A program made the position numbers and the translations under genes. Below are positions 1 through 64,000 of a stretch of 64,000 nucleotides of DNA, piece after piece; the stretch's first letter is position 1; each line of letters starts with the position of its first letter. The notes beneath the pieces were generated by a model, which searched no databases, was not told the origin of the DNA, and worked only from the letters and a program-made list of their open reading frames with translations. Source of the DNA: Gammaproteobacteria bacterium (GTDB lineage: Bacteria; Pseudomonadota; Gammaproteobacteria; Steroidobacterales; Steroidobacteraceae); NCBI GenBank assembly GCA_030831085.1, contig JAURLT010000062.1, positions 1 through 64,000 of the forward strand. The letters are read 5' to 3'.

Positions 1-1
1 C

Positions 2-373
2 GGCCTGGTCACGCCCATCCTGCGCATGGCGGACACCAAGGACTGCGCGACGATCGCCGCGGAAGTCGCCGAGCTGGCCGTCAAGGCTCGTGAGGGCAGG
101 CTGGCCCGTGAGGAGATCACCGGCGGCACCTTCACGGTCTCTAATCTCGGCATGTTCGGCATCGACCGGTTTGATGCCATCATCAATCCACCCCAGGTCG
201 GCATCCTGGCGGTGGGCGCGGCCAAGGACCGGGTGATCGCGCGCGACGGCACGGCAGCCATCGACAAGGTCATGACCGTACAACTCTCGGCCGACCACCG
301 GGTAGTGGACGGCGCCGAGGGAGCCCGTTTCCTGGCCACCCTCGGGGAACTGGTCGGTCAGCCGTCCTGGTAA
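2..373 (+). CDS. 2-oxoacid dehydrogenase E2 (dihydrolipoamide acyltransferase), C-terminal part
   Basis: Partial gene; the 5' end lies outside the window and the reading frame is open from base 2. The visible 123 residues are the end of the E2 catalytic domain: a GLVTPILR segment, then SNLGMFGID and INPPQ, and the active-site block SADHRVVDGAEGA with the catalytic His and Asp. The family transfers an acyl group from lipoyl-lysine to CoA in the pyruvate, oxoglutarate or branched-chain complexes. Which complex this belongs to cannot be told without the lipoyl and E3-binding domains. The gene ends tail to tail with the minus-strand ABM gene, overlapping it by 16 bases. Confidence 0.93.
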   Translation, partial: GLVTPILRMADTKDCATIAAEVAELAVKAREGRLAREEITGGTFTVSNLGMFGIDRFDAIINPPQVGILAVGAAKDRVIARDGTAAIDKVMTVQLSADHRVVDGAEGARFLATLGELVGQPSW

Positions 374-690
374 CTGGCGGGCATTCGACCTACCCCTAGC
401 GGGACCAAAGCCTCGATATGGGGCTCTCCTTCCACACAAGCCAACCCGTGGGGCGCCATCTCGAGGTGAAACGGTGCATTCGCATAACGCCGATAGGCGT
501 CGCGGTCGGTAAACCCTTGCATGATCACGAACTCGCAGGGCATCTTCGTTTCCAGCAACTCGAACAAGACCACGCCGTCGATTTCGCGCAGGGCATCATC
601 CCGCAGCTTGAGTATCAATTCCACAAAGTTAGAACGCTTTTCAGGCTTAACTTTTATTCTTAAGTAATAAGCATAACCTATTGTATTCAT
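358..690 (-). CDS. ABM-fold (antibiotic biosynthesis monooxygenase-like) small protein, last gene of the thiamine operon
   Basis: 110 residues with the alternating beta/helix pattern of the ferredoxin-like ABM fold: an N-terminal strand, a helix around residues 18-34 and the typical central segment FVIMQGFTDRDAYRRYANAP. Family members are small quinol monooxygenases or heme enzymes, but many have no known role. The ATG overlaps the stop of the upstream kinase gene in an ATGA junction, so it belongs to the riboswitch-led operon. Its first third is very AT-rich, unlike the rest of the window. Whether it acts on thiamine compounds is not known; co-transcription is the only link. Confidence 0.75.
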   Translation of the reverse strand: MNTIGYAYYLRIKVKPEKRSNFVELILKLRDDALREIDGVVLFELLETKMPCEFVIMQGFTDRDAYRRYANAPFHLEMAPHGLACVEGEPHIEALVPLGVGRMPASYQDG

Positions 691-1457
691 TTATTAATTC
701 TTTTTATTTCAGAGTCCCATAGTGAGTTTCTGAGCCGGCACAGCCATCTCGCTGCACCAAGCTGATTCGAGCTGACCTGTCCTCCCGCCTCAAGGTAGGC
801 ATCGAGCAGAACCCCGACGCCAGCGGCGTCAAGTTCATGGGCGTTGGCATACTCGGCCAGGTCCGCGGCGCACTCACCGACCGCTGCATATTCCCAGTCC
901 ACCATCCGTATGCGCGCACCGTCCCCCACCAGGATGTTCTGATGGTGTGGATCATTGTGGCACAGTCCATGGGCTGCTTCCGCCTCTAGGATGGCGAGAA
1001 AGGCCTCGACTTCGTCGCCGAGTCGACCACCCAGTCGGATCAGGGTGGCACGCATGTCCAGCCGGCGGATGCCCGTGGAAACGGGTGTGGCGTGGATGCC
1101 GGCGAGAGCCACGGCCATACGGGCCAGGTTGACTGGCTCCGCAGCCTCCACGCGGCTCCAGTGCCGGCCGGGAATCCACTCGGTCACCAGCCAGCCCGAC
1201 TCCGTATCCGCCATCAACAGGGTCGGGGCGACGGGAAAGGCGGCCCGGATTGCAGCGACCTCGGCGTGCCGATCCGCGCCCAATTCGAGGGCCGACGCAG
1301 CGCCCAGCCGGACGGCCACCGGACCAGAGGGCGTAGCCACCTTCCACAGCGAGTTATAGCGCCCGCCTCGCATTTTCTGTGCGCTCGCCACGTTGGCCCC
1401 CAGATGCTCCCGGAGCACCTCCACGAGGAACGGCGGCAGGGTCTCGGGGGACTTCAC
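687..1457 (-). CDS. choline/thiamine-kinase-like phosphotransferase (APH fold)
   Basis: 256 residues. The start is taken as GTG at 1457, which overlaps the stop of the preceding gene (GTGA) and removes an implausible 70-residue leader. The catalytic loop HNDPHHQN (about residues 167-174) and the metal-binding DWEYA (from about 187) are those of the aminoglycoside phosphotransferase/choline kinase family, which includes the thiamine kinase ThiK. Being fourth in an operon behind a TPP riboswitch, next to a PnuT-type transporter, its likely job is phosphorylating imported thiamine to thiamine monophosphate and so trapping it in the cell. Choline or another alcohol as substrate is not excluded from sequence alone. 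Confidence 0.8.
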   Translation of the reverse strand: MKSPETLPPFLVEVLREHLGANVASAQKMRGGRYNSLWKVATPSGPVAVRLGAASALELGADRHAEVAAIRAAFPVAPTLLMADTESGWLVTEWIPGRHWSRVEAAEPVNLARMAVALAGIHATPVSTGIRRLDMRATLIRLGGRLGDEVEAFLAILEAEAAHGLCHNDPHHQNILVGDGARIRMVDWEYAAVGECAADLAEYANAHELDAAGVGVLLDAYLEAGGQVSSNQLGAARWLCRLRNSLWDSEIKRINK

Positions 1458-2005
1458 ATCAGAGACGCGCGCCAGCTGCGATAACCTGCCGCAGCCAACA
1501 GCGAGTAACAGAAATACAGCCCTGCGGTGAGCCACAGCGCCTGAGTCACAACCATCGCAGCGACGACCAGGTCGACGACAATCCACCACAGCCAGGATTC
1601 CAGGCGCTTGGTGGCAGTGAGCCAGGTGGCAAGCAAGGAGCCGAGCGTGGTGACTGCATCGAGCCATGGCGCGGCGGAATCACTCCACTGGCTCATGAGG
1701 TGGGCCACGGGCCATGACAGCAGCAGCACGCCGCACACCGCGAGGGCATGCCTGATGAGCGGCCAGAGGGTCACCTGCAGGGCCTGTTCCCCGCCGGTGT
1801 CCCGCCATTGCCACCAGCCATAGACGGCCATCACCACGTAGAACCCCTGCAATACGGTCTGCAGGTAAAGTGTCGCGTCGAGAAAGACCCAGATGAACAG
1901 CAGCGAGGAAATCCCGCCTGCTATCCAGCAGGCGCGACGCTGAAGAATCGCCAGCCACAGGTAGGCGACGCCGAAGGCAACCGCGAGGGCTTCAGCCGCC
2001 CCCAC
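1454..2005 (-). CDS. pnuT: PnuC-family transporter, probably thiamine-specific (PnuT)
   Basis: About 183 residues, strongly hydrophobic with roughly seven membrane segments. PnuC-family signatures are visible: GVAYLWLAILQRRACWIAGG near the N terminus and YGWWQWRD in the middle, plus a WWIVVD segment. PnuC proteins carry nicotinamide riboside, and a subgroup (PnuT) carries thiamine by facilitated diffusion coupled to phosphorylation. The TPP riboswitch and the kinase gene next door favour thiamine. GTG at 2005 is chosen as start because it gives the usual N terminus; it overlaps the upstream ykoF-like gene by 14 bases. An upstream ATG at 2047 is possible but adds an uncharacteristic leader. 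Confidence 0.82.
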   Translation of the reverse strand: MGAAEALAVAFGVAYLWLAILQRRACWIAGGISSLLFIWVFLDATLYLQTVLQGFYVVMAVYGWWQWRDTGGEQALQVTLWPLIRHALAVCGVLLLSWPVAHLMSQWSDSAAPWLDAVTTLGSLLATWLTATKRLESWLWWIVVDLVVAAMVVTQALWLTAGLYFCYSLLAAAGYRSWRASLM

Positions 2006-2234
2006 CGAACACCTTGAGAACAAAGACCGAACGCAGCTCGCCTGCAAAGGTGCGGGCCATTTCCTGTTCCAGTGCGCCCATCACGGTGGCGAGTTCCCCG
2101 CTGACCTGGGTACTCATGGCATTGGTTTCCACGCGCAGCTGCCCGTGCTGGTTGAGGCGTGCAATGAAATCGTCAATCGGCGGCACGTATTCGCCGCTCA
2201 GTGGATACAGGCTGATGTCGACCGCAACTTTCAT
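1992..2234 (-). CDS. YkoF/MTH1187-type thiamine-binding protein
   Basis: 80 residues. The N terminus (KVAVDISLYPLSGEYVPPID) followed by FIARLNQHGQLRVETNAMST matches the single-domain YkoF/MTH1187 family of small ferredoxin-like proteins that bind thiamine or its pyrimidine half. It lies 7 bases after the TonB receptor gene and overlaps the transporter gene, so it is translated from the same message. It could act as a cytoplasmic thiamine chaperone or buffer beside the transporter and kinase. Substrate binding is inferred from family and context only. Confidence 0.8.
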   Translation of the reverse strand: MKVAVDISLYPLSGEYVPPIDDFIARLNQHGQLRVETNAMSTQVSGELATVMGALEQEMARTFAGELRSVFVLKVFGGGG

Positions 2235-2241
2235 GATGACC

Positions 2242-4305
2242 TCACTGCCATTTGAACCGTAGCGTCAATCCGACCTGCCGCGGATCGCCAAGCCGGAGGT
2301 ACAGCCGTTCCGGAAAGTCCGGGGGCTCGTTGCCGAAATAGAACCCTCGCACCGGATAGCGCTCGTTCGTCAGGTTACGCGCCCAGACGTCCACCGACCA
2401 GTTGTCTGCCGCGTAGCCTGCCCTGAGGTGCAGCAACTGGTAGGGGCGACCGCGCTGGTCATGGCTTGCGTCGAAATAAAAATCATCCTGTCCGCTGAGG
2501 TCCACTCTCGCGTGAAATCCGGCCGGATGCTTCCAGCTGATCGCCAGCGAATACTGCAACCGCGGCGAGTGCGCCCAATCGCGTCCATCGAGATCGCGCT
2601 CCCCAAGTCGGTACCCGAGATACTCGCTGCGCGACGCTGACAGTCCGGCCGCCAGTTGCCAGTGCTCATCCAGCGACCATGACAGGGCGGCTTCGAGCCC
2701 TGAAGAGCGGCCCCTGGCGGCGTTGTCGGTCAGGTAGACGAAAGTCAGCGGATCCTGAGGATCGAGCTGAAAAGAAGTCGACACCTGCTGAGACTCCCGG
2801 CGAAGATGGAAGACCGAAAGGTCCGTTTGCAGTCCTCCCGGCCAGCGGCCGCGCAGGCCGGCCTCCGCGGACCAGAGGTACTCGGGACCGAAGCGCGCCC
2901 GCTCCGACGGCACCGCCACGCCAATATTGAAACCGCCAGCCTTATAGCCTCGGGACAGGGCGGCCCACAGGCTGGCCTGCTCCGACCATTCATGAACCAA
3001 CGCCAGTTGCCCACCCCACATGTTGTCCGCTGGTGCGAACTTCAGTCCGTCAGAATCGGTGTACTCCGACTCACGGCGCTCAAGCCGCAGGCCCGTGCTG
3101 AACACCGTGGCTGCACCGACCGGCCATGCCAACTCACCGTAAACGGCGGCATTCAGGGCGCGGTAACTGCTATCGAGCGCACGCTCGTAGGGAAAGTCGA
3201 GATAGAGCCCGTCGTCACGTTGTCGGTTGTCTTCCTCGAGGCGCAACAGGTACAGGCCGGTAACCCACTGCGCACCGCCTTGCTCGCCGCCGGACACCCT
3301 GAAGTCCTGGGACCATGTGGTCCTCTCACGCTGCGTGCGCGAAAAGAAATCGTAGGGGCCGTCACTGCCCCAGGATTGGGGGTTGCCCCAGTCACCGTCG
3401 AAGCTAGATTCGATTGAGGAATTTGCATAGGTGCTGATGCTACGCAGCAGCAGGCTGCCAGCAGGCCAAGTCAAGTCAGCGTAGGCACCAAAAGAACGTT
3501 GCGCATCCCGGCCGGGTCGATCCGCCATGGTCTGGTAACCATTGTCGAGGGCGAAGGCGTCGTAACCGTTGGCCAGGTCTATATGCATGAACCCCAGGTC
3601 CAGCGAACGGCCGCCATCCAGATTGAGATGCGCCCTGACCCGCGCCGTCAGCTCGTCACGCGCGTTGGTGTCGCTGCGATCCAGAAAGGCATTGCGGCGA
3701 AACCCGTCGCTATTCGCTTGCTGGACTGCTACGCGCCATGCCGAAGCGCCCTCACCCAGCTGACCACCGACCACCGCTCCCAGGGCATTGAATGCATCAC
3801 CGCCGATGCTGGCCTCCAGCGCGCGTTCCGGCACCGGCTCCGGGGCACGGGTCCTGACCTTGATCAACCCCGCCAGGGCGTTGGCGCCGAAACGCGTTCC
3901 CTGGGCCCCCCTCAGCACCTCGATTTGCTCGACGTCGAACAGGGTAGCCACCATGCCTATGCTGCTGAAGTCGATTTCATCAACAAGGAAACCCACCGAA
4001 GGGTTGGGCGCTCCCTGGTACTGTTCCAGTTCGCCAATTCCCCGCAACTGGAAGTAGCGCGGCCGGGAACTGGCACCGGCCCAGGACAGCGAGGGAATAC
4101 CAGCCAGGGCCTCCTCCAGGTGCTGCACTGCGACGCCCGCGAGTTCCGATGCACCGAGCACGGTGACGCTGGCCGGAATCTCGCTCAGGGTCAGCTCACG
4201 CAGGGTGGCGGTGATCACCACTTCTTCCAGCTTTACGGTCTGCTGGGCGCTGGCCGCGCCGACCAGCATCAGCGGCCAAAGGTGAATAAGCGGGCTTGGT
4301 CGCAT
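2242..4305 (-). CDS. TonB-dependent outer-membrane receptor, probable thiamine receptor
   Basis: 687 residues from the ATG at 4305. This start gives a signal peptide ending ASAQQ, then a TonB-box-like LEEVVITAT and a plug domain with VEVLRGAQGTRFGANALAG-type signature, followed by a beta barrel that ends in aromatic KWQ. An upstream in-frame ATG at 4359 lies inside the riboswitch and is rejected. The Shine-Dalgarno GGAGGG (minus strand, 4316-4311) sits in a hairpin. The gene is first in an operon with thiamine-binding, transport and kinase genes behind a TPP riboswitch, so it most likely brings thiamine or its phosphates across the outer membrane. Confidence 0.9.
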   Translation of the reverse strand: MRPSPLIHLWPLMLVGAASAQQTVKLEEVVITATLRELTLSEIPASVTVLGASELAGVAVQHLEEALAGIPSLSWAGASSRPRYFQLRGIGELEQYQGAPNPSVGFLVDEIDFSSIGMVATLFDVEQIEVLRGAQGTRFGANALAGLIKVRTRAPEPVPERALEASIGGDAFNALGAVVGGQLGEGASAWRVAVQQANSDGFRRNAFLDRSDTNARDELTARVRAHLNLDGGRSLDLGFMHIDLANGYDAFALDNGYQTMADRPGRDAQRSFGAYADLTWPAGSLLLRSISTYANSSIESSFDGDWGNPQSWGSDGPYDFFSRTQRERTTWSQDFRVSGGEQGGAQWVTGLYLLRLEEDNRQRDDGLYLDFPYERALDSSYRALNAAVYGELAWPVGAATVFSTGLRLERRESEYTDSDGLKFAPADNMWGGQLALVHEWSEQASLWAALSRGYKAGGFNIGVAVPSERARFGPEYLWSAEAGLRGRWPGGLQTDLSVFHLRRESQQVSTSFQLDPQDPLTFVYLTDNAARGRSSGLEAALSWSLDEHWQLAAGLSASRSEYLGYRLGERDLDGRDWAHSPRLQYSLAISWKHPAGFHARVDLSGQDDFYFDASHDQRGRPYQLLHLRAGYAADNWSVDVWARNLTNERYPVRGFYFGNEPPDFPERLYLRLGDPRQVGLTLRFKWQ

Positions 4306-4308
4306 GAT

Positions 4309-4327
4309 GTCCCTCCCCGACGGGGAG
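4309..4327 (-). promoter_or_regulatory. Shine-Dalgarno-sequestering hairpin for the thiamine receptor gene
   Basis: On the minus strand CTCCCC (4327-4322) and GGGGAG (4318-4313) can pair over a three-base loop. The second arm and the following bases form the ribosome binding site GGGGAGGG, five bases before the ATG at 4305. This fits translational switching by the TPP riboswitch about 30 bases upstream. I see no U-run after the hairpin, so transcription termination is less likely. Confidence 0.65.
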
Positions 4328-4358
4328 AACACGCGCGGCTCGGGACCGCAGCGCGCCA

Positions 4359-4455
4359 ACTCCCTACGCCGGTACTAACCGGATCAGGTTCTACGGGTTC
4401 GCTGAGTGACTGCATTGCAGCGCCAGCGTCTCAGGCCCAGTCAGGCCACCCCGAG
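4359..4455 (-). promoter_or_regulatory. TPP riboswitch (THI element)
   Basis: Read on the minus strand from 4455 the sequence has the conserved TPP aptamer blocks in order: GGGGTG (P2), CTGAGA, an extended P3/P3a arm of about 30 bases, AACCC, GAACCTGATC, then GGTTAGTACCGGCG and TAGGGA. These are the pyrimidine- and pyrophosphate-sensing elements of the THI box. It lies about 50-150 bases before the receptor start and only about 40 bases after the stop of the upstream SDR gene, so the operon promoter may lie within that gene's 3' end. It should turn the five downstream genes off when TPP is abundant. Confidence 0.95.
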
Positions 4456-4473
4456 GCGTTTGAGAAGTTACAG

Positions 4474-4494
4474 CTTGCCGCCCAGCGCGGCAAG
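4474..4494 (-). terminator. possible terminator hairpin after the SDR gene
   Basis: CTTGCCG and CGGCAAG form a 7-bp stem with a 7-base loop directly after the SDR stop codon on the minus strand. No clear U-tract follows, so it is a weak intrinsic terminator or an mRNA-end hairpin. Confidence 0.4.
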
Positions 4495-4495
4495 T

Positions 4496-5398
4496 TCAAC
4501 GTTCGCGGATGCGGAAATACTCGGGAATTCCACCCGGCCAGTCGTCGCCCCACTGCTGCCGGCCTCCATCCACCGCCAGCAATTCGCCAGTGATGAACTT
4601 GCCGGTCTCCGGCGAGGCCAGGTAGGCCACTGCGTTGGCGATGTCATAGGCATCGCCAAAGGTCTTCATGGGGTTGGAGAAACGGAAGGCCTCGGCGGCC
4701 TCCCGCGGGTAAACGTTGAGGCCCTCGGTGGCGACGGAGCCTGGCGCCACGCAATTGACCCGAATCCCGAGCGGGGCCCATTCGGTAGAGACTGACTTAC
4801 TGAGATAGATGACGCCCGCCCGCGCGGCACAGGTGTGGGCCACCTGCGGCATGCCGCGACTGACCACGGCCACGATGTTGACGATGGAACCCGGCAGGCC
4901 TCGGTCGCGCCACTGACGGGCCGCAGCCTGCATCATGTACCAGGTGCCGTTGAGGTTGGTGTCGATGACCGCGTTCCAGCCCTTCACGGAGTAGTCCAGG
5001 GCGGCTTGCGGAAACTGGCCACCGCCGTTGTTGACCAGCACGTCGAGCCGGCCAAAGCGTTCCCAGGTCTCCGCCACCAGCGAGTCAACCTGCGAAGGGT
5101 CCCGGATGGTCATGGCCCGCACCCCGACCTCCTTGCCGAGCCTCTGCTGGATCCCTTCGGCGGTTTCCCTGAGCTTCTCCTCACGGCGGCCGCAAATCAT
5201 CACCTGGGCACCGAGGCGAGTCATGAGGTAGGCCATGGCACGGCCCATGCCGCTGCCGCCCCCCGAGACCAGAAACACCTGACCGGCGAACAGGTCCTCC
5301 CGAAACGCTAAGGGGTGGCTGGCAAGTTCATCGTCGTCGAGCCCCCAGTGCTTGGGCGGATCGAGAGGCCGGCGCGGCGCAGTGGGCTTGGCGTTCAT
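4496..5398 (-). CDS. short-chain dehydrogenase/reductase, dienoyl/enoyl-CoA reductase-like
   Basis: 300 residues from ATG 5398; a -10-like TATACT (minus strand 5432-5427) lies downstream of the alternative ATG at 5449 and supports the shorter form. The Rossmann motif VSGGGSGMG and the LVNNGGG segment are clear, and the C terminus has the SPETGKFITGELLAVDGG signature. The usual YxxxK is missing: the equivalent segment reads HTCAARAGV, so Tyr is Thr and Lys is Arg. This resembles the 2,4-dienoyl-CoA/enoyl-CoA reductase branch, which also lacks the classical Tyr. It is divergent from the acyl-CoA ligase gene and shares an operator with it. Confidence 0.85.
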   Translation of the reverse strand: MNAKPTAPRRPLDPPKHWGLDDDELASHPLAFREDLFAGQVFLVSGGGSGMGRAMAYLMTRLGAQVMICGRREEKLRETAEGIQQRLGKEVGVRAMTIRDPSQVDSLVAETWERFGRLDVLVNNGGGQFPQAALDYSVKGWNAVIDTNLNGTWYMMQAAARQWRDRGLPGSIVNIVAVVSRGMPQVAHTCAARAGVIYLSKSVSTEWAPLGIRVNCVAPGSVATEGLNVYPREAAEAFRFSNPMKTFGDAYDIANAVAYLASPETGKFITGELLAVDGGRQQWGDDWPGGIPEYFRIRER

Positions 5399-5426
5399 GC
5401 ATTTTCCGGGCAAATTCGGAGGCCGA

Positions 5427-5432
5427 AGTATA
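5427..5432 (-). promoter_or_regulatory. -10 element of the SDR promoter
   Basis: TATACT on the minus strand, 29 bases before the SDR ATG. The -35 region would fall inside the inverted repeat at 5450-5475, which fits repression by a protein bound there. No strong -35 hexamer is visible. Confidence 0.45.
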
Positions 5433-5449
5433 CGTTCGCAGGTAGCCAT

Positions 5450-5475
5450 AAATAAACAGGACTGACTGTTTATTT
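5450..5475. promoter_or_regulatory. operator 1: perfect 10-bp inverted repeat, AAATAAACAG-N6-CTGTTTATTT
   Basis: A perfect palindrome with 10-bp arms and a 6-base spacer, between the divergent SDR and acyl-CoA ligase genes. The core AAACAG-N6-CTGTTT recurs at two other divergent promoters of this catabolic region. Size and symmetry are typical for TetR-family operators. Confidence 0.75.
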
Positions 5476-5534
5476 CGCCGGCCGGGAGGTGTACCGTTGG
5501 CAGGGCATCCAGTTTCAGCGCTCAGGGGGTGGTC

Positions 5535-7253
5535 ATGTCCATTGCAACGAAGGCGGGTGGATCAGAATCGCCCACGGTGCCATTTGAAAGCTACGCGGGA
5601 GAGGACCTGACCCGTCTCCGGATCGCGGCCACCACCATGGGGGACCTGCTCCTGACGGCCGCGGATCGCGATCCGGACAAGCTGGCGCTGGTCTTCCCCG
5701 AGCGTGGTTACACCTATGCCGAACTCGCAGCCTGCGCCCTGCGTCGCGCTCGCAGCCTGCAGGCTCTCGGGGTCAAGCCCCGTGATCACGTCGGTATTCT
5801 GATGCATACCTGCGGGGAGTTCGTCGAACTCTACTTTGCGATCGCCATGTGCGGTGCGGTCATCGTGCCGATCAACGCGCGCTACCGCTCCGCCGAAATC
5901 GGCTACGTGGTTGAGAATGCCGACCTGGTTACGGTGATCACCACCGACGCCATCGCCGAACAGGTCAACTTCGTCGAACGCCTGGAGGCCGCGCTGCCTG
6001 ATCTGGCCGGTCAGCCTGACCCCCACAACATTCGCGTGAGTGCCGCCCCAAGGCTGCGCAACGTGGTGTTGTTCGGCGCCTCCACCCGCCCTGGCTTCAT
6101 CAGCGAGGCCGACTTCATGGCTGCGGGCGAGGCGGTACCGGAACTGGCCGTGCACGAGACGCGCCTGCGCGTGCGCCTGCGAGATACGGCGCTCATGCTC
6201 TACACCTCGGGCACCACTGCCAACCCCAAGGGCTGCCTGATCACCCACGAGGCTCAGGTACGCAATTCCATCGCGCTGGGACGTCACCGTTACCGCCTGA
6301 CCCACCGTGACTCCCTATGGTCGCCTCTGCCGATGTTCCACATCGCCGCGGTGCTGCCGATGCTCGCCATCTTCGACGTGGGCGGTACTTACCTGACCAT
6401 GGGTTACTTTGATCCGGGCGTGGCGCTGGAGATGCTCGAGAAATACGAGGTTACCGCCACCTACCCGAGTTTCGTCACCATCATGCAGGGGCTCATCTAC
6501 CACCCGGACTTTCCGCAGCGGAACCTGACGAGGGTCCGCCTGATGAATTCCAACTTTGCGGTGCAACCGCCGGGCGTGGCGGAGCCGATCATGAAGGCCA
6601 TGCCGGATGCCCTTCAGGTCGGTAGCTTCGGCATGACCGAGGCTTCGGGTACCGTCACTACCGGTTCGCCGGACGAACCGGAGAGCCAGCGCATTACTCG
6701 CCTTGGTCGCCCCCTGCCCGGTCTAGAGGTGCGTGTCATCAACCCCGAGACCGGCGCGGAAGTCCCCACGGGCGAGCGCGGCGAGGTACTGGTCCGCGGC
6801 TACAGCCTGTTCGACGGCTACTACCGCGATGCAGAGAAGACCGCCCAGGCGCTTGACCCCCAGGGTTGGTTCCACACGGGCGATATCGGCTCGCTGGACG
6901 CCAACGGGACGATCCTGTTCCATGGTCGGTTCAAGGATATGTTGAAGGTAGGCGGCGAAAACGTGGCGGCTGCCGAAATCGAGGCACACCTGCAAACACA
7001 CCCGGCCGTGAAACTGGCGCAGGTCGTCGGGCTTCCCGATGCCAAGTACGTCGAGGTGCCGGCGGCATTCGTCGAACTCCAGCCCGGCCAGCAGGCCGCG
7101 GCCGAGGAACTGATTGCGCACTGCCGGCAGGGCATCGCCAGCTTCAAGGTGCCACGTCACATCCGCTTCGTCACGGAGTGGCCCATGTCCTCCAGCAAGA
7201 TCCAGAAATTCCGTCTGCGTACCCAACTGGTGGCCGAACTTGGCCTCGACTGA
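5535..7253 (+). CDS. acyl-CoA synthetase (AMP-binding enzyme)
   Basis: 572 residues of an ANL-superfamily ligase. Motifs in order: P-loop YTSGTTANPKG (223-233), GMTEASG, GWFHTGDIG, KVGGENVAAAEIE, and the catalytic lysine in SSSKIQK (about K555). It should activate a carboxylate to its CoA thioester through an acyl-adenylate. The start at 5535 is preferred over GTG 5529 because AGGGGG sits at the right distance. It opens a six-gene plus-strand operon (ABM, VOC, PQQ/cytochrome, VOC, SDR). Substrate unknown; the pathway context suggests an organic acid from the compound being degraded. Confidence 0.93.
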   Translation: MSIATKAGGSESPTVPFESYAGEDLTRLRIAATTMGDLLLTAADRDPDKLALVFPERGYTYAELAACALRRARSLQALGVKPRDHVGILMHTCGEFVELYFAIAMCGAVIVPINARYRSAEIGYVVENADLVTVITTDAIAEQVNFVERLEAALPDLAGQPDPHNIRVSAAPRLRNVVLFGASTRPGFISEADFMAAGEAVPELAVHETRLRVRLRDTALMLYTSGTTANPKGCLITHEAQVRNSIALGRHRYRLTHRDSLWSPLPMFHIAAVLPMLAIFDVGGTYLTMGYFDPGVALEMLEKYEVTATYPSFVTIMQGLIYHPDFPQRNLTRVRLMNSNFAVQPPGVAEPIMKAMPDALQVGSFGMTEASGTVTTGSPDEPESQRITRLGRPLPGLEVRVINPETGAEVPTGERGEVLVRGYSLFDGYYRDAEKTAQALDPQGWFHTGDIGSLDANGTILFHGRFKDMLKVGGENVAAAEIEAHLQTHPAVKLAQVVGLPDAKYVEVPAAFVELQPGQQAAAEELIAHCRQGIASFKVPRHIRFVTEWPMSSSKIQKFRLRTQLVAELGLD

Positions 7254-7263
7254 GGAGATGACC

Positions 7264-7563
7264 ATGACCGTATTCTTCGCAACGCTGAAGGTAAAATCCG
7301 GCAAGGAGGCCGAGTTCGAGAAGCTCCAGCAGGAGTTGTCGAAGCTGACCCACGAACAGGAGCCGGACACCATCGTTTATGACGTCATCCGGCACCGCGA
7401 GAAACCCGGTATCTACGCCGTATATGCGCGCTTCAAGGACGAGGCAGCCTTCCAGTACCATCAGACCACGCCCTTCCACGACCGCCTGGTCCCGCCGATC
7501 GTCGACTGCCTGGACGGTGGGGCCGAGGGCATGACGCTCGACTTCTACGATTGGGTGGGCTGA
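7264..7563 (+). CDS. ABM-fold small protein (putative quinol monooxygenase family)
   Basis: 99 residues. GAGGAG at 7252-7257 selects ATG 7264 over ATG 7258, which would touch the Shine-Dalgarno. The core pattern is KSGKEAEFE, EPDTIVYDV, REKPGIYAVYARF, DEAAFQYHQT and a C-terminal DCLDGG. The same order of blocks occurs in the ABM gene at 12737-13036, so the two are paralogues. The family folds as a ferredoxin-like dimer; some members oxidise quinols or anthrones without cofactors. It follows the ligase gene by 10 bases. The exact reaction is not predictable. Confidence 0.82.
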   Translation: MTVFFATLKVKSGKEAEFEKLQQELSKLTHEQEPDTIVYDVIRHREKPGIYAVYARFKDEAAFQYHQTTPFHDRLVPPIVDCLDGGAEGMTLDFYDWVG

Positions 7564-7567
7564 CCCG

Positions 7568-8104
7568 ATGGTCGGCACTTCCCTGTTCGGGCCGGTGATG
7601 CAGCTCGGCTTCGTGGTGCCGGATCTCGAGGCGGCCGTTCAGCACTGGATACGCCTCGGCGTGGGCCCGTTTTATGCGCTGGATCGCGTCGAGTTCGCCG
7701 AGTGTCATTACCTGGGTGCGCCGGTCGATTTTCACATGTCGGTCGCGCTCGCGCAGTGGGGCTCGGTTCAGGTTGAACTGATCCAGCAGCGCGACGCGGT
7801 ACCGACCATCTATACCGATTTTGCCCTGGCCAAACAGGGCGGCCTGCAGCACCTGGGTGTGCTGGTGGATTCTGTCGATGACCACCTGCATCGCCTCGAG
7901 CAGGAAGGTATCCATCCGGTGCAGGCGGGTTCCACTACCGCGGGTACCCGCTTTGCCTACGTAGACACCGACCGGCTGGCTGGCGCCCATCCGGGCGGCA
8001 TGATCGAGCTCATCGAGCGCAGCCCGGCCATCGAATCCTATTTCGAGCGGGTGCGCCGGGCTGCGGAAGACTGGGATGGTTCAAGGCCGTTGCGCGGCCG
8101 TTAG
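7568..8104 (+). CDS. VOC-superfamily (glyoxalase-like) protein
   Basis: 178 residues with two halves of the vicinal oxygen chelate fold: LGFVVPDLEAAVQHWIRLGVGPFY at the start and LQHLGVLVDSVDDHLHRLEQ in the middle, then GMIELIE. Family members include glyoxalase I, methylmalonyl-CoA epimerase and extradiol dioxygenases. It ends with DWDGSRPLR, a tail shared with the second VOC protein of the operon. It sits 4 bases after the ABM gene. A lyase, epimerase or isomerase on a pathway intermediate is the likely role. Confidence 0.85.
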   Translation: MVGTSLFGPVMQLGFVVPDLEAAVQHWIRLGVGPFYALDRVEFAECHYLGAPVDFHMSVALAQWGSVQVELIQQRDAVPTIYTDFALAKQGGLQHLGVLVDSVDDHLHRLEQEGIHPVQAGSTTAGTRFAYVDTDRLAGAHPGGMIELIERSPAIESYFERVRRAAEDWDGSRPLRGR

Positions 8105-8114
8105 GGGAGTGGTC

Positions 8115-10040
8115 ATGCGTTCGGCGAAGTCATACGTTTCACTGTGCTGCATAGTCATCTCGTTCGGCTGCGGTTCCAGCGTCGCCGCCACGCCCGAACA
8201 AGACCTCGGCGAGATCAAGGCGCGCATGAATGCCGCCCAGGGCGGCGATCCCGAGCAGCGGCCCGGCGCTCCACTCTACCGCGAGCATTGTGCGGCCTGC
8301 CACGAAGGTCAGGTTCAGAAGGCCCCAACCCATACTTTCCTGAGCATGCTCTCGGCAGATGCTATCCACGCGGCCCTGACCGAGGGAATCATGCAAATCC
8401 AGGCGTCTGCTCTGGACGACGCGCAGAAGCACCTGGTTGCTGAGTACCTGTCAGGTGAATCGATGGGCACCGTAAAACCCGCCCCCGCGCCGCTGTGCTC
8501 GGGCAACGCGGCACGCTTCGATCTCACCCGCCAACCCCGGGTCCGGGGCTGGGGCCAGACCCCTGACAATCGTCATTTCATTCCCGGTGAAGTTGCCGGC
8601 CTCACGGCCGCCGACGTGCCGCGCCTGCAGCTGAAGTGGGCACTCGCCTACCCGTCCACGGTGCGTGTCCGCTCCCGACCGACCTTTGCGTACGGCGCGC
8701 TATATACCGGCAGCCAGGATGGCACGGTCTACGCCCTTGACGAGCATAGCGGCTGCATCCGCTGGACCTATCGCGCAACGGCCGAGGTCAGGACGCCCGT
8801 CCTCGTACAGACTGCCGCCGAAGCCGGCGACCAAGCGCCGCTGGCTTTTTTCGGTGACCTGATTGGCCGGGTCTACGCGGTGAATGCCCTGACCGGAGAG
8901 GAGATCTGGCGACACAAGGCTGACGACCATCCCAGCGCCACCATCACCGGTTCCCCGGTCTATCACGCCGGCCAACTTTTCGTGCCGGTTTCGTCACTCG
9001 AAGAGGCGATGGCGGACCCGGACTATCCCTGCTGCACCTTCCGCGGCAGCGTGATCGCGCTAGAGGCGCGCAGTGGGCAACTGCTCTGGAAAACCTGGAT
9101 GATCGACGAGGCGCCAACAAAAGTCGGCGAGTCCCGCATCGGCACGCCCATCTACTCCCCATCGGGCGCAGCGATCTGGAACACGCCCACCCTGGATCCC
9201 GCCCGGGGAGTGCTCTATGTCGGCACCGGCAACAACTACACGGGTCCCGCCAACGATCGCAGCAATGCCGTCGTGGCGCTCGACCTCGCCACGGGCGCGT
9301 TCCGCTGGCACTGGCAGGTGGTGCCCGGCGATGCGTGGAACGTAGGGTGCATGATCGGTCTGGATACCTGTCCCGAACCGGCCGGCCCGGATTTCGACAT
9401 TGGCTCCGGCACCATGCTGATCTCGCTCCCCGGTGGTGGCGATCGCCTCCTGGTTGGCCTGAAGAGTGGCCAGGCACTGGCGCTCGACCCGGATGATCCC
9501 CAGCAAGGCATGATCTGGACCAACCGGGTTGGCCGCGGATCCATTCAAGGTGGTATCCAGTTCGGCATGGCCTACGACGACCAGCGCATTTACGTGCCGA
9601 TCGCGGATATGGCCAACTCCAACGACGCCTCCTCCGCAGAACGCGAGGCCGAAGCGGGACCCGCACGGCCTGGGCTGTACGCGCTGAGTCCCGTAGACGG
9701 TCGCCTGCTCTGGAATACACCTGCGGAAGACGTCTGCTACGGCAGGACTTTTTGCGACCCCGGCATCCTGGCCTCGGTCATCTCCATCCCCGGTGTGGTA
9801 TTCGCGGGACATATGGATGGACGTGTCCGTGCCTACTCGTCGGAAGACGGGCGGGTGCTGTGGAGCTTCGATACCTCTCAGCCCCTGCCAACGCTTTCGG
9901 GCGCACGCGGCCAGGGAGGCTCCCTGGGAGGCGGAGGGCCGGTAGTCCATGATGGCGTCGTCTACGTCAACTCGGGCTACGGGCTCTACTTTCACATGCC
10001 CGGGAACGTGTTGGCCGCCTTCTCGGTCGACGGCAAGTGA
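8115..10040 (+). CDS. exported cytochrome c / PQQ-type beta-propeller dehydrogenase (quinohemoprotein-like)
   Basis: 641 residues. The ATG at 8115 follows AGGGGAG and gives a signal peptide ending around VAA-TP. A c-type heme motif CAACH is at 59-63, with a methionine-containing segment after it. From about residue 145 an eight-bladed PQQ-like propeller follows, with repeated YALDEHSGCIRW, YAVNALTGEEIW, ALDLATGAFRWHW and YSSEDGRVLWSF tryptophan-docking segments. The PCCTFRGSV block is typical of polyvinyl-alcohol-dehydrogenase-like members. It probably oxidises an alcohol in the periplasm and passes electrons to its own heme. It lies between two VOC genes, overlapping neither. Confidence 0.88.
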   Translation: MRSAKSYVSLCCIVISFGCGSSVAATPEQDLGEIKARMNAAQGGDPEQRPGAPLYREHCAACHEGQVQKAPTHTFLSMLSADAIHAALTEGIMQIQASALDDAQKHLVAEYLSGESMGTVKPAPAPLCSGNAARFDLTRQPRVRGWGQTPDNRHFIPGEVAGLTAADVPRLQLKWALAYPSTVRVRSRPTFAYGALYTGSQDGTVYALDEHSGCIRWTYRATAEVRTPVLVQTAAEAGDQAPLAFFGDLIGRVYAVNALTGEEIWRHKADDHPSATITGSPVYHAGQLFVPVSSLEEAMADPDYPCCTFRGSVIALEARSGQLLWKTWMIDEAPTKVGESRIGTPIYSPSGAAIWNTPTLDPARGVLYVGTGNNYTGPANDRSNAVVALDLATGAFRWHWQVVPGDAWNVGCMIGLDTCPEPAGPDFDIGSGTMLISLPGGGDRLLVGLKSGQALALDPDDPQQGMIWTNRVGRGSIQGGIQFGMAYDDQRIYVPIADMANSNDASSAEREAEAGPARPGLYALSPVDGRLLWNTPAEDVCYGRTFCDPGILASVISIPGVVFAGHMDGRVRAYSSEDGRVLWSFDTSQPLPTLSGARGQGGSLGGGGPVVHDGVVYVNSGYGLYFHMPGNVLAAFSVDGK

Positions 10041-10564
10041 TCCTGCCCCATGGCCTGTGCCCGGTGCAGGTGGCCTACCACGTGCCAGACCCGGAGGCCG
10101 CGGCCGCACGCCTGGCGAAGGACTACGGTTGGGGCCCGTTCTACCTGATGAGGCACATACCGCTGTCCTGGGCGCGCCACCGCGAGCAGCCGGCAGTATT
10201 TGATCACAGTTCCGCCTACGGCCAGGCGGGCGAGCTCATGGTCGAACTCATCACCCAGCACGGTGATACTCCGTCCGCGCTGCGTGACCTGTATGCGCCG
10301 GAGGAATCGGGCATCCATCACGTGGCCTGCTTCGTGCCCGACCTGCCCTCTGCGCTGGCGGCCGCGCGGCAGCGGGGAGAGTCCGTCGCGCTCGAAGCCA
10401 TGACCAACAATGGTGTGCATTTCGCGATGGTGGATACCTCGACCCAACTGGGGCACATGCTCGAACTGTACGAGCAGACGCCCGCGCTGGCGGACTTCTA
10501 TGCTTTCATCCGGCGCAAGGCCGTGGACTGGGACGGCAGGCGACCGGTTCGGGAACTCAGTTGA
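10037..10564 (+). CDS. second VOC-superfamily protein of the ligase operon
   Basis: 175 residues starting at GTG 10037, which overlaps the stop of the quinohemoprotein gene as GTGA. The N-terminal VQVAYHVPDPEAAAARLAKD and the central GIHHVACFVPDLPSALAAA are the two VOC halves; LGHMLELYEQ carries the expected metal-ligand Glu region. It ends with DWDGRRPVR, nearly the same tail as the VOC protein at 7568-8104, so the pair look like diverged duplicates. Role likely linked to the same pathway intermediate or a stereoisomer of it. Confidence 0.84.
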   Translation: MILPHGLCPVQVAYHVPDPEAAAARLAKDYGWGPFYLMRHIPLSWARHREQPAVFDHSSAYGQAGELMVELITQHGDTPSALRDLYAPEESGIHHVACFVPDLPSALAAARQRGESVALEAMTNNGVHFAMVDTSTQLGHMLELYEQTPALADFYAFIRRKAVDWDGRRPVRELS

Positions 10565-10573
10565 GGAGCACAT

Positions 10574-11386
10574 ATGGGTAGATTGCAAGGCAAGGTAGCG
10601 GTCATTCTCGGCGCGGCCTCGCCGGACAACATGGGGCAGGTCATGGCCCGCAGGTTTGCCGCGGAAGGGGCCCGGGTGCTGGTGGCTGGCCGCAAGGAGG
10701 CCCCGCTCAAGGCACTGGCTGCTGAGATCGGTGGTGAATTCGGTCTCTGCGATATCACCTCCAAGGCAGAGGTGGAAGCGCTGGCGCGCCAGGCCGAGGC
10801 GCTGACCGGCCGGATCGACGTGGCCGTCAACTGCACCGGTTGGGGCCTGCTGGCCAAGCTGATGAAGACCACCGAGGAGCAACTGGACCAACTCGCCGCG
10901 CTGCAGTTCAAGGGGCCGTACTTTTTTCTGCAGACTTTTGTCGGGTCGATGGCGAAAACCGGCGGCGGCTCGGTGATCAACTTCACCTCGGCATCGGTTT
11001 ACGCCCTGCTCCACCACCACGCGGCCTACATCGCCACCAAGGCGGCGGGTGACGCGCTGGTACGTTGCTTCGCCAATGAGTTCGGAGGCCAGGGCGTCAA
11101 GGTCAATTCCATCGCCCCGGGCTATACGGAAAGCCCCATGACCGCGCGCGAGAGCCAGATGCCGGGCTTGATCGAGGCCTTCCTGCCCAAGTACCCGCTG
11201 GGGCGACTCGGCACCTCTGAAGACGTCGCCAACGCCGCCCTGTGGCTCGCCAGCGACGAGAGCTTCATGACCGGTCAGGTGCTGCAGGTCAACGGCGGCC
11301 TCACGCTGCGCTGTAATCCTTCACCGGAGGAGATCAATGCCTCGATGAAGGCTGCAGCGCCGCGTGACGGGGGGAACAAGGCCTAG
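10574..11386 (+). CDS. short-chain dehydrogenase/reductase
   Basis: 270 residues, classical SDR. GKVAVILGAASPDNMG is the variant coenzyme loop, VAVNCTGWG replaces the usual NNAG, FTSAS supplies the serine and YIATK is the catalytic YxxxK. The coenzyme loop with DNMG recalls FabI-like and some hydroxysteroid-type SDRs. GAGGAG precedes the ATG by 6 bases, 9 bases after the VOC gene. It should oxidise or reduce a hydroxyl/keto group in the pathway. It is the last gene of the plus-strand operon; a long hairpin follows. Confidence 0.9.
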   Translation: MGRLQGKVAVILGAASPDNMGQVMARRFAAEGARVLVAGRKEAPLKALAAEIGGEFGLCDITSKAEVEALARQAEALTGRIDVAVNCTGWGLLAKLMKTTEEQLDQLAALQFKGPYFFLQTFVGSMAKTGGGSVINFTSASVYALLHHHAAYIATKAAGDALVRCFANEFGGQGVKVNSIAPGYTESPMTARESQMPGLIEAFLPKYPLGRLGTSEDVANAALWLASDESFMTGQVLQVNGGLTLRCNPSPEEINASMKAAAPRDGGNKA

Positions 11387-11388
11387 CA

Positions 11389-11418
11389 CGAGGATCGCTG
11401 AGCAGTTCAGCATCCTCG
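11389..11418. terminator. bidirectional terminator-like hairpin between convergent genes
   Basis: CGAGGAT and GCTGA (11389-11401, with one bulged C) pair with TCAGC and ATCCTCG (11407-11418) around a five-base loop. It lies between the convergent SDR and PLP-lyase stops. Neither side has a U-tract, so Rho-independent action is uncertain. Confidence 0.5.
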
Positions 11419-11436
11419 AGAAATCATCGATTCCAC

Positions 11437-12729
11437 CTATGGCGACGCGAGCGTGGCCAAGGCCTGCCGGAAGTCTGCAATGAGGTCGTCCGGGTGTTCG
11501 ATACCTATTGATATCCGGATCATATTCTCGGTAATGCCAATTTCGGCGCGGCGCTCGGCCTCGATGTCGCTGTGTGTCATGGCAGCCGGATGCGAGGCCA
11601 GGCTCTCCGTGCCGCCCAGGCTGACCGCCAGCTTGACCAGCTGCAACGCATCCAGCACCCGAAAGGCCTCGGCCTCCCCACCCCTCACGCAGAAGGAAAA
11701 CGTAGCGCCCGGCGCGATGCACTGACGCGCGTACAGTTGTCCTTCTTCGCTCGCGGGGTCGAGGAAGCCCAGATACTGCACGCTCTCGACCGCGGGGTGG
11801 TCGCGCAGGAATTCAGCCACCCGCCGGGCATTATCGACCGAGCGCGTGAAACGCAGCTCCAGGGTCTCCAGACTGCGCATGAGGAGCCAGGCCGTGTGTG
11901 GATCAGTCATGGTGCCCAGGATGGTTCGCATGAGGTGCACAGGTTCCAGGGCCTTGTGAGATCCCACGCAGGCGCCGGCCACCACGTCGCTGTGCCCGCC
12001 CACGTACTTGGTCAACGAATACACGGCCACGTCGCAGCCATGCTTCAGTGGCTTCTGCCAGAGGGGACCGAGGAACGTGTTATCCACCACCACCAGCGGG
12101 CGACTGCCCTGCTTGGCGAGCAGCCCGTCGGCGGCCCTTGCACATGCCTCAAGGTCGACCAGCCCGTTGGTGGGATTGGCCGGTGTCTCTACGTACAGCG
12201 CCGCAATTCGCCCCAGACCCCCGGCGCGATCGATGGCCTCGCGTAGTGGCCCGTTGCCCCGACCCGCCTGGAAGCCGACCGTATGGATCCCGAACTGCGG
12301 CAGGATGCGCTCCAGCAGGTAGTCCGAGCCTCCATATACGGGTGTGCTGTGGACGACCACGTCCCCCGGCCGGCAGCAAGCAAACAGGCAGGTAGAGATC
12401 GCGGCCATGCCGCTGGAAAAGGCTAGGGCGCGCTCGGCCTGGTCCCAGACTGCCAGGCGGCCCTCGAGTATCTCGAGGTTGGGATTGTTGAGCCGTGAAT
12501 AGATGAGGCCCGGGGTCTCGGCCGGCGCAGGTTGACGCAACCCGTAGGCCAGCTCGAAGAAGCCCTTGCCCTCCTGAGCCGAACGGAACACGAAGGTAGA
12601 AGTCTGGAAAATCGGGCACTTTACCGCCCCTTCGGACAGGCCCGGGAAATACCCAAAGCCCATCATCAGCGTCTCCGGGTGAAGCGCCCTACCCTCCAGT
12701 TCGGTGATTTCCCGGTTGAACCAGGTCAC
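11437..12729 (-). CDS. PLP-dependent trans-sulfuration enzyme (cystathionine gamma-synthase/lyase family)
   Basis: 430 residues. Clear family marks are YSRLNNPNLEILEGRLA near residue 76, FSSGMAAI, ETPANPTNG, the PLP lysine in SLTKYVGGHSD, and the C-terminal SLGGTESLASHPAAMTHS. The family makes or breaks C-S bonds of cysteine, homocysteine or methionine derivatives. Close to three GST genes, it might cleave sulfur conjugates, but methionine gamma-lyase or cystathionine activity is equally possible. It starts 7 bases after the ABM gene stop, so both form a small minus-strand operon. Confidence 0.88.
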   Translation of the reverse strand: MTWFNREITELEGRALHPETLMMGFGYFPGLSEGAVKCPIFQTSTFVFRSAQEGKGFFELAYGLRQPAPAETPGLIYSRLNNPNLEILEGRLAVWDQAERALAFSSGMAAISTCLFACCRPGDVVVHSTPVYGGSDYLLERILPQFGIHTVGFQAGRGNGPLREAIDRAGGLGRIAALYVETPANPTNGLVDLEACARAADGLLAKQGSRPLVVVDNTFLGPLWQKPLKHGCDVAVYSLTKYVGGHSDVVAGACVGSHKALEPVHLMRTILGTMTDPHTAWLLMRSLETLELRFTRSVDNARRVAEFLRDHPAVESVQYLGFLDPASEEGQLYARQCIAPGATFSFCVRGGEAEAFRVLDALQLVKLAVSLGGTESLASHPAAMTHSDIEAERRAEIGITENMIRISIGIEHPDDLIADFRQALATLASP

Positions 12730-12736
12730 AGGTCAC

Positions 12737-13036
12737 TCATGGCGCGTCGAGGTCGTCCAGGTACTCCCTCTCCCAGGTGCCGTCGAGGCACTCTATGATC
12801 CCCGGTGCGTGTTCTGCCAGGGCAGCGGAGTTCATGTGAGCGTGCTCGGCCTCCTCGCTTTCGAAGGACTCCACCACTGCGTAACGACGCGGCTCCCGCA
12901 GCTTGAAGAAATCAAAATAGAGCGTCCCCGGCTCGGTCTTGTGGACTACGCTGGTGAGCGACTGACAGACCCGGATGTAGTCGGCCTCCTTGCCTTCCTT
13001 GACCGTCATCCTGGAAATGAAGGTGATCCTCGGCAT
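12737..13036 (-). CDS. ABM-fold small protein, paralogue of the ligase-operon ABM
   Basis: 99 residues from ATG 13036, with GGAG eight bases upstream; the longer open frame to 13366 is a shadow of the Rieske ferredoxin gene. Blocks KEGKEADYI, EPGTLYFDFFKLREP, YAVVESFESEEAEHAHMN and ECLDG line up one by one with the protein at 7264-7563. It is probably a dimeric ferredoxin-fold enzyme or carrier. Divergent from the Rieske ferredoxin with 65 bases between them. Confidence 0.8.
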   Translation of the reverse strand: MPRITFISRMTVKEGKEADYIRVCQSLTSVVHKTEPGTLYFDFFKLREPRRYAVVESFESEEAEHAHMNSAALAEHAPGIIECLDGTWEREYLDDLDAP

Positions 13037-13101
13037 CGGATGGTCTCCTGGCTTGGTGGAAGCTAAGATCGTAGCCATCGAGGGCGCAAAAGGGAATCGA
13101 A

Positions 13102-13419
13102 ATGCCGGAAACCTGGCACAGGCTGTTGGCGGAAAGCGAGCTCGCCGAGGGGGCAATGAAGGGTTTCGAGATCGACGGCCGGGAGATCGTGGTCTGCCAC
13201 AGCCGTGAGGGCTGGTACGCCCTGGACAATATCTGCAGCCACGCCTACGCCCGCATGTGCGAGGGGCGGTTGCGCGGTGCCCGCCTGATCTGCCCCCTGC
13301 ACGGGGCCTCCTTCGACGTGCGCAATGGGAGTGTGCTGGGCGCACCGGCCAACGCGCCGCTGGCAAGCCATTCGCTCCGGATCGTCAACGGCCAGGTGGA
13401 GGTCGCCCTGGCCGTCTGA
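13102..13419 (+). CDS. Rieske-type [2Fe-2S] ferredoxin
   Basis: 105 residues. The two cluster-binding motifs are C45-S-H47 and C64-P-L-H67 (CPLHGASF), with the usual spacing. The protein resembles NirD/BphF-type ferredoxins that feed electrons to ring-hydroxylating oxygenases. Two oxygenase alpha subunits lie 5 and 13 kb away in the same catabolic region, and no dedicated reductase is next to it. It is convergent with the acyl-CoA dehydrogenase gene. Confidence 0.93.
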   Translation: MPETWHRLLAESELAEGAMKGFEIDGREIVVCHSREGWYALDNICSHAYARMCEGRLRGARLICPLHGASFDVRNGSVLGAPANAPLASHSLRIVNGQVEVALAV

Positions 13420-13428
13420 CGCTGCCGA

Positions 13429-14589
13429 TCAGCGGCGCTGGTCGAACCGGCGGCCGACCATCGCCGCCGCGATGTTGACCTTCTGGATGTCGATGGCACC
13501 CCCGGCAATGCCCCAGCCCCAGGCGTCCCTCAGGCGTCGCTCCATCGGGTACTCGCGAGAATAGCCGTAGCCGCCCATCAGCTGCACGGCATTGCCGCAC
13601 ACCTCGCGGGAGATTTCGTTGGCGAAACACTTGGCCAGCGAGGAGTCGAGGATTGAAGGCAGGCCCTTTTCAGCGTTGGCCGCCGCCCTCCAGATCAGCA
13701 GACGCGCCGCCTCGACCCGCATGCGCATCTCGGCGAGGCGGATCTGCACGGCCTGGAAGTCGACGATCGGCTTGCCGAACTGCTTGCGCTCCTGGACATA
13801 CTGGACCACGTCGTCCAGCGCACCCGAGGCCTGGGCCAGGGCCATGGTGGCGTTGCCACAGCGCTCGAGGTCAAAGGCTTCCATGAGTTTCTTGAAGCCG
13901 CCGGCGGGCACTACGACGTTGTCCAGCGGGATCTCGCACTGGTCGAAATAGATGTCGGAAGACGGCACGCCGCGAAACCCCATCAGGCGTTCGCGGCCAC
14001 CGAAGGTCATGCCAGCGGTGCCCTTCTCCACGTACACCGCGCCGATGCCCTTGGGGCCAGGGTCGTCAGACAGGCGCAGGTAGACCACATAACCGTCCGC
14101 GTGGCCACCACCCGAGCACCAGCGCTTGGTCCCGTTGATGACCACCTTGTCGCCACGCACCTCGCCGCGGGTAGTGAGGTCGGTCAGGGCCGACCCGGCA
14201 TTCGGCTCGGACATCGACACCGCCACCATCTTATCCCCTCGGCAGACGGCGGGGATCACCCTTTGCTTCAGCGACTCGCTGGCGAAGTGCTCGATCGCCC
14301 TCACCGGGCCGACACATGACTCGAACACCGGGAACGCCACCGCTCCGGAGACCTTTGCCAGCTCCTCGATCACGATCAGTGCCTCGACGTTGCCAAGCCC
14401 AAGCCCCCCGTAGCGCTCCGCCACGTTGATGCCGAGAAAGCCCATCTCGGCAAACTCGCGAACCACCTCGGCCGGGGGCGCCTCATCCTCTTCTTCACAG
14501 TGCCTGGCCACACCCGGCAGGCGTTCCACGGCAAACTTGCGGGCACTCTCCTGCAGCGCCAACTGCTCCTCGGTCAGGCTGAAATCCAT
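13429..14589 (-). CDS. acyl-CoA dehydrogenase
   Basis: 386 residues with AGGAG eight bases before ATG 14589. The FAD and substrate motifs MSEPNAGSALTD and RKQFGKPI..FQA are typical, as is QLMGGYGYSREYPMERRLRDA. The MCAD-type catalytic Glu (in IYEGTSEIQ) is replaced: the segment reads IAGGAIDIQ with Gly at 363. Glu242 in FDLERCG lies where isovaleryl-CoA and long-chain dehydrogenases carry their base, so the enzyme is probably active. It should introduce an alpha,beta double bond in a CoA intermediate. Divergent from the CoA-transferase gene with 38 bases between them. Confidence 0.92.
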   Translation of the reverse strand: MDFSLTEEQLALQESARKFAVERLPGVARHCEEEDEAPPAEVVREFAEMGFLGINVAERYGGLGLGNVEALIVIEELAKVSGAVAFPVFESCVGPVRAIEHFASESLKQRVIPAVCRGDKMVAVSMSEPNAGSALTDLTTRGEVRGDKVVINGTKRWCSGGGHADGYVVYLRLSDDPGPKGIGAVYVEKGTAGMTFGGRERLMGFRGVPSSDIYFDQCEIPLDNVVVPAGGFKKLMEAFDLERCGNATMALAQASGALDDVVQYVQERKQFGKPIVDFQAVQIRLAEMRMRVEAARLLIWRAAANAEKGLPSILDSSLAKCFANEISREVCGNAVQLMGGYGYSREYPMERRLRDAWGWGIAGGAIDIQKVNIAAAMVGRRFDQRR

Positions 14590-14615
14590 CGTCACGGCTC
14601 CTTTGGATCGACGTG

Positions 14616-14621
14616 TATGAT
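14616..14621 (+). promoter_or_regulatory. -10-like element close to the CoA-transferase ATG
   Basis: TATGAT ends seven bases before the ATG at 14628, so transcription would begin at or next to the start codon and the message could be leaderless. No Shine-Dalgarno is visible before this ATG. The -35 is not evident. Confidence 0.35.
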
Positions 14622-14627
14622 TATCGC

Positions 14628-15824
14628 ATGGCTGAACTTCCGATCCTCGAGGGAATACGCGTCCTGGACTATGGCCGCTACGTGGCGGGTCCCTACTGTG
14701 CCACCCTGCTCGGTTACCTGGGTGCCGAGGTAATTCGGGTGGAAAAGCGAGGCGGCGGCGAGGATCGCTACATCGCGCCCGTCTGCGATAACGGCGAGGG
14801 CGGCGTGTTCCTCCAGACCGGCTGCAACAAGCAATCCCTGACCCTCGACCCCATGAGCGAGGAGGGCCGTGAGGTGACCCGGCGCCTGGTCCGCAGTGCT
14901 GACGTGGTGGTGGCCAACCTGCCGCCCTCCGCACTGACCGCAATGGGCCTGGACTATCCCAGCCTGGAGGCCCTGAATCCGAGGATCGTGCTCGCCAGCC
15001 AAACGGCCTTCGGCGACCGCGGGCCCTATGCTGCCCGGGGGGGATTCGACGGCACCGGCCAGGCCATGTCCGGGGCCATGTATATCACCGGCACACCAGG
15101 CCAACCGGTCAAGGCTGCGGCACCCTACGTCGACTACTCCACCGCGGTGCTGGCCGCCTTCGGGGTACTGGCTGCGCTGATGGAGCGGGCCCGTTCCGGT
15201 CGGGGCCAGCAGGTCAGCGGCAGCCTGCAGGCCACTGCCCTGTCCGTCTTCGCCTCGCACCTGATCGAGCAGGGCGTCGCGCGTACCGACCGGGTGGGCA
15301 CCGGCAACACGGTTCAGACCTCCTCACCCTCCGACGTCTTCGCGACCCGCGACGGGCATGTACTGACCCACGTGGTAGGCAACGGCTTGTTCCGGCGCTG
15401 GGCGCGACTGATGGGCGAGGAACCAGCCTGGACCGGCGACCCGCGTTTCGGGTCTGACGCGCTGCGTGGCCAGCATCGCGAACCCATCCTGGCCCGCATG
15501 CGCGCCTGGTGTGCTGAGCGCAGCAGCGCTGAGGCGATCTCCGAACTCGAGGCCGCCGGACTGCCGGCCGGTCCGGTCTATACGCCTCAGCAGGCGCTCG
15601 ATGATCCACAGGCTGCGGCGATGGGCCTCTTCCGCCGGGTCGACGACTACCCAGGCCTGCCCCGCCCGGCGCTTATTCCAGATCTGCCGGTGAAGTTTTC
15701 CCGCTCGCCAGCCGGCATCGACCGACGCCCGCCCACGCTCGGCGAGCACACGGAAACCATCCTCGCCAGTCTCGGTTACGATACCGGCGCCATCGAGGGC
15801 CTGCGGGCGCGCGGCGTTATCTAA
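14628..15824 (+). CDS. family III CoA-transferase (CaiB/BaiF/formyl-CoA transferase family)
   Basis: 398 residues. Family features: VLDYGRYVAGPYCATLLGYL followed by GAEVIRVEK at the N terminus, the catalytic aspartate D141 in GGFDGTGQAMSG, and VSGSLQATAL. The enzyme moves CoA between carboxylic acids through an aspartyl-CoA thioester. In isoprene- and styrene-degrading bacteria a family III member acts on glutathionyl acids next to GST genes, and here three GST genes follow convergently after 4 bases. Racemase-like members are an alternative. An in-frame GTG at 14613 is a less likely start. Confidence 0.92.
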   Translation: MAELPILEGIRVLDYGRYVAGPYCATLLGYLGAEVIRVEKRGGGEDRYIAPVCDNGEGGVFLQTGCNKQSLTLDPMSEEGREVTRRLVRSADVVVANLPPSALTAMGLDYPSLEALNPRIVLASQTAFGDRGPYAARGGFDGTGQAMSGAMYITGTPGQPVKAAAPYVDYSTAVLAAFGVLAALMERARSGRGQQVSGSLQATALSVFASHLIEQGVARTDRVGTGNTVQTSSPSDVFATRDGHVLTHVVGNGLFRRWARLMGEEPAWTGDPRFGSDALRGQHREPILARMRAWCAERSSAEAISELEAAGLPAGPVYTPQQALDDPQAAAMGLFRRVDDYPGLPRPALIPDLPVKFSRSPAGIDRRPPTLGEHTETILASLGYDTGAIEGLRARGVI

Positions 15825-15828
15825 GGGC

Positions 15829-16743
15829 TTAGCTCGCAGGCGTCAGGCGATATCCCAGTCGCGGAAAGTGCACGACGATCTCGCCGATCGACGGATCGAC
15901 GCGATGCACCGCAAATTCCGTCGGACTGGAATGCACGAGCGTGCCCCGCACCCCACCGCGGCGAGTATCGTCCGGTGAAATTTCCACATCGGTCGAGCCC
16001 TTGAGCAAGGCCGCGTCCAGGGCATCGATCCCGGGGATAGGCCGCGGCGTGCCAGCACGCGCCAGGGCCAGGGCATCTCCCGCCGCCATCGGCTGTCGCC
16101 GGCCGTCACCGATCGTCGCCATGCGCCGCTCCCAGGCTTGCAGCGCATCGAAGCCCGCCAGCAGTTGCGCCGCGAGGTCCGCAAAGGCCCCCCGGGCCAG
16201 CCAGGTGAAGGGATAGGCCTGCACGTCCGCCAGGCCCGGCGCGCTGCCGCCCAGAAAGTCGGAGCCAGAGAGTTGCTGATCGAGCAGGGCAGCATGAGCA
16301 CGGAACTGCGACTTGGCATGCTCGGCCTCCTCGGCCACCGTCGCGAAGTCGATATCCGGGAACAGGTATTGACGGTCCCGACGGAATTCCTCGGGCCACT
16401 GCGGCAGCATCAGGGCCAGCGCCACCTTGAGGGCGCTGCGAAAGAACGCGTCGCTCCACTTGACCATTGCGAGCTCCAGACCGGATCCCAGCGGGAACAG
16501 CGGCGGCTTCGGCAGACGGCGTTCCAGTTCACGGGCGATCAGCTGCGAGTCGATGTACACGTCCGCGCCTGCCTGCAGGACCGGCGTACCCCGGTAACCG
16601 CCAGTGAGCGCGACCAGGTCGGCTTTAGGCGGCAGCATTGGCGTCTCGACCCATCCGTACTCGGCGCCCTTGATGCCCAGCATCAGCAGAGCCTTCTGCG
16701 TGAAGGGACTGGCGTCGTAGCTCCACAGGACCAGTTCACTCAT
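15829..16743 (-). CDS. glutathione S-transferase-like protein with C-terminal extension (GST-A)
   Basis: 304 residues. Residues 1-80 form a thioredoxin-like GST domain (WSYDASPFTQKALLML, TGGYRGTPVLQAGADVY, IDSQLIARELER). The helical domain follows to about 215. A further 85 residues include an SPDDTRRGGVRGTLV block and end GEIVVHFPRLGYR. The same three-part layout is found in GST-C at 17443-18363, so the two are paralogues. It overlaps GST-B by 8 bases. Conjugation or glutathione removal on a pathway intermediate is likely; the extra domain is not one I can name. Confidence 0.85.
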   Translation of the reverse strand: MSELVLWSYDASPFTQKALLMLGIKGAEYGWVETPMLPPKADLVALTGGYRGTPVLQAGADVYIDSQLIARELERRLPKPPLFPLGSGLELAMVKWSDAFFRSALKVALALMLPQWPEEFRRDRQYLFPDIDFATVAEEAEHAKSQFRAHAALLDQQLSGSDFLGGSAPGLADVQAYPFTWLARGAFADLAAQLLAGFDALQAWERRMATIGDGRRQPMAAGDALALARAGTPRPIPGIDALDAALLKGSTDVEISPDDTRRGGVRGTLVHSSPTEFAVHRVDPSIGEIVVHFPRLGYRLTPAS

Positions 16744-17446
16744 GAGTCTCTCCCTTGTGATCCGACATGGCCTGCACCGACCCGGCGGTCTGCCCGTACA
16801 GGAAGCGATATCCTTCCCGGTCCGCCTGACGCTCCGTGCCGAGCGCCTTGGCCCGCACCACGGCGGGCCTCGCCGCAATGGCGTCGTACCAACGACCGAC
16901 GTTCGGAAAATCCTCGATGCGCTGGCCTTGGCGTTCCCAGGTGGTCACCCAGGGCCAGGCGGCCATGTCGGCGATCGAATACTCATCGGCCAGGAAGCCA
17001 GTGTCGGCCAGTGCGCGGTCCATGACGCCGTAGAGGCGATTGACCTCGTCGGTGTAGCGTTTGATGCCATAAGGCACCTGCTCCGGTGCATAGGCCCGGA
17101 AGTGATGCGCCTGCCCCGCCATGGGCCCGAGACCGCCCACCTGCCAGAACAGCCACTTGATCACGGCGTAACGCTGGTGCAGGTCGATTGGAAGGAAACG
17201 TCCGCTGCGCTCGGCAAGGTACATGAGGATCGCACCCGATTCGAACAGCGGCAAGGGACCACCCGGCGCATCGTGGTCAACCATGGCCGGAATCTTGTTG
17301 TTGGGCGAAACGGCGAGGAACTCGGGATCGAACTGCTCACCGCGCGTGATGTCGATCGGCGTCACCCGGTACGGCAGCTCACATTCCTCGAGCATGATCG
17401 CCGCCTTGAACCCGTTCGGCGACGGGTAATAAAACAGCTCGATCAT
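16736..17446 (-). CDS. glutathione S-transferase, Nu-class/YghU-YfcG-like (GST-B)
   Basis: 236 residues. The N-terminal FYYPSPNGFKAAIMLEE, SPNNKIPAMVDHD and LFESGAILMYLAE are the glutathione-binding half; GPMAGQAHHFRAYAPE, YSIADMAAWPWV and RWYDAIAARPAV are typical of the Nu class. Members act as disulfide reductases or peroxidases with glutathione and some as transferases or etherases. The ATG overlaps the GST-C stop (ATGA), and the gene is the middle of a three-GST operon that reads GST-C, GST-B, GST-A. Confidence 0.93.
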   Translation of the reverse strand: MIELFYYPSPNGFKAAIMLEECELPYRVTPIDITRGEQFDPEFLAVSPNNKIPAMVDHDAPGGPLPLFESGAILMYLAERSGRFLPIDLHQRYAVIKWLFWQVGGLGPMAGQAHHFRAYAPEQVPYGIKRYTDEVNRLYGVMDRALADTGFLADEYSIADMAAWPWVTTWERQGQRIEDFPNVGRWYDAIAARPAVVRAKALGTERQADREGYRFLYGQTAGSVQAMSDHKGETHE

Positions 17447-18363
17447 GGGGCGCGGTTGACCCGATAGCCGAAGCGGGGAAAGTGCACCACCACCTCACCG
17501 GTCTCCGGTGTCTGCCGACGAATGGCCACTTCCAGGTCGGTCAGGGTGACCAGCTCACCCTCGACGGGAATGCGCCCGTAGTCGTCTGGGGTTACAGTCA
17601 CCCTTGCTCCAGTCTCGAGCCCCAGCGGGTCGTCGACCTGAACGCCCCCGGCCGGCAGCGGCTCGGCCCCCCGCGCAGCAGCGAGCGCCGCCGAGGCGTC
17701 CAGTTCGGTGCGGCGGCCTTGACCGATCCTCTGCATGCGCTCCTCCCAAGCCCGCAGGTTCGTGAAAGGCTCCAACAGTCGCGCGGCGTCGCCGATGTTG
17801 CCGCGAGCCATCCAGACCGGGAAGAAGGCGTTGATGTCGGCCCAGCCGGGGCGCTCGCCCAACAGGTAGGCACGACCGTCCGCCAGCATGCTTTCCAGCA
17901 GCACCAGGTTGGCGCGCAACTGCGTGTACAGGTGGGGAATATCCTGTTCCAGCCGATCGAAGTCCATGAAGTTGAAGAAGCCCTTGCGGTCCTCGATCAC
18001 CTCGGACGGAATGAGGGACTTGTTGAGCCCCATCGAGAGCCCGGCCCCCGGGTCAAAGAAGCTGCGGTCGCTCCACGCACCCACGGCCATCGCCAGCCCA
18101 GGATTGCAATCCGGAAACAGGCTCGGCTCCGGATGTCGCCGCTCGAGTTCGAGGGCGATGAGCCGAGTATCGCAATACACGTCCGCACCCACCTGCAGGA
18201 CCGGGACCTTGCGGTAGCCACCGGTCAGGGGCATCAAGGCCGGTCTCGGCATCACCATGGGCAACTGGACAGAGGACCAGGGAAGGCTCTTGAGGCCGAA
18301 TACCAGCCGGATCTTCTCGGCAAAGGGCGAGGGATCGTGATGATGCAGGATCAGGTCTGCCAT
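17443..18363 (-). CDS. glutathione S-transferase-like protein with C-terminal extension (GST-C)
   Basis: 306 residues. The thioredoxin-like domain shows HHHDPSPFAEKIRLVFG, TGGYRKVPVLQVGADVY and CDTRLIALELERRHP, the helical domain runs to about 220, and the C-terminal extension contains TPDDYGRIPVEGELV and ends GEVVVHFPRFGYR. It is a clear paralogue of GST-A. It is the first gene of the minus-strand GST operon, divergent from the Rieske oxygenase, and its upstream region carries operator 2. A TTGACT -35-like sequence lies inside that operator. Confidence 0.85.
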   Translation of the reverse strand: MADLILHHHDPSPFAEKIRLVFGLKSLPWSSVQLPMVMPRPALMPLTGGYRKVPVLQVGADVYCDTRLIALELERRHPEPSLFPDCNPGLAMAVGAWSDRSFFDPGAGLSMGLNKSLIPSEVIEDRKGFFNFMDFDRLEQDIPHLYTQLRANLVLLESMLADGRAYLLGERPGWADINAFFPVWMARGNIGDAARLLEPFTNLRAWEERMQRIGQGRRTELDASAALAAARGAEPLPAGGVQVDDPLGLETGARVTVTPDDYGRIPVEGELVTLTDLEVAIRRQTPETGEVVVHFPRFGYRVNRAP

Positions 18364-18391
18364 ACCGCTGGACTCTACACCGCAACCGCCC

Positions 18392-18417
18392 AAAAAAACA
18401 GTCAAGCCTGTTTATTT
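18392..18417. promoter_or_regulatory. operator 2: AAACAG-N6-CTGTTT inverted repeat
   Basis: AAAAAAACAG and CTGTTTATTT with a six-base spacer (TCAAGC); nine of ten arm positions are symmetrical. The right arm CTGTTTATTT is identical to that of operator 1. It sits between the divergent GST operon and the Rieske/thiolase operon. Confidence 0.75.
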
Positions 18418-18477
18418 TATCAGCCCGCATCCTGTAACCTTGAACGGTCAATCAAACCGGGCAAGATGGGAGTCACG

Positions 18478-19689
18478 ATGGACGCGCAAACCGTGGAAAG
18501 GCTCAAGGCCGGCATGCGCTACGAGGCCGACCGCACCGCGCCGCCCGAGGGCTTCCCAAAGTTACCCGTGATACCCGGTGGACGCTACACGGACCCGGGA
18601 TTCCAGGCGCTGGAGCGTGAGTATCTGTGGCGCCGGGCCTGGCTGTATGCCTGCCATCTCGACGAAATTCCCGAGCCAGGCAGTTTCTACCTGTTCCGAC
18701 GCACGGGTTCGCCGATCCTCGTCGTCCACGGCAAGGACGGCGTGGTCCGTGCCTTCTACAACACCTGCCGCCATCGCGGCGCACCACTGGTGAAGACCTG
18801 CACGGGCAAGGTCGACGGACTGGTCTGCGGCTATCACGGCTGGACCTACTCGCTGGACGGCAAATTGATGAACCTGCGCGACAAGCGCGACTTTGTCGAC
18901 CTGCGCATGGAGGACTACCCCCTGGTGTCAGTGCGTTGCGAGCGCCTCGGCAACTGGATCTTCGTCAACGAGGACCCGGACGCCGAGCCGCTGCTGCAGC
19001 ACCTCGGTCGCATGCCCGGATACCTGGAGCAGATCCAGCCCGATCAGGTGCGCCATGTCGATCGCCGCTCGTACCCCGTGAAGTGCAACGTGAAAGTACT
19101 GCTCGATGCCTTCATGGAGGTCTATCACCTCAAGTCGATCCACCAGAACACCGTTGACCGTTTCCTGGATCATCGGGGTACCAACATCACGCTGTGGCCG
19201 CGTGGGCACTCGCTGATGATCACGCCGAATCGCCGGCCCGACTGGCAGGACCCCGGTACGCGCGGCATGCGCCGGATCGAAACCGCGACGGAAATCACCT
19301 TGTCCAACAATCCGTCCTTCATGTTTTATCCCAATCTGGTCACGCCGGTGGACGCCACCGGCAACCCGTTCCTGCTGTTCTGGCCCACCGGAGATCGGGA
19401 CATGGAGATCGAGGTCATCTGGTTCGCGCCGGACTGGGGTGACGGCCCGCCCGACCCGCTCTGGGAAACGCGCATCAGCAATTTCGAGCGCATCCTCGAG
19501 GAGGACACGCAGTTCGCCGGACAGATCCAGGAATCGGTCGAATCACAGGCCTTCGCCGGCGTCACCCTCAACTATCAGGAGCGTCGCATCTATCACTGGC
19601 ATGAGGAACTGGATCGCCGCATCGGGCCGGAGCGGATCCCCGAACACCTCAGGGTGCAGCCCATGCTCGCCGACTGGGTCGAGCGCTGA
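18478..19689 (+). CDS. Rieske non-heme iron oxygenase, alpha subunit (oxygenase 1)
   Basis: 403 residues from ATG 18478 with GGGAG upstream; the open frame to 17482 is a shadow over GST-C. The Rieske motif is C97-R-H99 and C117-G-Y-H120, and the mononuclear iron site has H217 and H222 in EVYHLKSIH. The catalytic domain ends around LNYQERRIYHWHEELDRRIG. No beta subunit gene is adjacent, so an alpha-only trimer or hexamer is likely. It should dihydroxylate, monohydroxylate or demethylate a ring or side chain. It leads a plus-strand operon with the HMGS-like, thiolase and AhpD-like genes. Confidence 0.94.
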   Translation: MDAQTVERLKAGMRYEADRTAPPEGFPKLPVIPGGRYTDPGFQALEREYLWRRAWLYACHLDEIPEPGSFYLFRRTGSPILVVHGKDGVVRAFYNTCRHRGAPLVKTCTGKVDGLVCGYHGWTYSLDGKLMNLRDKRDFVDLRMEDYPLVSVRCERLGNWIFVNEDPDAEPLLQHLGRMPGYLEQIQPDQVRHVDRRSYPVKCNVKVLLDAFMEVYHLKSIHQNTVDRFLDHRGTNITLWPRGHSLMITPNRRPDWQDPGTRGMRRIETATEITLSNNPSFMFYPNLVTPVDATGNPFLLFWPTGDRDMEIEVIWFAPDWGDGPPDPLWETRISNFERILEEDTQFAGQIQESVESQAFAGVTLNYQERRIYHWHEELDRRIGPERIPEHLRVQPMLADWVER

Positions 19690-19692
19690 GCG

Positions 19693-21129
19693 ATGGCCGG
19701 GATTAGTTCTCTGGGCTGTTACCTGCCGCGACTGCGACTGTCGCGGCAGACCATCACCGAAGCGATGGGCTGGCTCGGCCAGGGCAACTCGCGGGCCAAG
19801 GGTGAGATCGCGACCTGCAACTGGGATGAGGACAGCCTCACCATGGGGGTGGAAGCCGCGCGCATCGCCCTGTCCGCCCTGCCGCACGCCGAGCTTGATG
19901 CGCTGACTTTCGCCTCGACCACGGCTCCTTTCGCCGATCATGCCAATGGGGTGGTCCTGGCGACGGCCCTCGGCCTCGATGCCTCGCTGCGGGTCAGCGA
20001 TGCTGGTGGTTCGCAGCGCGCAGGCACCAGCGCCCTGGCGGCTGCCCTGGCAGGGGCAGACGGCGGTCGCGCTTCGCTGGTGGTAGCCGCCGATCAGCGC
20101 CTGGGCAAGCCGGGAAGCCCGCAGGAACTCCAGTATGGCCACGGCGCCACCGCGGCAGTGACCGGCACCGGGCACGGTCTCGCGGAATACCTGGGCGCCG
20201 AGCATCTGGCGGCAGACTTCGTCGATCACTATCGGGAGAGCAGTGCCCTTTTCGACTACGTGCTGGAGGAGCGCTGGGCGCGCGAGGCCGGCTGGAACCC
20301 GCTGGTCGGCCGAGCCGTAGGCAGGCTGCTGGGCAGGCTGGGTGTGCAGGCGGCGGAGATAGACAAGGTCGTGCTGGCCTGCCCGGCCGCAACGGCCCGC
20401 GGCGTTCTCAAGGCGACGGGCCTGCGTGGAGAAGCCCTGGTCTCGGACCGTTCAATGGAATTCGGGGACACCGGCTGCGGGCACCCGCTGCTCATGCTGG
20501 CCGGCGCGCTGGAAGACGCCAAACGGGACGAGCGAGTGCTCGTCATTGGCTTTGGTCAGGGCGCGGACGCCATCCTGCTGCGTGCCACTGGCGAGCGCCA
20601 GGCAGTAAGCTTTGGGCTGCAAGAGGCCCTCGCGACGCGGCGTGAAGAAACACATTACACCCGCTTCCTTGCCCATCAGGGCCTGCTGCCCGTGGAGTTC
20701 GGCATGCGCGCCGAGCGCGACAACCGGACCGCACAGACCGTCGCGTGGCGCAAGCACGAGGTGGTGACCGGCTTCACCGGCGGTCGGTGCCGCAGCTGTA
20801 ACGCGCTCCAGTTCCCGCTCTCGCGAGTCTGCGTGGCACCGGACTGCCGCGAAACCGATACGCAGGAGCCAGTGAGGCTGGCCGAGCTGCCGGCCAGCAT
20901 CAAGACCTTCACCGAGGATTGGCTGGCCTACTCGGCGCGACCGCCTCTGGTCTATGGCAACGTGCTATTCGAGGCGGGCGGCAATGTGTTCATGGAATTC
21001 ACCGACTTCGCCCCCGGCGAGGCCGCTGTAGGCAGACCCGTCCGGTTCATGTTCCGGATCAAGGACGTCGACAGCCGGCGCGGATTCCGTCGTTATTTCT
21101 GGAAGGCCGCTCCCGGCCTGGGGGCCTGA
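19693..21129 (+). CDS. HMG-CoA-synthase/thiolase-fold protein fused to a DUF35 (zinc ribbon/OB) domain
   Basis: 478 residues. The N-terminal 330 residues have a thiolase/HMGS fold (ISSLGCYLPRLRLSR, FASTTAPFADHANG, YGHGATAAVTGTG, ECGH-like DTGCGHPLLMLAGAL). The usual catalytic cysteine position reads DAGGSQRAGTSAL, with no Cys. From about 360 a zinc ribbon (C366, C369, C380, C385) and an OB fold follow, the DUF35 layout of thiolase and aldolase partner proteins. Together with the thiolase gene one base downstream it may form a complex in which the DUF35 domain binds the CoA substrate. Retro-aldol or thiolytic C-C cleavage is the likely overall step. Confidence 0.85.
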   Translation: MAGISSLGCYLPRLRLSRQTITEAMGWLGQGNSRAKGEIATCNWDEDSLTMGVEAARIALSALPHAELDALTFASTTAPFADHANGVVLATALGLDASLRVSDAGGSQRAGTSALAAALAGADGGRASLVVAADQRLGKPGSPQELQYGHGATAAVTGTGHGLAEYLGAEHLAADFVDHYRESSALFDYVLEERWAREAGWNPLVGRAVGRLLGRLGVQAAEIDKVVLACPAATARGVLKATGLRGEALVSDRSMEFGDTGCGHPLLMLAGALEDAKRDERVLVIGFGQGADAILLRATGERQAVSFGLQEALATRREETHYTRFLAHQGLLPVEFGMRAERDNRTAQTVAWRKHEVVTGFTGGRCRSCNALQFPLSRVCVAPDCRETDTQEPVRLAELPASIKTFTEDWLAYSARPPLVYGNVLFEAGGNVFMEFTDFAPGEAAVGRPVRFMFRIKDVDSRRGFRRYFWKAAPGLGA

Positions 21130-21130
21130 G

Positions 21131-22333
21131 ATGGCACGCGGCATCAGTGACAAGGTCGTGATCCTGGGTATGGGCTGCAGCCGCTTCGGTGAGCGCTGGG
21201 ACAGCGGCCCCGAAGACCTGATGCTGGAGGCCTTCCAGGAGTGCATAACCGACGCTGGCATCGAGCGTGACCAGTTGGAGGCCGCCTGGCTGGGTGTCTT
21301 CTATGACGAACAAAGCGTCTCGAAATCTGCCCTGCCCCTCTCCATGGCCCTGCGTTTGCCAAATATCCCTGTCACCCGTGTAGAGAACCTGTGTGCCACC
21401 GGCACCGAGGCGCTGCGCGGTGCAGCCTACGCGGTGGCTGCCGGCGCTTGCGACTTCGCCCTCGCCATGGGGGTGGAAAAACTCAAGGACACCGGCTTTG
21501 GCGGGCTGCCCGAGCGAACCAAGGGCACCTTCGAGGACCTCTGGCAGCCCGGCTTTACGCCGCCCGGGGCCTTTGCCCAGCTGGCAGCCGCCTATGCCGC
21601 CAGGCACGGCATCCCGATGGATCGCCTCAAGCGGGCCATGGCTCATGTATCGGTCAAGAGCCATGCCAACGCCGTGGCGGCCGAGAAGGCGCACCTGCGC
21701 AAGGCAATTACCGAACAACAGGTGCTGGATGCACCGATGATCGCCTACCCACTGGGCACCTTTGACTGCTGCGGGGTATCGGATGGTGCCGCCTGTGCCA
21801 TCGTCACCACGCCGGAGAAGGCGCGCGAGCTCGGCCGGCGGGATGCGGTCGCGATCAAGGCCATGCAACTGGTGCCCTCCAATGGCGTTGAGCTCTCACA
21901 CTCCTCCTGGGACGGAGCGCATACCCCGACCACCCGCGAAGCCGCGAGGCGTGCCTATGCAGAGGCTGGTGTCCGCGATCCCCGGCGGGAAATCTCCCTG
22001 ATGGAGGTGCACGACTGCTTCTCAATCACCGAGCTGGTGCTGATGGAAGACCTTGGCATGTCTGATTCGGGCAAGGCGCCGGATGACATCCTCGACGGCC
22101 GCTACGACCGCGACGGCCGCACGCCCTGCCAGACCGACGGTGGACTCAAGTGCTTCGGCCACCCGGTGGGCGCCTCGGGCTTGCGCATGGCCTATGAGGT
22201 CTATACGCAGCTGAGTGGGCGGGCGGGCGTACGCCAGTTGGCTTCGCCCAGCCTTGGACTCACCCATAACCTGGGCGGTATACCCAATCGCAACGTCGCC
22301 AGCGTGTCGATTCTCGGCTTGCTGGGCTTATAG
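21131..22333 (+). CDS. thiolase-family acyltransferase (SCP-x/lipid-transfer type)
   Basis: 400 residues. ENLCATGTEALRGAA carries the acylated cysteine (C88), EVHDCFSITELV and KCFGHPVGASG give the HDCF and GHP active-site His blocks. This is the SCP2/Ltp-like branch of thiolases used in sterol and branched-chain oxidation. It starts one base after the DUF35 fusion gene. Likely role is thiolytic cleavage of a 3-ketoacyl-CoA formed by the acyl-CoA dehydrogenase and SDR enzymes of the same region. Confidence 0.92.
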   Translation: MARGISDKVVILGMGCSRFGERWDSGPEDLMLEAFQECITDAGIERDQLEAAWLGVFYDEQSVSKSALPLSMALRLPNIPVTRVENLCATGTEALRGAAYAVAAGACDFALAMGVEKLKDTGFGGLPERTKGTFEDLWQPGFTPPGAFAQLAAAYAARHGIPMDRLKRAMAHVSVKSHANAVAAEKAHLRKAITEQQVLDAPMIAYPLGTFDCCGVSDGAACAIVTTPEKARELGRRDAVAIKAMQLVPSNGVELSHSSWDGAHTPTTREAARRAYAEAGVRDPRREISLMEVHDCFSITELVLMEDLGMSDSGKAPDDILDGRYDRDGRTPCQTDGGLKCFGHPVGASGLRMAYEVYTQLSGRAGVRQLASPSLGLTHNLGGIPNRNVASVSILGLLGL

Positions 22334-22343
22334 GGGGTTACTC

Positions 22344-22919
22344 ATGGCTGACACACTCTTCACCCGGATTCCGCGCGACGAACTGCCCGAGGGCTTTCGC
22401 CCTGCCTGGGACATGCTTAACAAGCTCACGGGCGAACCCACCTTCATCGAGGTGTTCGGGCAAGCGCCGGAACTCGTCAACCTGGTAATGAACGAGTTCT
22501 ACATGAAGACCTTTTTCGGCGGACGAGTCGAGCAGCGCTACAAGCAATTGGTGCGGCTACGGCTGTCCATCGTTCATGGCTGCCGCACCTGTAACAAGCA
22601 GAACGTGCCGGGAGCGCTGGAGGCGGGCGTCAGCCAGGCCCAGGTGGATGCCATGATCGAGGGACGCTATCCGGACGAACTGTTTACGACCGCCGAACAG
22701 GCCGTGCTCGAATACGCCGACCAGATGGTGCTGACCAACATGAACGGCCAGGTGGGACCCGAACTGTTCGGACGCCTGCGCGAGCATTTTTCCGAGCCGG
22801 ACATTCTTGAACTGGGCGTGGTCATGGCCATCGTCGCCGGCATGGCCAAGCTGTCATTCCTGCTGAACCTGGTGGAGAAGGAAGACTACTGCCCCTTCAT
22901 CCCGGGCGCGGCAGCCTGA
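22344..22919 (+). CDS. AhpD/carboxymuconolactone-decarboxylase-like protein
   Basis: 191 residues. The motif HGCRTCNKQN holds the CxxC pair of AhpD-like members, followed by a helix-rich segment (TTAEQAVLEYADQMV). Members with CxxC are alkylhydroperoxidases or thiol oxidoreductases; others are decarboxylases. The ATG is 10 bases after the thiolase stop, and this is the last gene of the oxygenase 1 operon. Peroxide protection during oxygenase turnover or an isomerase/decarboxylase step are both possible. Confidence 0.85.
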   Translation: MADTLFTRIPRDELPEGFRPAWDMLNKLTGEPTFIEVFGQAPELVNLVMNEFYMKTFFGGRVEQRYKQLVRLRLSIVHGCRTCNKQNVPGALEAGVSQAQVDAMIEGRYPDELFTTAEQAVLEYADQMVLTNMNGQVGPELFGRLREHFSEPDILELGVVMAIVAGMAKLSFLLNLVEKEDYCPFIPGAAA

Positions 22920-22932
22920 ACGGCTCGTCTCG

Positions 22933-23688
22933 CTAGAAGTTCGCTAGCGCGCCGCCGTCGACCCGCAGGCCGTAGCCGGTCACGAAAGCCGCTTCGTCCA
23001 GCGCCAGGAACAGCGCGCAGGCTGCAACGTCAGCAGGCTGCCCGAGCCGCCCCACCGGCGCCTTCTGTTCCCAGTGCTCGCGAAAGCCCGGGGCCTCGAG
23101 AAAAGGCCGGGTCATGTTGGTCACGATCACGCCCGGCTCCAGGTAGTTCACCGTGATTCGCAGCGGACCCAGGTCTACCGCCATACACTTGGACAGCCCG
23201 GCTACCGCGTGCTTGGAGGCGCCGTAGGCCGCCAGCCCAGGTCCGCCAATTTCTGACATCACCGAGCCCAGGTTGATGATGCGCCCGCCCCCGCGCTGCT
23301 TCATGGCGGCCACTGCACGTCGCGAGATCCGAAACAGGCTGCGCAGGTTGACGTCGAGCGTTCGGTCCCAGAGTTCGTCGGTCAGTTCCTCGAAAGGTGC
23401 ACTCGGCGCGATGCCGGCATTGTTGACCAGGATATCCAGCCCACCGAAGCGTGAGACTACCTCGCCGACCAGCCGCTCCGGCGCGTCGGCATCGGTCACG
23501 TCGCACTCGAGGCAGTGGCTGCCCGACACGCCCTCATACACCGCCGCCAACCCCTCGCCGGGCCGATCCACGGCCAGCACCCGTGCACCCTCGGCGAGAA
23601 ACCTCCTGGCGATGGCCTCGCCGATGCCTGTCGCGGCACCGGTTACGACAGCCACCTTGCCTACCAGCCTGCCTGCACCTGCTTCCAT
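22933..23688 (-). CDS. short-chain dehydrogenase/reductase
   Basis: 251 residues from ATG 23688, which has GGAGGG just upstream. TGAATGIGEAIA, LVNNAGIAPS, NLGSVMSEIGG and the catalytic YGASK are all canonical, and the C terminus is VTGYGLRVDGG. Probably NAD-dependent from the aspartate in LAVDRPGEG. It converges with the AhpD-like gene. The TonB receptor upstream ends in a terminator 27 bases before this gene, so it must have its own promoter or depend on read-through. Confidence 0.9.
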   Translation of the reverse strand: MEAGAGRLVGKVAVVTGAATGIGEAIARRFLAEGARVLAVDRPGEGLAAVYEGVSGSHCLECDVTDADAPERLVGEVVSRFGGLDILVNNAGIAPSAPFEELTDELWDRTLDVNLRSLFRISRRAVAAMKQRGGGRIINLGSVMSEIGGPGLAAYGASKHAVAGLSKCMAVDLGPLRITVNYLEPGVIVTNMTRPFLEAPGFREHWEQKAPVGRLGQPADVAACALFLALDEAAFVTGYGLRVDGGALANF

Positions 23689-23714
23689 GTTTCCCTCCAG
23701 ATCGATCCGATCCA

Positions 23715-23746
23715 CAAAAAGAAAGGCCGGCTTGCGCCGGCCTTTC
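23715..23746 (-). terminator. intrinsic terminator of the TonB receptor gene
   Basis: A perfect 10-bp stem (AAAGGCCGGC / GCCGGCCTTT) with a four-base loop. On the minus strand it is followed by CTTTTTG, so it ends transcripts from the receptor gene. Confidence 0.9.
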
Positions 23747-23769
23747 CATCGGACCCGAGGATCCCTGGG

Positions 23770-26313
23770 CTAGCGGCCGCTGCCGAACTTGGCGCCGAAC
23801 TCCAGTCCGAAGCTCACCGGCGCACCCCACTGGGTGTGCGTCCACAGCGTCGCCACCGACTGGGTGGCAATACGATAGCGCTCATCCAGCAGGTTCTTAC
23901 CGAAGGCTCGCACGAAGTAACGGTCCTCGGCATCGGTATAAGTCACCGACAGGTTCACCAGGGTCTTCTCGTCCAGGTAAGCGTCGTACTCGCGTCCTGC
24001 CGCCGAGATGTAGAAGAGGTTCTCCGCTTCGAAATACACTTCGCCGGCAATGGCAAGCGACCCATTGGCCAGATCCATGGTGTAGACACCCTGCACCGAG
24101 CCACTACGCTCCGGCGAACGCGGCACCGGCAAACCCGAGAAATCACCAACGAACGGGAGGATGGTTCCTCCGGAGGTCGGGTCAGTGAGGCCCGGCTGGT
24201 TGATAGTGAACTGGCCATAGCTGGCGTCGAGGAAAGACGCCTGCGCACGGATCTGGAGGTTATCCGTCAGGAGCGCCTGCATCTCGATCTCGAGGCCCTT
24301 GGAAGTCACCTCCGCCGCGTTGTAGAACACCGTTTCCTGGAACTGCGAACCACCACGTTCTGTGATGATGTTCACTGCCCGCTGGGCGTCCTCGTACTTG
24401 GTCGTGAACAGCGTTGGGTTCAGGCGGAACCGGCCGCTGGGCGACTCGTACTTGAACCCAAGCTCATAGTTGGTGGCGAACTCTGGATTGACCGGGCGGG
24501 TCAGCGAGGCCACCATCAGCCCACTGGTCCCCGTCTGGTCGTTGTAACCCCCCGCCTTGTAGCCGCGCGATACGGTCAGGTAGGAGAACAGTGAGTCATT
24601 GAACTGGTAGGAACCGGTCAGGCGCCAGCTATCCTCAGACCAGGTACGGCTGAGGTTGTCGAAGCCCGGCGTGTCCTGGTTGACGTACACACCACCGGGG
24701 TACTTGCGGAAATTGCTGGCCTGAATCGCCGAATTGAGGTCCGTCCAGGAGAGGCTGCCGTTAAAGGTATTGTCGTCAAGCAGGTCGAAGTCGACCTGCG
24801 TCCGGCCCTCCCAGGAGCGCTCGTCGCGGGTATAGCGCAGGCCGGCACCCAGGGTGAATTTGTCGGTCACCTTCCAGGTCAGGTCAGCGAAACTCGCCAG
24901 CGAATCCGAATCCTGGGCATTGCACAGGATCGAGGGGCTGTTGTTGAACAGCTGTGGCGGGAGGCCCAGCGCACCGAAGTCCACGATCATGTCCACGAAG
25001 CCCAGCAACTGGACCACGCAGAAGGCAGCGTCGTTGGTTTGCTGGAAGGCACCGACCACGTAGTTGAAGGCACCGTCGTTGTTGGAGGCCAGGCGGACCT
25101 CGAACTGGGTGGTTTCGCGGGTCGTGTCGCGCGTCGCGTCGAACAGCGACAGCACCGAGCCGTCCACCGTGTTGACCGGCGCGGCGCCGGTGTAGGTGTT
25201 GGGCAGGTGCTCGTCCTGGTCGCGCTTGCCGGCTACCGCGAACAGGGTGTGGCTGCCGAGGTCCCATTCCAGGTTGGCGTAAATGCCGTCGACATCGATG
25301 CGCTGACCCTTCTGCATGTCGATCAGGAAGCCTGAACGCTGCGAGGAGGCCATGTTGTCCAGCGGGTCGCCCGAGGGACGCGTCACGCCGAGGAAGTTCC
25401 ACAGGTAGGGACCATCCGGCGGAGTATCGTTGTAGGACGGAACCGCGTCCGACTTGTCACGCATGTATTCGTACTGCAGCAGCACGGTGACGTCGTCCGA
25501 CGGGTTCCACTGGGCCTTGATGCGACCGTTGACCACGTCGTCGCCGCCAATGCTCTTGCCGGCGCCGAAGCCCTCACCGGAGGTACCGGTGATGCCGGGA
25601 ATCGGGTCAGCGGTAAAGGTGACCAGCGGGCCATAGTCGGCGCCCAGCTTGTAGTAGCCGTCGGACTTGTTGTACGAGGCCGCAACGCGGACCGAGAACA
25701 CATCCTCGATGACCGGCAGGTCGACGGCTGCCTGCACCCGCTGGGTGTTGAAGCTGCCATAGCTCAAGCGCACGTCGGCGCCAAACTCGTTCATGTCCGG
25801 CCGCTTGGTGCGGATCTGCACCGCGCCGCCAGTGGTGTTCTTGCCGAACAGGGTGCCCTGAGGTCCGCGCAGCACCTCGACGCTCTGGATATCGAAGGTG
25901 TCGAGCAACTGGGTCTGGACCGACGGCATCACGAAGTCATCCACCTGCACGCCCACTGGCGAATCCTGGTAGACGATGATGTCGGTGACGCCCACGCCAC
26001 GCATGGCGAAGGATGCTGCATTGAATGCCGTAATACGCGAGGCCGAGAAGCCCGGCACCGACGAGGCAATGGCCGAGATGTCCTTGGCCACGAACTGGTC
26101 GATCTGGGTGGCGGTCACGGCGGTCACGGAGACCGGGGTGGTCTGCAGGTCGGTCTCGGACGCGCTACGGGTCGCGGTAACCATGACCTCTTCGAGTGTT
26201 GCGGGGGCGCCCTCCTGGGCAAGTGCCACACCGCTGAAACCGACGGCAGTTGCTCCGGCGAAAACGGCGGCCTTGAGTGAACGGGCCACGGCCTGCCTCA
26301 ACGCGATAGACAT
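23770..26313 (-). CDS. TonB-dependent receptor, catabolic type
   Basis: 847 residues from ATG 26313 (GGAGGGAG upstream). Signal peptide ends SGVALAQ, then a TonB-box-like LEEVMVTAT, plug motifs FAMRGVGVTD, VEVLRGPQGTLFGKNTTGG, and a long beta barrel ending FGLEFGAKFGSGR. This is the receptor type common beside aromatic and terpenoid degradation genes in marine and sphingomonad-like bacteria. It is divergent from Rieske oxygenase 2, with operator 3 in the shared upstream region. It probably imports the hydrophobic substrate of the pathway; no substrate can be assigned. Confidence 0.92.
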   Translation of the reverse strand: MSIALRQAVARSLKAAVFAGATAVGFSGVALAQEGAPATLEEVMVTATRSASETDLQTTPVSVTAVTATQIDQFVAKDISAIASSVPGFSASRITAFNAASFAMRGVGVTDIIVYQDSPVGVQVDDFVMPSVQTQLLDTFDIQSVEVLRGPQGTLFGKNTTGGAVQIRTKRPDMNEFGADVRLSYGSFNTQRVQAAVDLPVIEDVFSVRVAASYNKSDGYYKLGADYGPLVTFTADPIPGITGTSGEGFGAGKSIGGDDVVNGRIKAQWNPSDDVTVLLQYEYMRDKSDAVPSYNDTPPDGPYLWNFLGVTRPSGDPLDNMASSQRSGFLIDMQKGQRIDVDGIYANLEWDLGSHTLFAVAGKRDQDEHLPNTYTGAAPVNTVDGSVLSLFDATRDTTRETTQFEVRLASNNDGAFNYVVGAFQQTNDAAFCVVQLLGFVDMIVDFGALGLPPQLFNNSPSILCNAQDSDSLASFADLTWKVTDKFTLGAGLRYTRDERSWEGRTQVDFDLLDDNTFNGSLSWTDLNSAIQASNFRKYPGGVYVNQDTPGFDNLSRTWSEDSWRLTGSYQFNDSLFSYLTVSRGYKAGGYNDQTGTSGLMVASLTRPVNPEFATNYELGFKYESPSGRFRLNPTLFTTKYEDAQRAVNIITERGGSQFQETVFYNAAEVTSKGLEIEMQALLTDNLQIRAQASFLDASYGQFTINQPGLTDPTSGGTILPFVGDFSGLPVPRSPERSGSVQGVYTMDLANGSLAIAGEVYFEAENLFYISAAGREYDAYLDEKTLVNLSVTYTDAEDRYFVRAFGKNLLDERYRIATQSVATLWTHTQWGAPVSFGLEFGAKFGSGR

Positions 26314-26351
26314 AGATTCTCCCTCCAGGGGATTGGTCTTGGGGAAACAAT

Positions 26352-26379
26352 AGTTTAGACCCACAACTAAAAAAGTCAA
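26352..26379 (-). promoter_or_regulatory. sigma-70-type promoter of the TonB receptor gene
   Basis: On the minus strand TTGACT (26379-26374), a 16-base spacer and TAAACT (26357-26352). The start point would be about 35 bases before the ATG. Confidence 0.6.
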
Positions 26380-26489
26380 AGCTTCCGGTTTTGCGCCGCG
26401 AATTTTTGCGACGCAGCGCAGCGGAATTTGACATAAGCGAGTCGATCACCCGCTCTGAAGCCTGTCTGCCCTGACCAGCGAGTCGCGCA

Positions 26490-26507
26490 TGTTGCTTATT
26501 CGCAACA
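26490..26507. promoter_or_regulatory. second inverted repeat, TGTTGC-N6-GCAACA
   Basis: Perfect 6-bp arms with a six-base spacer, the same geometry as the AAACAG operators but a different arm sequence. It lies 26 bases upstream of operator 3 in the receptor/oxygenase 2 intergenic region. It may be the site of another regulator. Confidence 0.4.
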
Positions 26508-26532
26508 AATCTGTCGGCCTCTCCTTACAAAA

Positions 26533-26552
26533 CAAACAGTCTGGACTGTTTG
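26533..26552. promoter_or_regulatory. operator 3: CAAACAG-N6-CTGTTTG inverted repeat
   Basis: Perfect 7-bp arms around TCTGGA. Its right arm overlaps the likely -35 region of the oxygenase 2 promoter, whose -10 TATAGT is at 26571-26576. This is the third copy of the AAACAG-N6-CTGTTT core. Confidence 0.75.
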
Positions 26553-26570
26553 CACGCTGGGCAGGTCAGT

Positions 26571-26576
26571 TATAGT
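26571..26576 (+). promoter_or_regulatory. -10 element of the oxygenase 2 promoter
   Basis: TATAGT about 33 bases before the ATG at 26609. A weak -35 (TTTGCA, 16-base spacer) overlaps operator 3, consistent with repression by steric block. Confidence 0.45.
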
Positions 26577-26608
26577 CGACTGGTCAGACTCTTGATGAGG
26601 TAGCCGCC

Positions 26609-27958
26609 ATGACCTTTGACGTCCGCATCAATCCCGACGCTCCCGCCGATTCCCTGGAAGCCAAGCGACCCTCGGTGGACAACGGCCTCACGGTGCTGGA
26701 TCCCGCCCGCTACTACTCACGAGAGTTCATGCAGAAAGAATGGGAGCGGCTGTGGCCCCGGGTGTGGCTGCTGGCGGGCGTCACCTCGGACCTCCCCGAG
26801 GAGGGCGACTACGTTACTTCTGACTTCGGGCACGAACAGTTCCTGCTGGTGCGCCAGAAGGACGGCGGCATCAAGGCCTTCTACAACGTCTGCCCGCACC
26901 GGGCGAACCGCATCGCCCTCAACGAGCGCGGCAGCGTGGCCCAGTTCACCTGCGCCTTCCATGGCTGGCAGTTCCACTGCGACGGCCGGCTGAAGGGCAT
27001 CACCGACGAAGAAACCTTCGCACCAGCGCTGGTTGCCCACCGCCCGGGCATGACCGAGGTGCGCTGCGACCAGGTGGGCGGCCTGATCTTCATCAACATG
27101 GACGGCAAGGCCCCGCCGCTCAAGCAGTGGATTGGCCTGCCCGAGGGTTATATCGAGAACTATGAAATCGACAAGATGCATTGCGTACGCCACGTGCGCA
27201 GCACCTGGGACGCGAACTGGAAGGTCGGGTTGGATTCTTTCTACGAGACCTATCACCTGCCGCACATTCACCCGCAGACGCAGGGCGTGATGGACGATTT
27301 CAGCCAGCTTGATCTGTATCCCAACGGCTTCCAGCGCATGATCGTGCCCCTGTGCATGAAATCGCACCGCATCGCGGACCAGGACACGGTGGACGCCGGG
27401 CTGCGTTTCATGATGCAGGACGCTGGCATGGACCCGGACAGCTTCAAGGGCAATGCCCGCGAGGTGCGCGCGGCCGTCCAGCAGTCCAAGCGGGAGCGGG
27501 CAAAGCGGCTGGGTCTTTCGCACTACGAGAAGTTCACCGACGGCCAGTTGACCGACAGCTGGGCCACCGGGTTTTTCCCCAACGTGCAGATCGGCATGCA
27601 CCCGGAGGGCGTGTTCATCATGCGCTTCCTGCCTCACCCTGACGACCCCAACAAGTTCTACTACGACAACCTGACCATGTACCGCTACGTTGAAGATCCT
27701 AACTACAACGTGCCGGCGTGGATGGGGCTCCCGGAAGGCACCGACGTCACCGGGCGGGTGCGCCCGAACATCGAACACGTACCCGAGGGGACCAAGCCCG
27801 ACTTGGGCGAGGTGCTGGACCAGGACGTGGAACTGGTGGCCGCGGTGGGTGCCGGATCCCGCTCACGCGGGTTCCGCGGTCCGCTCTGGGGAGAGCAGGA
27901 AGTGCGTATCCGGCATTATCACCGGGAGATCGACCGCTACGTCAACGGCGAGAAGTAA
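26609..27958 (+). CDS. Rieske non-heme iron oxygenase, alpha subunit (oxygenase 2)
   Basis: 449 residues. The Rieske motif is C95-P-H97 and C115-A-F-H118; the iron site has H216 and H221 in TYHLPHIH. It is longer than oxygenase 1 and only distantly like it, so it is not a recent duplicate. No beta subunit or reductase gene follows. The gene stands alone behind operator 3 and ends overlapping the MBL gene tail to tail by 17 bases. Likely the first or a late hydroxylation of the compound taken up by the divergent TonB receptor. Confidence 0.94.
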   Translation: MTFDVRINPDAPADSLEAKRPSVDNGLTVLDPARYYSREFMQKEWERLWPRVWLLAGVTSDLPEEGDYVTSDFGHEQFLLVRQKDGGIKAFYNVCPHRANRIALNERGSVAQFTCAFHGWQFHCDGRLKGITDEETFAPALVAHRPGMTEVRCDQVGGLIFINMDGKAPPLKQWIGLPEGYIENYEIDKMHCVRHVRSTWDANWKVGLDSFYETYHLPHIHPQTQGVMDDFSQLDLYPNGFQRMIVPLCMKSHRIADQDTVDAGLRFMMQDAGMDPDSFKGNAREVRAAVQQSKRERAKRLGLSHYEKFTDGQLTDSWATGFFPNVQIGMHPEGVFIMRFLPHPDDPNKFYYDNLTMYRYVEDPNYNVPAWMGLPEGTDVTGRVRPNIEHVPEGTKPDLGEVLDQDVELVAAVGAGSRSRGFRGPLWGEQEVRIRHYHREIDRYVNGEK

Positions 27959-28805
27959 GCAGCGCCCAGCTCGCCCCGGCCTCCTGCACCACCCGCCCAT
28001 CTCGTTCAAGCTTGATGAGATGGGCGTGCAGGGAAAAGATCGCCAGCTGGTGCAGCTGCGGATCGACGTCGGCATACACCTCGGGCAGGAGCTGCTCCAG
28101 CGCCGAGCTGCCGAGCCTTTCGAGAACCGCCATCACCCTCGCCTCCCGGCCGAGGCGGTGAGCCATGAGCCGGTCGATCACACCGACGGGATCGACGAGC
28201 GGCGGTCCATGTCCGGGCGCGATCCAGGCCAGCGGTAGCGCCTTGAGGCGCTGCAAGGACTCGAGGTAGTCCGCCATGGAACCATCCGGCGGCAGGATCA
28301 CCGGAGAGACGTGGCCGAGGATGTGGTCTCCCGTGAACAACACGCCCTCCCCCTCCAGCAGAAAACAGTAGTGGTTGGACGCGTGTCCGGGCGTGGCAAT
28401 GCAGCGCAAGGCCAGGCCATCCGCGACGATTCGCTCGCCGTCGACCGGTTGCATGTCTGGACGGAAGCGCGGGTCCTGACGACCGTCATCGGGCGCCAGG
28501 GCACCCACCACGGTGGCACCGGTCGCCCGACGGATGGCGCGGGCCGCAGGAGAATGATCAGCGTGAGTATGCGTGACCAGCACCCAGGCGATGCGACCCT
28601 CGCCAGCCTCGAGCAGCGCGTCGACGTGCTCGGGCAGGTCGGGGCCCGGGTCGATCAGGATCCGCTCCTGCTCACCGAGCAGATAGCTGTTGGTACCGGG
28701 ACCGGTAAACGGACCGGCATTCGGGGCAACGACGCGGCGCAGGCCGGGCGACAACTCGACCACCTGCCCCGGAGTGAAATCGGCCAGTGCCGCAGCTTCC
28801 TGCAT
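27942..28805 (-). CDS. metallo-beta-lactamase-fold hydrolase (LACTB2-like, with winged-helix tail)
   Basis: 287 residues from ATG 28805. Metal motifs are HTHADHSP, ATPGHASNH, FTGDH and PGHGP, all present. The C-terminal 80 residues (IDRLMAHRLGREARVMAVLE onward) form the winged-helix domain found in LACTB2-like members. Such enzymes hydrolyse thioesters, RNA or lactones. It may hydrolyse CoA or glutathione thioesters of the neighbouring pathway, but that is only positional. It is divergent from the small exported protein gene. Confidence 0.88.
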   Translation of the reverse strand: MQEAAALADFTPGQVVELSPGLRRVVAPNAGPFTGPGTNSYLLGEQERILIDPGPDLPEHVDALLEAGEGRIAWVLVTHTHADHSPAARAIRRATGATVVGALAPDDGRQDPRFRPDMQPVDGERIVADGLALRCIATPGHASNHYCFLLEGEGVLFTGDHILGHVSPVILPPDGSMADYLESLQRLKALPLAWIAPGHGPPLVDPVGVIDRLMAHRLGREARVMAVLERLGSSALEQLLPEVYADVDPQLHQLAIFSLHAHLIKLERDGRVVQEAGASWALLTSRR

Positions 28806-28879
28806 GGGCTCACTATACCGCCGACACCCCGCCGCTGAGGTAAACTCCACACTCCCAAACCATGCCGAGGAGACGCGAC

Positions 28880-29245
28880 ATGCGCATCATCGCCACCAGC
28901 CTGACCACCCTGGCCTGCGCCCTGCTGGCCGCCACCGCAGGAGCGACCTGCGTCTATCCCCGTCCGCCCGAGAGCCTCCCGGACGGCGCCACGGCGACTT
29001 ATGACCAGATGGTCGCGGCACAGACCGCGGTAAAGGCGTTCGACAAGGACATCGCGGCCTACAATTCCTGCCTCGACCTGGAACTGCAATCGATCATGGC
29101 CAGCACCGAACTGGATGACGCGCGCAAGGCCGAACTTCAGGCCATGCAGGCCAAGAAGAACAATGCGGCCGTCGACGAGGCACAGGCCGTGGCCGATCGC
29201 TTCAATGAGCAGCTGCGGGCCTACAAGGCGGCCAACGCGAAGTAG
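28880..29245 (+). CDS. small exported protein of unknown function
   Basis: 121 residues from ATG 28880, with GAGGAG eight bases before it. Residues 1-22 are a signal peptide (LTTLACALLAATAGATC), followed by YPRPPESLPDG and a long helix-rich region with many Ala, Lys, Glu and Gln that may form a coiled coil. Two cysteines (about positions 23 and 55) could pair. I do not recognise the family. It lies 14 bases before moaA but has no evident role in molybdopterin synthesis. Confidence 0.75.
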   Translation: MRIIATSLTTLACALLAATAGATCVYPRPPESLPDGATATYDQMVAAQTAVKAFDKDIAAYNSCLDLELQSIMASTELDDARKAELQAMQAKKNNAAVDEAQAVADRFNEQLRAYKAANAK

Positions 29246-29259
29246 GCTGCCGCTCCGGC

Positions 29260-30312
29260 ATGGCCGAGGCCGTGATCACGCCACTTCCCATCGCGGAGCG
29301 CTCGCCCCAAGACCGTCTGGGGCGGCGCCTGCGCGACCTGCGGATCTCGGTCATGGACCGCTGCAACTTCCGGTGCCCCTACTGTATGCCCCGGGAGACC
29401 TATGGCGATCACTATCGTTTCCTGTCCTCGACCGAGCGGCTGGATTTCGAGGAAATCACTCGCCTGGCGCGCCTGTTCGTGGCGCTTGGCACCCGCAAGC
29501 TGAGGCTCACCGGCGGCGAACCGCTGCTGCGCACTGGCATCGCCGACCTGGTGGGTGAGTTGTCCACCATCGAGGGCCTCGAGGACCTGGCGCTCACCAC
29601 TAATGGCATCCTGCTGGCCGACCAGGCCGTCAGGCTCAAGGCCAACGGCCTCAAGCGGGTGACCGTCAGCCTGGACAGCCTGGACCCGGCCACCTTCAAG
29701 TCCCTCAGCGGGGGCTTTGACGGCGTCGAGCGGGTACTCGAGGGCATCGCAGCAGCCCGGGAGGCGGGGCTCGGGCCAGTCAAGGTGAACACCGTTGTCC
29801 AGCGCGGGGTCAACGAGGACTCCATTCTGCCGCTGGTCGAGCACTTCCGCGGCACAGGCGTGACCGTTCGTTTCATCGAGTATATGGACGTGGGTACCTG
29901 CAATCGCTGGGACGCCTCGCGGGTAATGCCCTCTGCAGCGATCAAGCAGTTGCTGGAAGCGAGCTGGCCTCTCGAGGCGGTGGACCCGACATACCCGGGA
30001 GAAGTCGCGGAGCGCTATCGCTTCGTTGACGGCGCCGGCGAGGTCGGCTTCATCTCTTCGGTGTCGCAGCCTTTTTGCGGCGCCTGCAACCGGGCGAGGC
30101 TGTCCTCCGCGGGGGTTCTCTACACCTGTCTGTTCGCCGGCACCGGACGGGACTTGCGTGGCCCCTTGCGCGCCGGCGAAGACGACGGGGCGCTGCTGGA
30201 ACGTATCCGTTCGGCATGGACCGAGCGTGAGGATCGCTACAGCGAGTTGCGGGCGATCGGCCGCCATCAGCGAGCCGAGGAACGCGTCGAGATGTTCTAC
30301 ATCGGTGGCTGA
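29260..30312 (+). CDS. moaA: GTP 3',8-cyclase MoaA
   Basis: 350 residues. The radical-SAM cluster motif is C35-NFR-C39-PY-C42, and the second 4Fe-4S motif is [28 protein letters not shown] and VSLDSLD are typical. The protein ends in a GG pair (YIGG), required for MoaA activity. It converts GTP to 3',8-cyclo-dihydro-GTP in molybdopterin synthesis. First gene of the moaA-moaC-moaD-moaE/moeB operon in which every junction overlaps. Confidence 0.97.
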
Positions 30313-30796
30313 CTCGCTGTCCCACGTCGATGAGCACGGCCAGCCCACCATGGTCGACGTGGGCGGCAAGCCCGTTACGCTCCGTAGCGCACTGGCTGAG
30401 GCGACCGTGCGCCTGCCACCCCACGTCGCAGCCAGCCTGCGCAAGGCAGGCTTCGTGACGGCCAAGGGTCCCGTGTTTGCAACAGCCATTGTGGCCGGCA
30501 CGCTGGCTGCCAAGCGTACCCACGAATTGATTCCCTTCTGCCATCCGCTGGGGCTGGAGCGATGTGAGTTGCACTGCGACTGCGGCGCGGACGACGTGAT
30601 CCGGATCACCTGCAGAGTAGCCCTGCACGGGCGCACCGGGGTGGAAATGGAAGCGCTCACCGGCGCCTCCGTGGCGGCACTCACCGTCTATGACATGTGC
30701 AAGGCGCTGTCCCATGATCTGGTCATCGGCGAGGTCAGGCTGCTGGAAAAAACCGGCGGCAAAGCCGACTTCACTCGCACACCGGAGGCTGGATGA
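30305..30796 (+). CDS. moaC: cyclic pyranopterin monophosphate synthase MoaC
   Basis: 163 residues from GTG 30305, inside the end of moaA; this start restores the usual [19 protein letters not shown] terminus. Motifs [48 protein letters not shown] and the terminal KTGGKADF are all those of MoaC. It rearranges the MoaA product to cPMP. No separate ribosome site is obvious, so translational coupling to moaA is likely. Confidence 0.96.
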
Positions 30797-31035
30797 CCGG
30801 CATTCGTGTCCGCTATTACGCCCTGTTTCGCGAGCAGGCCGGCTGCCAGGAGGAAGAACTGGAGACCGTCCACACCGACCTCCGTGGCCTGTACTCCGAA
30901 TTGGCTGCTCGACACGGTTTCAGGCTGCAGGCCGGGCAGTTGCGGGTCGCAGTCAACGGCGACTTCGTCGACTGGTCGCACCGCCTGTCGGCGGGTGACG
31001 AGGTGGTCTTCATCCCACCGGTAGCCGGCGGATGA
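30793..31035 (+). CDS. moaD: molybdopterin synthase small subunit MoaD
   Basis: 80 residues with a ubiquitin-like fold: [23 protein letters not shown] and [13 protein letters not shown]. The C-terminal Gly-Gly is the site adenylated and thiocarboxylated. The ATG overlaps the moaC stop (ATGA). Its activator, an E1-like MoeB domain, is fused to MoaE in the next gene. Confidence 0.96.
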
Positions 31036-32603
31036 GCCGCTTCCGGTTCAGCGAGGTCGCGCTCGACCGCGACGCGCTTGCCGCAGAGATGACCCACCCT
31101 GCTGCCGGCGGGTTTGCCACCTTCGAAGGCTGGGTCCGCAACCGCAACGAGGGCCGATCGGTCCGGCAACTCGATTACCAGGCTTTCGAGGAATTGGGCA
31201 TCCGCGAGGGCAGCCGCATCATCGAGGAGGCCATCGCGCGCTTTCGATTGATCGATGCCCGTTGCGTGCATCGGGTCGGTGCCCTCGCCCTCGGTGACCT
31301 CGCGGTCTGGGTGGGTGCGGCCAGCGAGCATCGTGCGGAGGCTTTTGCCGCCTGCCGCTACATCATCGACGAGGTCAAACATCGCCTGCCCATCTGGAAG
31401 AAGGAGCACTACGAGGACGGCGACTCCGGTTGGGTGAACTGCGAACGCTGCGCGAACCCGGACCCTGTGCATGTACATGAACACGGACGCCGCGTTGACC
31501 CAACTCCGGCAGGCTTTCCCGACTACTCGCGCCAGGTCGCCCTGCGCGAGGTGGGCGAGGCCGGCCAGCGTCGCCTGGCCGCTGCTTCGGTACTGGTGGT
31601 CGGTGCTGGCGGCCTCGGGTGCCCGGTGTTGGCCTGCCTGGCTGCGGCGGGCGTGGGCGTCCTGCACGTGGTCGACGGCGATACGGTGGAGGCCAGCAAC
31701 CTGCACCGCCAGCATCTGTATACGCCTGCCGACATCGGGCGTCCCAAGGCCGAAGCGGCTCGCGAGCGGCTGCTGGCGATGAATCCAATGCTCAGGGTCG
31801 AAGCCCACTGGCAGCGCTTCGAAGAGACCAACGCCGACGCCCTGGTCTCGCTGGCCGAGGTGGTGGTCGACTGCAGCGACAACTTCCGCACCAAGTTCCT
31901 GGTCAACGATGCCGCGCTGCGGGCTGGCAGGCCTGCGGTGCTGGCCAGCATCCACCAGTACGAGGGTCAACTGCAGGTAGCGAGGCCCGACCTCGATGCC
32001 TCTTGCCTGCGCTGCCTGTGGCCGGAGGCCACCCGTGACGGGCTGGTCGGCAACTGTGCCGAGGCCGGCGTGCTAGGACCGGTACCTGCCACCCTCGGCG
32101 CGCTGCAGGCCATGGAGGTGATGAAGATCCTCCTCGACCTGCCTGGTCAGCTGGTCGATCAGCTGCTGCTGGTCGACCTGCTCGGGCAGGAGACGCGCCG
32201 CCTGCGTGCACCGCGCAACCGGGACTGCGGCCCGGGCCAGTGCGTGCGACTCGCAAAGCCGGGCTCGGAGCGCGCGCGACCTCAACTGGAGCTGTCGCTG
32301 TCACTGCAGGACGCCGAGCGACAGGGCTACGTAATCATCGACTTGCGCGAGGCGCAGGAGGTCACGGCAGAGCCCCTGCCGGCCGTCGCCCACCGTCACT
32401 GGCCGCTGCAGGAACTGCTCATGGAAGGCCCGAGCCAGCTGGGCGGGGACACCCGTTACCTGCTGGTCTGCAGTCGCGGCCTGCGCAGCCGCGCCGCTGC
32501 CGAGGCCATGCGCGAGGCCGGACTGAACGAGGTCTACTCGCTGGCCGGCGGCCTCAGTGGGGCCGAACCTGGCCCTGCCCGCGCACCACGTACTTGTAGC
32601 TGA
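31032..32603 (+). CDS. MoaE-MoeB-rhodanese triple fusion
   Basis: 523 residues with three parts. Residues 1 to about 145 are MoaE (large subunit of molybdopterin synthase; FEGWVRNRNEG, HRVGALALGD, PIWKKEHYEDG). About 165-400 is an E1-like MoeB/ThiF domain (VLVVGAGGLGCPV, DGDTVEASNLHRQ) with zinc cysteines in CLRC and DCGPGQC. About 415-515 is a rhodanese domain with active-site Cys in LLVCSRGLRS. Thus one chain carries the sulfur donor site, the MoaD-activating enzyme and the enzyme that uses MoaD. Start overlaps moaD as ATGA; the 3' end overlaps proA by 50 bases. Confidence 0.95.
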   Translation: MSRFRFSEVALDRDALAAEMTHPAAGGFATFEGWVRNRNEGRSVRQLDYQAFEELGIREGSRIIEEAIARFRLIDARCVHRVGALALGDLAVWVGAASEHRAEAFAACRYIIDEVKHRLPIWKKEHYEDGDSGWVNCERCANPDPVHVHEHGRRVDPTPAGFPDYSRQVALREVGEAGQRRLAAASVLVVGAGGLGCPVLACLAAAGVGVLHVVDGDTVEASNLHRQHLYTPADIGRPKAEAARERLLAMNPMLRVEAHWQRFEETNADALVSLAEVVVDCSDNFRTKFLVNDAALRAGRPAVLASIHQYEGQLQVARPDLDASCLRCLWPEATRDGLVGNCAEAGVLGPVPATLGALQAMEVMKILLDLPGQLVDQLLLVDLLGQETRRLRAPRNRDCGPGQCVRLAKPGSERARPQLELSLSLQDAERQGYVIIDLREAQEVTAEPLPAVAHRHWPLQELLMEGPSQLGGDTRYLLVCSRGLRSRAAAEAMREAGLNEVYSLAGGLSGAEPGPARAPRTCS

Positions 32604-33822
32604 CCAGCTGCTCCAGACCGACCGGGCCGCGCGCGTGGAAACGATCGGTGGAGATGCCGATCTCCGCGCCCATGCCGAACTCACCACCATCGGCAAACTG
32701 AGTCGAGGCGTTGTGCAGCACGATGGCGCTGTCGACGCCGGCCAGGAAGAGTTCGGCGACGGCCTGGTCGGTGGTCACAATGGACTCCGTGTGCGCCGAG
32801 CCGTAGCGCGCGATGTGCTTCATGGCTGCCTCGACGCCCTCGACGGTGCGCACTGCGACGATGGCATCGAGGTACTCCGTGTACCAGTCCTCCTCGGTGG
32901 CCGCCAGCACCCGCGGGTCTAGGGACTGGATATCCTCGTCGCCGCGCACCTCGCAACCAGCCTTCAGCAGGGCCGCAACGATTGGCTCTGCGTGGCTCGC
33001 CAGGATTGGTCGATCAAACAGCACGGTTTCCGCTGCCCCGCAGATGCCGGTGCGACGCAGTTTCGAGTTGAGCACGATCTCGCGCGCCACGTTGACGTCG
33101 GCCGCGGCGTTAACGTACACGTGGCAGTTGCCGTCGAGGTGACCGATCACCGGCACCCTGGCCTCCTCGCGAACCCGGGCGATCAAGCCCTTGCCACCGC
33201 GCGGTACGATCACGTCGATGTAGTCGGTCATGCCCTTGAGCAGGTAGCCAACGGCCTCCCGATCCTGGGTTGGCACCCGCTGGATGCACTCGGCGGGCAG
33301 CCCCACACTGACCAGGCCAGCCACCAGGCAGGCATGGATGGCCTGGTTCGAGTTCACGGCCTCGCTGCCGCCGCGCAGGATCACCGCATTGCCTGACTTG
33401 AGGCACAAGGCCCCTGCGTCGGCCGTCACGTTGGGCCGACTCTCGTAGATGATGCCGATCACGCCCAGCGGCACGCTGATGCGCTGGATCAGCAGCCCGT
33501 TGGGCCTGACCTTCTCCTCCAGTATCCGGCCCAGCGGATCCGGCAAGCTGGCGATGGCCTCAAGCCCGACCGCCATCGACTCTATTCGATCAGGATCCAG
33601 CCGCAGTCGGTCCAGCATCGCCCGATTGAGCCCGGCGGACTCCGCCGCTAGCAGGTCGAGCCCATTGGCCGAGAGGATGCGCCCGGACTGCGCCCGCAGC
33701 TCACCAGCCGCGGCCCGCAAAGCAGCATCACGGCGCTCGCGACTGCTGCCCGCCAAAGCATCGGCCGCCTCCAGCGCGCGCCGACCGAGTTCCAGCATCA
33801 GGCCGCCGAGTTCCGCGCTCAC
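32554..33822 (-). CDS. proA: gamma-glutamyl phosphate reductase ProA
   Basis: 422 residues starting at GTG 33822, overlapping the proB stop as GTGA; the longer frame to 33969 is not needed. The aldehyde-dehydrogenase-like fold shows [50 protein letters not shown] and the catalytic Cys in [10 protein letters not shown]. It makes glutamate semialdehyde for proline synthesis. The last 50 bases overlap the convergent MoaE-MoeB fusion gene. Confidence 0.97.
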
Positions 33823-34982
33823 GCCCCGCTCCCCGCCTCTGCATCCCCCAACAGCACCAGGTCGTCGCGATGGATCATTTCGTCGCGACCTCGATAGCCC
33901 AACAATCCCTCGAGCTCGCCAGTTCGGTGACCCAGTATCCGTCGCGCGTCCTCGCTGGAGTAGGCACAAAGGCCCCGTGCGAGTTCAGCACCACCCGGCC
34001 CCAGCACGCGCACTGCATCCCCGCGATCGAAGCGCCCGCTCACACTCACAACGCCTGCCGGCAGCAGGCTCTTGCCGCGCGCCAGCGCAGCCGCTGCGCC
34101 TGCATCCACGGAGAGTACGCCGGCCGGCTTGAGGCTGCCGGCGATCCACTGCTTACGCAGGCGGCCTGGCCGGCCGCTGGCCGGAAACCAGGTGCACTCG
34201 GACCCTGCCTCGATGGCACGCAGCGGATGTTCGCGACGGCCCGAGGCAATGCACAGGTGTGAGCCCGCAGCGGTGGCGATGCGTGCCGCCTCCAGCTTGG
34301 TGGGCATGCCGCCGCTGCCAACCCCAGAAACGCTGGCACCGGCCATGGCCATGATGCGCGCGTCGATACCTGGCACTTCCTCCACCAGCGTAGCCTCCGG
34401 GTCCTGGCCGGGATCGGCGGTATACAGTCCCGCCACGTCGGACAGCAGTACCGTGCAGTCCGCGGTGAGCATTTGGGCGACGCGCGCCGCCAGCCGATCA
34501 TTGTCACCATAACGGATCTCGGCGGTCGCCACCGTGTCGTTCTCGTTGATCACCGGCACGGCGGCCAACCCAAGCAGCGTTCCAAGAGTCGAACGTGCGT
34601 TCAGATAGCGACGGCGTTGTTCGGTATCCCCCAGGGTCAGCAGCACCTGGGCCACGGTCAAACCCCGCGACTCGAGCACCTCCTTCCAGGCATGAGCGAG
34701 GCGGATCTGGCCCACCGCCGCGGCTGCCTGTTTTTCCTCGAGTCGCAGCGACCCCGCAGTGAGTCCCAGGTGACGTCGACCCAGTGCGATCGCTCCGGAA
34801 GAGACGACCACCACCTGCTGCCCGCGACCGGCCATAACGGCCAGGTCATCGGCCAGGCTTTCAAGCCAGGAGCGGTTGAGGCGCCCTGACCCTGCGTCGA
34901 CCAGCAGCGCAGAGCCGACCTTGACCACCACCCGACGGGCCCGGACGAGGCGCCGCGCCCGGGTCACCCTGGTCTCGGTCAC
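33819..34982 (-). CDS. proB: glutamate 5-kinase ProB
   Basis: 387 residues from GTG 34982. The amino-acid-kinase domain has [36 protein letters not shown] and [10 protein letters not shown]; the C-terminal 90 residues are a PUA domain ([20 protein letters not shown]). It phosphorylates glutamate, the first and feedback-regulated step of proline synthesis. It begins two bases after the acyl-CoA dehydrogenase stop, an unusual operon partner. Confidence 0.97.
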
Positions 34983-34984
34983 GG

Positions 34985-36778
34985 TCAGCCCAATTGTTCA
35001 GCCGACAGGGCCATGACGTTCCCGGCCCCCGATTGAAGCGCGTCCAGATGCGCCTCGGCGCGGGGCAGCAGCCGCGCATAGAAAAAGCGGGCCGTCGCGA
35101 TCTTGGCCTCATAAAACGACCCCTCATCGGTGCCCTGACGCAGCGTGGCGATGGCCACCGCTGCCATCTTCGCCCAGCACCAGGCCAGGCACAGGTAACC
35201 CGTCAACTGCAGATAATCCACCGCCGAGGCGCTCACCTCGTCCGGGTCCCTCGCCGCCCGCTCCGCCACCTGCTCGGTCGCCTCGCTCCATTCCTTGAGC
35301 AGTCCGGCCAGCGGCGCCACAAACTCGGTCATCTCCTCGTAGCCGGCGTGATTCTGGCAGAACGTACCGATCAGTCCGCCCAGCAGGCGAGCCATCTGCC
35401 CACCGGAGCCGAGCACCTTGCGGCCCAGCAGATCGAGTGCCTGAATCCCGTTGGTGCCCTCGTAGATGCAGGCGATGCGAGTATCGCGCAGGAATTGCTC
35501 GACACCGGTCTCGCGGATGTAACCGTAACCGCCGTGGACCTGGATACCGACGCTGGTGACCTCCACCGCCGTGTCGGTGACGAAGGCCTTGACGATGGGG
35601 GTCAGGATGGCCAGCAGGTCCTCCGCGCGCGCGCGTTCCTTCTCGTCAGGGTGATAGCGCGCCTTGTCCATCTGCAGGCCACCGAGAAAGGTCAGAACGC
35701 GGCAGCCCTCCACGAAGGCCTTCTGCGTGAGGAGCATGCGGCGGACGTCGGGATGGTCGACGATCAGATCGGCTGCCTTGTCCTGGGCCGCGCTGCCCCG
35801 AGCCGCCCTGCCCTGGCGCCGGTCGCGGGCATAGGCCAGGGCAGCCTGTCTCGAGCGCTCGGCCTGGGCGAGGCCCTGCAGGCCCACCCAAAGTCTGGCG
35901 TGGTTCATCATTACGAACATGCAGCGCAAACCGGCGTTGGCCTCACCGACCATCCAACCCCTCGCCTCCTGAAAGCTCATCGCGCAGGTCGCCGAGCCAT
36001 GGATGCCCATCTTTTCCTCAAGACGGGTGCAGCGCACGCCGTTGGCCTCGCCAGCTTCGCCGCGTTCGTCCAGCAGCCGCTTGGGCACCAGGAACAGGCT
36101 GATGCCACGGGTGCCCGGAGGGGCATCCGGCAGACGAGCCAGCACCAGATGGACAATGTTGTCAGCCACGTCGTGGTCGCCACTGGTGATGTAGATCTTC
36201 TCGCCGGTTACCAGGAAACTGCCGTCGGACTGAGGCTCTGCGCGGGTCTTCAGTAAGCCGAGGTCGGTCCCGGCCTGGGGTTCGGTCAGGCACATCGTGC
36301 CGGTCCACTCTCCGCTCACAAGCCGCGGCAGGTAGAGATCCTTGAGCGCGACGGAGGCGTGTTTCTCGAGGCAAAGGACGGCGCTGTCGGTGAGCCCGCT
36401 GTACATCTTCCAGGACTGGTTCGCGGACACCAGCAGTTCCCCGACCGGTCCGCCGAAACCCTCCGGCACGCCCTGGCCGCCGAACTGTTCGGGACCGCAC
36501 AGTGCCGCCCAGCCGTCCGCCACGAACTGCTGGTAGGCCTCGCGGAAACCCGGCGGCGTCACCACACCCGCTGCGGTCAGGCGGGCACCGATCTGGTCGC
36601 CGGGTTGGTTGGTCGGCGCGACAACGTCTTCCGCAAACCGCGCGGCACCCTCCAGCACCGAGTCCATGAACTCCGCGTCGAGGTCCCCGCGCCCCAGTTC
36701 CTGGTAGTGGTGCGCCGCATGCAGCACCTCGTGCAAGGCGAAGCGGATCTCGCGGAGCGGTGCGGTGTAAGTCTGCAT
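34985..36778 (-). CDS. acyl-CoA dehydrogenase with C-terminal AcdH-type domain
   Basis: 597 residues, longer than usual dehydrogenases. [11 protein letters not shown] and TSGDHD mark the FAD region, [21 protein letters not shown] and [15 protein letters not shown] hold the catalytic Glu. The last 120 residues ([16 protein letters not shown] onward) form the extra domain of this subfamily, and the N terminus ([18 protein letters not shown]) is its hallmark. Members oxidise medium/long acyl-CoA or 3-(methylthio)propanoyl-CoA (DmdC-like). The substrate is not determinable here. Confidence 0.93.
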
Positions 36779-36859
36779 GGGTCGAGGTCCTGTACTTTGG
36801 CGCCGGCGTTCGAGTTTAACGGAAGCAGACCCAGACGGGTCATTCAACGGGCGCCGGCG

Positions 36860-38491
36860 TCACGCGGGGCATGATCGAACCGAACCCGGACGGTGAACAG
36901 CCAGCCCCTTTATCCCGTGCCGAAACGCCCAGCGCAGCCATCCATCGAGTTGCCGGGCACTGGCGCGGGCCGGTAGCAGGAGGGTCTTGGCAATCGACCC
37001 GTCGACATGTCGCTGCACTGCGGCCTGCACCGCCAGTTGGGCGGAGGGCGTCACTTCACCTGCCTCCAGAAACACCCCGCGTCCGCGATGACGGCCCTGC
37101 CAGGCCGACCAGGCGGGGTCGACGGCCCGGAAACCGTGGGGGCCGTCCCGCCCTTGCAGGCTTCGCACGCCCTCGAGCAAGGGGATCGGCTCGATCCCAG
37201 GCGAGACGTTGCCGGCCAGCAGGCTGATGGAACCGGTCGGCGCAACGGCCAGAAGGTGACTGTTGCGCACGCCATGCCGGGCCACGGCGTCCCGGAGGCT
37301 GGCGGGCAGACGTGTGACGAAGGCACCGGCCATGTAGCGGTCCTGGTGCCAGGCGGGGAAAGGGCCTCGCTGGCGCGCCAGCCGCACGGACGCTGCATAG
37401 GCGGCCAGCTTGACCCGCTCCATGATGTCGCCGGCCGCCTCGGCCGCCTCCGGCGCGTCGTAGCGCAACCCCAGCATGGCGAGGGCATCGGCCAGGCCCA
37501 TCACGCCGAGCCCCAATCGCCGGGATTGCAGCGCGACCCGTCGTTGCTTTTCCAGCGGATACCCCGCCCGGTCCAGCAGGCCGTCGAGCATGCGCACCCC
37601 CGAGGCGACCGCCTCCTCGAGCCGCTCGAAGTCCAGGTAGGCAGCGGACGTGAACGGCCTGCGGACGAGCCTGGCCAGGTTGACCGAACCCAGCAGGCAG
37701 GCCCCGTACGGGGGCAGCGGGGCCTCGCCACAGGGATTGGTGCCCGCCAGCCGCTCCCGCCACCACAGATTGTTCTCTCGATTGATGCTATCGGTGAACA
37801 GTAGCCCCGGCTCGGAACTGGCAAGCATGGATTCAAGCATCTGCTGCCAGCGTGTCCGCGCCTCGTCGGCTCGCCAGCAGGACCCTCGCGGTGGCCTGCC
37901 CTCCAGCGCCAGCATGAAATTGTCGTCGACCAGGAGTGACAGGTTGAACCTCGGCAGCACGCCTGCTTTCCGCTTCGCCAGAATGAAATCGGGGGCATCG
38001 GCATGGGCAACATCGAGGGCGGCCATCATCGCCCCGCCCCGCGACTCCCCTACGGTGGACGCTCGACACATACGCTCACAGGCCGTGAGGGTGTCGAGCA
38101 CGGCGCCGGAGCCAGCCTCCAGCGCCGAGAAATCCCAGCCCACGCCGCCCCCGGCGGCCAGCGTGACGGCGGCCTCTGCCAGCCAGGACCGGCGGGCAAT
38201 CTGCCCATTCGGGGCAGGAGACATAACGAAGCAATTGAGCAGGGTTTTATGGTGATCACAGCCGGCACCGGCCAGCACCCTGCCGGCAGGGAAAAAAAGC
38301 CGGGACTCCATCAACCGGTGGTAACGCACCCGCCATCGGCCAGGATCCGGCCCGGCTGCGGCGGCGAAGGCCGCGACCCGCGCCCAGGTTGCCGAGGAGT
38401 GTGCATCGGGCGGTTGACCACTCGGGCACCGGTAACGCTCGGACCAGACCGCCCGCGCCAGCGCTGCGTTGGGGTTGGCTCGATGAGACAA
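36860..38491 (-). CDS. nrdJ: adenosylcobalamin-dependent (class II) ribonucleotide reductase, short form
   Basis: 543 residues from a TTG codon with GGAG eight bases upstream; no ATG gives the full N terminus. Active-site pieces are present: LLNCFVMSP (first redox Cys), TNPCGEAPLPPYGACLLGSVNL with the radical Cys, the Glu and the second redox Cys, and APTGSISLLAGNVSPGIEP. There is no ATP cone, and the C terminus ends shortly after the barrel with a single Cys (SCPA), so regulation and re-reduction must differ from long forms. It reduces ribonucleotides without oxygen, using B12. No B12 riboswitch is visible upstream. Confidence 0.92.
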   Translation of the reverse strand: MSHRANPNAALARAVWSERYRCPSGQPPDAHSSATWARVAAFAAAAGPDPGRWRVRYHRLMESRLFFPAGRVLAGAGCDHHKTLLNCFVMSPAPNGQIARRSWLAEAAVTLAAGGGVGWDFSALEAGSGAVLDTLTACERMCRASTVGESRGGAMMAALDVAHADAPDFILAKRKAGVLPRFNLSLLVDDNFMLALEGRPPRGSCWRADEARTRWQQMLESMLASSEPGLLFTDSINRENNLWWRERLAGTNPCGEAPLPPYGACLLGSVNLARLVRRPFTSAAYLDFERLEEAVASGVRMLDGLLDRAGYPLEKQRRVALQSRRLGLGVMGLADALAMLGLRYDAPEAAEAAGDIMERVKLAAYAASVRLARQRGPFPAWHQDRYMAGAFVTRLPASLRDAVARHGVRNSHLLAVAPTGSISLLAGNVSPGIEPIPLLEGVRSLQGRDGPHGFRAVDPAWSAWQGRHRGRGVFLEAGEVTPSAQLAVQAAVQRHVDGSIAKTLLLPARASARQLDGWLRWAFRHGIKGLAVHRPGSVRSCPA

Positions 38492-38594
38492 AACGTTCTC
38501 CGGTCAGGCGTTGCGGGGCTTCGGGCGGGCCTCTAATATGATGTAGTCTATCTGTCCAGTGCCTTCGTTTTTTCCGCAGCCGAGGAGTGCCCTC

Positions 38595-38936
38595 ATGGGC
38601 CGTGAACACGAACCAATCAAGGGTCAATGGTACGAGAACCTGGAGGACGGCGACCTCTTTCAGGTGCTGTCCTTCGATGAAGATAGCGAACTCGTCGAGG
38701 TCCAGTACGAGGATGGCGACATCGAGGAGGTCGATTACGAGACCTGGCAGGAAATGGATCTCGAACTGGCCGATGAACCCGAGGGCTGGATCGGCGGCGA
38801 TGAAGGCGACGACGACGAGGAAGTCGAAGAAGAAGAAGAGGACGAGGACGAGGATGACGACGACTGGGACGATGACGAAGAAGATGACTGGGACGACGAC
38901 GAAGACGACCATTACGGTGATCGGGACGATTACTGA
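38595..38936 (+). CDS. DUF6763-like small protein with polyacidic tail
   Basis: 113 residues from ATG 38595 (GAGGAG before it). The first 65 residues are an ordered domain (PIKGQWYENLEDGDLFQVLS, VEVQYEDGDIEEVDYETWQE) like the small gammaproteobacterial DUF6763 proteins. The remaining residues are nearly all Asp and Glu with a few Trp and Tyr. No function is known. The low-complexity GA-rich DNA is explained by the acidic codons and is not a repeat array. Confidence 0.85.
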   Translation: MGREHEPIKGQWYENLEDGDLFQVLSFDEDSELVEVQYEDGDIEEVDYETWQEMDLELADEPEGWIGGDEGDDDEEVEEEEEDEDEDDDDWDDDEEDDWDDDEDDHYGDRDDY

Positions 38937-38968
38937 TCGATCCGGCGTTCTCCCGTGACGGACGGCCG

Positions 38969-40891
38969 GTGACCGATCCCGCCGCCAGTACGGCCGAGCC
39001 GCTGGCGTCGCTGGCGGAACTCGAACTCAAGGCGGTGCTGGATGCCGCCGTCGATGCAGTCGTGGTGATCGACGCCGCGGGCACCATTGAAACCTTCAAC
39101 CGGGCCGCGGAGCGCCTGTTCGGCTATTCGGCCTCGGAACTGCTTGGGCAGAACGTCGCATTGCTGATGCCCGAGCCTCACCAGAGTCGACACGATGCCT
39201 ACCTGGGGCATCACCTGCAGACCGGTCAGCGCAAGGTCATCGGCCGCGGCCGCGAGATGACCGCGCGGCGCAGCGACGGCACCCTCTTCCCGATCTTCCT
39301 CTCCGTCGGCAGGGTGACGGGTCCCGGCAAGCCCCGCTTTGTCGGGCTGATGAGCGATATCTCGGAACGCCGGCGGGTCGAGAACGCAATGCGGCGCGAG
39401 CGCGACCGGGCCCAGGCCTATCTCGACCTGGCCGAAGTGATCCTGCTGGCGGTAGACCGGGAGGCAAAGGTAACGCTGATCAATCGCAAGGGTTCGGAGA
39501 TCATGGGCTGGGAAGAACGCGATCTCCTCGGCCGGGACTGGCTGGAAACCTGCGTACCGGAGGCCCAGCGGGAGGCGGCGCGGCACCTACACCATCTGGT
39601 GGTGGGTGACATTGCGGCTCCGGGCCAGTACTCGGAGCACGAGGTGATCACTCGCTCGGGCGAGCACAAATTGGTGGCGTGGCGTCATAGCCCCCTGCGC
39701 GACGAGTTGGGAACGGTGATAGGCAGCCTGTCTTCCGGCGAAGACATCACCGAGCGTCGTCTGGCCGAGGAGAGCCTGAGAAAAAGCGAACAGTTGCTGA
39801 CCGATGCTCAGGCCATCGCCGGCCTGGGTAACTTCGAGATCGGCCTGGACCATGAACACACCTACTGGTCCAGGGAGATGTTCCACATCATTGGCATGCC
39901 CAGCCTGCAGGCGCCCCTGCCGCTGGCCGAATTCCTCGACCGCCACGTGCACGTCGCCGATCGTGAGCGCCTGGAGACAGCCTGGCGCCGCATGGTGCGG
40001 GAAGACGGAGAAATGGACCTCGGGTACCGACTGGTCCGGGCCGACGGTCACCTGCGTCACGTCCACTCGCTGGCCAGGATCGCGAAGGACCCCCAGGGGC
40101 GACGGCAAGTGACCGGCACCATCCACGACGTCACTGAAAGCCAGCAGGCCCAGGAAGAAATCCGCCAGGCCCAGGAGCGCATGACGCAGTTTTCCCGCCT
40201 TTCCACCATGGGCGAAATGGCGGCAGGCCTTGCGCACGAGATCAACCAGCCGCTGACCGCCATCACCAACTATTCCCAGGCCCTGAAACGCATGCTGGCC
40301 TCCAGCGCTGAGCAGGATCCCGAGGACATCGAGCTGGCGCTCTCGCAGATCTCCGCGCAGGCCTTGCGGGCGGGCGAGGTAATCAGGCGCCTGCGCAGTT
40401 TCGTCAAGAACCGCGAGGCGCGTACCGAGCCCATCGCGCCGAGCCGACTGGTCTCTGAATTGCTCGCGCTCGTCGAGCCCGACGCGCGCCTGAACGACAT
40501 CCGACTGAAGGTCGAGATGGACGACCCGCTGCCGGACCTCACCTGCGACCCGGTGCAGATTCAGCAGGTCCTGATCAACCTCGTCCGCAACGCCATAGAC
40601 GCCACCAACGAAGCCAATGCACTAGACCGCGAAGTGCTGCTGGAGGTCCGCAGGCACGATGGCGACGTAGTGATCAGCGTGGCCGACCACGGGCCAGGCA
40701 TCAGTGCGGAGGTGGCTGCGCACCTCGGGGATCCCTTCTACACCACCAAGTCGTCGGGAACCGGGCTGGGGATCGCCATCAGTCGCTCGATCCTGCGGGC
40801 CCACGGCGGCAAACTGGGGCATCGCCCAACACCGGGGGGCGGCGCCACGGTATTCTTCACCTTGCCGGTGCTTTCGGGGAGGGAACAATGA
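38969..40891 (+). CDS. fixL: FixL-like oxygen-sensing histidine kinase with heme PAS domain
   Basis: 640 residues from GTG 38969. Three PAS domains (about 21-140, 150-265, 270-395) precede a HisKA/HATPase module (MGEMAAGLAHEINQPLTAI with the phospho-His; NLVRNAIDA; DHGPGIS; GTGLGIAISRS). In the first PAS, SRHDAYL carries H75 and IGRGRE carries R95, matching the heme-ligand His200 and Arg220 of Bradyrhizobium FixL with the same 20-residue spacing. No membrane segments. It should autophosphorylate at low oxygen and pass phosphate to FixJ, whose ATG overlaps its stop. Confidence 0.9.
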   Translation: MTDPAASTAEPLASLAELELKAVLDAAVDAVVVIDAAGTIETFNRAAERLFGYSASELLGQNVALLMPEPHQSRHDAYLGHHLQTGQRKVIGRGREMTARRSDGTLFPIFLSVGRVTGPGKPRFVGLMSDISERRRVENAMRRERDRAQAYLDLAEVILLAVDREAKVTLINRKGSEIMGWEERDLLGRDWLETCVPEAQREAARHLHHLVVGDIAAPGQYSEHEVITRSGEHKLVAWRHSPLRDELGTVIGSLSSGEDITERRLAEESLRKSEQLLTDAQAIAGLGNFEIGLDHEHTYWSREMFHIIGMPSLQAPLPLAEFLDRHVHVADRERLETAWRRMVREDGEMDLGYRLVRADGHLRHVHSLARIAKDPQGRRQVTGTIHDVTESQQAQEEIRQAQERMTQFSRLSTMGEMAAGLAHEINQPLTAITNYSQALKRMLASSAEQDPEDIELALSQISAQALRAGEVIRRLRSFVKNREARTEPIAPSRLVSELLALVEPDARLNDIRLKVEMDDPLPDLTCDPVQIQQVLINLVRNAIDATNEANALDREVLLEVRRHDGDVVISVADHGPGISAEVAAHLGDPFYTTKSSGTGLGIAISRSILRAHGGKLGHRPTPGGGATVFFTLPVLSGREQ

Positions 40892-41505
40892 AAGAAAAAC
40901 CAGCGACCGTGTTTGTGGTCGACGACGACGAGGCCGTGCGTACGTCACTGCGCCTGCTGCTGAAGTCGGTGGGCCTGCCGGTGGAGACCTTCGAGTCGGC
41001 CACCACATTTCTTGAGCAGTACGATGGCAACCGCGCGGGCTGCCTGGTACTCGATATCCGCATGCCGGGCATGAGTGGCCTCGACCTTCAACTGGCCCTC
41101 AACGAACGCCATTCGATCCTGCCCATCGTCTTCATTACCGGCCACGGCGATGTGCCAATGGCGGTCGAGGCCATGCAGGCCGGCGCCGTGGACTTCATCC
41201 AGAAACCCTTCCGCGATCAGGACTTGATCGACCGCATTAACCGGGGTCTGACCAAGGACGGTGAAATGCGCGAGGCGCTGCGCGCCCGCGACGACATCCG
41301 CGTACGGATCAGCGAGCTGACTCCCAGGGAAAGGGAGGTCCTGGACCTCGTCACCGCCGGCAAGGCCAACAAGGTCATTGCCGGGGACCTGAACGTCAGT
41401 CAGCGCACTGTGGAGATCCACCGGGCCCGGGTAATGGAAAAAATGAATGCCAATTCGCTGGCCCATCTGGTGCGCATGGTGATCGAGGCCCAACGCGAGG
41501 ACTAG
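40888..41505 (+). CDS. fixJ: FixJ-type response regulator
   Basis: 205 residues. The receiver has VDDDEAVR, the phosphorylated D56 in LVLDIRMPG, FITGHGD and the lysine of QKPF; the output domain is a LuxR-type helix-turn-helix (LTPREREVLDLVTAGKANK, RTVEIHRARVMEKM). This is the NarL/FixJ layout typical for partners of FixL. It overlaps fixL as ATGA. No FixK gene or anaerobox is seen in the window, so its targets lie elsewhere. Confidence 0.93.
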   Translation: MKEKPATVFVVDDDEAVRTSLRLLLKSVGLPVETFESATTFLEQYDGNRAGCLVLDIRMPGMSGLDLQLALNERHSILPIVFITGHGDVPMAVEAMQAGAVDFIQKPFRDQDLIDRINRGLTKDGEMREALRARDDIRVRISELTPREREVLDLVTAGKANKVIAGDLNVSQRTVEIHRARVMEKMNANSLAHLVRMVIEAQRED

Positions 41506-41586
41506 GGGATAGTGCGTATGCCGCCCGCCGCCAGAGCGTTGCAGAATGGTCTCACGGAATGATCCGTACAGCCCTTGGCACTCCAG

Positions 41587-42024
41587 ATGCTCATGATGTC
41601 CAGACAGCGCTACATGCACTTCGATACTGACCAGCCCTCACCGGTAGTCCTGGTGGCGGATCCCGATGACGAGGTTCGCGCCGGTTTGCGGGAAAGCCTG
41701 GCCAGCATCGGAGTCCAGGTCCGGGGCTACCGACGCGGCGCAGATCTGCTGCGCGGGATCGAGTCGCAAGCCGCCTGCGTGATCACCGAACTGAAGCTCG
41801 AGGATATGACGGGCATCGAACTGCTCAGCCAACTGCAAGCGCGTGGCCTCGACCTGCCCGTGATCCTGCTGGCCTCCGATGGCGACGTTGAGACTGCCGT
41901 GGAAGCCATGCAGGCGGGGGCGCTGGATTTCATTGAAAAGTGCAATTACGAGCGGTTGCTGCTGTGGCACGTCGGTCGGCTGACCGACCGGGGCGCGCTC
42001 GGTCCGGTGGCACTGCAGGCCTAG
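41587..42024 (+). CDS. stand-alone receiver protein with Glu at the phosphorylation site
   Basis: 145 residues from ATG 41587; the start is uncertain (TTG 41575 and ATG 41614 are alternatives) and no good ribosome site is seen. The fold is a receiver: [18 protein letters not shown] at the start, [27 protein letters not shown] at the end. The aspartate position reads [11 protein letters not shown], so the acceptor is Glu68. It has no output domain and is closest to the FixJ receiver in these last blocks. It may mimic a phosphorylated regulator or bind the kinase. It follows fixJ by about 80 bases. Confidence 0.8.
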
Positions 42025-42929
42025 ACTTTACCCAGCCCTGATCGTGGGTCGAACGGCAGTTCTTCCCGCATCTTCTCCATCCAGTCCTTAACCCCGGGCA
42101 AATCCGCCGGGGGCAGGGCTATCTGCAGCACAACGTACTGGTCTCCAGGAGGCTTGCCCGGCAGGCCGCGCCCCTTGAGACGCATGCGCTGGCCGGCCCG
42201 GGCACCGGCAGGCACCTTGAGATCGACCCGGCCAGCCAGGGTCGGGACCGGCACCACCGCACCAAGCACCGCCTCCCAAGGCGCCACGGGCAGCACGATG
42301 GACACGTCGCGCCCTTCGAGCGTGTATAGGGGGTGCGGCGCCAGCTTGATGCGCAACAGGAGGTCACCCCTTCCCCCGGGGCCCTGCCCCCCCTGCCCGG
42401 CGAGTCGGATTGTCTGCCCCTCCGTCACCCCGGCCGGGATGCGCACCTTGAGTTGCCGAGTGCCCGCTCCCTCCCGCAGCGAGAGGGTTTCGCTGCCGCC
42501 GGCAAACGCGGTCTCCAGGGGAAGCTGCAGCTCGGCTTCATGATGACCACCCCTTCCCTGGAAGCCCCCTCTCGGCCCTGGCCGACCCCCGAAGGCGCCA
42601 GCACCGCCGAACAGCTGCTCGAAGAAATCACTGAAGCCGCCGGCACCGCCGCCGCCGGAAAAGGAAAAGTCGCGACCCCAATCGGGAGGCGGCCTGAATT
42701 CCTGGCCCTGCCGATATCGACTGCCGAGCTGGTCATAGGCAGCGCGCTTTTCCGGATCCTTCAGGACTTCATAGGCTTCCTGAACTTCCTTGAAGCGGTC
42801 TTCCGCGTCCGCCTCCTTGCTGACGTCGGGGTGGTATTTGCGGGCCTGCCGACGATAGGCCTTCTTGATCTCCTCGGCGTTGGCTTGACGCTCGACTCCC
42901 AGCAGCTGGTAGTAGTCCTTGAATTGCAT
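42021..42929 (-). CDS. cbpA: CbpA-type DnaJ co-chaperone
   Basis: 302 residues. The J domain has [20 protein letters not shown] and the HPD tripeptide (YHPDVSK); a Gly/Phe-rich linker follows at about 88-125 ([20 protein letters not shown]), then the two beta-sandwich peptide-binding domains ([40 protein letters not shown]). No zinc-finger domain, so it is CbpA- rather than DnaJ-type. It stimulates Hsp70 ATPase. It meets the receiver gene tail to tail with a 4-base overlap. Confidence 0.93.
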
Positions 42930-42991
42930 CGCGACGTCCTGTGAATGGGCTTTATCTTGAGCACAACGTCGGCCATTTCAAGCCCCGCCTT

Positions 42992-44665
42992 TTATTCGAC
43001 CGCGCGATGCGGGCGCCTGGCCATGATCCGGTTCAGCAACTCAGGGGATTCGGCCAGCCGCGCTGGCTTCCAAAGCGACCAGAATCCGGTGCGATACGGG
43101 ACGACCATGAAGGGGACACCGACTCCGGCGGTCAGCGGATTCTCCCGGGAGTCCACCAGCACGAGTCCTTCCGGACTCTGCCGCGCGAACTCGGCCAACT
43201 CGCCGGCATCCCAGAGTTCCCGCAATGGACGCTCGAGCCTGCCGACATAGTGCAGTTGCCCATGATACTGCCCCCAATAAGCGATGCTGCGCCCCGCCTG
43301 CTGCAGGGCGGCCACTTCTGCTGCCATGCCGTCCACCGCATAGGCTCTACCGGCCGGAGTCACGGTGCCGGCTGCAGCAATAAGGGCCAGGGACACCATC
43401 ATCGCGGCCTGCAGGCGGGCCGCGCCCTCGAGCAGGGAGCGACGGAAAGGCAGCGCAGCCCAACCGATCACCGCCCACAGGGCGACGATCCAGGCAGGAT
43501 GGATCTCGGCAAACCAGTGCGCCCATTCCCCGAGCACCGTGCCTGCGGTTCCCATCGGCCAATAGTTCAAGGCGAGTTCGACGCTGGCCACCGCAGCCAG
43601 CAGCGCCGCCGGCATGACCACCAACAGGCGATCTCTCCGATAGCTCATGCGCTGGGAAGTCGCCAGGCCGCGAGCCACCAGCAGGGCCGGCGCCGGCAGC
43701 AGCGGCAAGAGATAATGCGGCTGCTTGCCGCTGACGGCGCAGAAAGCCAGAAACGCAGGCACCGCCCAGGCCAGGCAAAAGCGGGCCCCGCCGGGCATGC
43801 CGAGCGCTTCACGGGCAGCCCGCCAGGCTGGCGGCCAGATGAACCAGGGCAAACCCAGTGCGGGCAGCAAAGGCAAATACCACCACCAGGGTCGCTGATG
43901 GGCAAAGCTGGTGGCTACCCGATGCGCCGTCTGATCCCACAGCAGGTTGTGAGCGTAGGCCTCGCCGCCGACCCACACCGCAGGGACCACCCACAACATC
44001 GCCAGCAGCAACGCGCCGAGGCAGGCCCAGGCCAGAGCCCGGTACCAGTCCTTCGGCGCCGCCCGCACGGAGTCCCGCCACCAGGGTGCCGCCAGTGCCA
44101 CCGGCAGAACCGTGAGCAGAGCCACTGGCCCCTTGGCCAGCACGCCGAGCGCCAGCCCTGACGACACCCAGATCCAGGGCCGGACCGTGCCCCGCGCGGC
44201 GGCGGCATCGGCAAGTCCGTTGAGCGCTACCAGCACACAGCAGGTCAGCAACAGGTCGAACATCACCAGATTCTGGAAGGCCGCCCACCACAGGGCGCCT
44301 CCGACAATGATCGCTGCGAACCGGCCAACGCCATCGACCCCGGGCCACAGGCGGCCAGCCAGACGGTACACGAGCAGCAACGCCAGGCCGCTCAGGACCA
44401 CCGGAAGAATGCGCGTCCAGGCATCCCCAACGCCCACCGATTTCCAGCCAATGATCAGCAGCCAGAACAACAGTGGAGGCTTATGGGCGTAGGGTTCCCC
44501 GTTAAGATGCGGAACGAGCCAATGGCCCTCCCTAAACATCTCCCAGGCCACGGCCAGATAGCGGGTCTCGTCGATGGCGAGCGGCTGACGGAACCACACC
44601 GCGACGATGGCCACCACGGGCAGGACCAGCCAGGGCATGGCTGACCAAGGCAGGTCACGTCTCAT
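42992..44665 (-). CDS. ArnT/PMT-family integral-membrane glycosyltransferase
   Basis: 557 residues with about a dozen hydrophobic segments. The first periplasmic loop has FRQPLAIDETRYLAVAWEM, the acidic motif of the ArnT/PMT (GT-C) fold, followed by HKPPLLFWLLI. It transfers a lipid-phosphate-linked sugar to an acceptor such as lipid A or protein. No arn genes are nearby, so aminoarabinose is not implied. The gene ends soon after KPARLAESPELLNRI and lies between the cbpA and winged-helix genes. Confidence 0.88.
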   Translation of the reverse strand: MRRDLPWSAMPWLVLPVVAIVAVWFRQPLAIDETRYLAVAWEMFREGHWLVPHLNGEPYAHKPPLLFWLLIIGWKSVGVGDAWTRILPVVLSGLALLLVYRLAGRLWPGVDGVGRFAAIIVGGALWWAAFQNLVMFDLLLTCCVLVALNGLADAAAARGTVRPWIWVSSGLALGVLAKGPVALLTVLPVALAAPWWRDSVRAAPKDWYRALAWACLGALLLAMLWVVPAVWVGGEAYAHNLLWDQTAHRVATSFAHQRPWWWYLPLLPALGLPWFIWPPAWRAAREALGMPGGARFCLAWAVPAFLAFCAVSGKQPHYLLPLLPAPALLVARGLATSQRMSYRRDRLLVVMPAALLAAVASVELALNYWPMGTAGTVLGEWAHWFAEIHPAWIVALWAVIGWAALPFRRSLLEGAARLQAAMMVSLALIAAAGTVTPAGRAYAVDGMAAEVAALQQAGRSIAYWGQYHGQLHYVGRLERPLRELWDAGELAEFARQSPEGLVLVDSRENPLTAGVGVPFMVVPYRTGFWSLWKPARLAESPELLNRIMARRPHRAVE

Positions 44666-44731
44666 GAAGGGAGCCTTCTGCTATTGCGTCGTCCGTGGGA
44701 CGCCGCAGGGTCATGAAAGCAACCGCAACAA

Positions 44732-45091
44732 TCAGGGTTCGGCAAACTGAGAGAGGGCTTCCTCGCCCAGCAACATGCCGAGCAGCGCACCGATGCTCCG
44801 GTGGCGTTCAATGGGATGCCGCAGCGGTCGGTCCAGGGCCATGTGGTAGCGGTTGCGGCGACCATCGCGCTCGCGGGTCAATACGCCCGCGGACTCGAGG
44901 TCGGAGACGATCTTCTGCACGGCACGTTCGGTGATGCCGACCTGAGCCGCGACATCACGAAGGCGCGCCCCGGGATCGCTCGCCAGACAGACCAGTACGT
45001 GGGCATGGTTCGACAGGAAGGTCCACCGCCGGCCACTGCCGCCTGTCGACGCGTCGCGCTCGGGTATCGTCCTCATTCCGAAGGTTTCCAT
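44732..45091 (-). CDS. winged-helix (MarR-like) transcriptional regulator
   Basis: About 119 residues from ATG 45091; ATG 45133, 45112 and 45076 are alternatives. WTFLSNHAHVLVCLASDPGARLRDVAAQVGITERAVQKIVSDLESAGVLTRERDGRRNRY is split here as WTFLSNHAHVLVCL, RLRDVAAQVGITERAVQKI and GVLTRERDGRRNRY: helix, recognition helix and wing. The last 35 residues are a short helical tail. A -10-like TATGAT (minus strand 45113-45108) and the palindrome CGAACGTTCG (45119-45128) lie just upstream, fitting self-regulation. Divergent from htpX. Confidence 0.8.
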   Translation of the reverse strand: METFGMRTIPERDASTGGSGRRWTFLSNHAHVLVCLASDPGARLRDVAAQVGITERAVQKIVSDLESAGVLTRERDGRRNRYHMALDRPLRHPIERHRSIGALLGMLLGEEALSQFAEP

Positions 45092-45118
45092 GATCTGAAT
45101 CCGCAATATCATAACATG

Positions 45119-45128
45119 CGAACGTTCG
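45119..45128. promoter_or_regulatory. palindrome CGAACGTTCG in the regulator promoter
   Basis: A perfect 10-base palindrome located just upstream of the -10-like element of the winged-helix gene and about 30 bases from the htpX promoter. It may be the regulator's own operator. Confidence 0.4.
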
Positions 45129-45155
45129 TTCACGTGTTAACCTTCACGGGGACGT

Positions 45156-45184
45156 CTTGAAACCAACCTGGGTACACCCCACTC
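45156..45184 (+). promoter_or_regulatory. sigma-32 (heat-shock) promoter of htpX
   Basis: CTTGAAA at 45156-45162 and CCCCACTC at 45177-45184 with a 14-base spacer, close to the sigma-32 consensus CTTGAAA/CCCCAT. The start point would be about 40 bases before the htpX ATG. htpX is a heat-shock gene in Escherichia coli. Confidence 0.65.
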
Positions 45185-45232
45185 CAAGGCGACATACGGC
45201 GAGTACCAAGCACCAGAGGACGACTCACAGCC

Positions 45233-46105
45233 ATGAAACGCGTTTTGCTGTTCCTGATCACCAACTTTGCAATCCTGATTGTCGCCAGCATCACCCTCAG
45301 GCTGCTGGGCCTGGAACCGTGGCTGGATGGGCAAGGCATCAACTTCAATTCCCTGCTGGTGTTCGGCGCCATCCTCGGCTTTGGCGGCTCGTTTTTCTCG
45401 CTGGCCATCTCCAAGTGGTCGGCCAAGCGGATGATGGGCGTGCAGATCATCGAGCAACCACGCAACGAGACCGAGGCGTGGCTGGTGGCCACCGTCCAGC
45501 GGCAGGCCCGGGAAGCCGGTATCGCCATGCCCGAAGTGGGCTACTTCACCTCGCCGGAACCGAATGCTTTCGCCACCGGGCCGTCCCGCAACAATTCGCT
45601 GGTCGCCGTGTCCAGTGGCCTGTTGTCCCACATGTCCCGTGAAGAGGTGGAGGCCGTGCTGGGCCATGAGGTCAGCCACGTGGCCAACGGCGACATGGTC
45701 ACCCTCACCCTGATCCAGGGCGTGGTCAACACCTTCGTGTTCGTGCTTTCCCGCCTGATCGGCCAGCTGGTCGACCGGGTGGTGTTTCGTAACGAAAGAG
45801 GACATGGTCCCGGCTTCTGGATAACGACCATCGTCGCTGAGCTGGTGCTGGCCGTGCTGGCTTCCATCGTCGTGATGTGGTTCTCCCGGCAGCGTGAGTT
45901 CCGGGCGGACGCCGGCGGCGCCCACCTGGCAGGCAGGCAGAGCATGATCGGGGCCCTGGAGGCCCTGAAGCGCAACCAGCCGCACGGACTGCCGGACAAG
46001 ATGGCGGCCTTCGGCATCGCCGGTGGCCTGGGCCAGGGCTTGCGCAAGCTGTTCATGAGCCATCCACCGCTGGATGAGCGCATCGCCGCGCTGCGCAGCC
46101 AGTGA
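45233..46105 (+). CDS. htpX: membrane protease HtpX
   Basis: 290 residues. Two N-terminal membrane segments ([36 protein letters not shown]), the zinc motif HEVSH at 145-149 and the third ligand region [11 protein letters not shown]. It degrades damaged membrane proteins together with FtsH. The upstream region has a sigma-32-like promoter. The stop overlaps the next gene's GTG, so the photolyase-like gene is co-transcribed. Confidence 0.96.
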
Positions 46106-47646
46106 CCCAACGCGCTCCGGGTCGGCTGTTCGTCGTCCTCGGCGACCAGCTGGACCCGGCCACGCCGGCCTTCGCCGACTTCGACCCTGCACGGGACGTC
46201 CTGTGGATGGCCGAGGTCGACGAGGAAGCCCGGCACGTGCCCTCCCACAGGGCGCGCATCGCGATTTTCCTCTCCGCCATGCGCCACTTCCGCGACGCGC
46301 AACGTTCGCTGGGACGCTCGCTGATCTATCGAAGCCTGGGCGCTGAATCAGAAACCAGCCTGGCAACGGCCCTCTCCAGAGATCTTGAGCGGACTCCTTA
46401 CGAGTCGGTCATTTGCGTTCAGCCTGGCGAATGGCGCGTCGAGCAGGCACTCAGGCAGGCCACCCTATCCGCAGGGCGGTCGCTGGAGATTCGCGAGGAC
46501 CCGCATTTCCTGTGCACGCCACGGGCTTTCGCGGATTGGGCCGAGGGTCGCAAGGAACTGCGCCTCGAATATTTCTACCGCATGATGCGGCGCGAGACCG
46601 GCCTGCTGATGGAAGGGGACACCCCTGCCGGCGGCGCCTGGAACTTCGACTCGGCCAACCGCGGCAGTTTCGGCAAGCAGGGCCCCGGCATGCTGCCGTC
46701 GCCCGCCAGTTTTCCACCCGATGAGCGCACCCGAGAGGTGCTGGAACTCGTCGAACAACGCTTTCCCGATCATCCAGGAGACCTGAGCCAATTCGACTGG
46801 CCAGTCAGCCGCACCCAGGCACTGGTCGCGCTGGAAGATTTCATCGCCAAGCGACTGACAAACTTCGGCCAGTATCAGGATGCGATGTGGACGGGCGAGC
46901 CATGGCTCTATCACTCCAGGATTTCCGCATCGCTGAACCTGCACCTGCTGCATCCGCGCGAGGTCTGCGAGGCCGCGGAGCGGGCCTGGCGCAGCGGCGA
47001 CGCGCCAATCGAGGCGGTGGAGGGCTTCATACGCCAGGTGCTGGGCTGGCGCGAGTACGTGCGGGGGCTGTACTGGCTGAGGATGCCCAGCTACCTCGAG
47101 GCGAACGCGCTGGACGCACGCGAGGCCTTGCCCGCTTTCTACTGGGACGGGGACACCCCCATGCGCTGCCTGGCTGACTCGATTGGCCAAACCCTCCGTC
47201 ATGGCTACGCACACCACATCCAGCGACTGATGGTGACCGGACTCTATGCGCTGCTCCTCGGGGTGGAACCGCGACAGGTACATGAGTGGTATCTGGCCGT
47301 CTACGTAGATGCCGTCGAATGGGTGGAGCTGCCCAACGTGCTCGGCATGGCTCTGTTCGCCGATGGCGGCGTGATGGCCTCAAAACCGTATGCCGCGACC
47401 GGCAAGTACATCGACCGGATGAGCAACTATTGCGGCCATTGCCGCTTCAAGCCTGATCAGTCCACGGGCCCCCAGGCTTGCCCCTTCACCACCCTTTACT
47501 GGGACTTCCTGGACCGCCACGAGGAGCGCTTCACCAACCATCCGCGCATGGCGCTGCAGGTCCGCAACCTGCGGCGTTTGTCATCCACCGTGCGGGAGTC
47601 CATCCGGGCCCGGGCGTCAGAACTTCGGCAAGGCTCCGTCGCCTAG
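46102..47646 (+). CDS. iron-sulfur bacterial cryptochrome/(6-4) photolyase (CryB/PhrB-like)
   Basis: 514 residues from GTG 46102 (GTGA overlap with htpX). The N-terminal [10 protein letters not shown] and [15 protein letters not shown], and [11 protein letters not shown] in the helical FAD domain, mark the FeS-BCP family. Four cysteines at 356, 444, 447 and 460 have the same spacing as the 4Fe-4S ligands of Agrobacterium PhrB (350, 438, 441, 454). Such proteins repair (6-4) photoproducts or act in light signalling. Followed by a second photolyase of the CPD class. Confidence 0.95.
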
Positions 47647-47660
47647 GCCATCATTCGGCG

Positions 47661-49097
47661 ATGAAGACCGCCATTGTCTGGTTCCGACGGGACCTGCGCC
47701 TTACCGACAACCCCGCCCTCGAGGCCGCCTTAGAGCAATTCGAGCGCATAGTCGCCCTTTACGTCCACGCTCCGGAAGAGGAGGCGCCCTGGGCGCCAGG
47801 CGCTGCCAGTCGCTGGTGGCTGCATCACAGCCTCGCCGCTCTGTCCGGCAGCCTGGTGGCTCGCGGCGGACGGCTGCGTCTGGAGGTCGGCCAGAGTGGC
47901 GCGACCCTGCTGCGAGTCGCGCGCGAGGTGGGCGCCGACGCCGTATTCTGGAATCGCCTCTACGAGCCGGCCCTGATCGAGCGCGATACGTCCATCAAGC
48001 AGCTGCTGACCGAAGCGGGCCTCCATGCCGTTTCCTGTAACGGGGCCCTCCTGTTCGAGCCCTGGACCGTGAAGACCGGAGGCGGCGGCCCCTACAAGGT
48101 GTTCACCCCTTTCTGGAGATCTTGCCAGCGTGACCTGTCCTCACTGGCCGCACCGCGACCAGCTCCCGGGCGCCTGAACTGCGCCACCGACAGCGGTGGC
48201 ATTGAATTGGAAACGCTCGAGCTGCTGCCACGCATCCGCTGGGATGCCGGCATGGCGCGCCACTGGCAGCCCGGTGAGTGTGGGGCACTGGAGCGGCTGG
48301 ACGAGTTCGTGGAATCCGCCGTGCTTCGCTACGACGAAGACCGCAACCGGCCGGACCGGCCAGGCAGTTCGCGTCTCTCTCCCCACCTCCATTTCGGTGA
48401 GCTGTCGCCGCGCCAGGCGCTGGCGGCCGCCTCGCGCCCGGACCTGGCAGGCTCTGCCGGGGCCGATTCCTTCATCCGGGAACTGGGCTGGCGGGAGTTC
48501 GCCCATCACCTGCTGTATCACTTCCCGCACACGACCGATGCGCCGCTGGATGGGCGCTTCACCGGCCTGGAGTGGCAGGAGGACGCTGCAGCGCTGGCTG
48601 CGTGGCAGCGTGGGTGCACGGGTTTCCCCATCGTCGACGCGGGCATGCGCGAGTTGTGGGAAACCGGCTGGATGCACAACCGGGTCAGGATGATCGTGGC
48701 GTCCCTGCTCACCAAGAACCTGTTCATGCGCTGGCAGGAAGGTGCCCGCTGGTTCTGGGACACTCTGGTGGATGCCGACCTCGCCGCCAACACGCTGGGC
48801 TGGCAATGGACGGCAGGCTGCGGCGCTGACGCTGCGCCCTACTACCGGGTGTTCAACCCGGTGCTGCAGGCGGAAAAGTTCGACCCCGAGCGACAATACC
48901 TGCGGCGCTGGCTGCCAGAGCTGGCCGCGCTGCCCGACAAGTGGATCGCCCGTCCCTGGGAGGCACCGAGTGAGGTACTGGAAAAAGCGGGGGTGACCTT
49001 GGGGAACCAGTACCCGTTGCCAGTGGTCGACCCTCGTGGAAGTCGCGACCAGGCCCTGCGGCGCTTCGAGCGCCTCAAGTCGATGTCGAGGCCCTGA
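47661..49097 (+). CDS. phrB: CPD photolyase (class I)
   Basis: 478 residues. The antenna domain begins IVWFRRDLRLTDNPAL. The FAD domain has RLSPHLHFGELSPR, ELGWREFAHHLLYH, TGFPIVDAGMRELWETGWMHNRVRM and DADLAANTLGWQWTAG, all typical of class I photolyase. It uses blue light to split cyclobutane pyrimidine dimers. It starts 14 bases after the CryB-like gene. Belongs to the photoprotection cluster. Confidence 0.96.
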   Translation: MKTAIVWFRRDLRLTDNPALEAALEQFERIVALYVHAPEEEAPWAPGAASRWWLHHSLAALSGSLVARGGRLRLEVGQSGATLLRVAREVGADAVFWNRLYEPALIERDTSIKQLLTEAGLHAVSCNGALLFEPWTVKTGGGGPYKVFTPFWRSCQRDLSSLAAPRPAPGRLNCATDSGGIELETLELLPRIRWDAGMARHWQPGECGALERLDEFVESAVLRYDEDRNRPDRPGSSRLSPHLHFGELSPRQALAAASRPDLAGSAGADSFIRELGWREFAHHLLYHFPHTTDAPLDGRFTGLEWQEDAAALAAWQRGCTGFPIVDAGMRELWETGWMHNRVRMIVASLLTKNLFMRWQEGARWFWDTLVDADLAANTLGWQWTAGCGADAAPYYRVFNPVLQAEKFDPERQYLRRWLPELAALPDKWIARPWEAPSEVLEKAGVTLGNQYPLPVVDPRGSRDQALRRFERLKSMSRP

Positions 49098-49124
49098 ATC
49101 CATCAGCACTCAGAGCACGAAACC

Positions 49125-49670
49125 ATGCCCATGCGCGTCCGTGATGTCTGCCTTTCGCTCTGCCTGCTGCTGGCCCTGCCGGTAGCCCGGGCCGACCTGC
49201 CCTCGCCGCTGCGCGCGGAGACCACATCCCTCCAGCAGGTCGGCCAGGGTCGATTGACCTGGTTTGGTTTCGGCGTCTACCGCGCCAGCCTGTGGTCCGC
49301 CGACGGCAAGGTGCCCATGGCCAACCCGGGCAATCCGCTGGCCCTGTCCCTCTGGTACGAGCGAGCATTCAGTCGTGACCAGTTGATCGACATCACCCGC
49401 AACGAATGGGAACGCCTGGCGCTGGCTCCTGCGGAAACCCGGGAGACGTGGGCGCGGCAACTGGGGGCCATCTGGAGTGATGTGGGCAAGGGCGACAACC
49501 TGACCGCACTGGTGATTCCCGGCAGCGAGACCCGCTTCTACGACGGCCGTCGCTTGCTGGGTCGGATTACCGACCCCGGCTTCGGACCGGCCTATGTCGC
49601 CATCTGGCTGGACGAAAGAAGTGCGGTTGCCGATCTTCGTAAGGCATTGATTGGGAAAGGTTCCCGCTGA
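49125..49670 (+). CDS. exported chalcone-isomerase-like protein
   Basis: 181 residues with a signal peptide (VCLSLCLLLALPVARA). The rest matches the chalcone-isomerase-like family common in proteobacteria: GQGRLTWFGFGVYRASLWS, LALSLWYERAF, DQLIDITRNEWERL and the terminal GPAYVAIWLDERS. Catalysis is not shown for most bacterial members; a fatty-acid or lipid role is suspected. It is found in light-induced clusters with photolyase and CFA-like genes, as here. Confidence 0.85.
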   Translation: MPMRVRDVCLSLCLLLALPVARADLPSPLRAETTSLQQVGQGRLTWFGFGVYRASLWSADGKVPMANPGNPLALSLWYERAFSRDQLIDITRNEWERLALAPAETRETWARQLGAIWSDVGKGDNLTALVIPGSETRFYDGRRLLGRITDPGFGPAYVAIWLDERSAVADLRKALIGKGSR

Positions 49671-49717
49671 CGTCTCGTCTGGTTTACACTGTCTCCCGTC
49701 AGTCGGGATAGATCGAA

Positions 49718-50680
49718 TTGAGTCACTCTTCCTCCAAGGCGGCCACGCCAGGATCACGGTTCCTGCATAACCTGGTTCGCTGGGTCGCTGCCGACCATGC
49801 CAGCCTGCCCGTACCGAACCGCCCGGAAGCGATCGACTGGTCGCGAATCATACCGTTCGTGCTGATGCACCTCGCCTGCCTCGGTGTCATCTGGGTCGGG
49901 GTGAGCCCGGTGGCGCTTGCCAGCGCGGCTTTCCTGTACGTCATCAGGATGTTCGCCATCACGGGGTTCTATCACCGCTACTTTTCCCACCGAAGCTTTC
50001 GGACCTCGCGCCTGCTGCAATTCCTGTTCGGGGTACTGGGAGCCAGCTCCGTCCAGCGGGGCCCGCTGTGGTGGGCGGCCCACCACCGGCATCACCACGC
50101 CTACTCGGACCGGCCTGAGGATCCGCACTCTCCCGGCCAGCAGGGCTTCCTGATGAGCCACATGGGCTGGTTCCTGACCCGGGGTGGTTTCCGCCCGGAC
50201 ATGACCCGGGTTCGTGACCTGGAGCGCTACCCGGAACTGCGCTGGCTGGATCGCTACGACATCGCGATCCCCGTGCTGCTGGCGCTGGGGCTGTTCGCGC
50301 TGGGTGGCTGGCTGGAGCGCGCCTACCCGGCGCTTGGCACCAGCGCCGCGCAGATGCTCGTGTGGGGGTTCTTCATCTCCACCGTGGTGCTCTACCACGC
50401 CACCTATACGATCAACTCGCTGTGCCACGTGTTCGGAAGCCGGCGTTACAACACGGGTGACGACAGCCGTAACAATCCCTGGTTGGCCCTGATCACACTC
50501 GGCGAGGGCTGGCACAACAATCACCACCACTATCCCAGCTCGGTACGTCAGGGCTTCTACTGGTGGGAGGTCGACATCACCTGGTATCTGTTGAAGGCCA
50601 TGTCCTGGTTTGGCCTGGTCTGGGATCTCAAGCCGATCCCGGCCAGCGTACGCGAGGACCGCACGGATCACCCGGGATGA
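49718..50680 (+). CDS. acyl-CoA/acyl-lipid delta-9 type desaturase
   Basis: 320 residues; the start is a TTG at 49718, with a weak GGGA upstream, because no ATG occurs before the first membrane segment. The three histidine boxes are HRYFSH, HHRHHH and HNNHHH, with four membrane segments. It inserts a cis double bond into acyl chains using oxygen. It opens a five-gene overlapping operon and may provide the unsaturated acyl chains used by the flavoprotein and methyltransferase that follow. Confidence 0.93.
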   Translation: MSHSSSKAATPGSRFLHNLVRWVAADHASLPVPNRPEAIDWSRIIPFVLMHLACLGVIWVGVSPVALASAAFLYVIRMFAITGFYHRYFSHRSFRTSRLLQFLFGVLGASSVQRGPLWWAAHHRHHHAYSDRPEDPHSPGQQGFLMSHMGWFLTRGGFRPDMTRVRDLERYPELRWLDRYDIAIPVLLALGLFALGGWLERAYPALGTSAAQMLVWGFFISTVVLYHATYTINSLCHVFGSRRYNTGDDSRNNPWLALITLGEGWHNNHHHYPSSVRQGFYWWEVDITWYLLKAMSWFGLVWDLKPIPASVREDRTDHPG

Positions 50681-51942
50681 AACTGGCCGTCATCGGCTCG
50701 GGCATCGCGGGCCTGACGGTCGCAGCAGGACTGGCTGAGCGCAGGCAGCAAGGCGTGGAGTTCCAGGTCTTCGAGGCAGAGGAACGACTCGGCGGACACA
50801 CCCACACTGTCGACGTCGAGGAAGACGGGCGCACACTGGCTGTCGATACCGGCTTCATCGTATTCAACGACTGGACCTACCCAAATTTCATGGCGCTGCT
50901 CGAGCGCATCGGCGTGCCGTGGCAGCCGTCCAACATGAGCTTCAGCCTGCAGTGCGAGCTCAGCGGGCTCGAGTACAACGGCACCTCGGCCAACAGCCTG
51001 TTCGCGCAGCGCCGCAACCTGATCAATCCCCGCTTCCTGGCCATGATCCTCGAGATCCTGCGCTTCAACCGTGAGGCTCCCCGCTGGCTCAGGGACTCGA
51101 GGGAGGACCTGAGCCTGCGCGACTGGCTGGCATCCCGGCGTTTCCGCGGACGCTTCGTCGATCACTACATCCTGCCCATGGGCCGGGCCATCTGGTCCGC
51201 CGGCGCAGAACAACTGCTTGGATTTCCCGCCCGGTTCTTCATCGAGTTCTTTCATCGGCATGGCTTTCTCTCGGTCAACGATCGTCCGGTCTGGCAGGTG
51301 GTCAGGGGCGGCTCCCGGGAATACATCCGGAAACTGGTACAGCCCTTCGCAGGGGACATCCACCTCGCCACTCCGGTTGTCGGCGTCAGGCGCACACCGT
51401 CCGGGGTCACGCTCACGCTCGGTGGTGGGAATTCGCTGGACTTCGACGCCGTGGTGTTCGCCTGTCATGCCGACCAGGCACTCGCCCTCCTCGAGGATGC
51501 CGACGCCACCGAAACCGAGATCCTGGGTGCCTTCCCCTACACCACCAACCAGGCGATCCTGCACACCGACGAGCGGGTGCTGCCGCGCGCCCCGCTGGCG
51601 CGGGCGGCCTGGAACTACCACCTGCGCCGGGAGGACCCCGAAGGCGTTGCCGTCACCTACGACATGAACGTGCTGCAGAGCCTCGATGCCCGACGCCGCT
51701 ACCTGGTTTCGCTCAACCTGGAGGACCGGATCGATCCACGGCTCATCCTTGGTCGTTACCAGTACAGCCATCCTGTCTACACCCCCGCAGGCGTCGCCGC
51801 CCAGGCCCGCCACGCAGAAATCAGCGGCCAGCGGCGCAGTTACCATTGCGGCGCTCACTGGCGTTACGGTTTTCATGAAGATGGCGTCGTGAGCGGACTG
51901 GCAGTGCTGACCCAACTGGATGAGGCCCTCGGCCATGGATAG
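50677..51942 (+). CDS. FAD amine-oxidase-like flavoprotein (UfaD-like)
   Basis: 421 residues; ATG 50677 overlaps the desaturase stop. The N terminus has the dinucleotide motif VIGSGIAGLTVAAGLA and GGHTHTVD; later motifs are DTGFIVFND, AIWSAGAEQLLGFPARFF and YHCGAHWRYGFHEDGV. This is the family whose member in Rhodobacter sphaeroides desaturates a methylated acyl chain on the way to furan fatty acids. The operon order FAD protein, DUF1365, CFA-like is conserved in many light- or singlet-oxygen-induced clusters. Confidence 0.9.
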   Translation: MKLAVIGSGIAGLTVAAGLAERRQQGVEFQVFEAEERLGGHTHTVDVEEDGRTLAVDTGFIVFNDWTYPNFMALLERIGVPWQPSNMSFSLQCELSGLEYNGTSANSLFAQRRNLINPRFLAMILEILRFNREAPRWLRDSREDLSLRDWLASRRFRGRFVDHYILPMGRAIWSAGAEQLLGFPARFFIEFFHRHGFLSVNDRPVWQVVRGGSREYIRKLVQPFAGDIHLATPVVGVRRTPSGVTLTLGGGNSLDFDAVVFACHADQALALLEDADATETEILGAFPYTTNQAILHTDERVLPRAPLARAAWNYHLRREDPEGVAVTYDMNVLQSLDARRRYLVSLNLEDRIDPRLILGRYQYSHPVYTPAGVAAQARHAEISGQRRSYHCGAHWRYGFHEDGVVSGLAVLTQLDEALGHG

Positions 51943-52678
51943 TGCCCTGTACGTGGGCACGGTGCGGCACCGCAGGCGCCTGCCCAGCGGGCATGCCTTC
52001 AGCTACCGGCTGTTCATGCTGTATATCGACCTCGCGGAACTGCCAGAGCTGTTCGACCGCGTACCCTGCTTCTCGGCGCGGCGCCCCGCACTGGCCTGGT
52101 TCCGGCGAGCAGATTACCTTGGGCCGGCCGACCAATCGCTCGACGAGGCCGTGCGTGCCCGGGTGGAGGCCAGCACCGGTGAGCGCCCCAGCGGACCGAT
52201 CCGGCTGCTGACCCACCTGCGCTACTTCGGCTACTGCATGAACCCGGTGAGCTTTTACTACTGTTTCGACGCCGACGGGGAGACGCTCCGCTGGATCGTT
52301 GCCGAGATCAACAACACGCCGTGGGACGAGCGCCATGCCTACGTGCTGGCGGTCGATGCGGCCGAGGCCGCCGGTCGTGGCTGGTCCTGGCGCTTCCGCA
52401 AGGCCTTCCACGTTTCACCCTTCATGCCCATGGACATGGATTACGACTGGCGTTTTGACCTGCCCGGCAACTCTCTCCATGTCCATATGGACAGCACCCG
52501 GGAAGGCCAGCGCAGCTTCGACGCCACGCTCAGCCTCGAGCGCCGGGCGCTGACGGCAGGCAGCCTGAATCGGGCGCTCTTCAGCTTCCCCTTGCTCACG
52601 CTGAAGGTCGCCACCATGATCTACTGGCAAGCCCTGAGGCTTTGGGTCAAACGCATGCCTTTCTACGCCCACCCATGA
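51935..52678 (+). CDS. DUF1365 family protein
   Basis: 247 residues from ATG 51935, overlapping the flavoprotein gene by 8 bases. Family marks: ALYVGTVRHRRRLPSGHAFSYRLFMLYIDL is present in pieces (GTVRHRRRLP, HAFSYRLFMLYIDL), then LLTHLRYFGYCMNPVSFYYCFD and KAFHVSPFMPMDMDYDW. The biochemical role is unknown; it always travels with CFA-like methyltransferases and FAD proteins in lipid-modification operons. Sits between these two here. Confidence 0.92.
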   Translation: MDSALYVGTVRHRRRLPSGHAFSYRLFMLYIDLAELPELFDRVPCFSARRPALAWFRRADYLGPADQSLDEAVRARVEASTGERPSGPIRLLTHLRYFGYCMNPVSFYYCFDADGETLRWIVAEINNTPWDERHAYVLAVDAAEAAGRGWSWRFRKAFHVSPFMPMDMDYDWRFDLPGNSLHVHMDSTREGQRSFDATLSLERRALTAGSLNRALFSFPLLTLKVATMIYWQALRLWVKRMPFYAHP

Positions 52679-53982
52679 AACCGAGCATCGTTCCCAACCA
52701 AGTCGCTCCCCAGTCGCACCCTGCCCCGAAGGGGCGAGCGGGGCCCCTGCAAGCGATCGGCCGTCGCGCCCTGCTGGCTGCGCTCTCGAAACTCGGCAGC
52801 GGCAGGCTGACGCTTTTGGAAAGTGGTGCGCAGCACTGCTTCGGTCCCGGCGATGCGGGGAGCCCGGAAGTGAAGCTTGCAATCAACGAGCCCGCTTTCT
52901 GGGCGGACGCCGCTTTCGGCGGCACGGTGGGCGCCGGGGAGTCCTACATCCGCGGTGACTGGTCCTGCAACGATCTGACCGGCCTGGTACGCCTGATGGT
53001 TGCCAACCGGGCAGTCATGGAGGCGATGGACGGCGGCATGGCCCTGGTGAGTGCACCCCTGCGGCGCATCCTGCACTGGGCGCATAGGAACAATCCCCAG
53101 GGCAGCCGGCGCAACATCGCCGCGCACTACGACCTGGGCAACGACCTGTTCCGCCTGTTCCTCGACGAGACCATGGCCTATTCCTGCGGCATCTTCACTC
53201 GTCCGGACGCCAGCCTGCACGAAGCCTCGCTGGCCAAGTTCGACGCCATCTGCCGCAAGCTGGACCTGCGCTCCGGCGAGCGGCTGGTAGAAATCGGCAC
53301 GGGCTGGGGCGGTTTAGCGATTCATGCTGCCAAGCACTACGGCGTGGAGGTCACCACCACCACCATCTCCCGCGAGCAGCATGACTACGCCCGCGACTGG
53401 ATCGAGCGCGAGGGGCTGGGGAACAGGATCACCCTGCTCCTGGATGATTACCGTGACCTGCAGGGCCGCTTTGACAAGCTGGTCTCAGTCGAGATGATCG
53501 AGGCTGTCGGCCACCGCTACCTCGGCACTTACCTCGGCAAGATCTCCACGCTGCTGGAGCCAGATGGCGCGGCGCTGATCCAGGCCATTACGCTGCAGGA
53601 CCAGTACTACGAGCAGGCCCTGCGCTCGGTGGATTTCATCCAGCGATTCATTTTTCCCGGCAGCTTCATCCCCTCGGTTACGGTCATCCTGGAAGCCATG
53701 CGCGACCAGACCGACCTGAAGTTGTTCAACCTGGAGGACATCGGCCCCCACTACGCCACCACGCTGCGCCATTGGAGAGAGCGCTTCATGGCCCGGCTGC
53801 CAGAAGTCCGCGCGCTGGGCTACCCGGAAGAATTCATTCGCATGTGGGAGTTCTATCTCTGCTATTGCGAGGGCGGCTTCCTGGAGCGGCAACTCGGCGA
53901 CGTGCACCTGCTGTTGACCAAGCCGGGCTGCCGGCGCCCGGCGCTCGCCAGCCTGACGGCATCTCAGGTCGTGCCCGGGTGA
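52675..53982 (+). CDS. cyclopropane-fatty-acid-synthase-like methyltransferase
   Basis: 435 residues, ATG overlapping the DUF1365 stop. The SAM motif is VEIGTGWGGLAIHAAKHYG; substrate-site marks are ESYIRGDWSC, HYDLGNDLFRLFLDETMAYSCGIF, QDQYYE and YLCYCEGGFLE. It methylates double bonds of membrane phospholipids. In this operon it may make cyclopropane rings or, like UfaM, a methylated precursor of furan fatty acids. The gene at 53979 overlaps its stop. Confidence 0.94.
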   Translation: MKPSIVPNQVAPQSHPAPKGRAGPLQAIGRRALLAALSKLGSGRLTLLESGAQHCFGPGDAGSPEVKLAINEPAFWADAAFGGTVGAGESYIRGDWSCNDLTGLVRLMVANRAVMEAMDGGMALVSAPLRRILHWAHRNNPQGSRRNIAAHYDLGNDLFRLFLDETMAYSCGIFTRPDASLHEASLAKFDAICRKLDLRSGERLVEIGTGWGGLAIHAAKHYGVEVTTTTISREQHDYARDWIEREGLGNRITLLLDDYRDLQGRFDKLVSVEMIEAVGHRYLGTYLGKISTLLEPDGAALIQAITLQDQYYEQALRSVDFIQRFIFPGSFIPSVTVILEAMRDQTDLKLFNLEDIGPHYATTLRHWRERFMARLPEVRALGYPEEFIRMWEFYLCYCEGGFLERQLGDVHLLLTKPGCRRPALASLTASQVVPG

Positions 53983-55406
53983 CCAAGCCGCACCCCGCAG
54001 CGCCCTGGCTGCCAGTATTGCGCGAGTCCCTGGGGCCGGATGGATACCTCGATCAAGCCGGCGACCTTGAACCCTTCCTCAGCGACTGGCGAAAACTATA
54101 TCGCGGCAGCACGCCGCTGGTGGCCCTGCCGGCGACGACCGCCGAGGTCGCTTCCGTAGTAAGGCTGTGTGCGGAGTATCGAGTGCCCATCGTTCCGCAC
54201 GGGGGCAATACCAGCTACTGCGGGGGTGCGACACCGTCGGAGTCGGGGGCCGAAGTGGTGCTGTCCCTGCGCCGGCTCAACCGGGTGCGCGAGGTGGACA
54301 CGGCCAACTACTCAGTCACCGTGGAGGCCGGTTGCATCCTGGCGAGGCTGCAGGAGGCTGCCGAGGAGGCAGGTCGCTACTTTCCCATGTCGCTGGGCTC
54401 GGAAGGATCCTGCACGGTGGGCGGCAACCTCTCCACCAATGCAGGCGGCACGGCGGTGCTGCGCTATGGAATGATGAGGGACCTCGTGCTGGGGCTGGAG
54501 GTGGTGCTCCCGGACGGGCGGATACTCGATCAACTCAGGTGCCTGCGCAAGGACAACACCGGTTACGACCTGAAACAACTTTTCATTGGCGCGGAAGGCA
54601 GCCTCGGCGTCATCACCGCCGCATGCCTCAAGTTATTCCCAAGGCCAGCGGCTCATGCCACCGCAATGGTCGGGCTGAACTCGGTTGCCGACGCCGTGAC
54701 CCTGCTCGGGCGGCTGCGCGATGCGGTCGGGGACGCGGTAGTGACCTTCGAACTCATCCCGGCGGCCGCGCTGGAACTGGTGGGGCGACACATCGACAGC
54801 GTTCACCTGCCGTTTGAGATGCCACCTCCCTTCTGCGTGCTGATGGAACTGGCGCTGCCGGCGCCTGACTCCGATCTCGTCGCGCGGCTCGAGGCCCTGC
54901 TGGGTTCGGGCCTCGAGTCCGGACTGTTGTGCGATGCAGTGCTCGCCGACTCGCTGGCCAGGCGAGAGCAGCTCTGGAAACTTCGCGAGTCCATCCCCGA
55001 GGCCCAGACCCGCGAGGGCGCCAGCCTCAAGCACGACATCTCCCTGCCCACCAGTGCCCTGCCCGGGTTCATGGCCGAAGCGGTGCCGCTGGTGGATTCC
55101 ATCATCCCGGCTGCCCGGGTCATCGCCTACGGTCATCTCGGCGATGGCAACCTGCACTTCAACGTCAGCCCGCCGACGAACACTGAGGCTGCGGATTTCC
55201 TGGAGCAGGGCCCGGCGCTCAAGCGCGCCGTCCACGACCTGGTGAAGGCACGCGGCGGGAGCTTCAGTGCCGAACATGGGATCGGTCGGCTCAAGGTGGG
55301 CGAGCTCGAGCGCTACGAAGATCCGGTGGCCCTCAGCCTGATGCGTCAACTCAAGCAAAGCCTCGACCCGCTCGGCATCATGAATCCCGGCAAGGTGCTC
55401 GCCTGA
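53979..55406 (+). CDS. FAD-linked oxidase, D-2-hydroxyacid dehydrogenase-like
   Basis: 475 residues from GTG 53979 (GTGA overlap). The FAD-binding part has PHGGNTSYCGGA, GSEGSCTVGGNLSTNAGG, GAEGSLGVIT; the C-terminal part has AYGHLGDGNLHFNV and SAEHGIGRLK, with the two His of the VAO/D-lactate-glycolate group. It oxidises a D-2-hydroxyacid with a flavin; D-2-hydroxyglutarate or D-lactate are the usual substrates. Its place in the lipid operon is unexplained. Confidence 0.93.
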   Translation: MTKPHPAAPWLPVLRESLGPDGYLDQAGDLEPFLSDWRKLYRGSTPLVALPATTAEVASVVRLCAEYRVPIVPHGGNTSYCGGATPSESGAEVVLSLRRLNRVREVDTANYSVTVEAGCILARLQEAAEEAGRYFPMSLGSEGSCTVGGNLSTNAGGTAVLRYGMMRDLVLGLEVVLPDGRILDQLRCLRKDNTGYDLKQLFIGAEGSLGVITAACLKLFPRPAAHATAMVGLNSVADAVTLLGRLRDAVGDAVVTFELIPAAALELVGRHIDSVHLPFEMPPPFCVLMELALPAPDSDLVARLEALLGSGLESGLLCDAVLADSLARREQLWKLRESIPEAQTREGASLKHDISLPTSALPGFMAEAVPLVDSIIPAARVIAYGHLGDGNLHFNVSPPTNTEAADFLEQGPALKRAVHDLVKARGGSFSAEHGIGRLKVGELERYEDPVALSLMRQLKQSLDPLGIMNPGKVLA

Positions 55407-55407
55407 G

Positions 55408-55974
55408 ATGGTAGCCCGCTCAGTACGCACATTGAGCTTGCCGCTGCATACCCCGCGGCTGCTGATCCGCGACCTTGAACCGCGGGATGAAGATGCCTAC
55501 GCGGCCCTATACGCCAACCGGCAGGTGCACCGTCATCTGCCCTTCGGCGCCCGGGACCAAGCTGGGGCCCGGCGGCAGCTGGCCGGTATCCTCGCCGCAC
55601 CCAAGCGGGCAAGGCGGGATGCCTGGGAGCTCGGCGTCGAGCTGCAGGTGTCACCAGGACTGATCGGCGCCTGCGACCTGACCTGGCACTCATCGCGCGA
55701 GGCTGAGATCGGCTATCTGCTGGACCCCGCCTACTGGGGCACCGGACTCGGGATCGAACTGGTGCGCGCCCTGCTGGCAGCCGCCTTTACCGAGCTGGGG
55801 GTGGCGCGGGTACTGGCCCACGTCGAGGTCTCGAACCGGCGCTCCATCGAACTGCTGGAGCGGGCCGGACTGGCCTGGGAGGCTACCCTGCGCCGCTTCG
55901 CGCAGGTCGACTCTCGCTGGTGGGACGTCCATCTGTACTCGGTCACCCGCGAGCAGTGGAACAGCGACCCCTGA
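55408..55974 (+). CDS. GNAT acetyltransferase, RimJ/RimL type
   Basis: 188 residues. TPRLLIRDLEPRDEDAY at the start, EIGYLLDPAYWGTGLGIELV with the acetyl-CoA loop, and VEVSNRRSIELLERAGLAWEA are typical of RimJ/RimL-like N-acetyltransferases. One base after the FAD oxidase stop, so probably the last gene of the operon. Acceptor could be a ribosomal protein N terminus or a small amine. Confidence 0.9.
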   Translation: MVARSVRTLSLPLHTPRLLIRDLEPRDEDAYAALYANRQVHRHLPFGARDQAGARRQLAGILAAPKRARRDAWELGVELQVSPGLIGACDLTWHSSREAEIGYLLDPAYWGTGLGIELVRALLAAAFTELGVARVLAHVEVSNRRSIELLERAGLAWEATLRRFAQVDSRWWDVHLYSVTREQWNSDP

Positions 55975-55998
55975 TCTGGATCGAGAGCTTGATGGCGC

Positions 55999-56892
55999 TC
56001 AGTCCTGGCCCCTCCCCGGCTTGCTGCCCCAGCCGCCCGGGCGCTCCCGGATCAAGCCCTCCTGGGCGACGCTGGCCACCAGCCGGCCGCCACGGTCGTA
56101 GATGCTGCCGCGGGCAAAGCCCCGTGAGCTGGAACGGCTTGGGCTGTCGATGCTGTAAAGCAGCCAGTCGTCCACCCGGAGTTCGCGGTGGAACCACAGC
56201 GCGTGATCGATGCTCGCCATCTGCAGGTCGTAGAAGGGCTGGCCATGCGGCAGGTTGGCGGTGTCCAGCAGGTGGTAATCGGAGACATACGCCAGCAGGC
56301 AGTTATGCAAGGTGTCATGGCTGTCTGGCAGGCGACCCACCAGCCTGAACCACACATGCTTGAGCGGCTCACGGCGCTCCGGCTTTGAGTAATCCGCCGG
56401 CCGCACCGGGCGAAACTCGAAAGGCCTGTCGTACTCGAAGAACCGCCGCACCTTTTCGGGGACCCGTTCCAGATCCAGCCCCTGGAACTGGGCACGGTCA
56501 TCGGCCAGGCTGTCTGGACCCGGCACCTCGGGCATCTCCGAATGGTGCTCGGAGCCTGACTCGCCCACGTGGAAGGACGAGGACATGGTCAGGATTGGCT
56601 GGCCATGCTGGATGGCCACCACGCGTCGGCTGGTGAAACTGCCACCATCACGGGTCCGCTCCACCTGATAGACGATGGGCGCATTGAAATCGCCCCGCCT
56701 GAGAAAGTAGGCGTGCAGGGAATGCACGCGACGCTCGCTGACCGTGCGCGAGGCCGCCACCAGGGCTTGACCCAACACCTGTCCGCCGAACACCTGCGGC
56801 GCCCCGATGTCCCGGCTCACCCCCCGAAACAGGTTGTCTTCCAGCCGCTCGAGGTCGAGCAGTTCCACCAGCTCAGCCAGCCTTTTGTCCAT
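55999..56892 (-). CDS. tesB: acyl-CoA thioesterase II TesB
   Basis: 297 residues, double hot-dog fold. APQVFGGQVLGQALVAA, SLHAYFLRRGD, TRDGGSFTSRRVVAIQ, MASIDHALWFHR and SSRGFARGSIYDRGGRLVASVAQEG contain the Asp, Thr/Ser and Gln of the active site. It hydrolyses medium- to long-chain acyl-CoA. Single gene, convergent with the GNAT gene, divergent from the kinase. Confidence 0.95.
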   Translation of the reverse strand: MDKRLAELVELLDLERLEDNLFRGVSRDIGAPQVFGGQVLGQALVAASRTVSERRVHSLHAYFLRRGDFNAPIVYQVERTRDGGSFTSRRVVAIQHGQPILTMSSSFHVGESGSEHHSEMPEVPGPDSLADDRAQFQGLDLERVPEKVRRFFEYDRPFEFRPVRPADYSKPERREPLKHVWFRLVGRLPDSHDTLHNCLLAYVSDYHLLDTANLPHGQPFYDLQMASIDHALWFHRELRVDDWLLYSIDSPSRSSSRGFARGSIYDRGGRLVASVAQEGLIRERPGGWGSKPGRGQD

Positions 56893-56936
56893 GTGCCTAG
56901 CGTAGCAGGGCTGGCGGCGTTAGACTCGCGCGCCCC

Positions 56937-57671
56937 ATGCAGCCCCTCATCCTCAAGTTCGGAAGTTCGGTCCTGGCCAACGCGTCAGCGCTCCCCCTGG
57001 TGGCGGACGATATCGTACGGGCCGCAGCTGATGGGCGGGGGGTCGTGGCCGTGGTGTCCGCTTTCGCTGGAGTGACCGACGGGCTGATCCGGCGCGCGGA
57101 GTCGGTGGGTGGAGCCGTCGACCCCTATGCTTATGCTGCCCTGGTGGGCAGCGGCGAACTCGAATCAGCCTCCATGCTCGCCCTCACCCTCGCTGCGGGA
57201 GGGCGACCGGCGCGCTTGTTGACGCCAGAGCAGTTTACCCTGCGCGCGCGCGGCAACCCGCTCGATGCCGAACCGCATGATTTCGATCGCGAGCAGTTGG
57301 CGCGCGCGCTGGACGAAACCGGGATCGCCATCGTGCCGGGTTTCATCGCTCACGATGACCGAAACCGGACCCTGCTGCTCGGTCGTGGGGGGTCCGACTA
57401 CACGGCGCTGTTCCTGGCGGCACGGCTCAACGGTCGCTGCCGCCTGGTCAAGGACGTCGACGGGCTGTATGAGCGGGATCCGGCAGTGCCCGGGCCGGCG
57501 CCGAGCCGTTACCGGTCGGTAGAGTGGAGCGAAGCGCTGCGGGTGGCGGGCAAGCTGGTGCAGCCAAAGACCATCCGCTTCGCCGAGTCACTCGGCCTGC
57601 AGTTCGAGGTCGGCTGTATCGGCGGCGACGACGGAACCCTGGTGGGACCCGGTCCCGTGCAGTTGTACTAG
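56937..57671 (+). CDS. aspartokinase-like amino-acid kinase without ACT domains
   Basis: 244 residues. KFGSSVLANASALPLVADD, VSAFAGVTDGLI, VGSGELESASML, VPGFIAHD, LGRGGSDYTALFLAA and KDVDGLY follow the aspartokinase catalytic domain block by block. It stops after VQPKTIRFAESLGLQFEVG, where the regulatory ACT domains would begin, so it is a free catalytic domain. It could be an unregulated aspartate kinase or act on another acid. No threonine, lysine or ectoine genes are near. Confidence 0.85.
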   Translation: MQPLILKFGSSVLANASALPLVADDIVRAAADGRGVVAVVSAFAGVTDGLIRRAESVGGAVDPYAYAALVGSGELESASMLALTLAAGGRPARLLTPEQFTLRARGNPLDAEPHDFDREQLARALDETGIAIVPGFIAHDDRNRTLLLGRGGSDYTALFLAARLNGRCRLVKDVDGLYERDPAVPGPAPSRYRSVEWSEALRVAGKLVQPKTIRFAESLGLQFEVGCIGGDDGTLVGPGPVQLY

Positions 57672-57684
57672 CGCCGGGGTCCGC

Positions 57685-58731
57685 TCAACCGCCTTCCTGA
57701 ACGCCGAGGCGCTGCTGCATGACCGGGCTGGTGGTGGTGTATTGCAGGAACTGCCGCTTGCCGGGGTACACGTGGCCCTGCACGCCAAACGCCGCCAGCG
57801 CGGCCTCGTGAAAACCCGAGAGGATCAGTTTTTTCTTGCCGGGATAGGTGTTGATGTCGCCGACGGCGAAAATCCCCGGCACGCTGGTCTGGAACTTCTC
57901 GGTGTCTACCTTGAGGGCCTTCTTCTCGAGTTCCAGGCCCCACTCGGCGATCGGTCCCAGCTTGGGGTGCAGGCCGAAGAAGGCAAAGGCATGGTCGCAG
58001 GAGACCTCTTCCTCGCCACCGCTGAGAAGCCGGACCGTCACCGCGGCTCGCTCGCCGTCCCCAAGCTTGAAGGCACCCACCTGGCCCGTCAGGTGGCGCA
58101 GCTTGCCGGCCTCGGCGAGCTGCTTCATGCGCTCCACGCTGGCGGGCTGGGCACGAAACTCCTCGCGCCGGTGCACCAGCGTGACTGAACGTGCCTTGCC
58201 GGTGAATTCGAGCACCCAGTCCAGCGCGCTGTCGCCACCGCCGGCGATCAGCAGGTCCTGGCCATGGAAGCGATCAGCCTGACTGACCCGGTAGTGGAGA
58301 CGATAGCCCTCCAGTTCCGCCGCGCCCTCCACGGCCAGCCGCTTGGGCTGGAACGAACCAAGGCCCGCGGCGATGATCACGGCGCCTGCGTCGAAGCGAT
58401 TACCGAGGGCAGTTTCCACGTCGAACCTGCGATCCTCCCTCGGCGTCAAGCGAGTGACTTCTTGCCCAAGGTGAAAACCGGCACCGAACGGCTTGATCTG
58501 CTCCAACAGGCGGTCAACCAACTCCTGCGCTCCGCACACCGGCAGGGCAGGAATGTCGTAGATCGGCTTGTCCGGATAGAGCTCGGTACACTGGCCACCT
58601 GGATTGACCAGGGAGTCGATCACCTGGCACTTGATACCGAGCAGGCCGAGTTCGAACACGGCGAACAGGCCGCTGGGGCCGGCGCCAATGATCACGCACT
58701 CCGTTTCGATGGGTTGACTTGGGGTATTCAT
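57685..58731 (-). CDS. ferredoxin-NADP reductase, thioredoxin-reductase-like type
   Basis: 348 residues from ATG 58731. VIIGAGPSGLFAVFELG and AGGGDSALDWVLEF are FAD and NADPH sites; the CxxC of thioredoxin reductase is absent and replaced by the NPGGQCTELYPDKPIYDIP segment typical of YumC/FNR type 2. GIFAVGDINTYPGKKKLI is the second FAD motif. It moves electrons between NADPH and ferredoxin and could serve the Rieske oxygenases of this chromosome, though it is 30 kb away. Confidence 0.93.
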   Translation of the reverse strand: MNTPSQPIETECVIIGAGPSGLFAVFELGLLGIKCQVIDSLVNPGGQCTELYPDKPIYDIPALPVCGAQELVDRLLEQIKPFGAGFHLGQEVTRLTPREDRRFDVETALGNRFDAGAVIIAAGLGSFQPKRLAVEGAAELEGYRLHYRVSQADRFHGQDLLIAGGGDSALDWVLEFTGKARSVTLVHRREEFRAQPASVERMKQLAEAGKLRHLTGQVGAFKLGDGERAAVTVRLLSGGEEEVSCDHAFAFFGLHPKLGPIAEWGLELEKKALKVDTEKFQTSVPGIFAVGDINTYPGKKKLILSGFHEAALAAFGVQGHVYPGKRQFLQYTTTSPVMQQRLGVQEGG

Positions 58732-58803
58732 ACGGAAATTGTAGCCCATCGTCGCGCCATCACGGTCACGTATACTCGCCTCCCCTGAGCGCCCCCGTCC
58801 ACC

Positions 58804-60225
58804 ATGCAGGCAAGATCAGAACACTCCCAGCGTGTGCCCGCGCAGCGGATCGCTGACGACGGCTCACGACAGATCGACTGGCGCGCGGTGGCCGCACTTG
58901 CCGCACCGCTGGTGCTCAACACCTCCATCCAGGCGGTGCTGGGGCTGACCGACACCTGGTTCATCGGTCGCCTGTCGGTCGACGCCACGGCCGCCATTTC
59001 CGCGGTCTACTGGCTGGTGATGCTGGCCATGTTCCTGCTCAGCGGGGCAACCATGGCCGTCCAGACCCTGGCCGCTCAGGCCTGGGGCTCGGGTAGGTTC
59101 AGGCGCGCCAGCCAGTCGATGTGGATGGGCCTGTGGGGCGCACTGGGTACCTTGCCCCTGTTCGTCCTGGTCATCGTGAACGGAGACGGCCTGCTGGCGC
59201 CCTTCGGGCTCCCGCCGTACATCGAGGCGCTGGCCATCGAATACTGGGATCCGCGCATGCTGGGCGGCCCGCTGGCAGTCGCCCTGTGGGGGCTGACCGC
59301 CTATTTCAATGGCATCGGTCACACCCGACTGCCGCTGCTGATTACGCTGGTGGTTGCCGTGGCGAACGTGTTCCTGAACGAGTGGTTCATCTTCGGCATG
59401 GAACTGGGCATCGCCGGCGCGGCCTGGGCAACCACTGCGGCACAGGCTACGGGAGTCATCGTGGCCCTGATACTGGTGTTCAGAGTGGACCGCGAGCGAC
59501 TGAAGCCAACCCTTACCTGGCGACCAAAGGGCCGCTTGATCTGGCGCCAGTTCCGACTAGGTGTGCCGATGGCAGGCACCGCTGCGTCCGACCTGCTGGC
59601 AGTGTCCTTGTTCCAGCTCATGCAGGTCCGCATTGGGGCCGTAGATGGGGCGGCCACGCAGATCGTGATGGTGTCCACCTCGCTGTCCTACATGCCCGGC
59701 ATCGGCCTCGCGCTGGCCGGGACCACGCTGGTCGGGCAGGCCATCGGCGCGGGCGATCGTGACTGGGCAGCCCGGCTCGGTAGCGGCATGATCAGGCTCG
59801 TCTCACTGTGGATGGGCGGCCTCGGCCTGCTGCTTGCCCTGTTCGGTCCCTGGCTCGTGCCACTGTTCGTCAACGCCGCCGACCCCAACGCCAGCGCGGT
59901 GGTCAAGCTGTCGCTGACCCTGCTGTGGATCGCCGCCATCTACCAGTTCGCAGATGGCCTGAACTTCGGCTCCAGCTTTTGCCTGCGTGGCGCAGGAGAT
60001 GTGAACGTGCCGGCAGTCGTAGTCTTCGGCCTGGGCGCAACCGTGTTCGTGCCGCTGAGCTACCTGCTCACGTTTGCGCCCGGACAAGGCTGGTTCGGCG
60101 GCCCGGGCGCCGGGCTCGGCGCCATCGGTGGCTGGAGCGCGCTCGCGACCTACGCCGTGATCGTCGGGGTTTGCCTATGGCTCCGTTGGCGCAACGGCGC
60201 CTGGCGAGCCATCCGGCTCAGTTGA
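58804..60225 (+). CDS. MATE-family efflux transporter
   Basis: 473 residues, twelve hydrophobic segments in two halves. LAAPLVLNTSIQAVLGLTDTWFIGRL at the start and RLGVPMAGTAASDLLAVSLFQLMQVRIG at the second half are the paired first helices of MATE pumps. Such proteins export drugs or metabolites with sodium or proton entry. A -10-like TATACT lies about 30 bases upstream. Its last 51 bases overlap the convergent FGE-like gene. Confidence 0.92.
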   Translation: MQARSEHSQRVPAQRIADDGSRQIDWRAVAALAAPLVLNTSIQAVLGLTDTWFIGRLSVDATAAISAVYWLVMLAMFLLSGATMAVQTLAAQAWGSGRFRRASQSMWMGLWGALGTLPLFVLVIVNGDGLLAPFGLPPYIEALAIEYWDPRMLGGPLAVALWGLTAYFNGIGHTRLPLLITLVVAVANVFLNEWFIFGMELGIAGAAWATTAAQATGVIVALILVFRVDRERLKPTLTWRPKGRLIWRQFRLGVPMAGTAASDLLAVSLFQLMQVRIGAVDGAATQIVMVSTSLSYMPGIGLALAGTTLVGQAIGAGDRDWAARLGSGMIRLVSLWMGGLGLLLALFGPWLVPLFVNAADPNASAVVKLSLTLLWIAAIYQFADGLNFGSSFCLRGAGDVNVPAVVVFGLGATVFVPLSYLLTFAPGQGWFGGPGAGLGAIGGWSALATYAVIVGVCLWLRWRNGAWRAIRLS

Positions 60226-61185
60226 GACCTCATCGGCGGGCGCGTCTACACGGTCGTAGTCGCGGGCCAGCCGAAAACCGAGGTCTGACTGGCGGCGAGA
60301 AGGGGGCTCCGAATCCCGAGCCCCGGCCCTCGCCTGCGAGGGCTGGCTCGCCCACGACCCACCACGCACGGACTTGAGACTGCAGCCCCCCTGCCAGGTC
60401 CACGCCCTGCCGTCACGCGGTCGGCCCGCATAGCTGGCGGTAAAGCAGTCCTGGGTCCACTCGCGTACGTTGCCGATCATGTCGTAGGCGCCGAAAGCGT
60501 TGGGCCGGTAGCGCCCGGCCTCGCTCACCTCGGCAGCTCCATCCCGGCAGGCTGAGTTGGGCAGCCCCAGCCCGGTCAAACTCACGCTGCCGGCATCCAG
60601 CACGTTGGCGTAGTCACAGGCCAGCGTGACCGGCTGATCTTCCCGGGTATCTGCCGAGCCCCAGTAACGCGCGAAGTCGGTGCCACCTCGAGCCACGTAT
60701 TCCCACTCGGCCTCGGCGGGCAAACGGAAGCTGCGCCCGCTGCGGGCAGACAGCCACTGGGCGTAGGCGCGCGCATCCTCCCAGTCGATGCAGGTCACGG
60801 GATCGTCAGGCCCCGGAGGCAGGGCGAAGCCGGGATCCCGCCAACTACGCTCTGGATCCTCCACCCACTGACCACCGCTCAGCACCCGGCAGCCACGGGG
60901 TGGATCGTAGCCACCCTCCTCGACGAACAGGGCGAACTCGCCGACCGTGATCTCACGTGCCGCAATGAAAAACGGCCGGCCGAGGCTCATCAGGACCTCC
61001 GGCACCTCGCCCGTGGCGCGATTGGCTTCAGAGCCTCCCGGCCGCGTGCCCATGCGAAATTCGCCGGGGGGAACCAGCAACATCTCCGGGCACTCACCGC
61101 AGTCGCGGGTCACCGAGGCCGGCGCCTGGGCCTGCGCGCCCACGGCGAGTACGGCAGCCAGCCCAGCAAGGTAACCAGACTTCAT
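60175..61185 (-). CDS. exported FGE-sulfatase-fold protein, catalytic Cys absent (copy 2)
   Basis: 336 residues with a signal peptide ending VGAQAQA. The SUMF/FGE fold is clear: CPEMLLVPPGEFRMG, FFIAAREITVGEFALFVEEGGY, PVTCIDWEDARAYAQWLS, FRLPAEAEWEYVARGG, GNVREWTQDCF and VRGGSW. In true formylglycine-generating enzymes the segment after RGGSW carries the two reactive cysteines; here it reads ASQPSQARAGAR. So it is not a sulfatase activator. It may bind ligand or peptide. ATGA overlap with its paralogue upstream. Confidence 0.9.
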   Translation of the reverse strand: MKSGYLAGLAAVLAVGAQAQAPASVTRDCGECPEMLLVPPGEFRMGTRPGGSEANRATGEVPEVLMSLGRPFFIAAREITVGEFALFVEEGGYDPPRGCRVLSGGQWVEDPERSWRDPGFALPPGPDDPVTCIDWEDARAYAQWLSARSGRSFRLPAEAEWEYVARGGTDFARYWGSADTREDQPVTLACDYANVLDAGSVSLTGLGLPNSACRDGAAEVSEAGRYRPNAFGAYDMIGNVREWTQDCFTASYAGRPRDGRAWTWQGGCSLKSVRGGSWASQPSQARAGARDSEPPSRRQSDLGFRLARDYDRVDAPADEVSTEPDGSPGAVAPTEP

Positions 61186-62132
61186 CGACTGCTCCTGCCG
61201 GTCTCGATATCACGGGCCACCCGAAAGCCGAGGTAGTCGGCCCGCAGGCCAGCCGGCGCCGATGCATGGTGGCCGCTGCGACTGCGCTCGGGCGGCGAGA
61301 GCCAGGCGCCACCGCGAATGACGCGCTCCTCGCAACCACCCAGCCAGGTCCACGCCTCGGACCCGGTCGGTCGACCTATCCTGCTGCCAGTCGCACAGTC
61401 CTCCGTCCACTCCCAGACATTGCCAATCATGTCCTTCAGGCCAAAGGCATTGGCCGCCAGCTGCCCGACGGGCGCTATGTCGGCGTAGCCGTCTCGACAG
61501 GCCGCCGCCGCCCAGCCCAGGGCATAGCGTGCCTGGGCGGTGAGGTCGTAGGTGTTGGCCTGTCCGCAGCCGTCGGCCGCGAGACTGCCCCAGGGCCTCG
61601 AGGTCACACTGCCGGCACGGGCCGCATATTCCCATTCGGCCTCGGAAGGCAGCCGGTACCTTTGCCGTGCCTTGCGGGAAAGCCACGCGACGTAAGCCTG
61701 CGCATCCGCCCAGGCGACACAAGTGACGGGGTGTTCATCGAGGGGGTCGGCAGGCACACCCGGCGTGCGCCAATCGCGCCGCCCATCGTCCGCATACCGC
61801 GACAAGGATTCATCCCAGAGTTGACAGCCCGGAGCGATCTCATGGCCGGTTTCCCGAATGAAGCGCGCAAACTCACCCCGGGTAACCTCCACACGACTCA
61901 GGGCGAAGGGACGCGACAGGCTGATGACCGTCCGCTCCGATTCCGGGGGGCCCGCCTGAACGGCAGGCTCGTCCGGTCCCGCCCCCATGACATAGCTGCC
62001 GGCAGGCATCCGGAGCATCTCGGGGCAGATCTCGCAGTCACGAAACGCCTCCTCGGCTGCCGCGGCACCCGACCCGCCGAGCAGCAGCCATAAGGCGAGC
62101 GATGCGCCAGTCAGGGTGCGAGCGATGTTCAT
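61182..62132 (-). CDS. exported FGE-sulfatase-fold protein, catalytic Cys absent (copy 1)
   Basis: 316 residues from ATG 62132, signal peptide ending SGAAAAEE. Same block order as the next gene: CPEMLRMPAGSYVMG, FALSRVEVTRGEFARFIRETGH, PVTCVAWADAQAYVAWLS, RLPSEAEWEYAARAG, GNVWEWTEDC, IRGGAWLSPPERSRSGHH. Both also share an N-terminal DC..CPEM cysteine pair. The catalytic Cys pair of the family is missing. The two copies overlap by ATGA and clearly arose by tandem duplication. Confidence 0.9.
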   Translation of the reverse strand: MNIARTLTGASLALWLLLGGSGAAAAEEAFRDCEICPEMLRMPAGSYVMGAGPDEPAVQAGPPESERTVISLSRPFALSRVEVTRGEFARFIRETGHEIAPGCQLWDESLSRYADDGRRDWRTPGVPADPLDEHPVTCVAWADAQAYVAWLSRKARQRYRLPSEAEWEYAARAGSVTSRPWGSLAADGCGQANTYDLTAQARYALGWAAAACRDGYADIAPVGQLAANAFGLKDMIGNVWEWTEDCATGSRIGRPTGSEAWTWLGGCEERVIRGGAWLSPPERSRSGHHASAPAGLRADYLGFRVARDIETGRSSR

Positions 62133-62182
62133 GCCCGCAAGGCTGTCACGGGCACGAGTTGCCGGCAAGCCCCTGCTCCGAC

Positions 62183-63658
62183 TCAACCGATCCTCACCGG
62201 CACGTAAATCTGACCCTCGCCCCGCTGCAGGAGCAGGGCCACCGTCGCCCGGGAACGATCGATCTCGCGACGCAAGTCCGCGAGGCTGTCCACCGGCTTG
62301 CCGTTGACCGCGATCAACACGTCACCCGGCTCGACCCCGGCCAGCGCGGCGGGACCCTCCACGTCTTCCACAAGCAGTTTCCCGTCGGTATCCAGGCGCC
62401 GTTGCTCATTGCTGCTGAGCGTCCGCACGGTGAGGCCGAGCTTGCCGGTCTGCGAATTATCGCTAGCCGGCTGGCGCTCGGAGCCACCTTCCTCCTCGAC
62501 CTCCCCGACCTCGACGGCCACGCGCCTCGACTTGCCGTCCCGCCAGATCTCGAACTCCACGCTTGTGCCCGGCTCGACCTCCGCGACCAGCGGCGGCAAG
62601 TCCCCGGAGGCCTCCACTGCCTGTTCGCCCACGCCCAGGATGACGTCACCCGGACGGATGCCCGCCTCGTCAGCCGGCCCCTTGCGTTCCACGGAACTGA
62701 CCAGGGCGCCCCGCGGCCGATCAAGCCCGAAGGAGTCCGCCAGCGCCTGATTGACGTCCTGAATGGTGACGCCGATGCGTCCGCGCTTGACCCTGCCATG
62801 CTCGATGAGCTGGTCCCGCACGCTGACCGCAACGTCGATGGGAATGGCGAATGACACGCCCTGATAGCCCCCGGTACGGCTGTAGATCTGCGAATTGATG
62901 CCGACCACCTCGCCCCTGAGGTTAAACAACGGCCCACCGGAGTTGCCTGGATTGACCGCCACGTCGGTCTGAATGAACGGAGTGTAAGCATCGCCCGGCA
63001 ATGAACGGGCCTTGGCGCTGACGATACCTGCCGTCACCGAATTCTCGAAGCCGAAGGGGGATCCAATCGCGACCACCCATTCACCCACCTTGAGCGACTT
63101 CGGATCGCCCAGCCTGACGTACGGCAGTTCGCTGGCGTCTACCTTGAGCACGGCCACGTCGGTGCGCTCGTCGATACCAACCACTTCGGCCAGATACTCG
63201 CGGCGGTCAGTCATTCTTACGGTTACTTCACTGGCTCCCTCCACCACGTGGGCATTAGTGAGGATGTAGCCATCCGGACTGACCAGGAAGCCGGACCCCT
63301 CACCGCGCACCGGTGGCCGCGGGCCGCGCGGCATGCCGAAGCCGAAGCGCTCGAAGAATTCGTACATCGGGTCGGAGGGGTCGAGTCCGGGTAGTCCGCC
63401 GCGACCGGTGGCGCGCGCAACCGTGGATACGTTGATCACTGCGGGCCCGAAGCTTTCCACCAGCGGACTGAAATCCGGCAGCCCCGCTGCATTAACGGTC
63501 ACCGGGGCCGCGGGAGGCGGCTGCACACCCGCCAGCCGGGGGGCCTCTCCCGCCGCGGCGCGCTCATCGCCGGAGCAACCGGCCAGTAGCGAGCCAACCA
63601 GGACGACCAACGTGAGTCCGTGGGTTGCAGATCTGTTCAGTTTTTTGATGAAAATCAT
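62183..63658 (-). CDS. HtrA/DegQ-type serine protease, predicted lipoprotein
   Basis: 491 residues from ATG 63658, which has GGAGGT seven bases upstream; ATG 63673 and 63733 are rejected. The N terminus has a type II signal with lipobox LLAGC (Cys28), so the protein is probably anchored to a membrane. Trypsin-like domain: H137 (TNAHVV), D167 (ERTDVAVLK), S240 (GNSGGPL). Two PDZ domains follow (RIGVTIQDVNQALADSFGL; KLGLTVRTLSSNEQRRL). It degrades or protects misfolded envelope proteins. Confidence 0.93.
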   Translation of the reverse strand: MIFIKKLNRSATHGLTLVVLVGSLLAGCSGDERAAAGEAPRLAGVQPPPAAPVTVNAAGLPDFSPLVESFGPAVINVSTVARATGRGGLPGLDPSDPMYEFFERFGFGMPRGPRPPVRGEGSGFLVSPDGYILTNAHVVEGASEVTVRMTDRREYLAEVVGIDERTDVAVLKVDASELPYVRLGDPKSLKVGEWVVAIGSPFGFENSVTAGIVSAKARSLPGDAYTPFIQTDVAVNPGNSGGPLFNLRGEVVGINSQIYSRTGGYQGVSFAIPIDVAVSVRDQLIEHGRVKRGRIGVTIQDVNQALADSFGLDRPRGALVSSVERKGPADEAGIRPGDVILGVGEQAVEASGDLPPLVAEVEPGTSVEFEIWRDGKSRRVAVEVGEVEEEGGSERQPASDNSQTGKLGLTVRTLSSNEQRRLDTDGKLLVEDVEGPAALAGVEPGDVLIAVNGKPVDSLADLRREIDRSRATVALLLQRGEGQIYVPVRIG

Positions 63659-63676
63659 GGACCGCACCTCCATGCC

Positions 63677-63704
63677 TACGACCCGCCGTGGGCGGCAAAG
63701 TTGC
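63677..63704 (-). promoter_or_regulatory. sigma-E-like promoter of the HtrA gene
   Basis: On the minus strand GCAACTT (63704-63698), a 15-base spacer and GTCGTA (63682-63677), partly matching the envelope-stress consensus GGAACTT/GTCTAA. HtrA-type genes are often sigma-E controlled. It overlaps the -35 of the divergent peptidase promoter. Confidence 0.35.
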
Positions 63705-63728
63705 ATCGGTTTGGCGTCACGATATAGT
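63701..63728 (+). promoter_or_regulatory. sigma-70 promoter of the PBP4-like gene, with start at the ATG
   Basis: TTGCAT (63701-63706), a 16-base spacer and TATAGT (63723-63728). Transcription should start within a few bases of the ATG at 63737, giving a leaderless or nearly leaderless message; no Shine-Dalgarno is present between them. Confidence 0.55.
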
Positions 63729-63736
63729 CGCACGCC

Positions 63737-64000
63737 ATGACAAAACCCGCCCGTGCTTTATTCTGGGTCCTTGCCCTCACGCCAGTGCTGGCCGCCGCCG
63801 CCACGCTGCCGGACCGGCCCCGTGCGGTCCTGCGTCAGCAGTTGGTGAAGGAAGAGTCGGTGACGGTCGTGGTGCGCGACGTCGCCAGTGGCGAGAGCCT
63901 GATCGAACTCAACCCGCTCACGCCGCGCTCACCGGCCTCGACCCTGAAGCTGCTGCCCACCTGGGTGGCCCTCGAGATGTTGGGACCCGCGCACAGCTGG
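63737..64000 (+). CDS. dacB: D-alanyl-D-alanine carboxypeptidase/endopeptidase, PBP4 type, N-terminal part
   Basis: Runs off the window; 88 residues seen. A signal peptide (FWVLALTPVLAAAA) is followed by VTVVVRDVASGESLIELNP and the SxxK motif in SPASTLKLL, then TWVALEMLGP, as in PBP4/DacB. These periplasmic peptidases trim or cleave peptidoglycan cross-links. Divergent from the HtrA gene with a 78-base gap that holds both promoters. Confidence 0.88.
   Translation, partial: MTKPARALFWVLALTPVLAAAATLPDRPRAVLRQQLVKEESVTVVVRDVASGESLIELNPLTPRSPASTLKLLPTWVALEMLGPAHSW

Follow-up and report, generated by a model that had tools for sequence, protein, structure and literature searches.

A fused HMG-CoA synthase-like/DUF35 protein without HMG-CoA synthase catalytic residues and its partner thiolase: a probable two-gene thiolase complex

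Two adjacent genes in a genome of the Steroidobacteraceae probably encode a single enzyme, a thiolase complex of the archaeal and PhlACB kind in which the A and B subunits are fused and which would cleave a beta-ketoacyl-CoA thiolytically. The arrangement is a variant of complexes already known, set apart by the fusion and by its catabolic setting; it is ordinary in its parts but widespread and systematically misnamed. The first gene is annotated 'HMG-CoA synthase', '3-oxoacyl-ACP synthase III' or 'OB-fold protein'. Such names conceal a probable thiolase subunit. Many pollutant-degrading bacteria carry the pair, which provides natural two-gene enzymes for studying a dead paralogue retained as a scaffold.

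The locus

The DNA analysed (the window) is a stretch of 64,000 nucleotides from Gammaproteobacteria bacterium, positions 1–64,000 of the forward strand of contig JAURLT010000062.1 (assembly GCA_030831085.1). The first gene encodes a single chain of 478 residues in which an HMG-CoA synthase (HMGS) fold is joined to a DUF35 zinc-ribbon/OB domain; the thiolase gene follows after a gap of one base (Table 1). A previous sequence-only reading had correctly placed the two genes, the DAGGSQ motif of the fusion (residues 103–108) and Cys88 of the thiolase, which lies in ENLCATG. The genome holds one copy of each gene, and no other HMGS-like match was found in it at E ≤ 1e-5.

Table 1. Positions of the pair, its domains and neighbouring genes in the window
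Feature	Position	Strand	Remarks
Fusion ORF	19693–21129	+	478 residues
HMGS/KAS-III-like half of fusion	19693–20727	+	Residues ~1–345; Gln108, Thr76 and Ala229 replace catalytic Cys, Glu and His
Zinc ribbon of DUF35 domain	20773–20859	+	Residues ~361–389; Cys366, Cys369, Cys380, Cys385
OB fold of DUF35 domain	20860–21114	+	Residues ~390–474; profile match to 6esq_E and PhlB
SCP2/archaeal-type thiolase	21131–22333	+	400 residues; Cys88, His294 (HDCF), His344 (GHP); NCBIfam PRK06157
Rieske oxygenase alpha subunit	18478–19689	+	Pfam Rieske and Ring_hydroxyl_A; 3 bases upstream of fusion
Carboxymuconolactone decarboxylase-like (CMD) protein	22344–22919	+	Pfam CMD; 10 bases after thiolase; in 17/47 loci
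Acyl-CoA dehydrogenase	13432–14943	-	ORF start uncertain; in 32/47 loci
CaiB-type (family III) CoA-transferase	14613–15824	+	PF02515, E = 7e-110; CaiB in 24/47 loci
Short-chain dehydrogenase (SDR), candidate 3-hydroxyacyl-CoA dehydrogenase	22933–23715	-	SDR in 30/47 loci
Second Rieske oxygenase alpha subunit	26609–27958	+	In 21/47 loci

Relationships of the two proteins

Conservation was assessed in 61 aligned fusions, from the window, 46 loci and 14 plasmid loci, and in 60 aligned thiolases. L003 and L004, which duplicate L069 and L073, do not enter these alignments. ORF selection or clustering also removed the L069 and L084 fusions from the 61; both were Cys-less when their loci were read, and their thiolases are included among the 60. 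The two plasmid loci read last lie outside these counts.

The fusion scores 129.7 bits against the HMG-CoA synthase model PRK04262, far under the cut-off of 244. The nearest sequences of known structure are those of PhlA (9skh, E = 3e-25; 5m3k, E = 2.8e-19), followed by 6esq_I (E = 4.8e-13), the HMGS subunit of an archaeal thiolase/HMGS complex, and the C-terminus of the fusion matches the DUF35 chain of that same complex. An AlphaFold2 model of the fusion (pLDDT 92.6, pTM 0.93) was used for a Foldseek search, in which the top ten rows were all A subunits of PhlACB, of the archaeal HMGS/DUF35/thiolase complex or of MucABC. VIA-align gave the model Z scores of 43.3 with PhlA, 43.1 with the archaeal HMGS and 40.9 with MucABC.

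The sequence-only reading held that the fusion keeps the zinc-ribbon/OB domain, a claim that is weak on the single sequence but clear with a family profile. Pfam matches to the window fusion alone fall below the cut-off (zf-ChsH2, E = 0.003; OB_ChsH2_C, E = 0.024). A profile of 47 relatives matches the DUF35 chain 6esq_E with E = 1.8e-14 over profile positions 352–474 and PhlB with E = 1.7e-9; a Pfam scan of these 47 detects OB_ChsH2_C in 38 of them and zf-ChsH2 in 32. A search of the window's own genome with OB_ChsH2_C gave no match, missing even the domain of the fusion, which makes it a poor guide to further DUF35 genes. The set of four zinc-binding Cys residues is incomplete in 14 of the 61 fusions (L005, L006, L007, L008, L009, L091, L093, L095, L098, L099, L100, L104, L112 and L114), and zinc therefore seems, on this alignment, to be dispensable in some lineages.

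The thiolase matches its NCBIfam model with 649.6 bits (cut-off 403). Its nearest relatives of known structure are 7yvy, chain A of the archaeal complex (6esq_A, E = 1.4e-48), SCP2-thiolase and BbsB, with PhlC a partial match only. The catalytic residues are intact throughout: none of the 60 sequences lacks Cys88 or the HDCF His, and the GHP His is found in each of the 59 that extend to it, the other being truncated.

These relationships bear on an alternative in which the pair forms a biosynthetic or acyl-transfer complex like PhlACB, with the thiolase moving acyl groups between acceptors or forming C–C bonds. PhlA is the closest A subunit in both fold and sequence, and thiolases are reversible; we count both points in favour. 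The thiolase itself argues for something else, since its closest matches are the CoA thiolases 7yvy, 6esq_A, SCP2 and BbsB. The active site of PhlC (PMC6392133) contains Tyr298, at a position that by spacing would correspond to the HDCF His of all our thiolases. The genes around the pair are, in addition, catabolic, and we consider this alternative improbable.

The degenerate HMGS site

In a phmmer alignment with 6esq_I the column of HMGS Cys114 holds Gln108 of the fusion; counting along this alignment places Thr76 in the Glu82 column and Ala229 in that of the catalytic His. Among the 61 fusions the Cys column contains Gln in 27, Leu in 19, Arg in five, Ala in three, Ser in two and five singletons, and is never Cys. 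At the Glu position 57 sequences have Thr and none has Glu, and His is found at its column in one sequence (L100), possibly through an alignment shift. The sequence-only reading had stated that the catalytic Cys was lost, which is confirmed, but the loss is wider than it described, with Cys, Glu and His all replaced and no catalytic residues of the fusion's own at the HMGS columns. A true HMG-CoA synthase serving mevalonate synthesis was rejected because all three catalytic residues are gone. The Cys-less state and the adjacency to the thiolase both hold in relatives down to ~30% identity and so are not due to chance.

Around this site Thr76, Asp103, Ser107 and Arg109 are nearly invariant among the fusions, so some function, binding or other, may persist at the dead site. 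Such conservation favours some binding role for the dead half. Alternatively, the HMGS-like half might itself still be active, for example as a KSQ-like decarboxylase acting through Gln108 or a site centred on Ser107. KSQ domains carry Gln in place of Cys, the replacement also seen in the window fusion and in FabH C112Q structures (9ka5 is among the Foldseek matches), and the four conserved residues would fit a working site. The Gln is not conserved across the fusions, however, and the His is gone from 60 of 61, which makes retained activity a very doubtful explanation. The KSQ-like decarboxylase was rejected specifically on the requirement for a conserved Gln, found in only the 27 fusions counted above.

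Co-occurrence and adjacency of the pair

The fusion is present in 48 of 296 genomes of the order (E ≤ 1e-20) and the thiolase in exactly the same 48 (E ≤ 1e-60). In every one of these the two matches share contig and strand and are adjacent, separated by 4–55 bases in 47 genomes and by 284 in the other. Wider samples contain the fusion in 10 of 369 genomes of the class and 10 of 398 of the phylum.

The thiolase gene lies directly downstream of the fusion in 48 of the 50 loci that were read, two pairs of which are duplicates. The exceptions are L093, at a contig end, and L095; in both genomes the thiolase is on another contig. For L095 the genome is G790, where the separate thiolase is L122, and the unlinked thiolase of G925 contains one in-frame TGA. 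Named plasmid records gave 15 annotated bacterial and archaeal stretches, in all of which the thiolase adjoins the fusion, and one further record without annotation. In the Haloferax record the thiolase is upstream.

Median identity among the relatives is 0.44 for the HMGS half, 0.48 for DUF35 and 0.66 for the thiolase, the fusion being the more divergent partner. Distances for fusion and thiolase correlate with r = 0.93 over 58 pairs, a value expected for any adjacent pair and no sign of contact.

Gene neighbourhood

The neighbouring genes suggest the logic of beta-oxidation, in which thiolysis would be the natural place for the pair. Of the 47 loci counted, 18 have a Rieske alpha subunit gene immediately before the fusion on its strand, and 26 contain a Rieske protein. 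The CaiB-type CoA-transferase is likely to activate the substrate acid. Its ORF overlaps the over-extended ORF of the dehydrogenase. In the 47-locus count the gene was displaced by an overlapping ORF, and the window itself is not scored for CaiB. The window cluster showed no hydratase gene. The named plasmids have MaoC/ECH, SDR, acyl-CoA dehydrogenase and CaiB genes beside the pair.

A TonB receptor is also encoded near the pair in the window. Three GST-like genes lie in a row at 15832–18405 on the minus strand, opposite to the operon; GST-like genes occur in 16 of 47 loci. On two Rhodococcus plasmids and one of Mycobacterium avium (L115, L116 and L117) genes for a CoA ligase and a two-subunit Rieske dioxygenase precede the pair, an arrangement that recalls the ibuprofen ipf genes. 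Naming the substrate from the Rieske genes was tried and abandoned, the nearest solved structures (carnitine monooxygenase and biphenyl dioxygenase, ~90–110 bits) being too distant.

A relative of the pair in an oestrogen cluster

Plasmid p3 of Novosphingobium sp. ES2-1 (L105) encodes a fusion ~29% identical to that of the window, with Leu at the Cys site, and a thiolase with all catalytic residues. The gene order is acyl-CoA dehydrogenase, SDR, fusion, thiolase, two ECH-type genes, one hypothetical, lipid-transfer protein, OB-fold protein, P450 and TetR; on the other side are two VOC genes, an indolepyruvate oxidoreductase, an acyl-CoA dehydrogenase and two MaoC genes. This order matches that given for the edc operons of N. 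tardaugens (PMC7793797; PMC8700777). There (Novosphingobium, now Caenibius, tardaugens) the HMGS-like gene EGO55_13555 is next to the thiolase gene EGO55_13550; we liken the former to the fusion by annotation and gene order. In Ibero et al. (2020) EGO55_13555 is an 'HMG-CoA synthase' left without a role, a condensation making no sense in the oestrogen pathway. The same pair and gene order in ES2-1 give it a testable one.

The L105 operon (L105:9966-18102) holds a thiolase-type pair together with an Ltp-like protein that has a YDAF motif and no Cys, and that is accompanied by its own DUF35 protein. From their sequences the latter two look like an aldolase pair, so that thiolase-type and aldolase-type DUF35 pairs would stand side by side.

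The sequence-only reading had linked the window pair to steroid side-chain aldolases, and an Ltp2/Sal-like retro-aldol enzyme acting on a side chain, of a steroid or otherwise, would indeed share with ChsH2–Ltp2 and Shy–Sal a DUF35 partner and an SCP2-like fold, and has a relative in an oestrogen cluster. The active-site motifs disagree. Ltp2 has YDHF and Sal YDCY, with Tyr at the first position, and in Sal a Gly replaces the nucleophile (PMC12329534). The YDxF/Y Tyr and the Gly are both absent from our thiolases, in which HDCF and Cys88 are universal and to which His344 adds the GHP motif in the window, so this part of the earlier proposal is unsupported. Since L105 carries its Ltp-like protein apart from the pair, the aldolase type appears to be a different gene. 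We rejected the steroid side-chain aldolase on these motifs and regard a retro-aldol role as extremely unlikely.

Proposed mechanism

Thiolytic cleavage by a single complex is the explanation we prefer. In the window, the CaiB CoA-transferase would activate the substrate acid, and the Rieske oxygenase, the acyl-CoA dehydrogenase and the SDR would oxidise it. Like PhlB, the DUF35 domain may hold the dead HMGS half against the thiolase dimer. The dead half would serve as a scaffold or line the CoA/acyl cavity, and the thiolase Cys88 would be acylated and then deacylated by CoA, in a thiolytic (retro-Claisen) cleavage of the beta-ketoacyl-CoA.

We also raise, tentatively and as less probable than not, the idea that the dead HMGS pocket is a substrate chamber, in which the site formed by Thr76, Asp103, Ser107 and Arg109 holds the ring of a bulky acyl-CoA while the thiolase cuts. 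If true, these enzymes would form a widespread and so far unnamed thiolase class acting on bulky beta-ketoacyl-CoAs, to which one unassigned step of the oestrogen 4,5-seco pathway would belong.

Comparison with known systems

No description of a fused HMGS–DUF35/thiolase pair as a complex was found in the mostly open-access literature searched. The ibuprofen genes ipfDE (thiolase and OB-fold protein) are a possible analogue, judged by description. For the auxin iad locus, IadG is annotated as an acetyl-CoA acetyltransferase, and the passages available on the locus do not mention a fused partner.

The aldolases Ltp2–ChsH2 and Sal–Shy resemble the pair in combining an SCP2-thiolase fold with a DUF35 partner; they differ in the Tyr-based motif, in lacking an HMGS-like half and, in Sal, in the Gly at the nucleophile site. 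Beta-oxidation by CoA-transferase and dehydrogenase is also the setting of the benzoylsuccinyl-CoA thiolase BbsAB. This enzyme (7pxp) likewise pairs a thiolase with DUF35, but the latter is a separate protein and there is no HMGS-like half. The streptococcal MucABC (9vbo, 9vbt), called an acyltransferase in its PDB title, is alike in the fold of its A subunit.

Closer is the archaeal HMGS/DUF35/thiolase complex (6esq), built of the same three parts, with a thiolase near that of the window and the DUF35 chain nearest to ours. Its HMGS is catalytic (Cys114 and Glu82) and serves mevalonate synthesis, whereas the window fusion is dead and genes of this kind lie in catabolic clusters.

PhlACB (MAPG acetyltransferase/Friedel–Crafts acylase; 5m3k, 9skh) provides a precedent for pairing an active thiolase with a dead HMGS subunit, since PhlA is reported to lack the catalytic Cys and Glu and PhlC alone is catalytic in a Phl(A2C2)2B4 complex (PMC6392133). 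The earlier proposal of a C–C-cleaving complex with a non-catalytic fused half is supported in this way by homology: the three closest solved complexes have the composition predicted for the pair, and the A subunit of PhlACB is also dead. The features common to PhlACB and the archaeal complex, an HMGS-fold A part, a DUF35 B part and a co-encoded Cys thiolase C, are present in the window; three separate polypeptides are not. PhlACB has Cys88 in its thiolase-fold subunit, and a single continuous cavity runs through its A, B and C subunits. It differs in its three separate chains, in CoA-independent acyl transfer and in serving antibiotic synthesis, whereas the window pair joins A and B in one chain, retains the HDCF His of CoA thiolases and stands in a catabolic setting.
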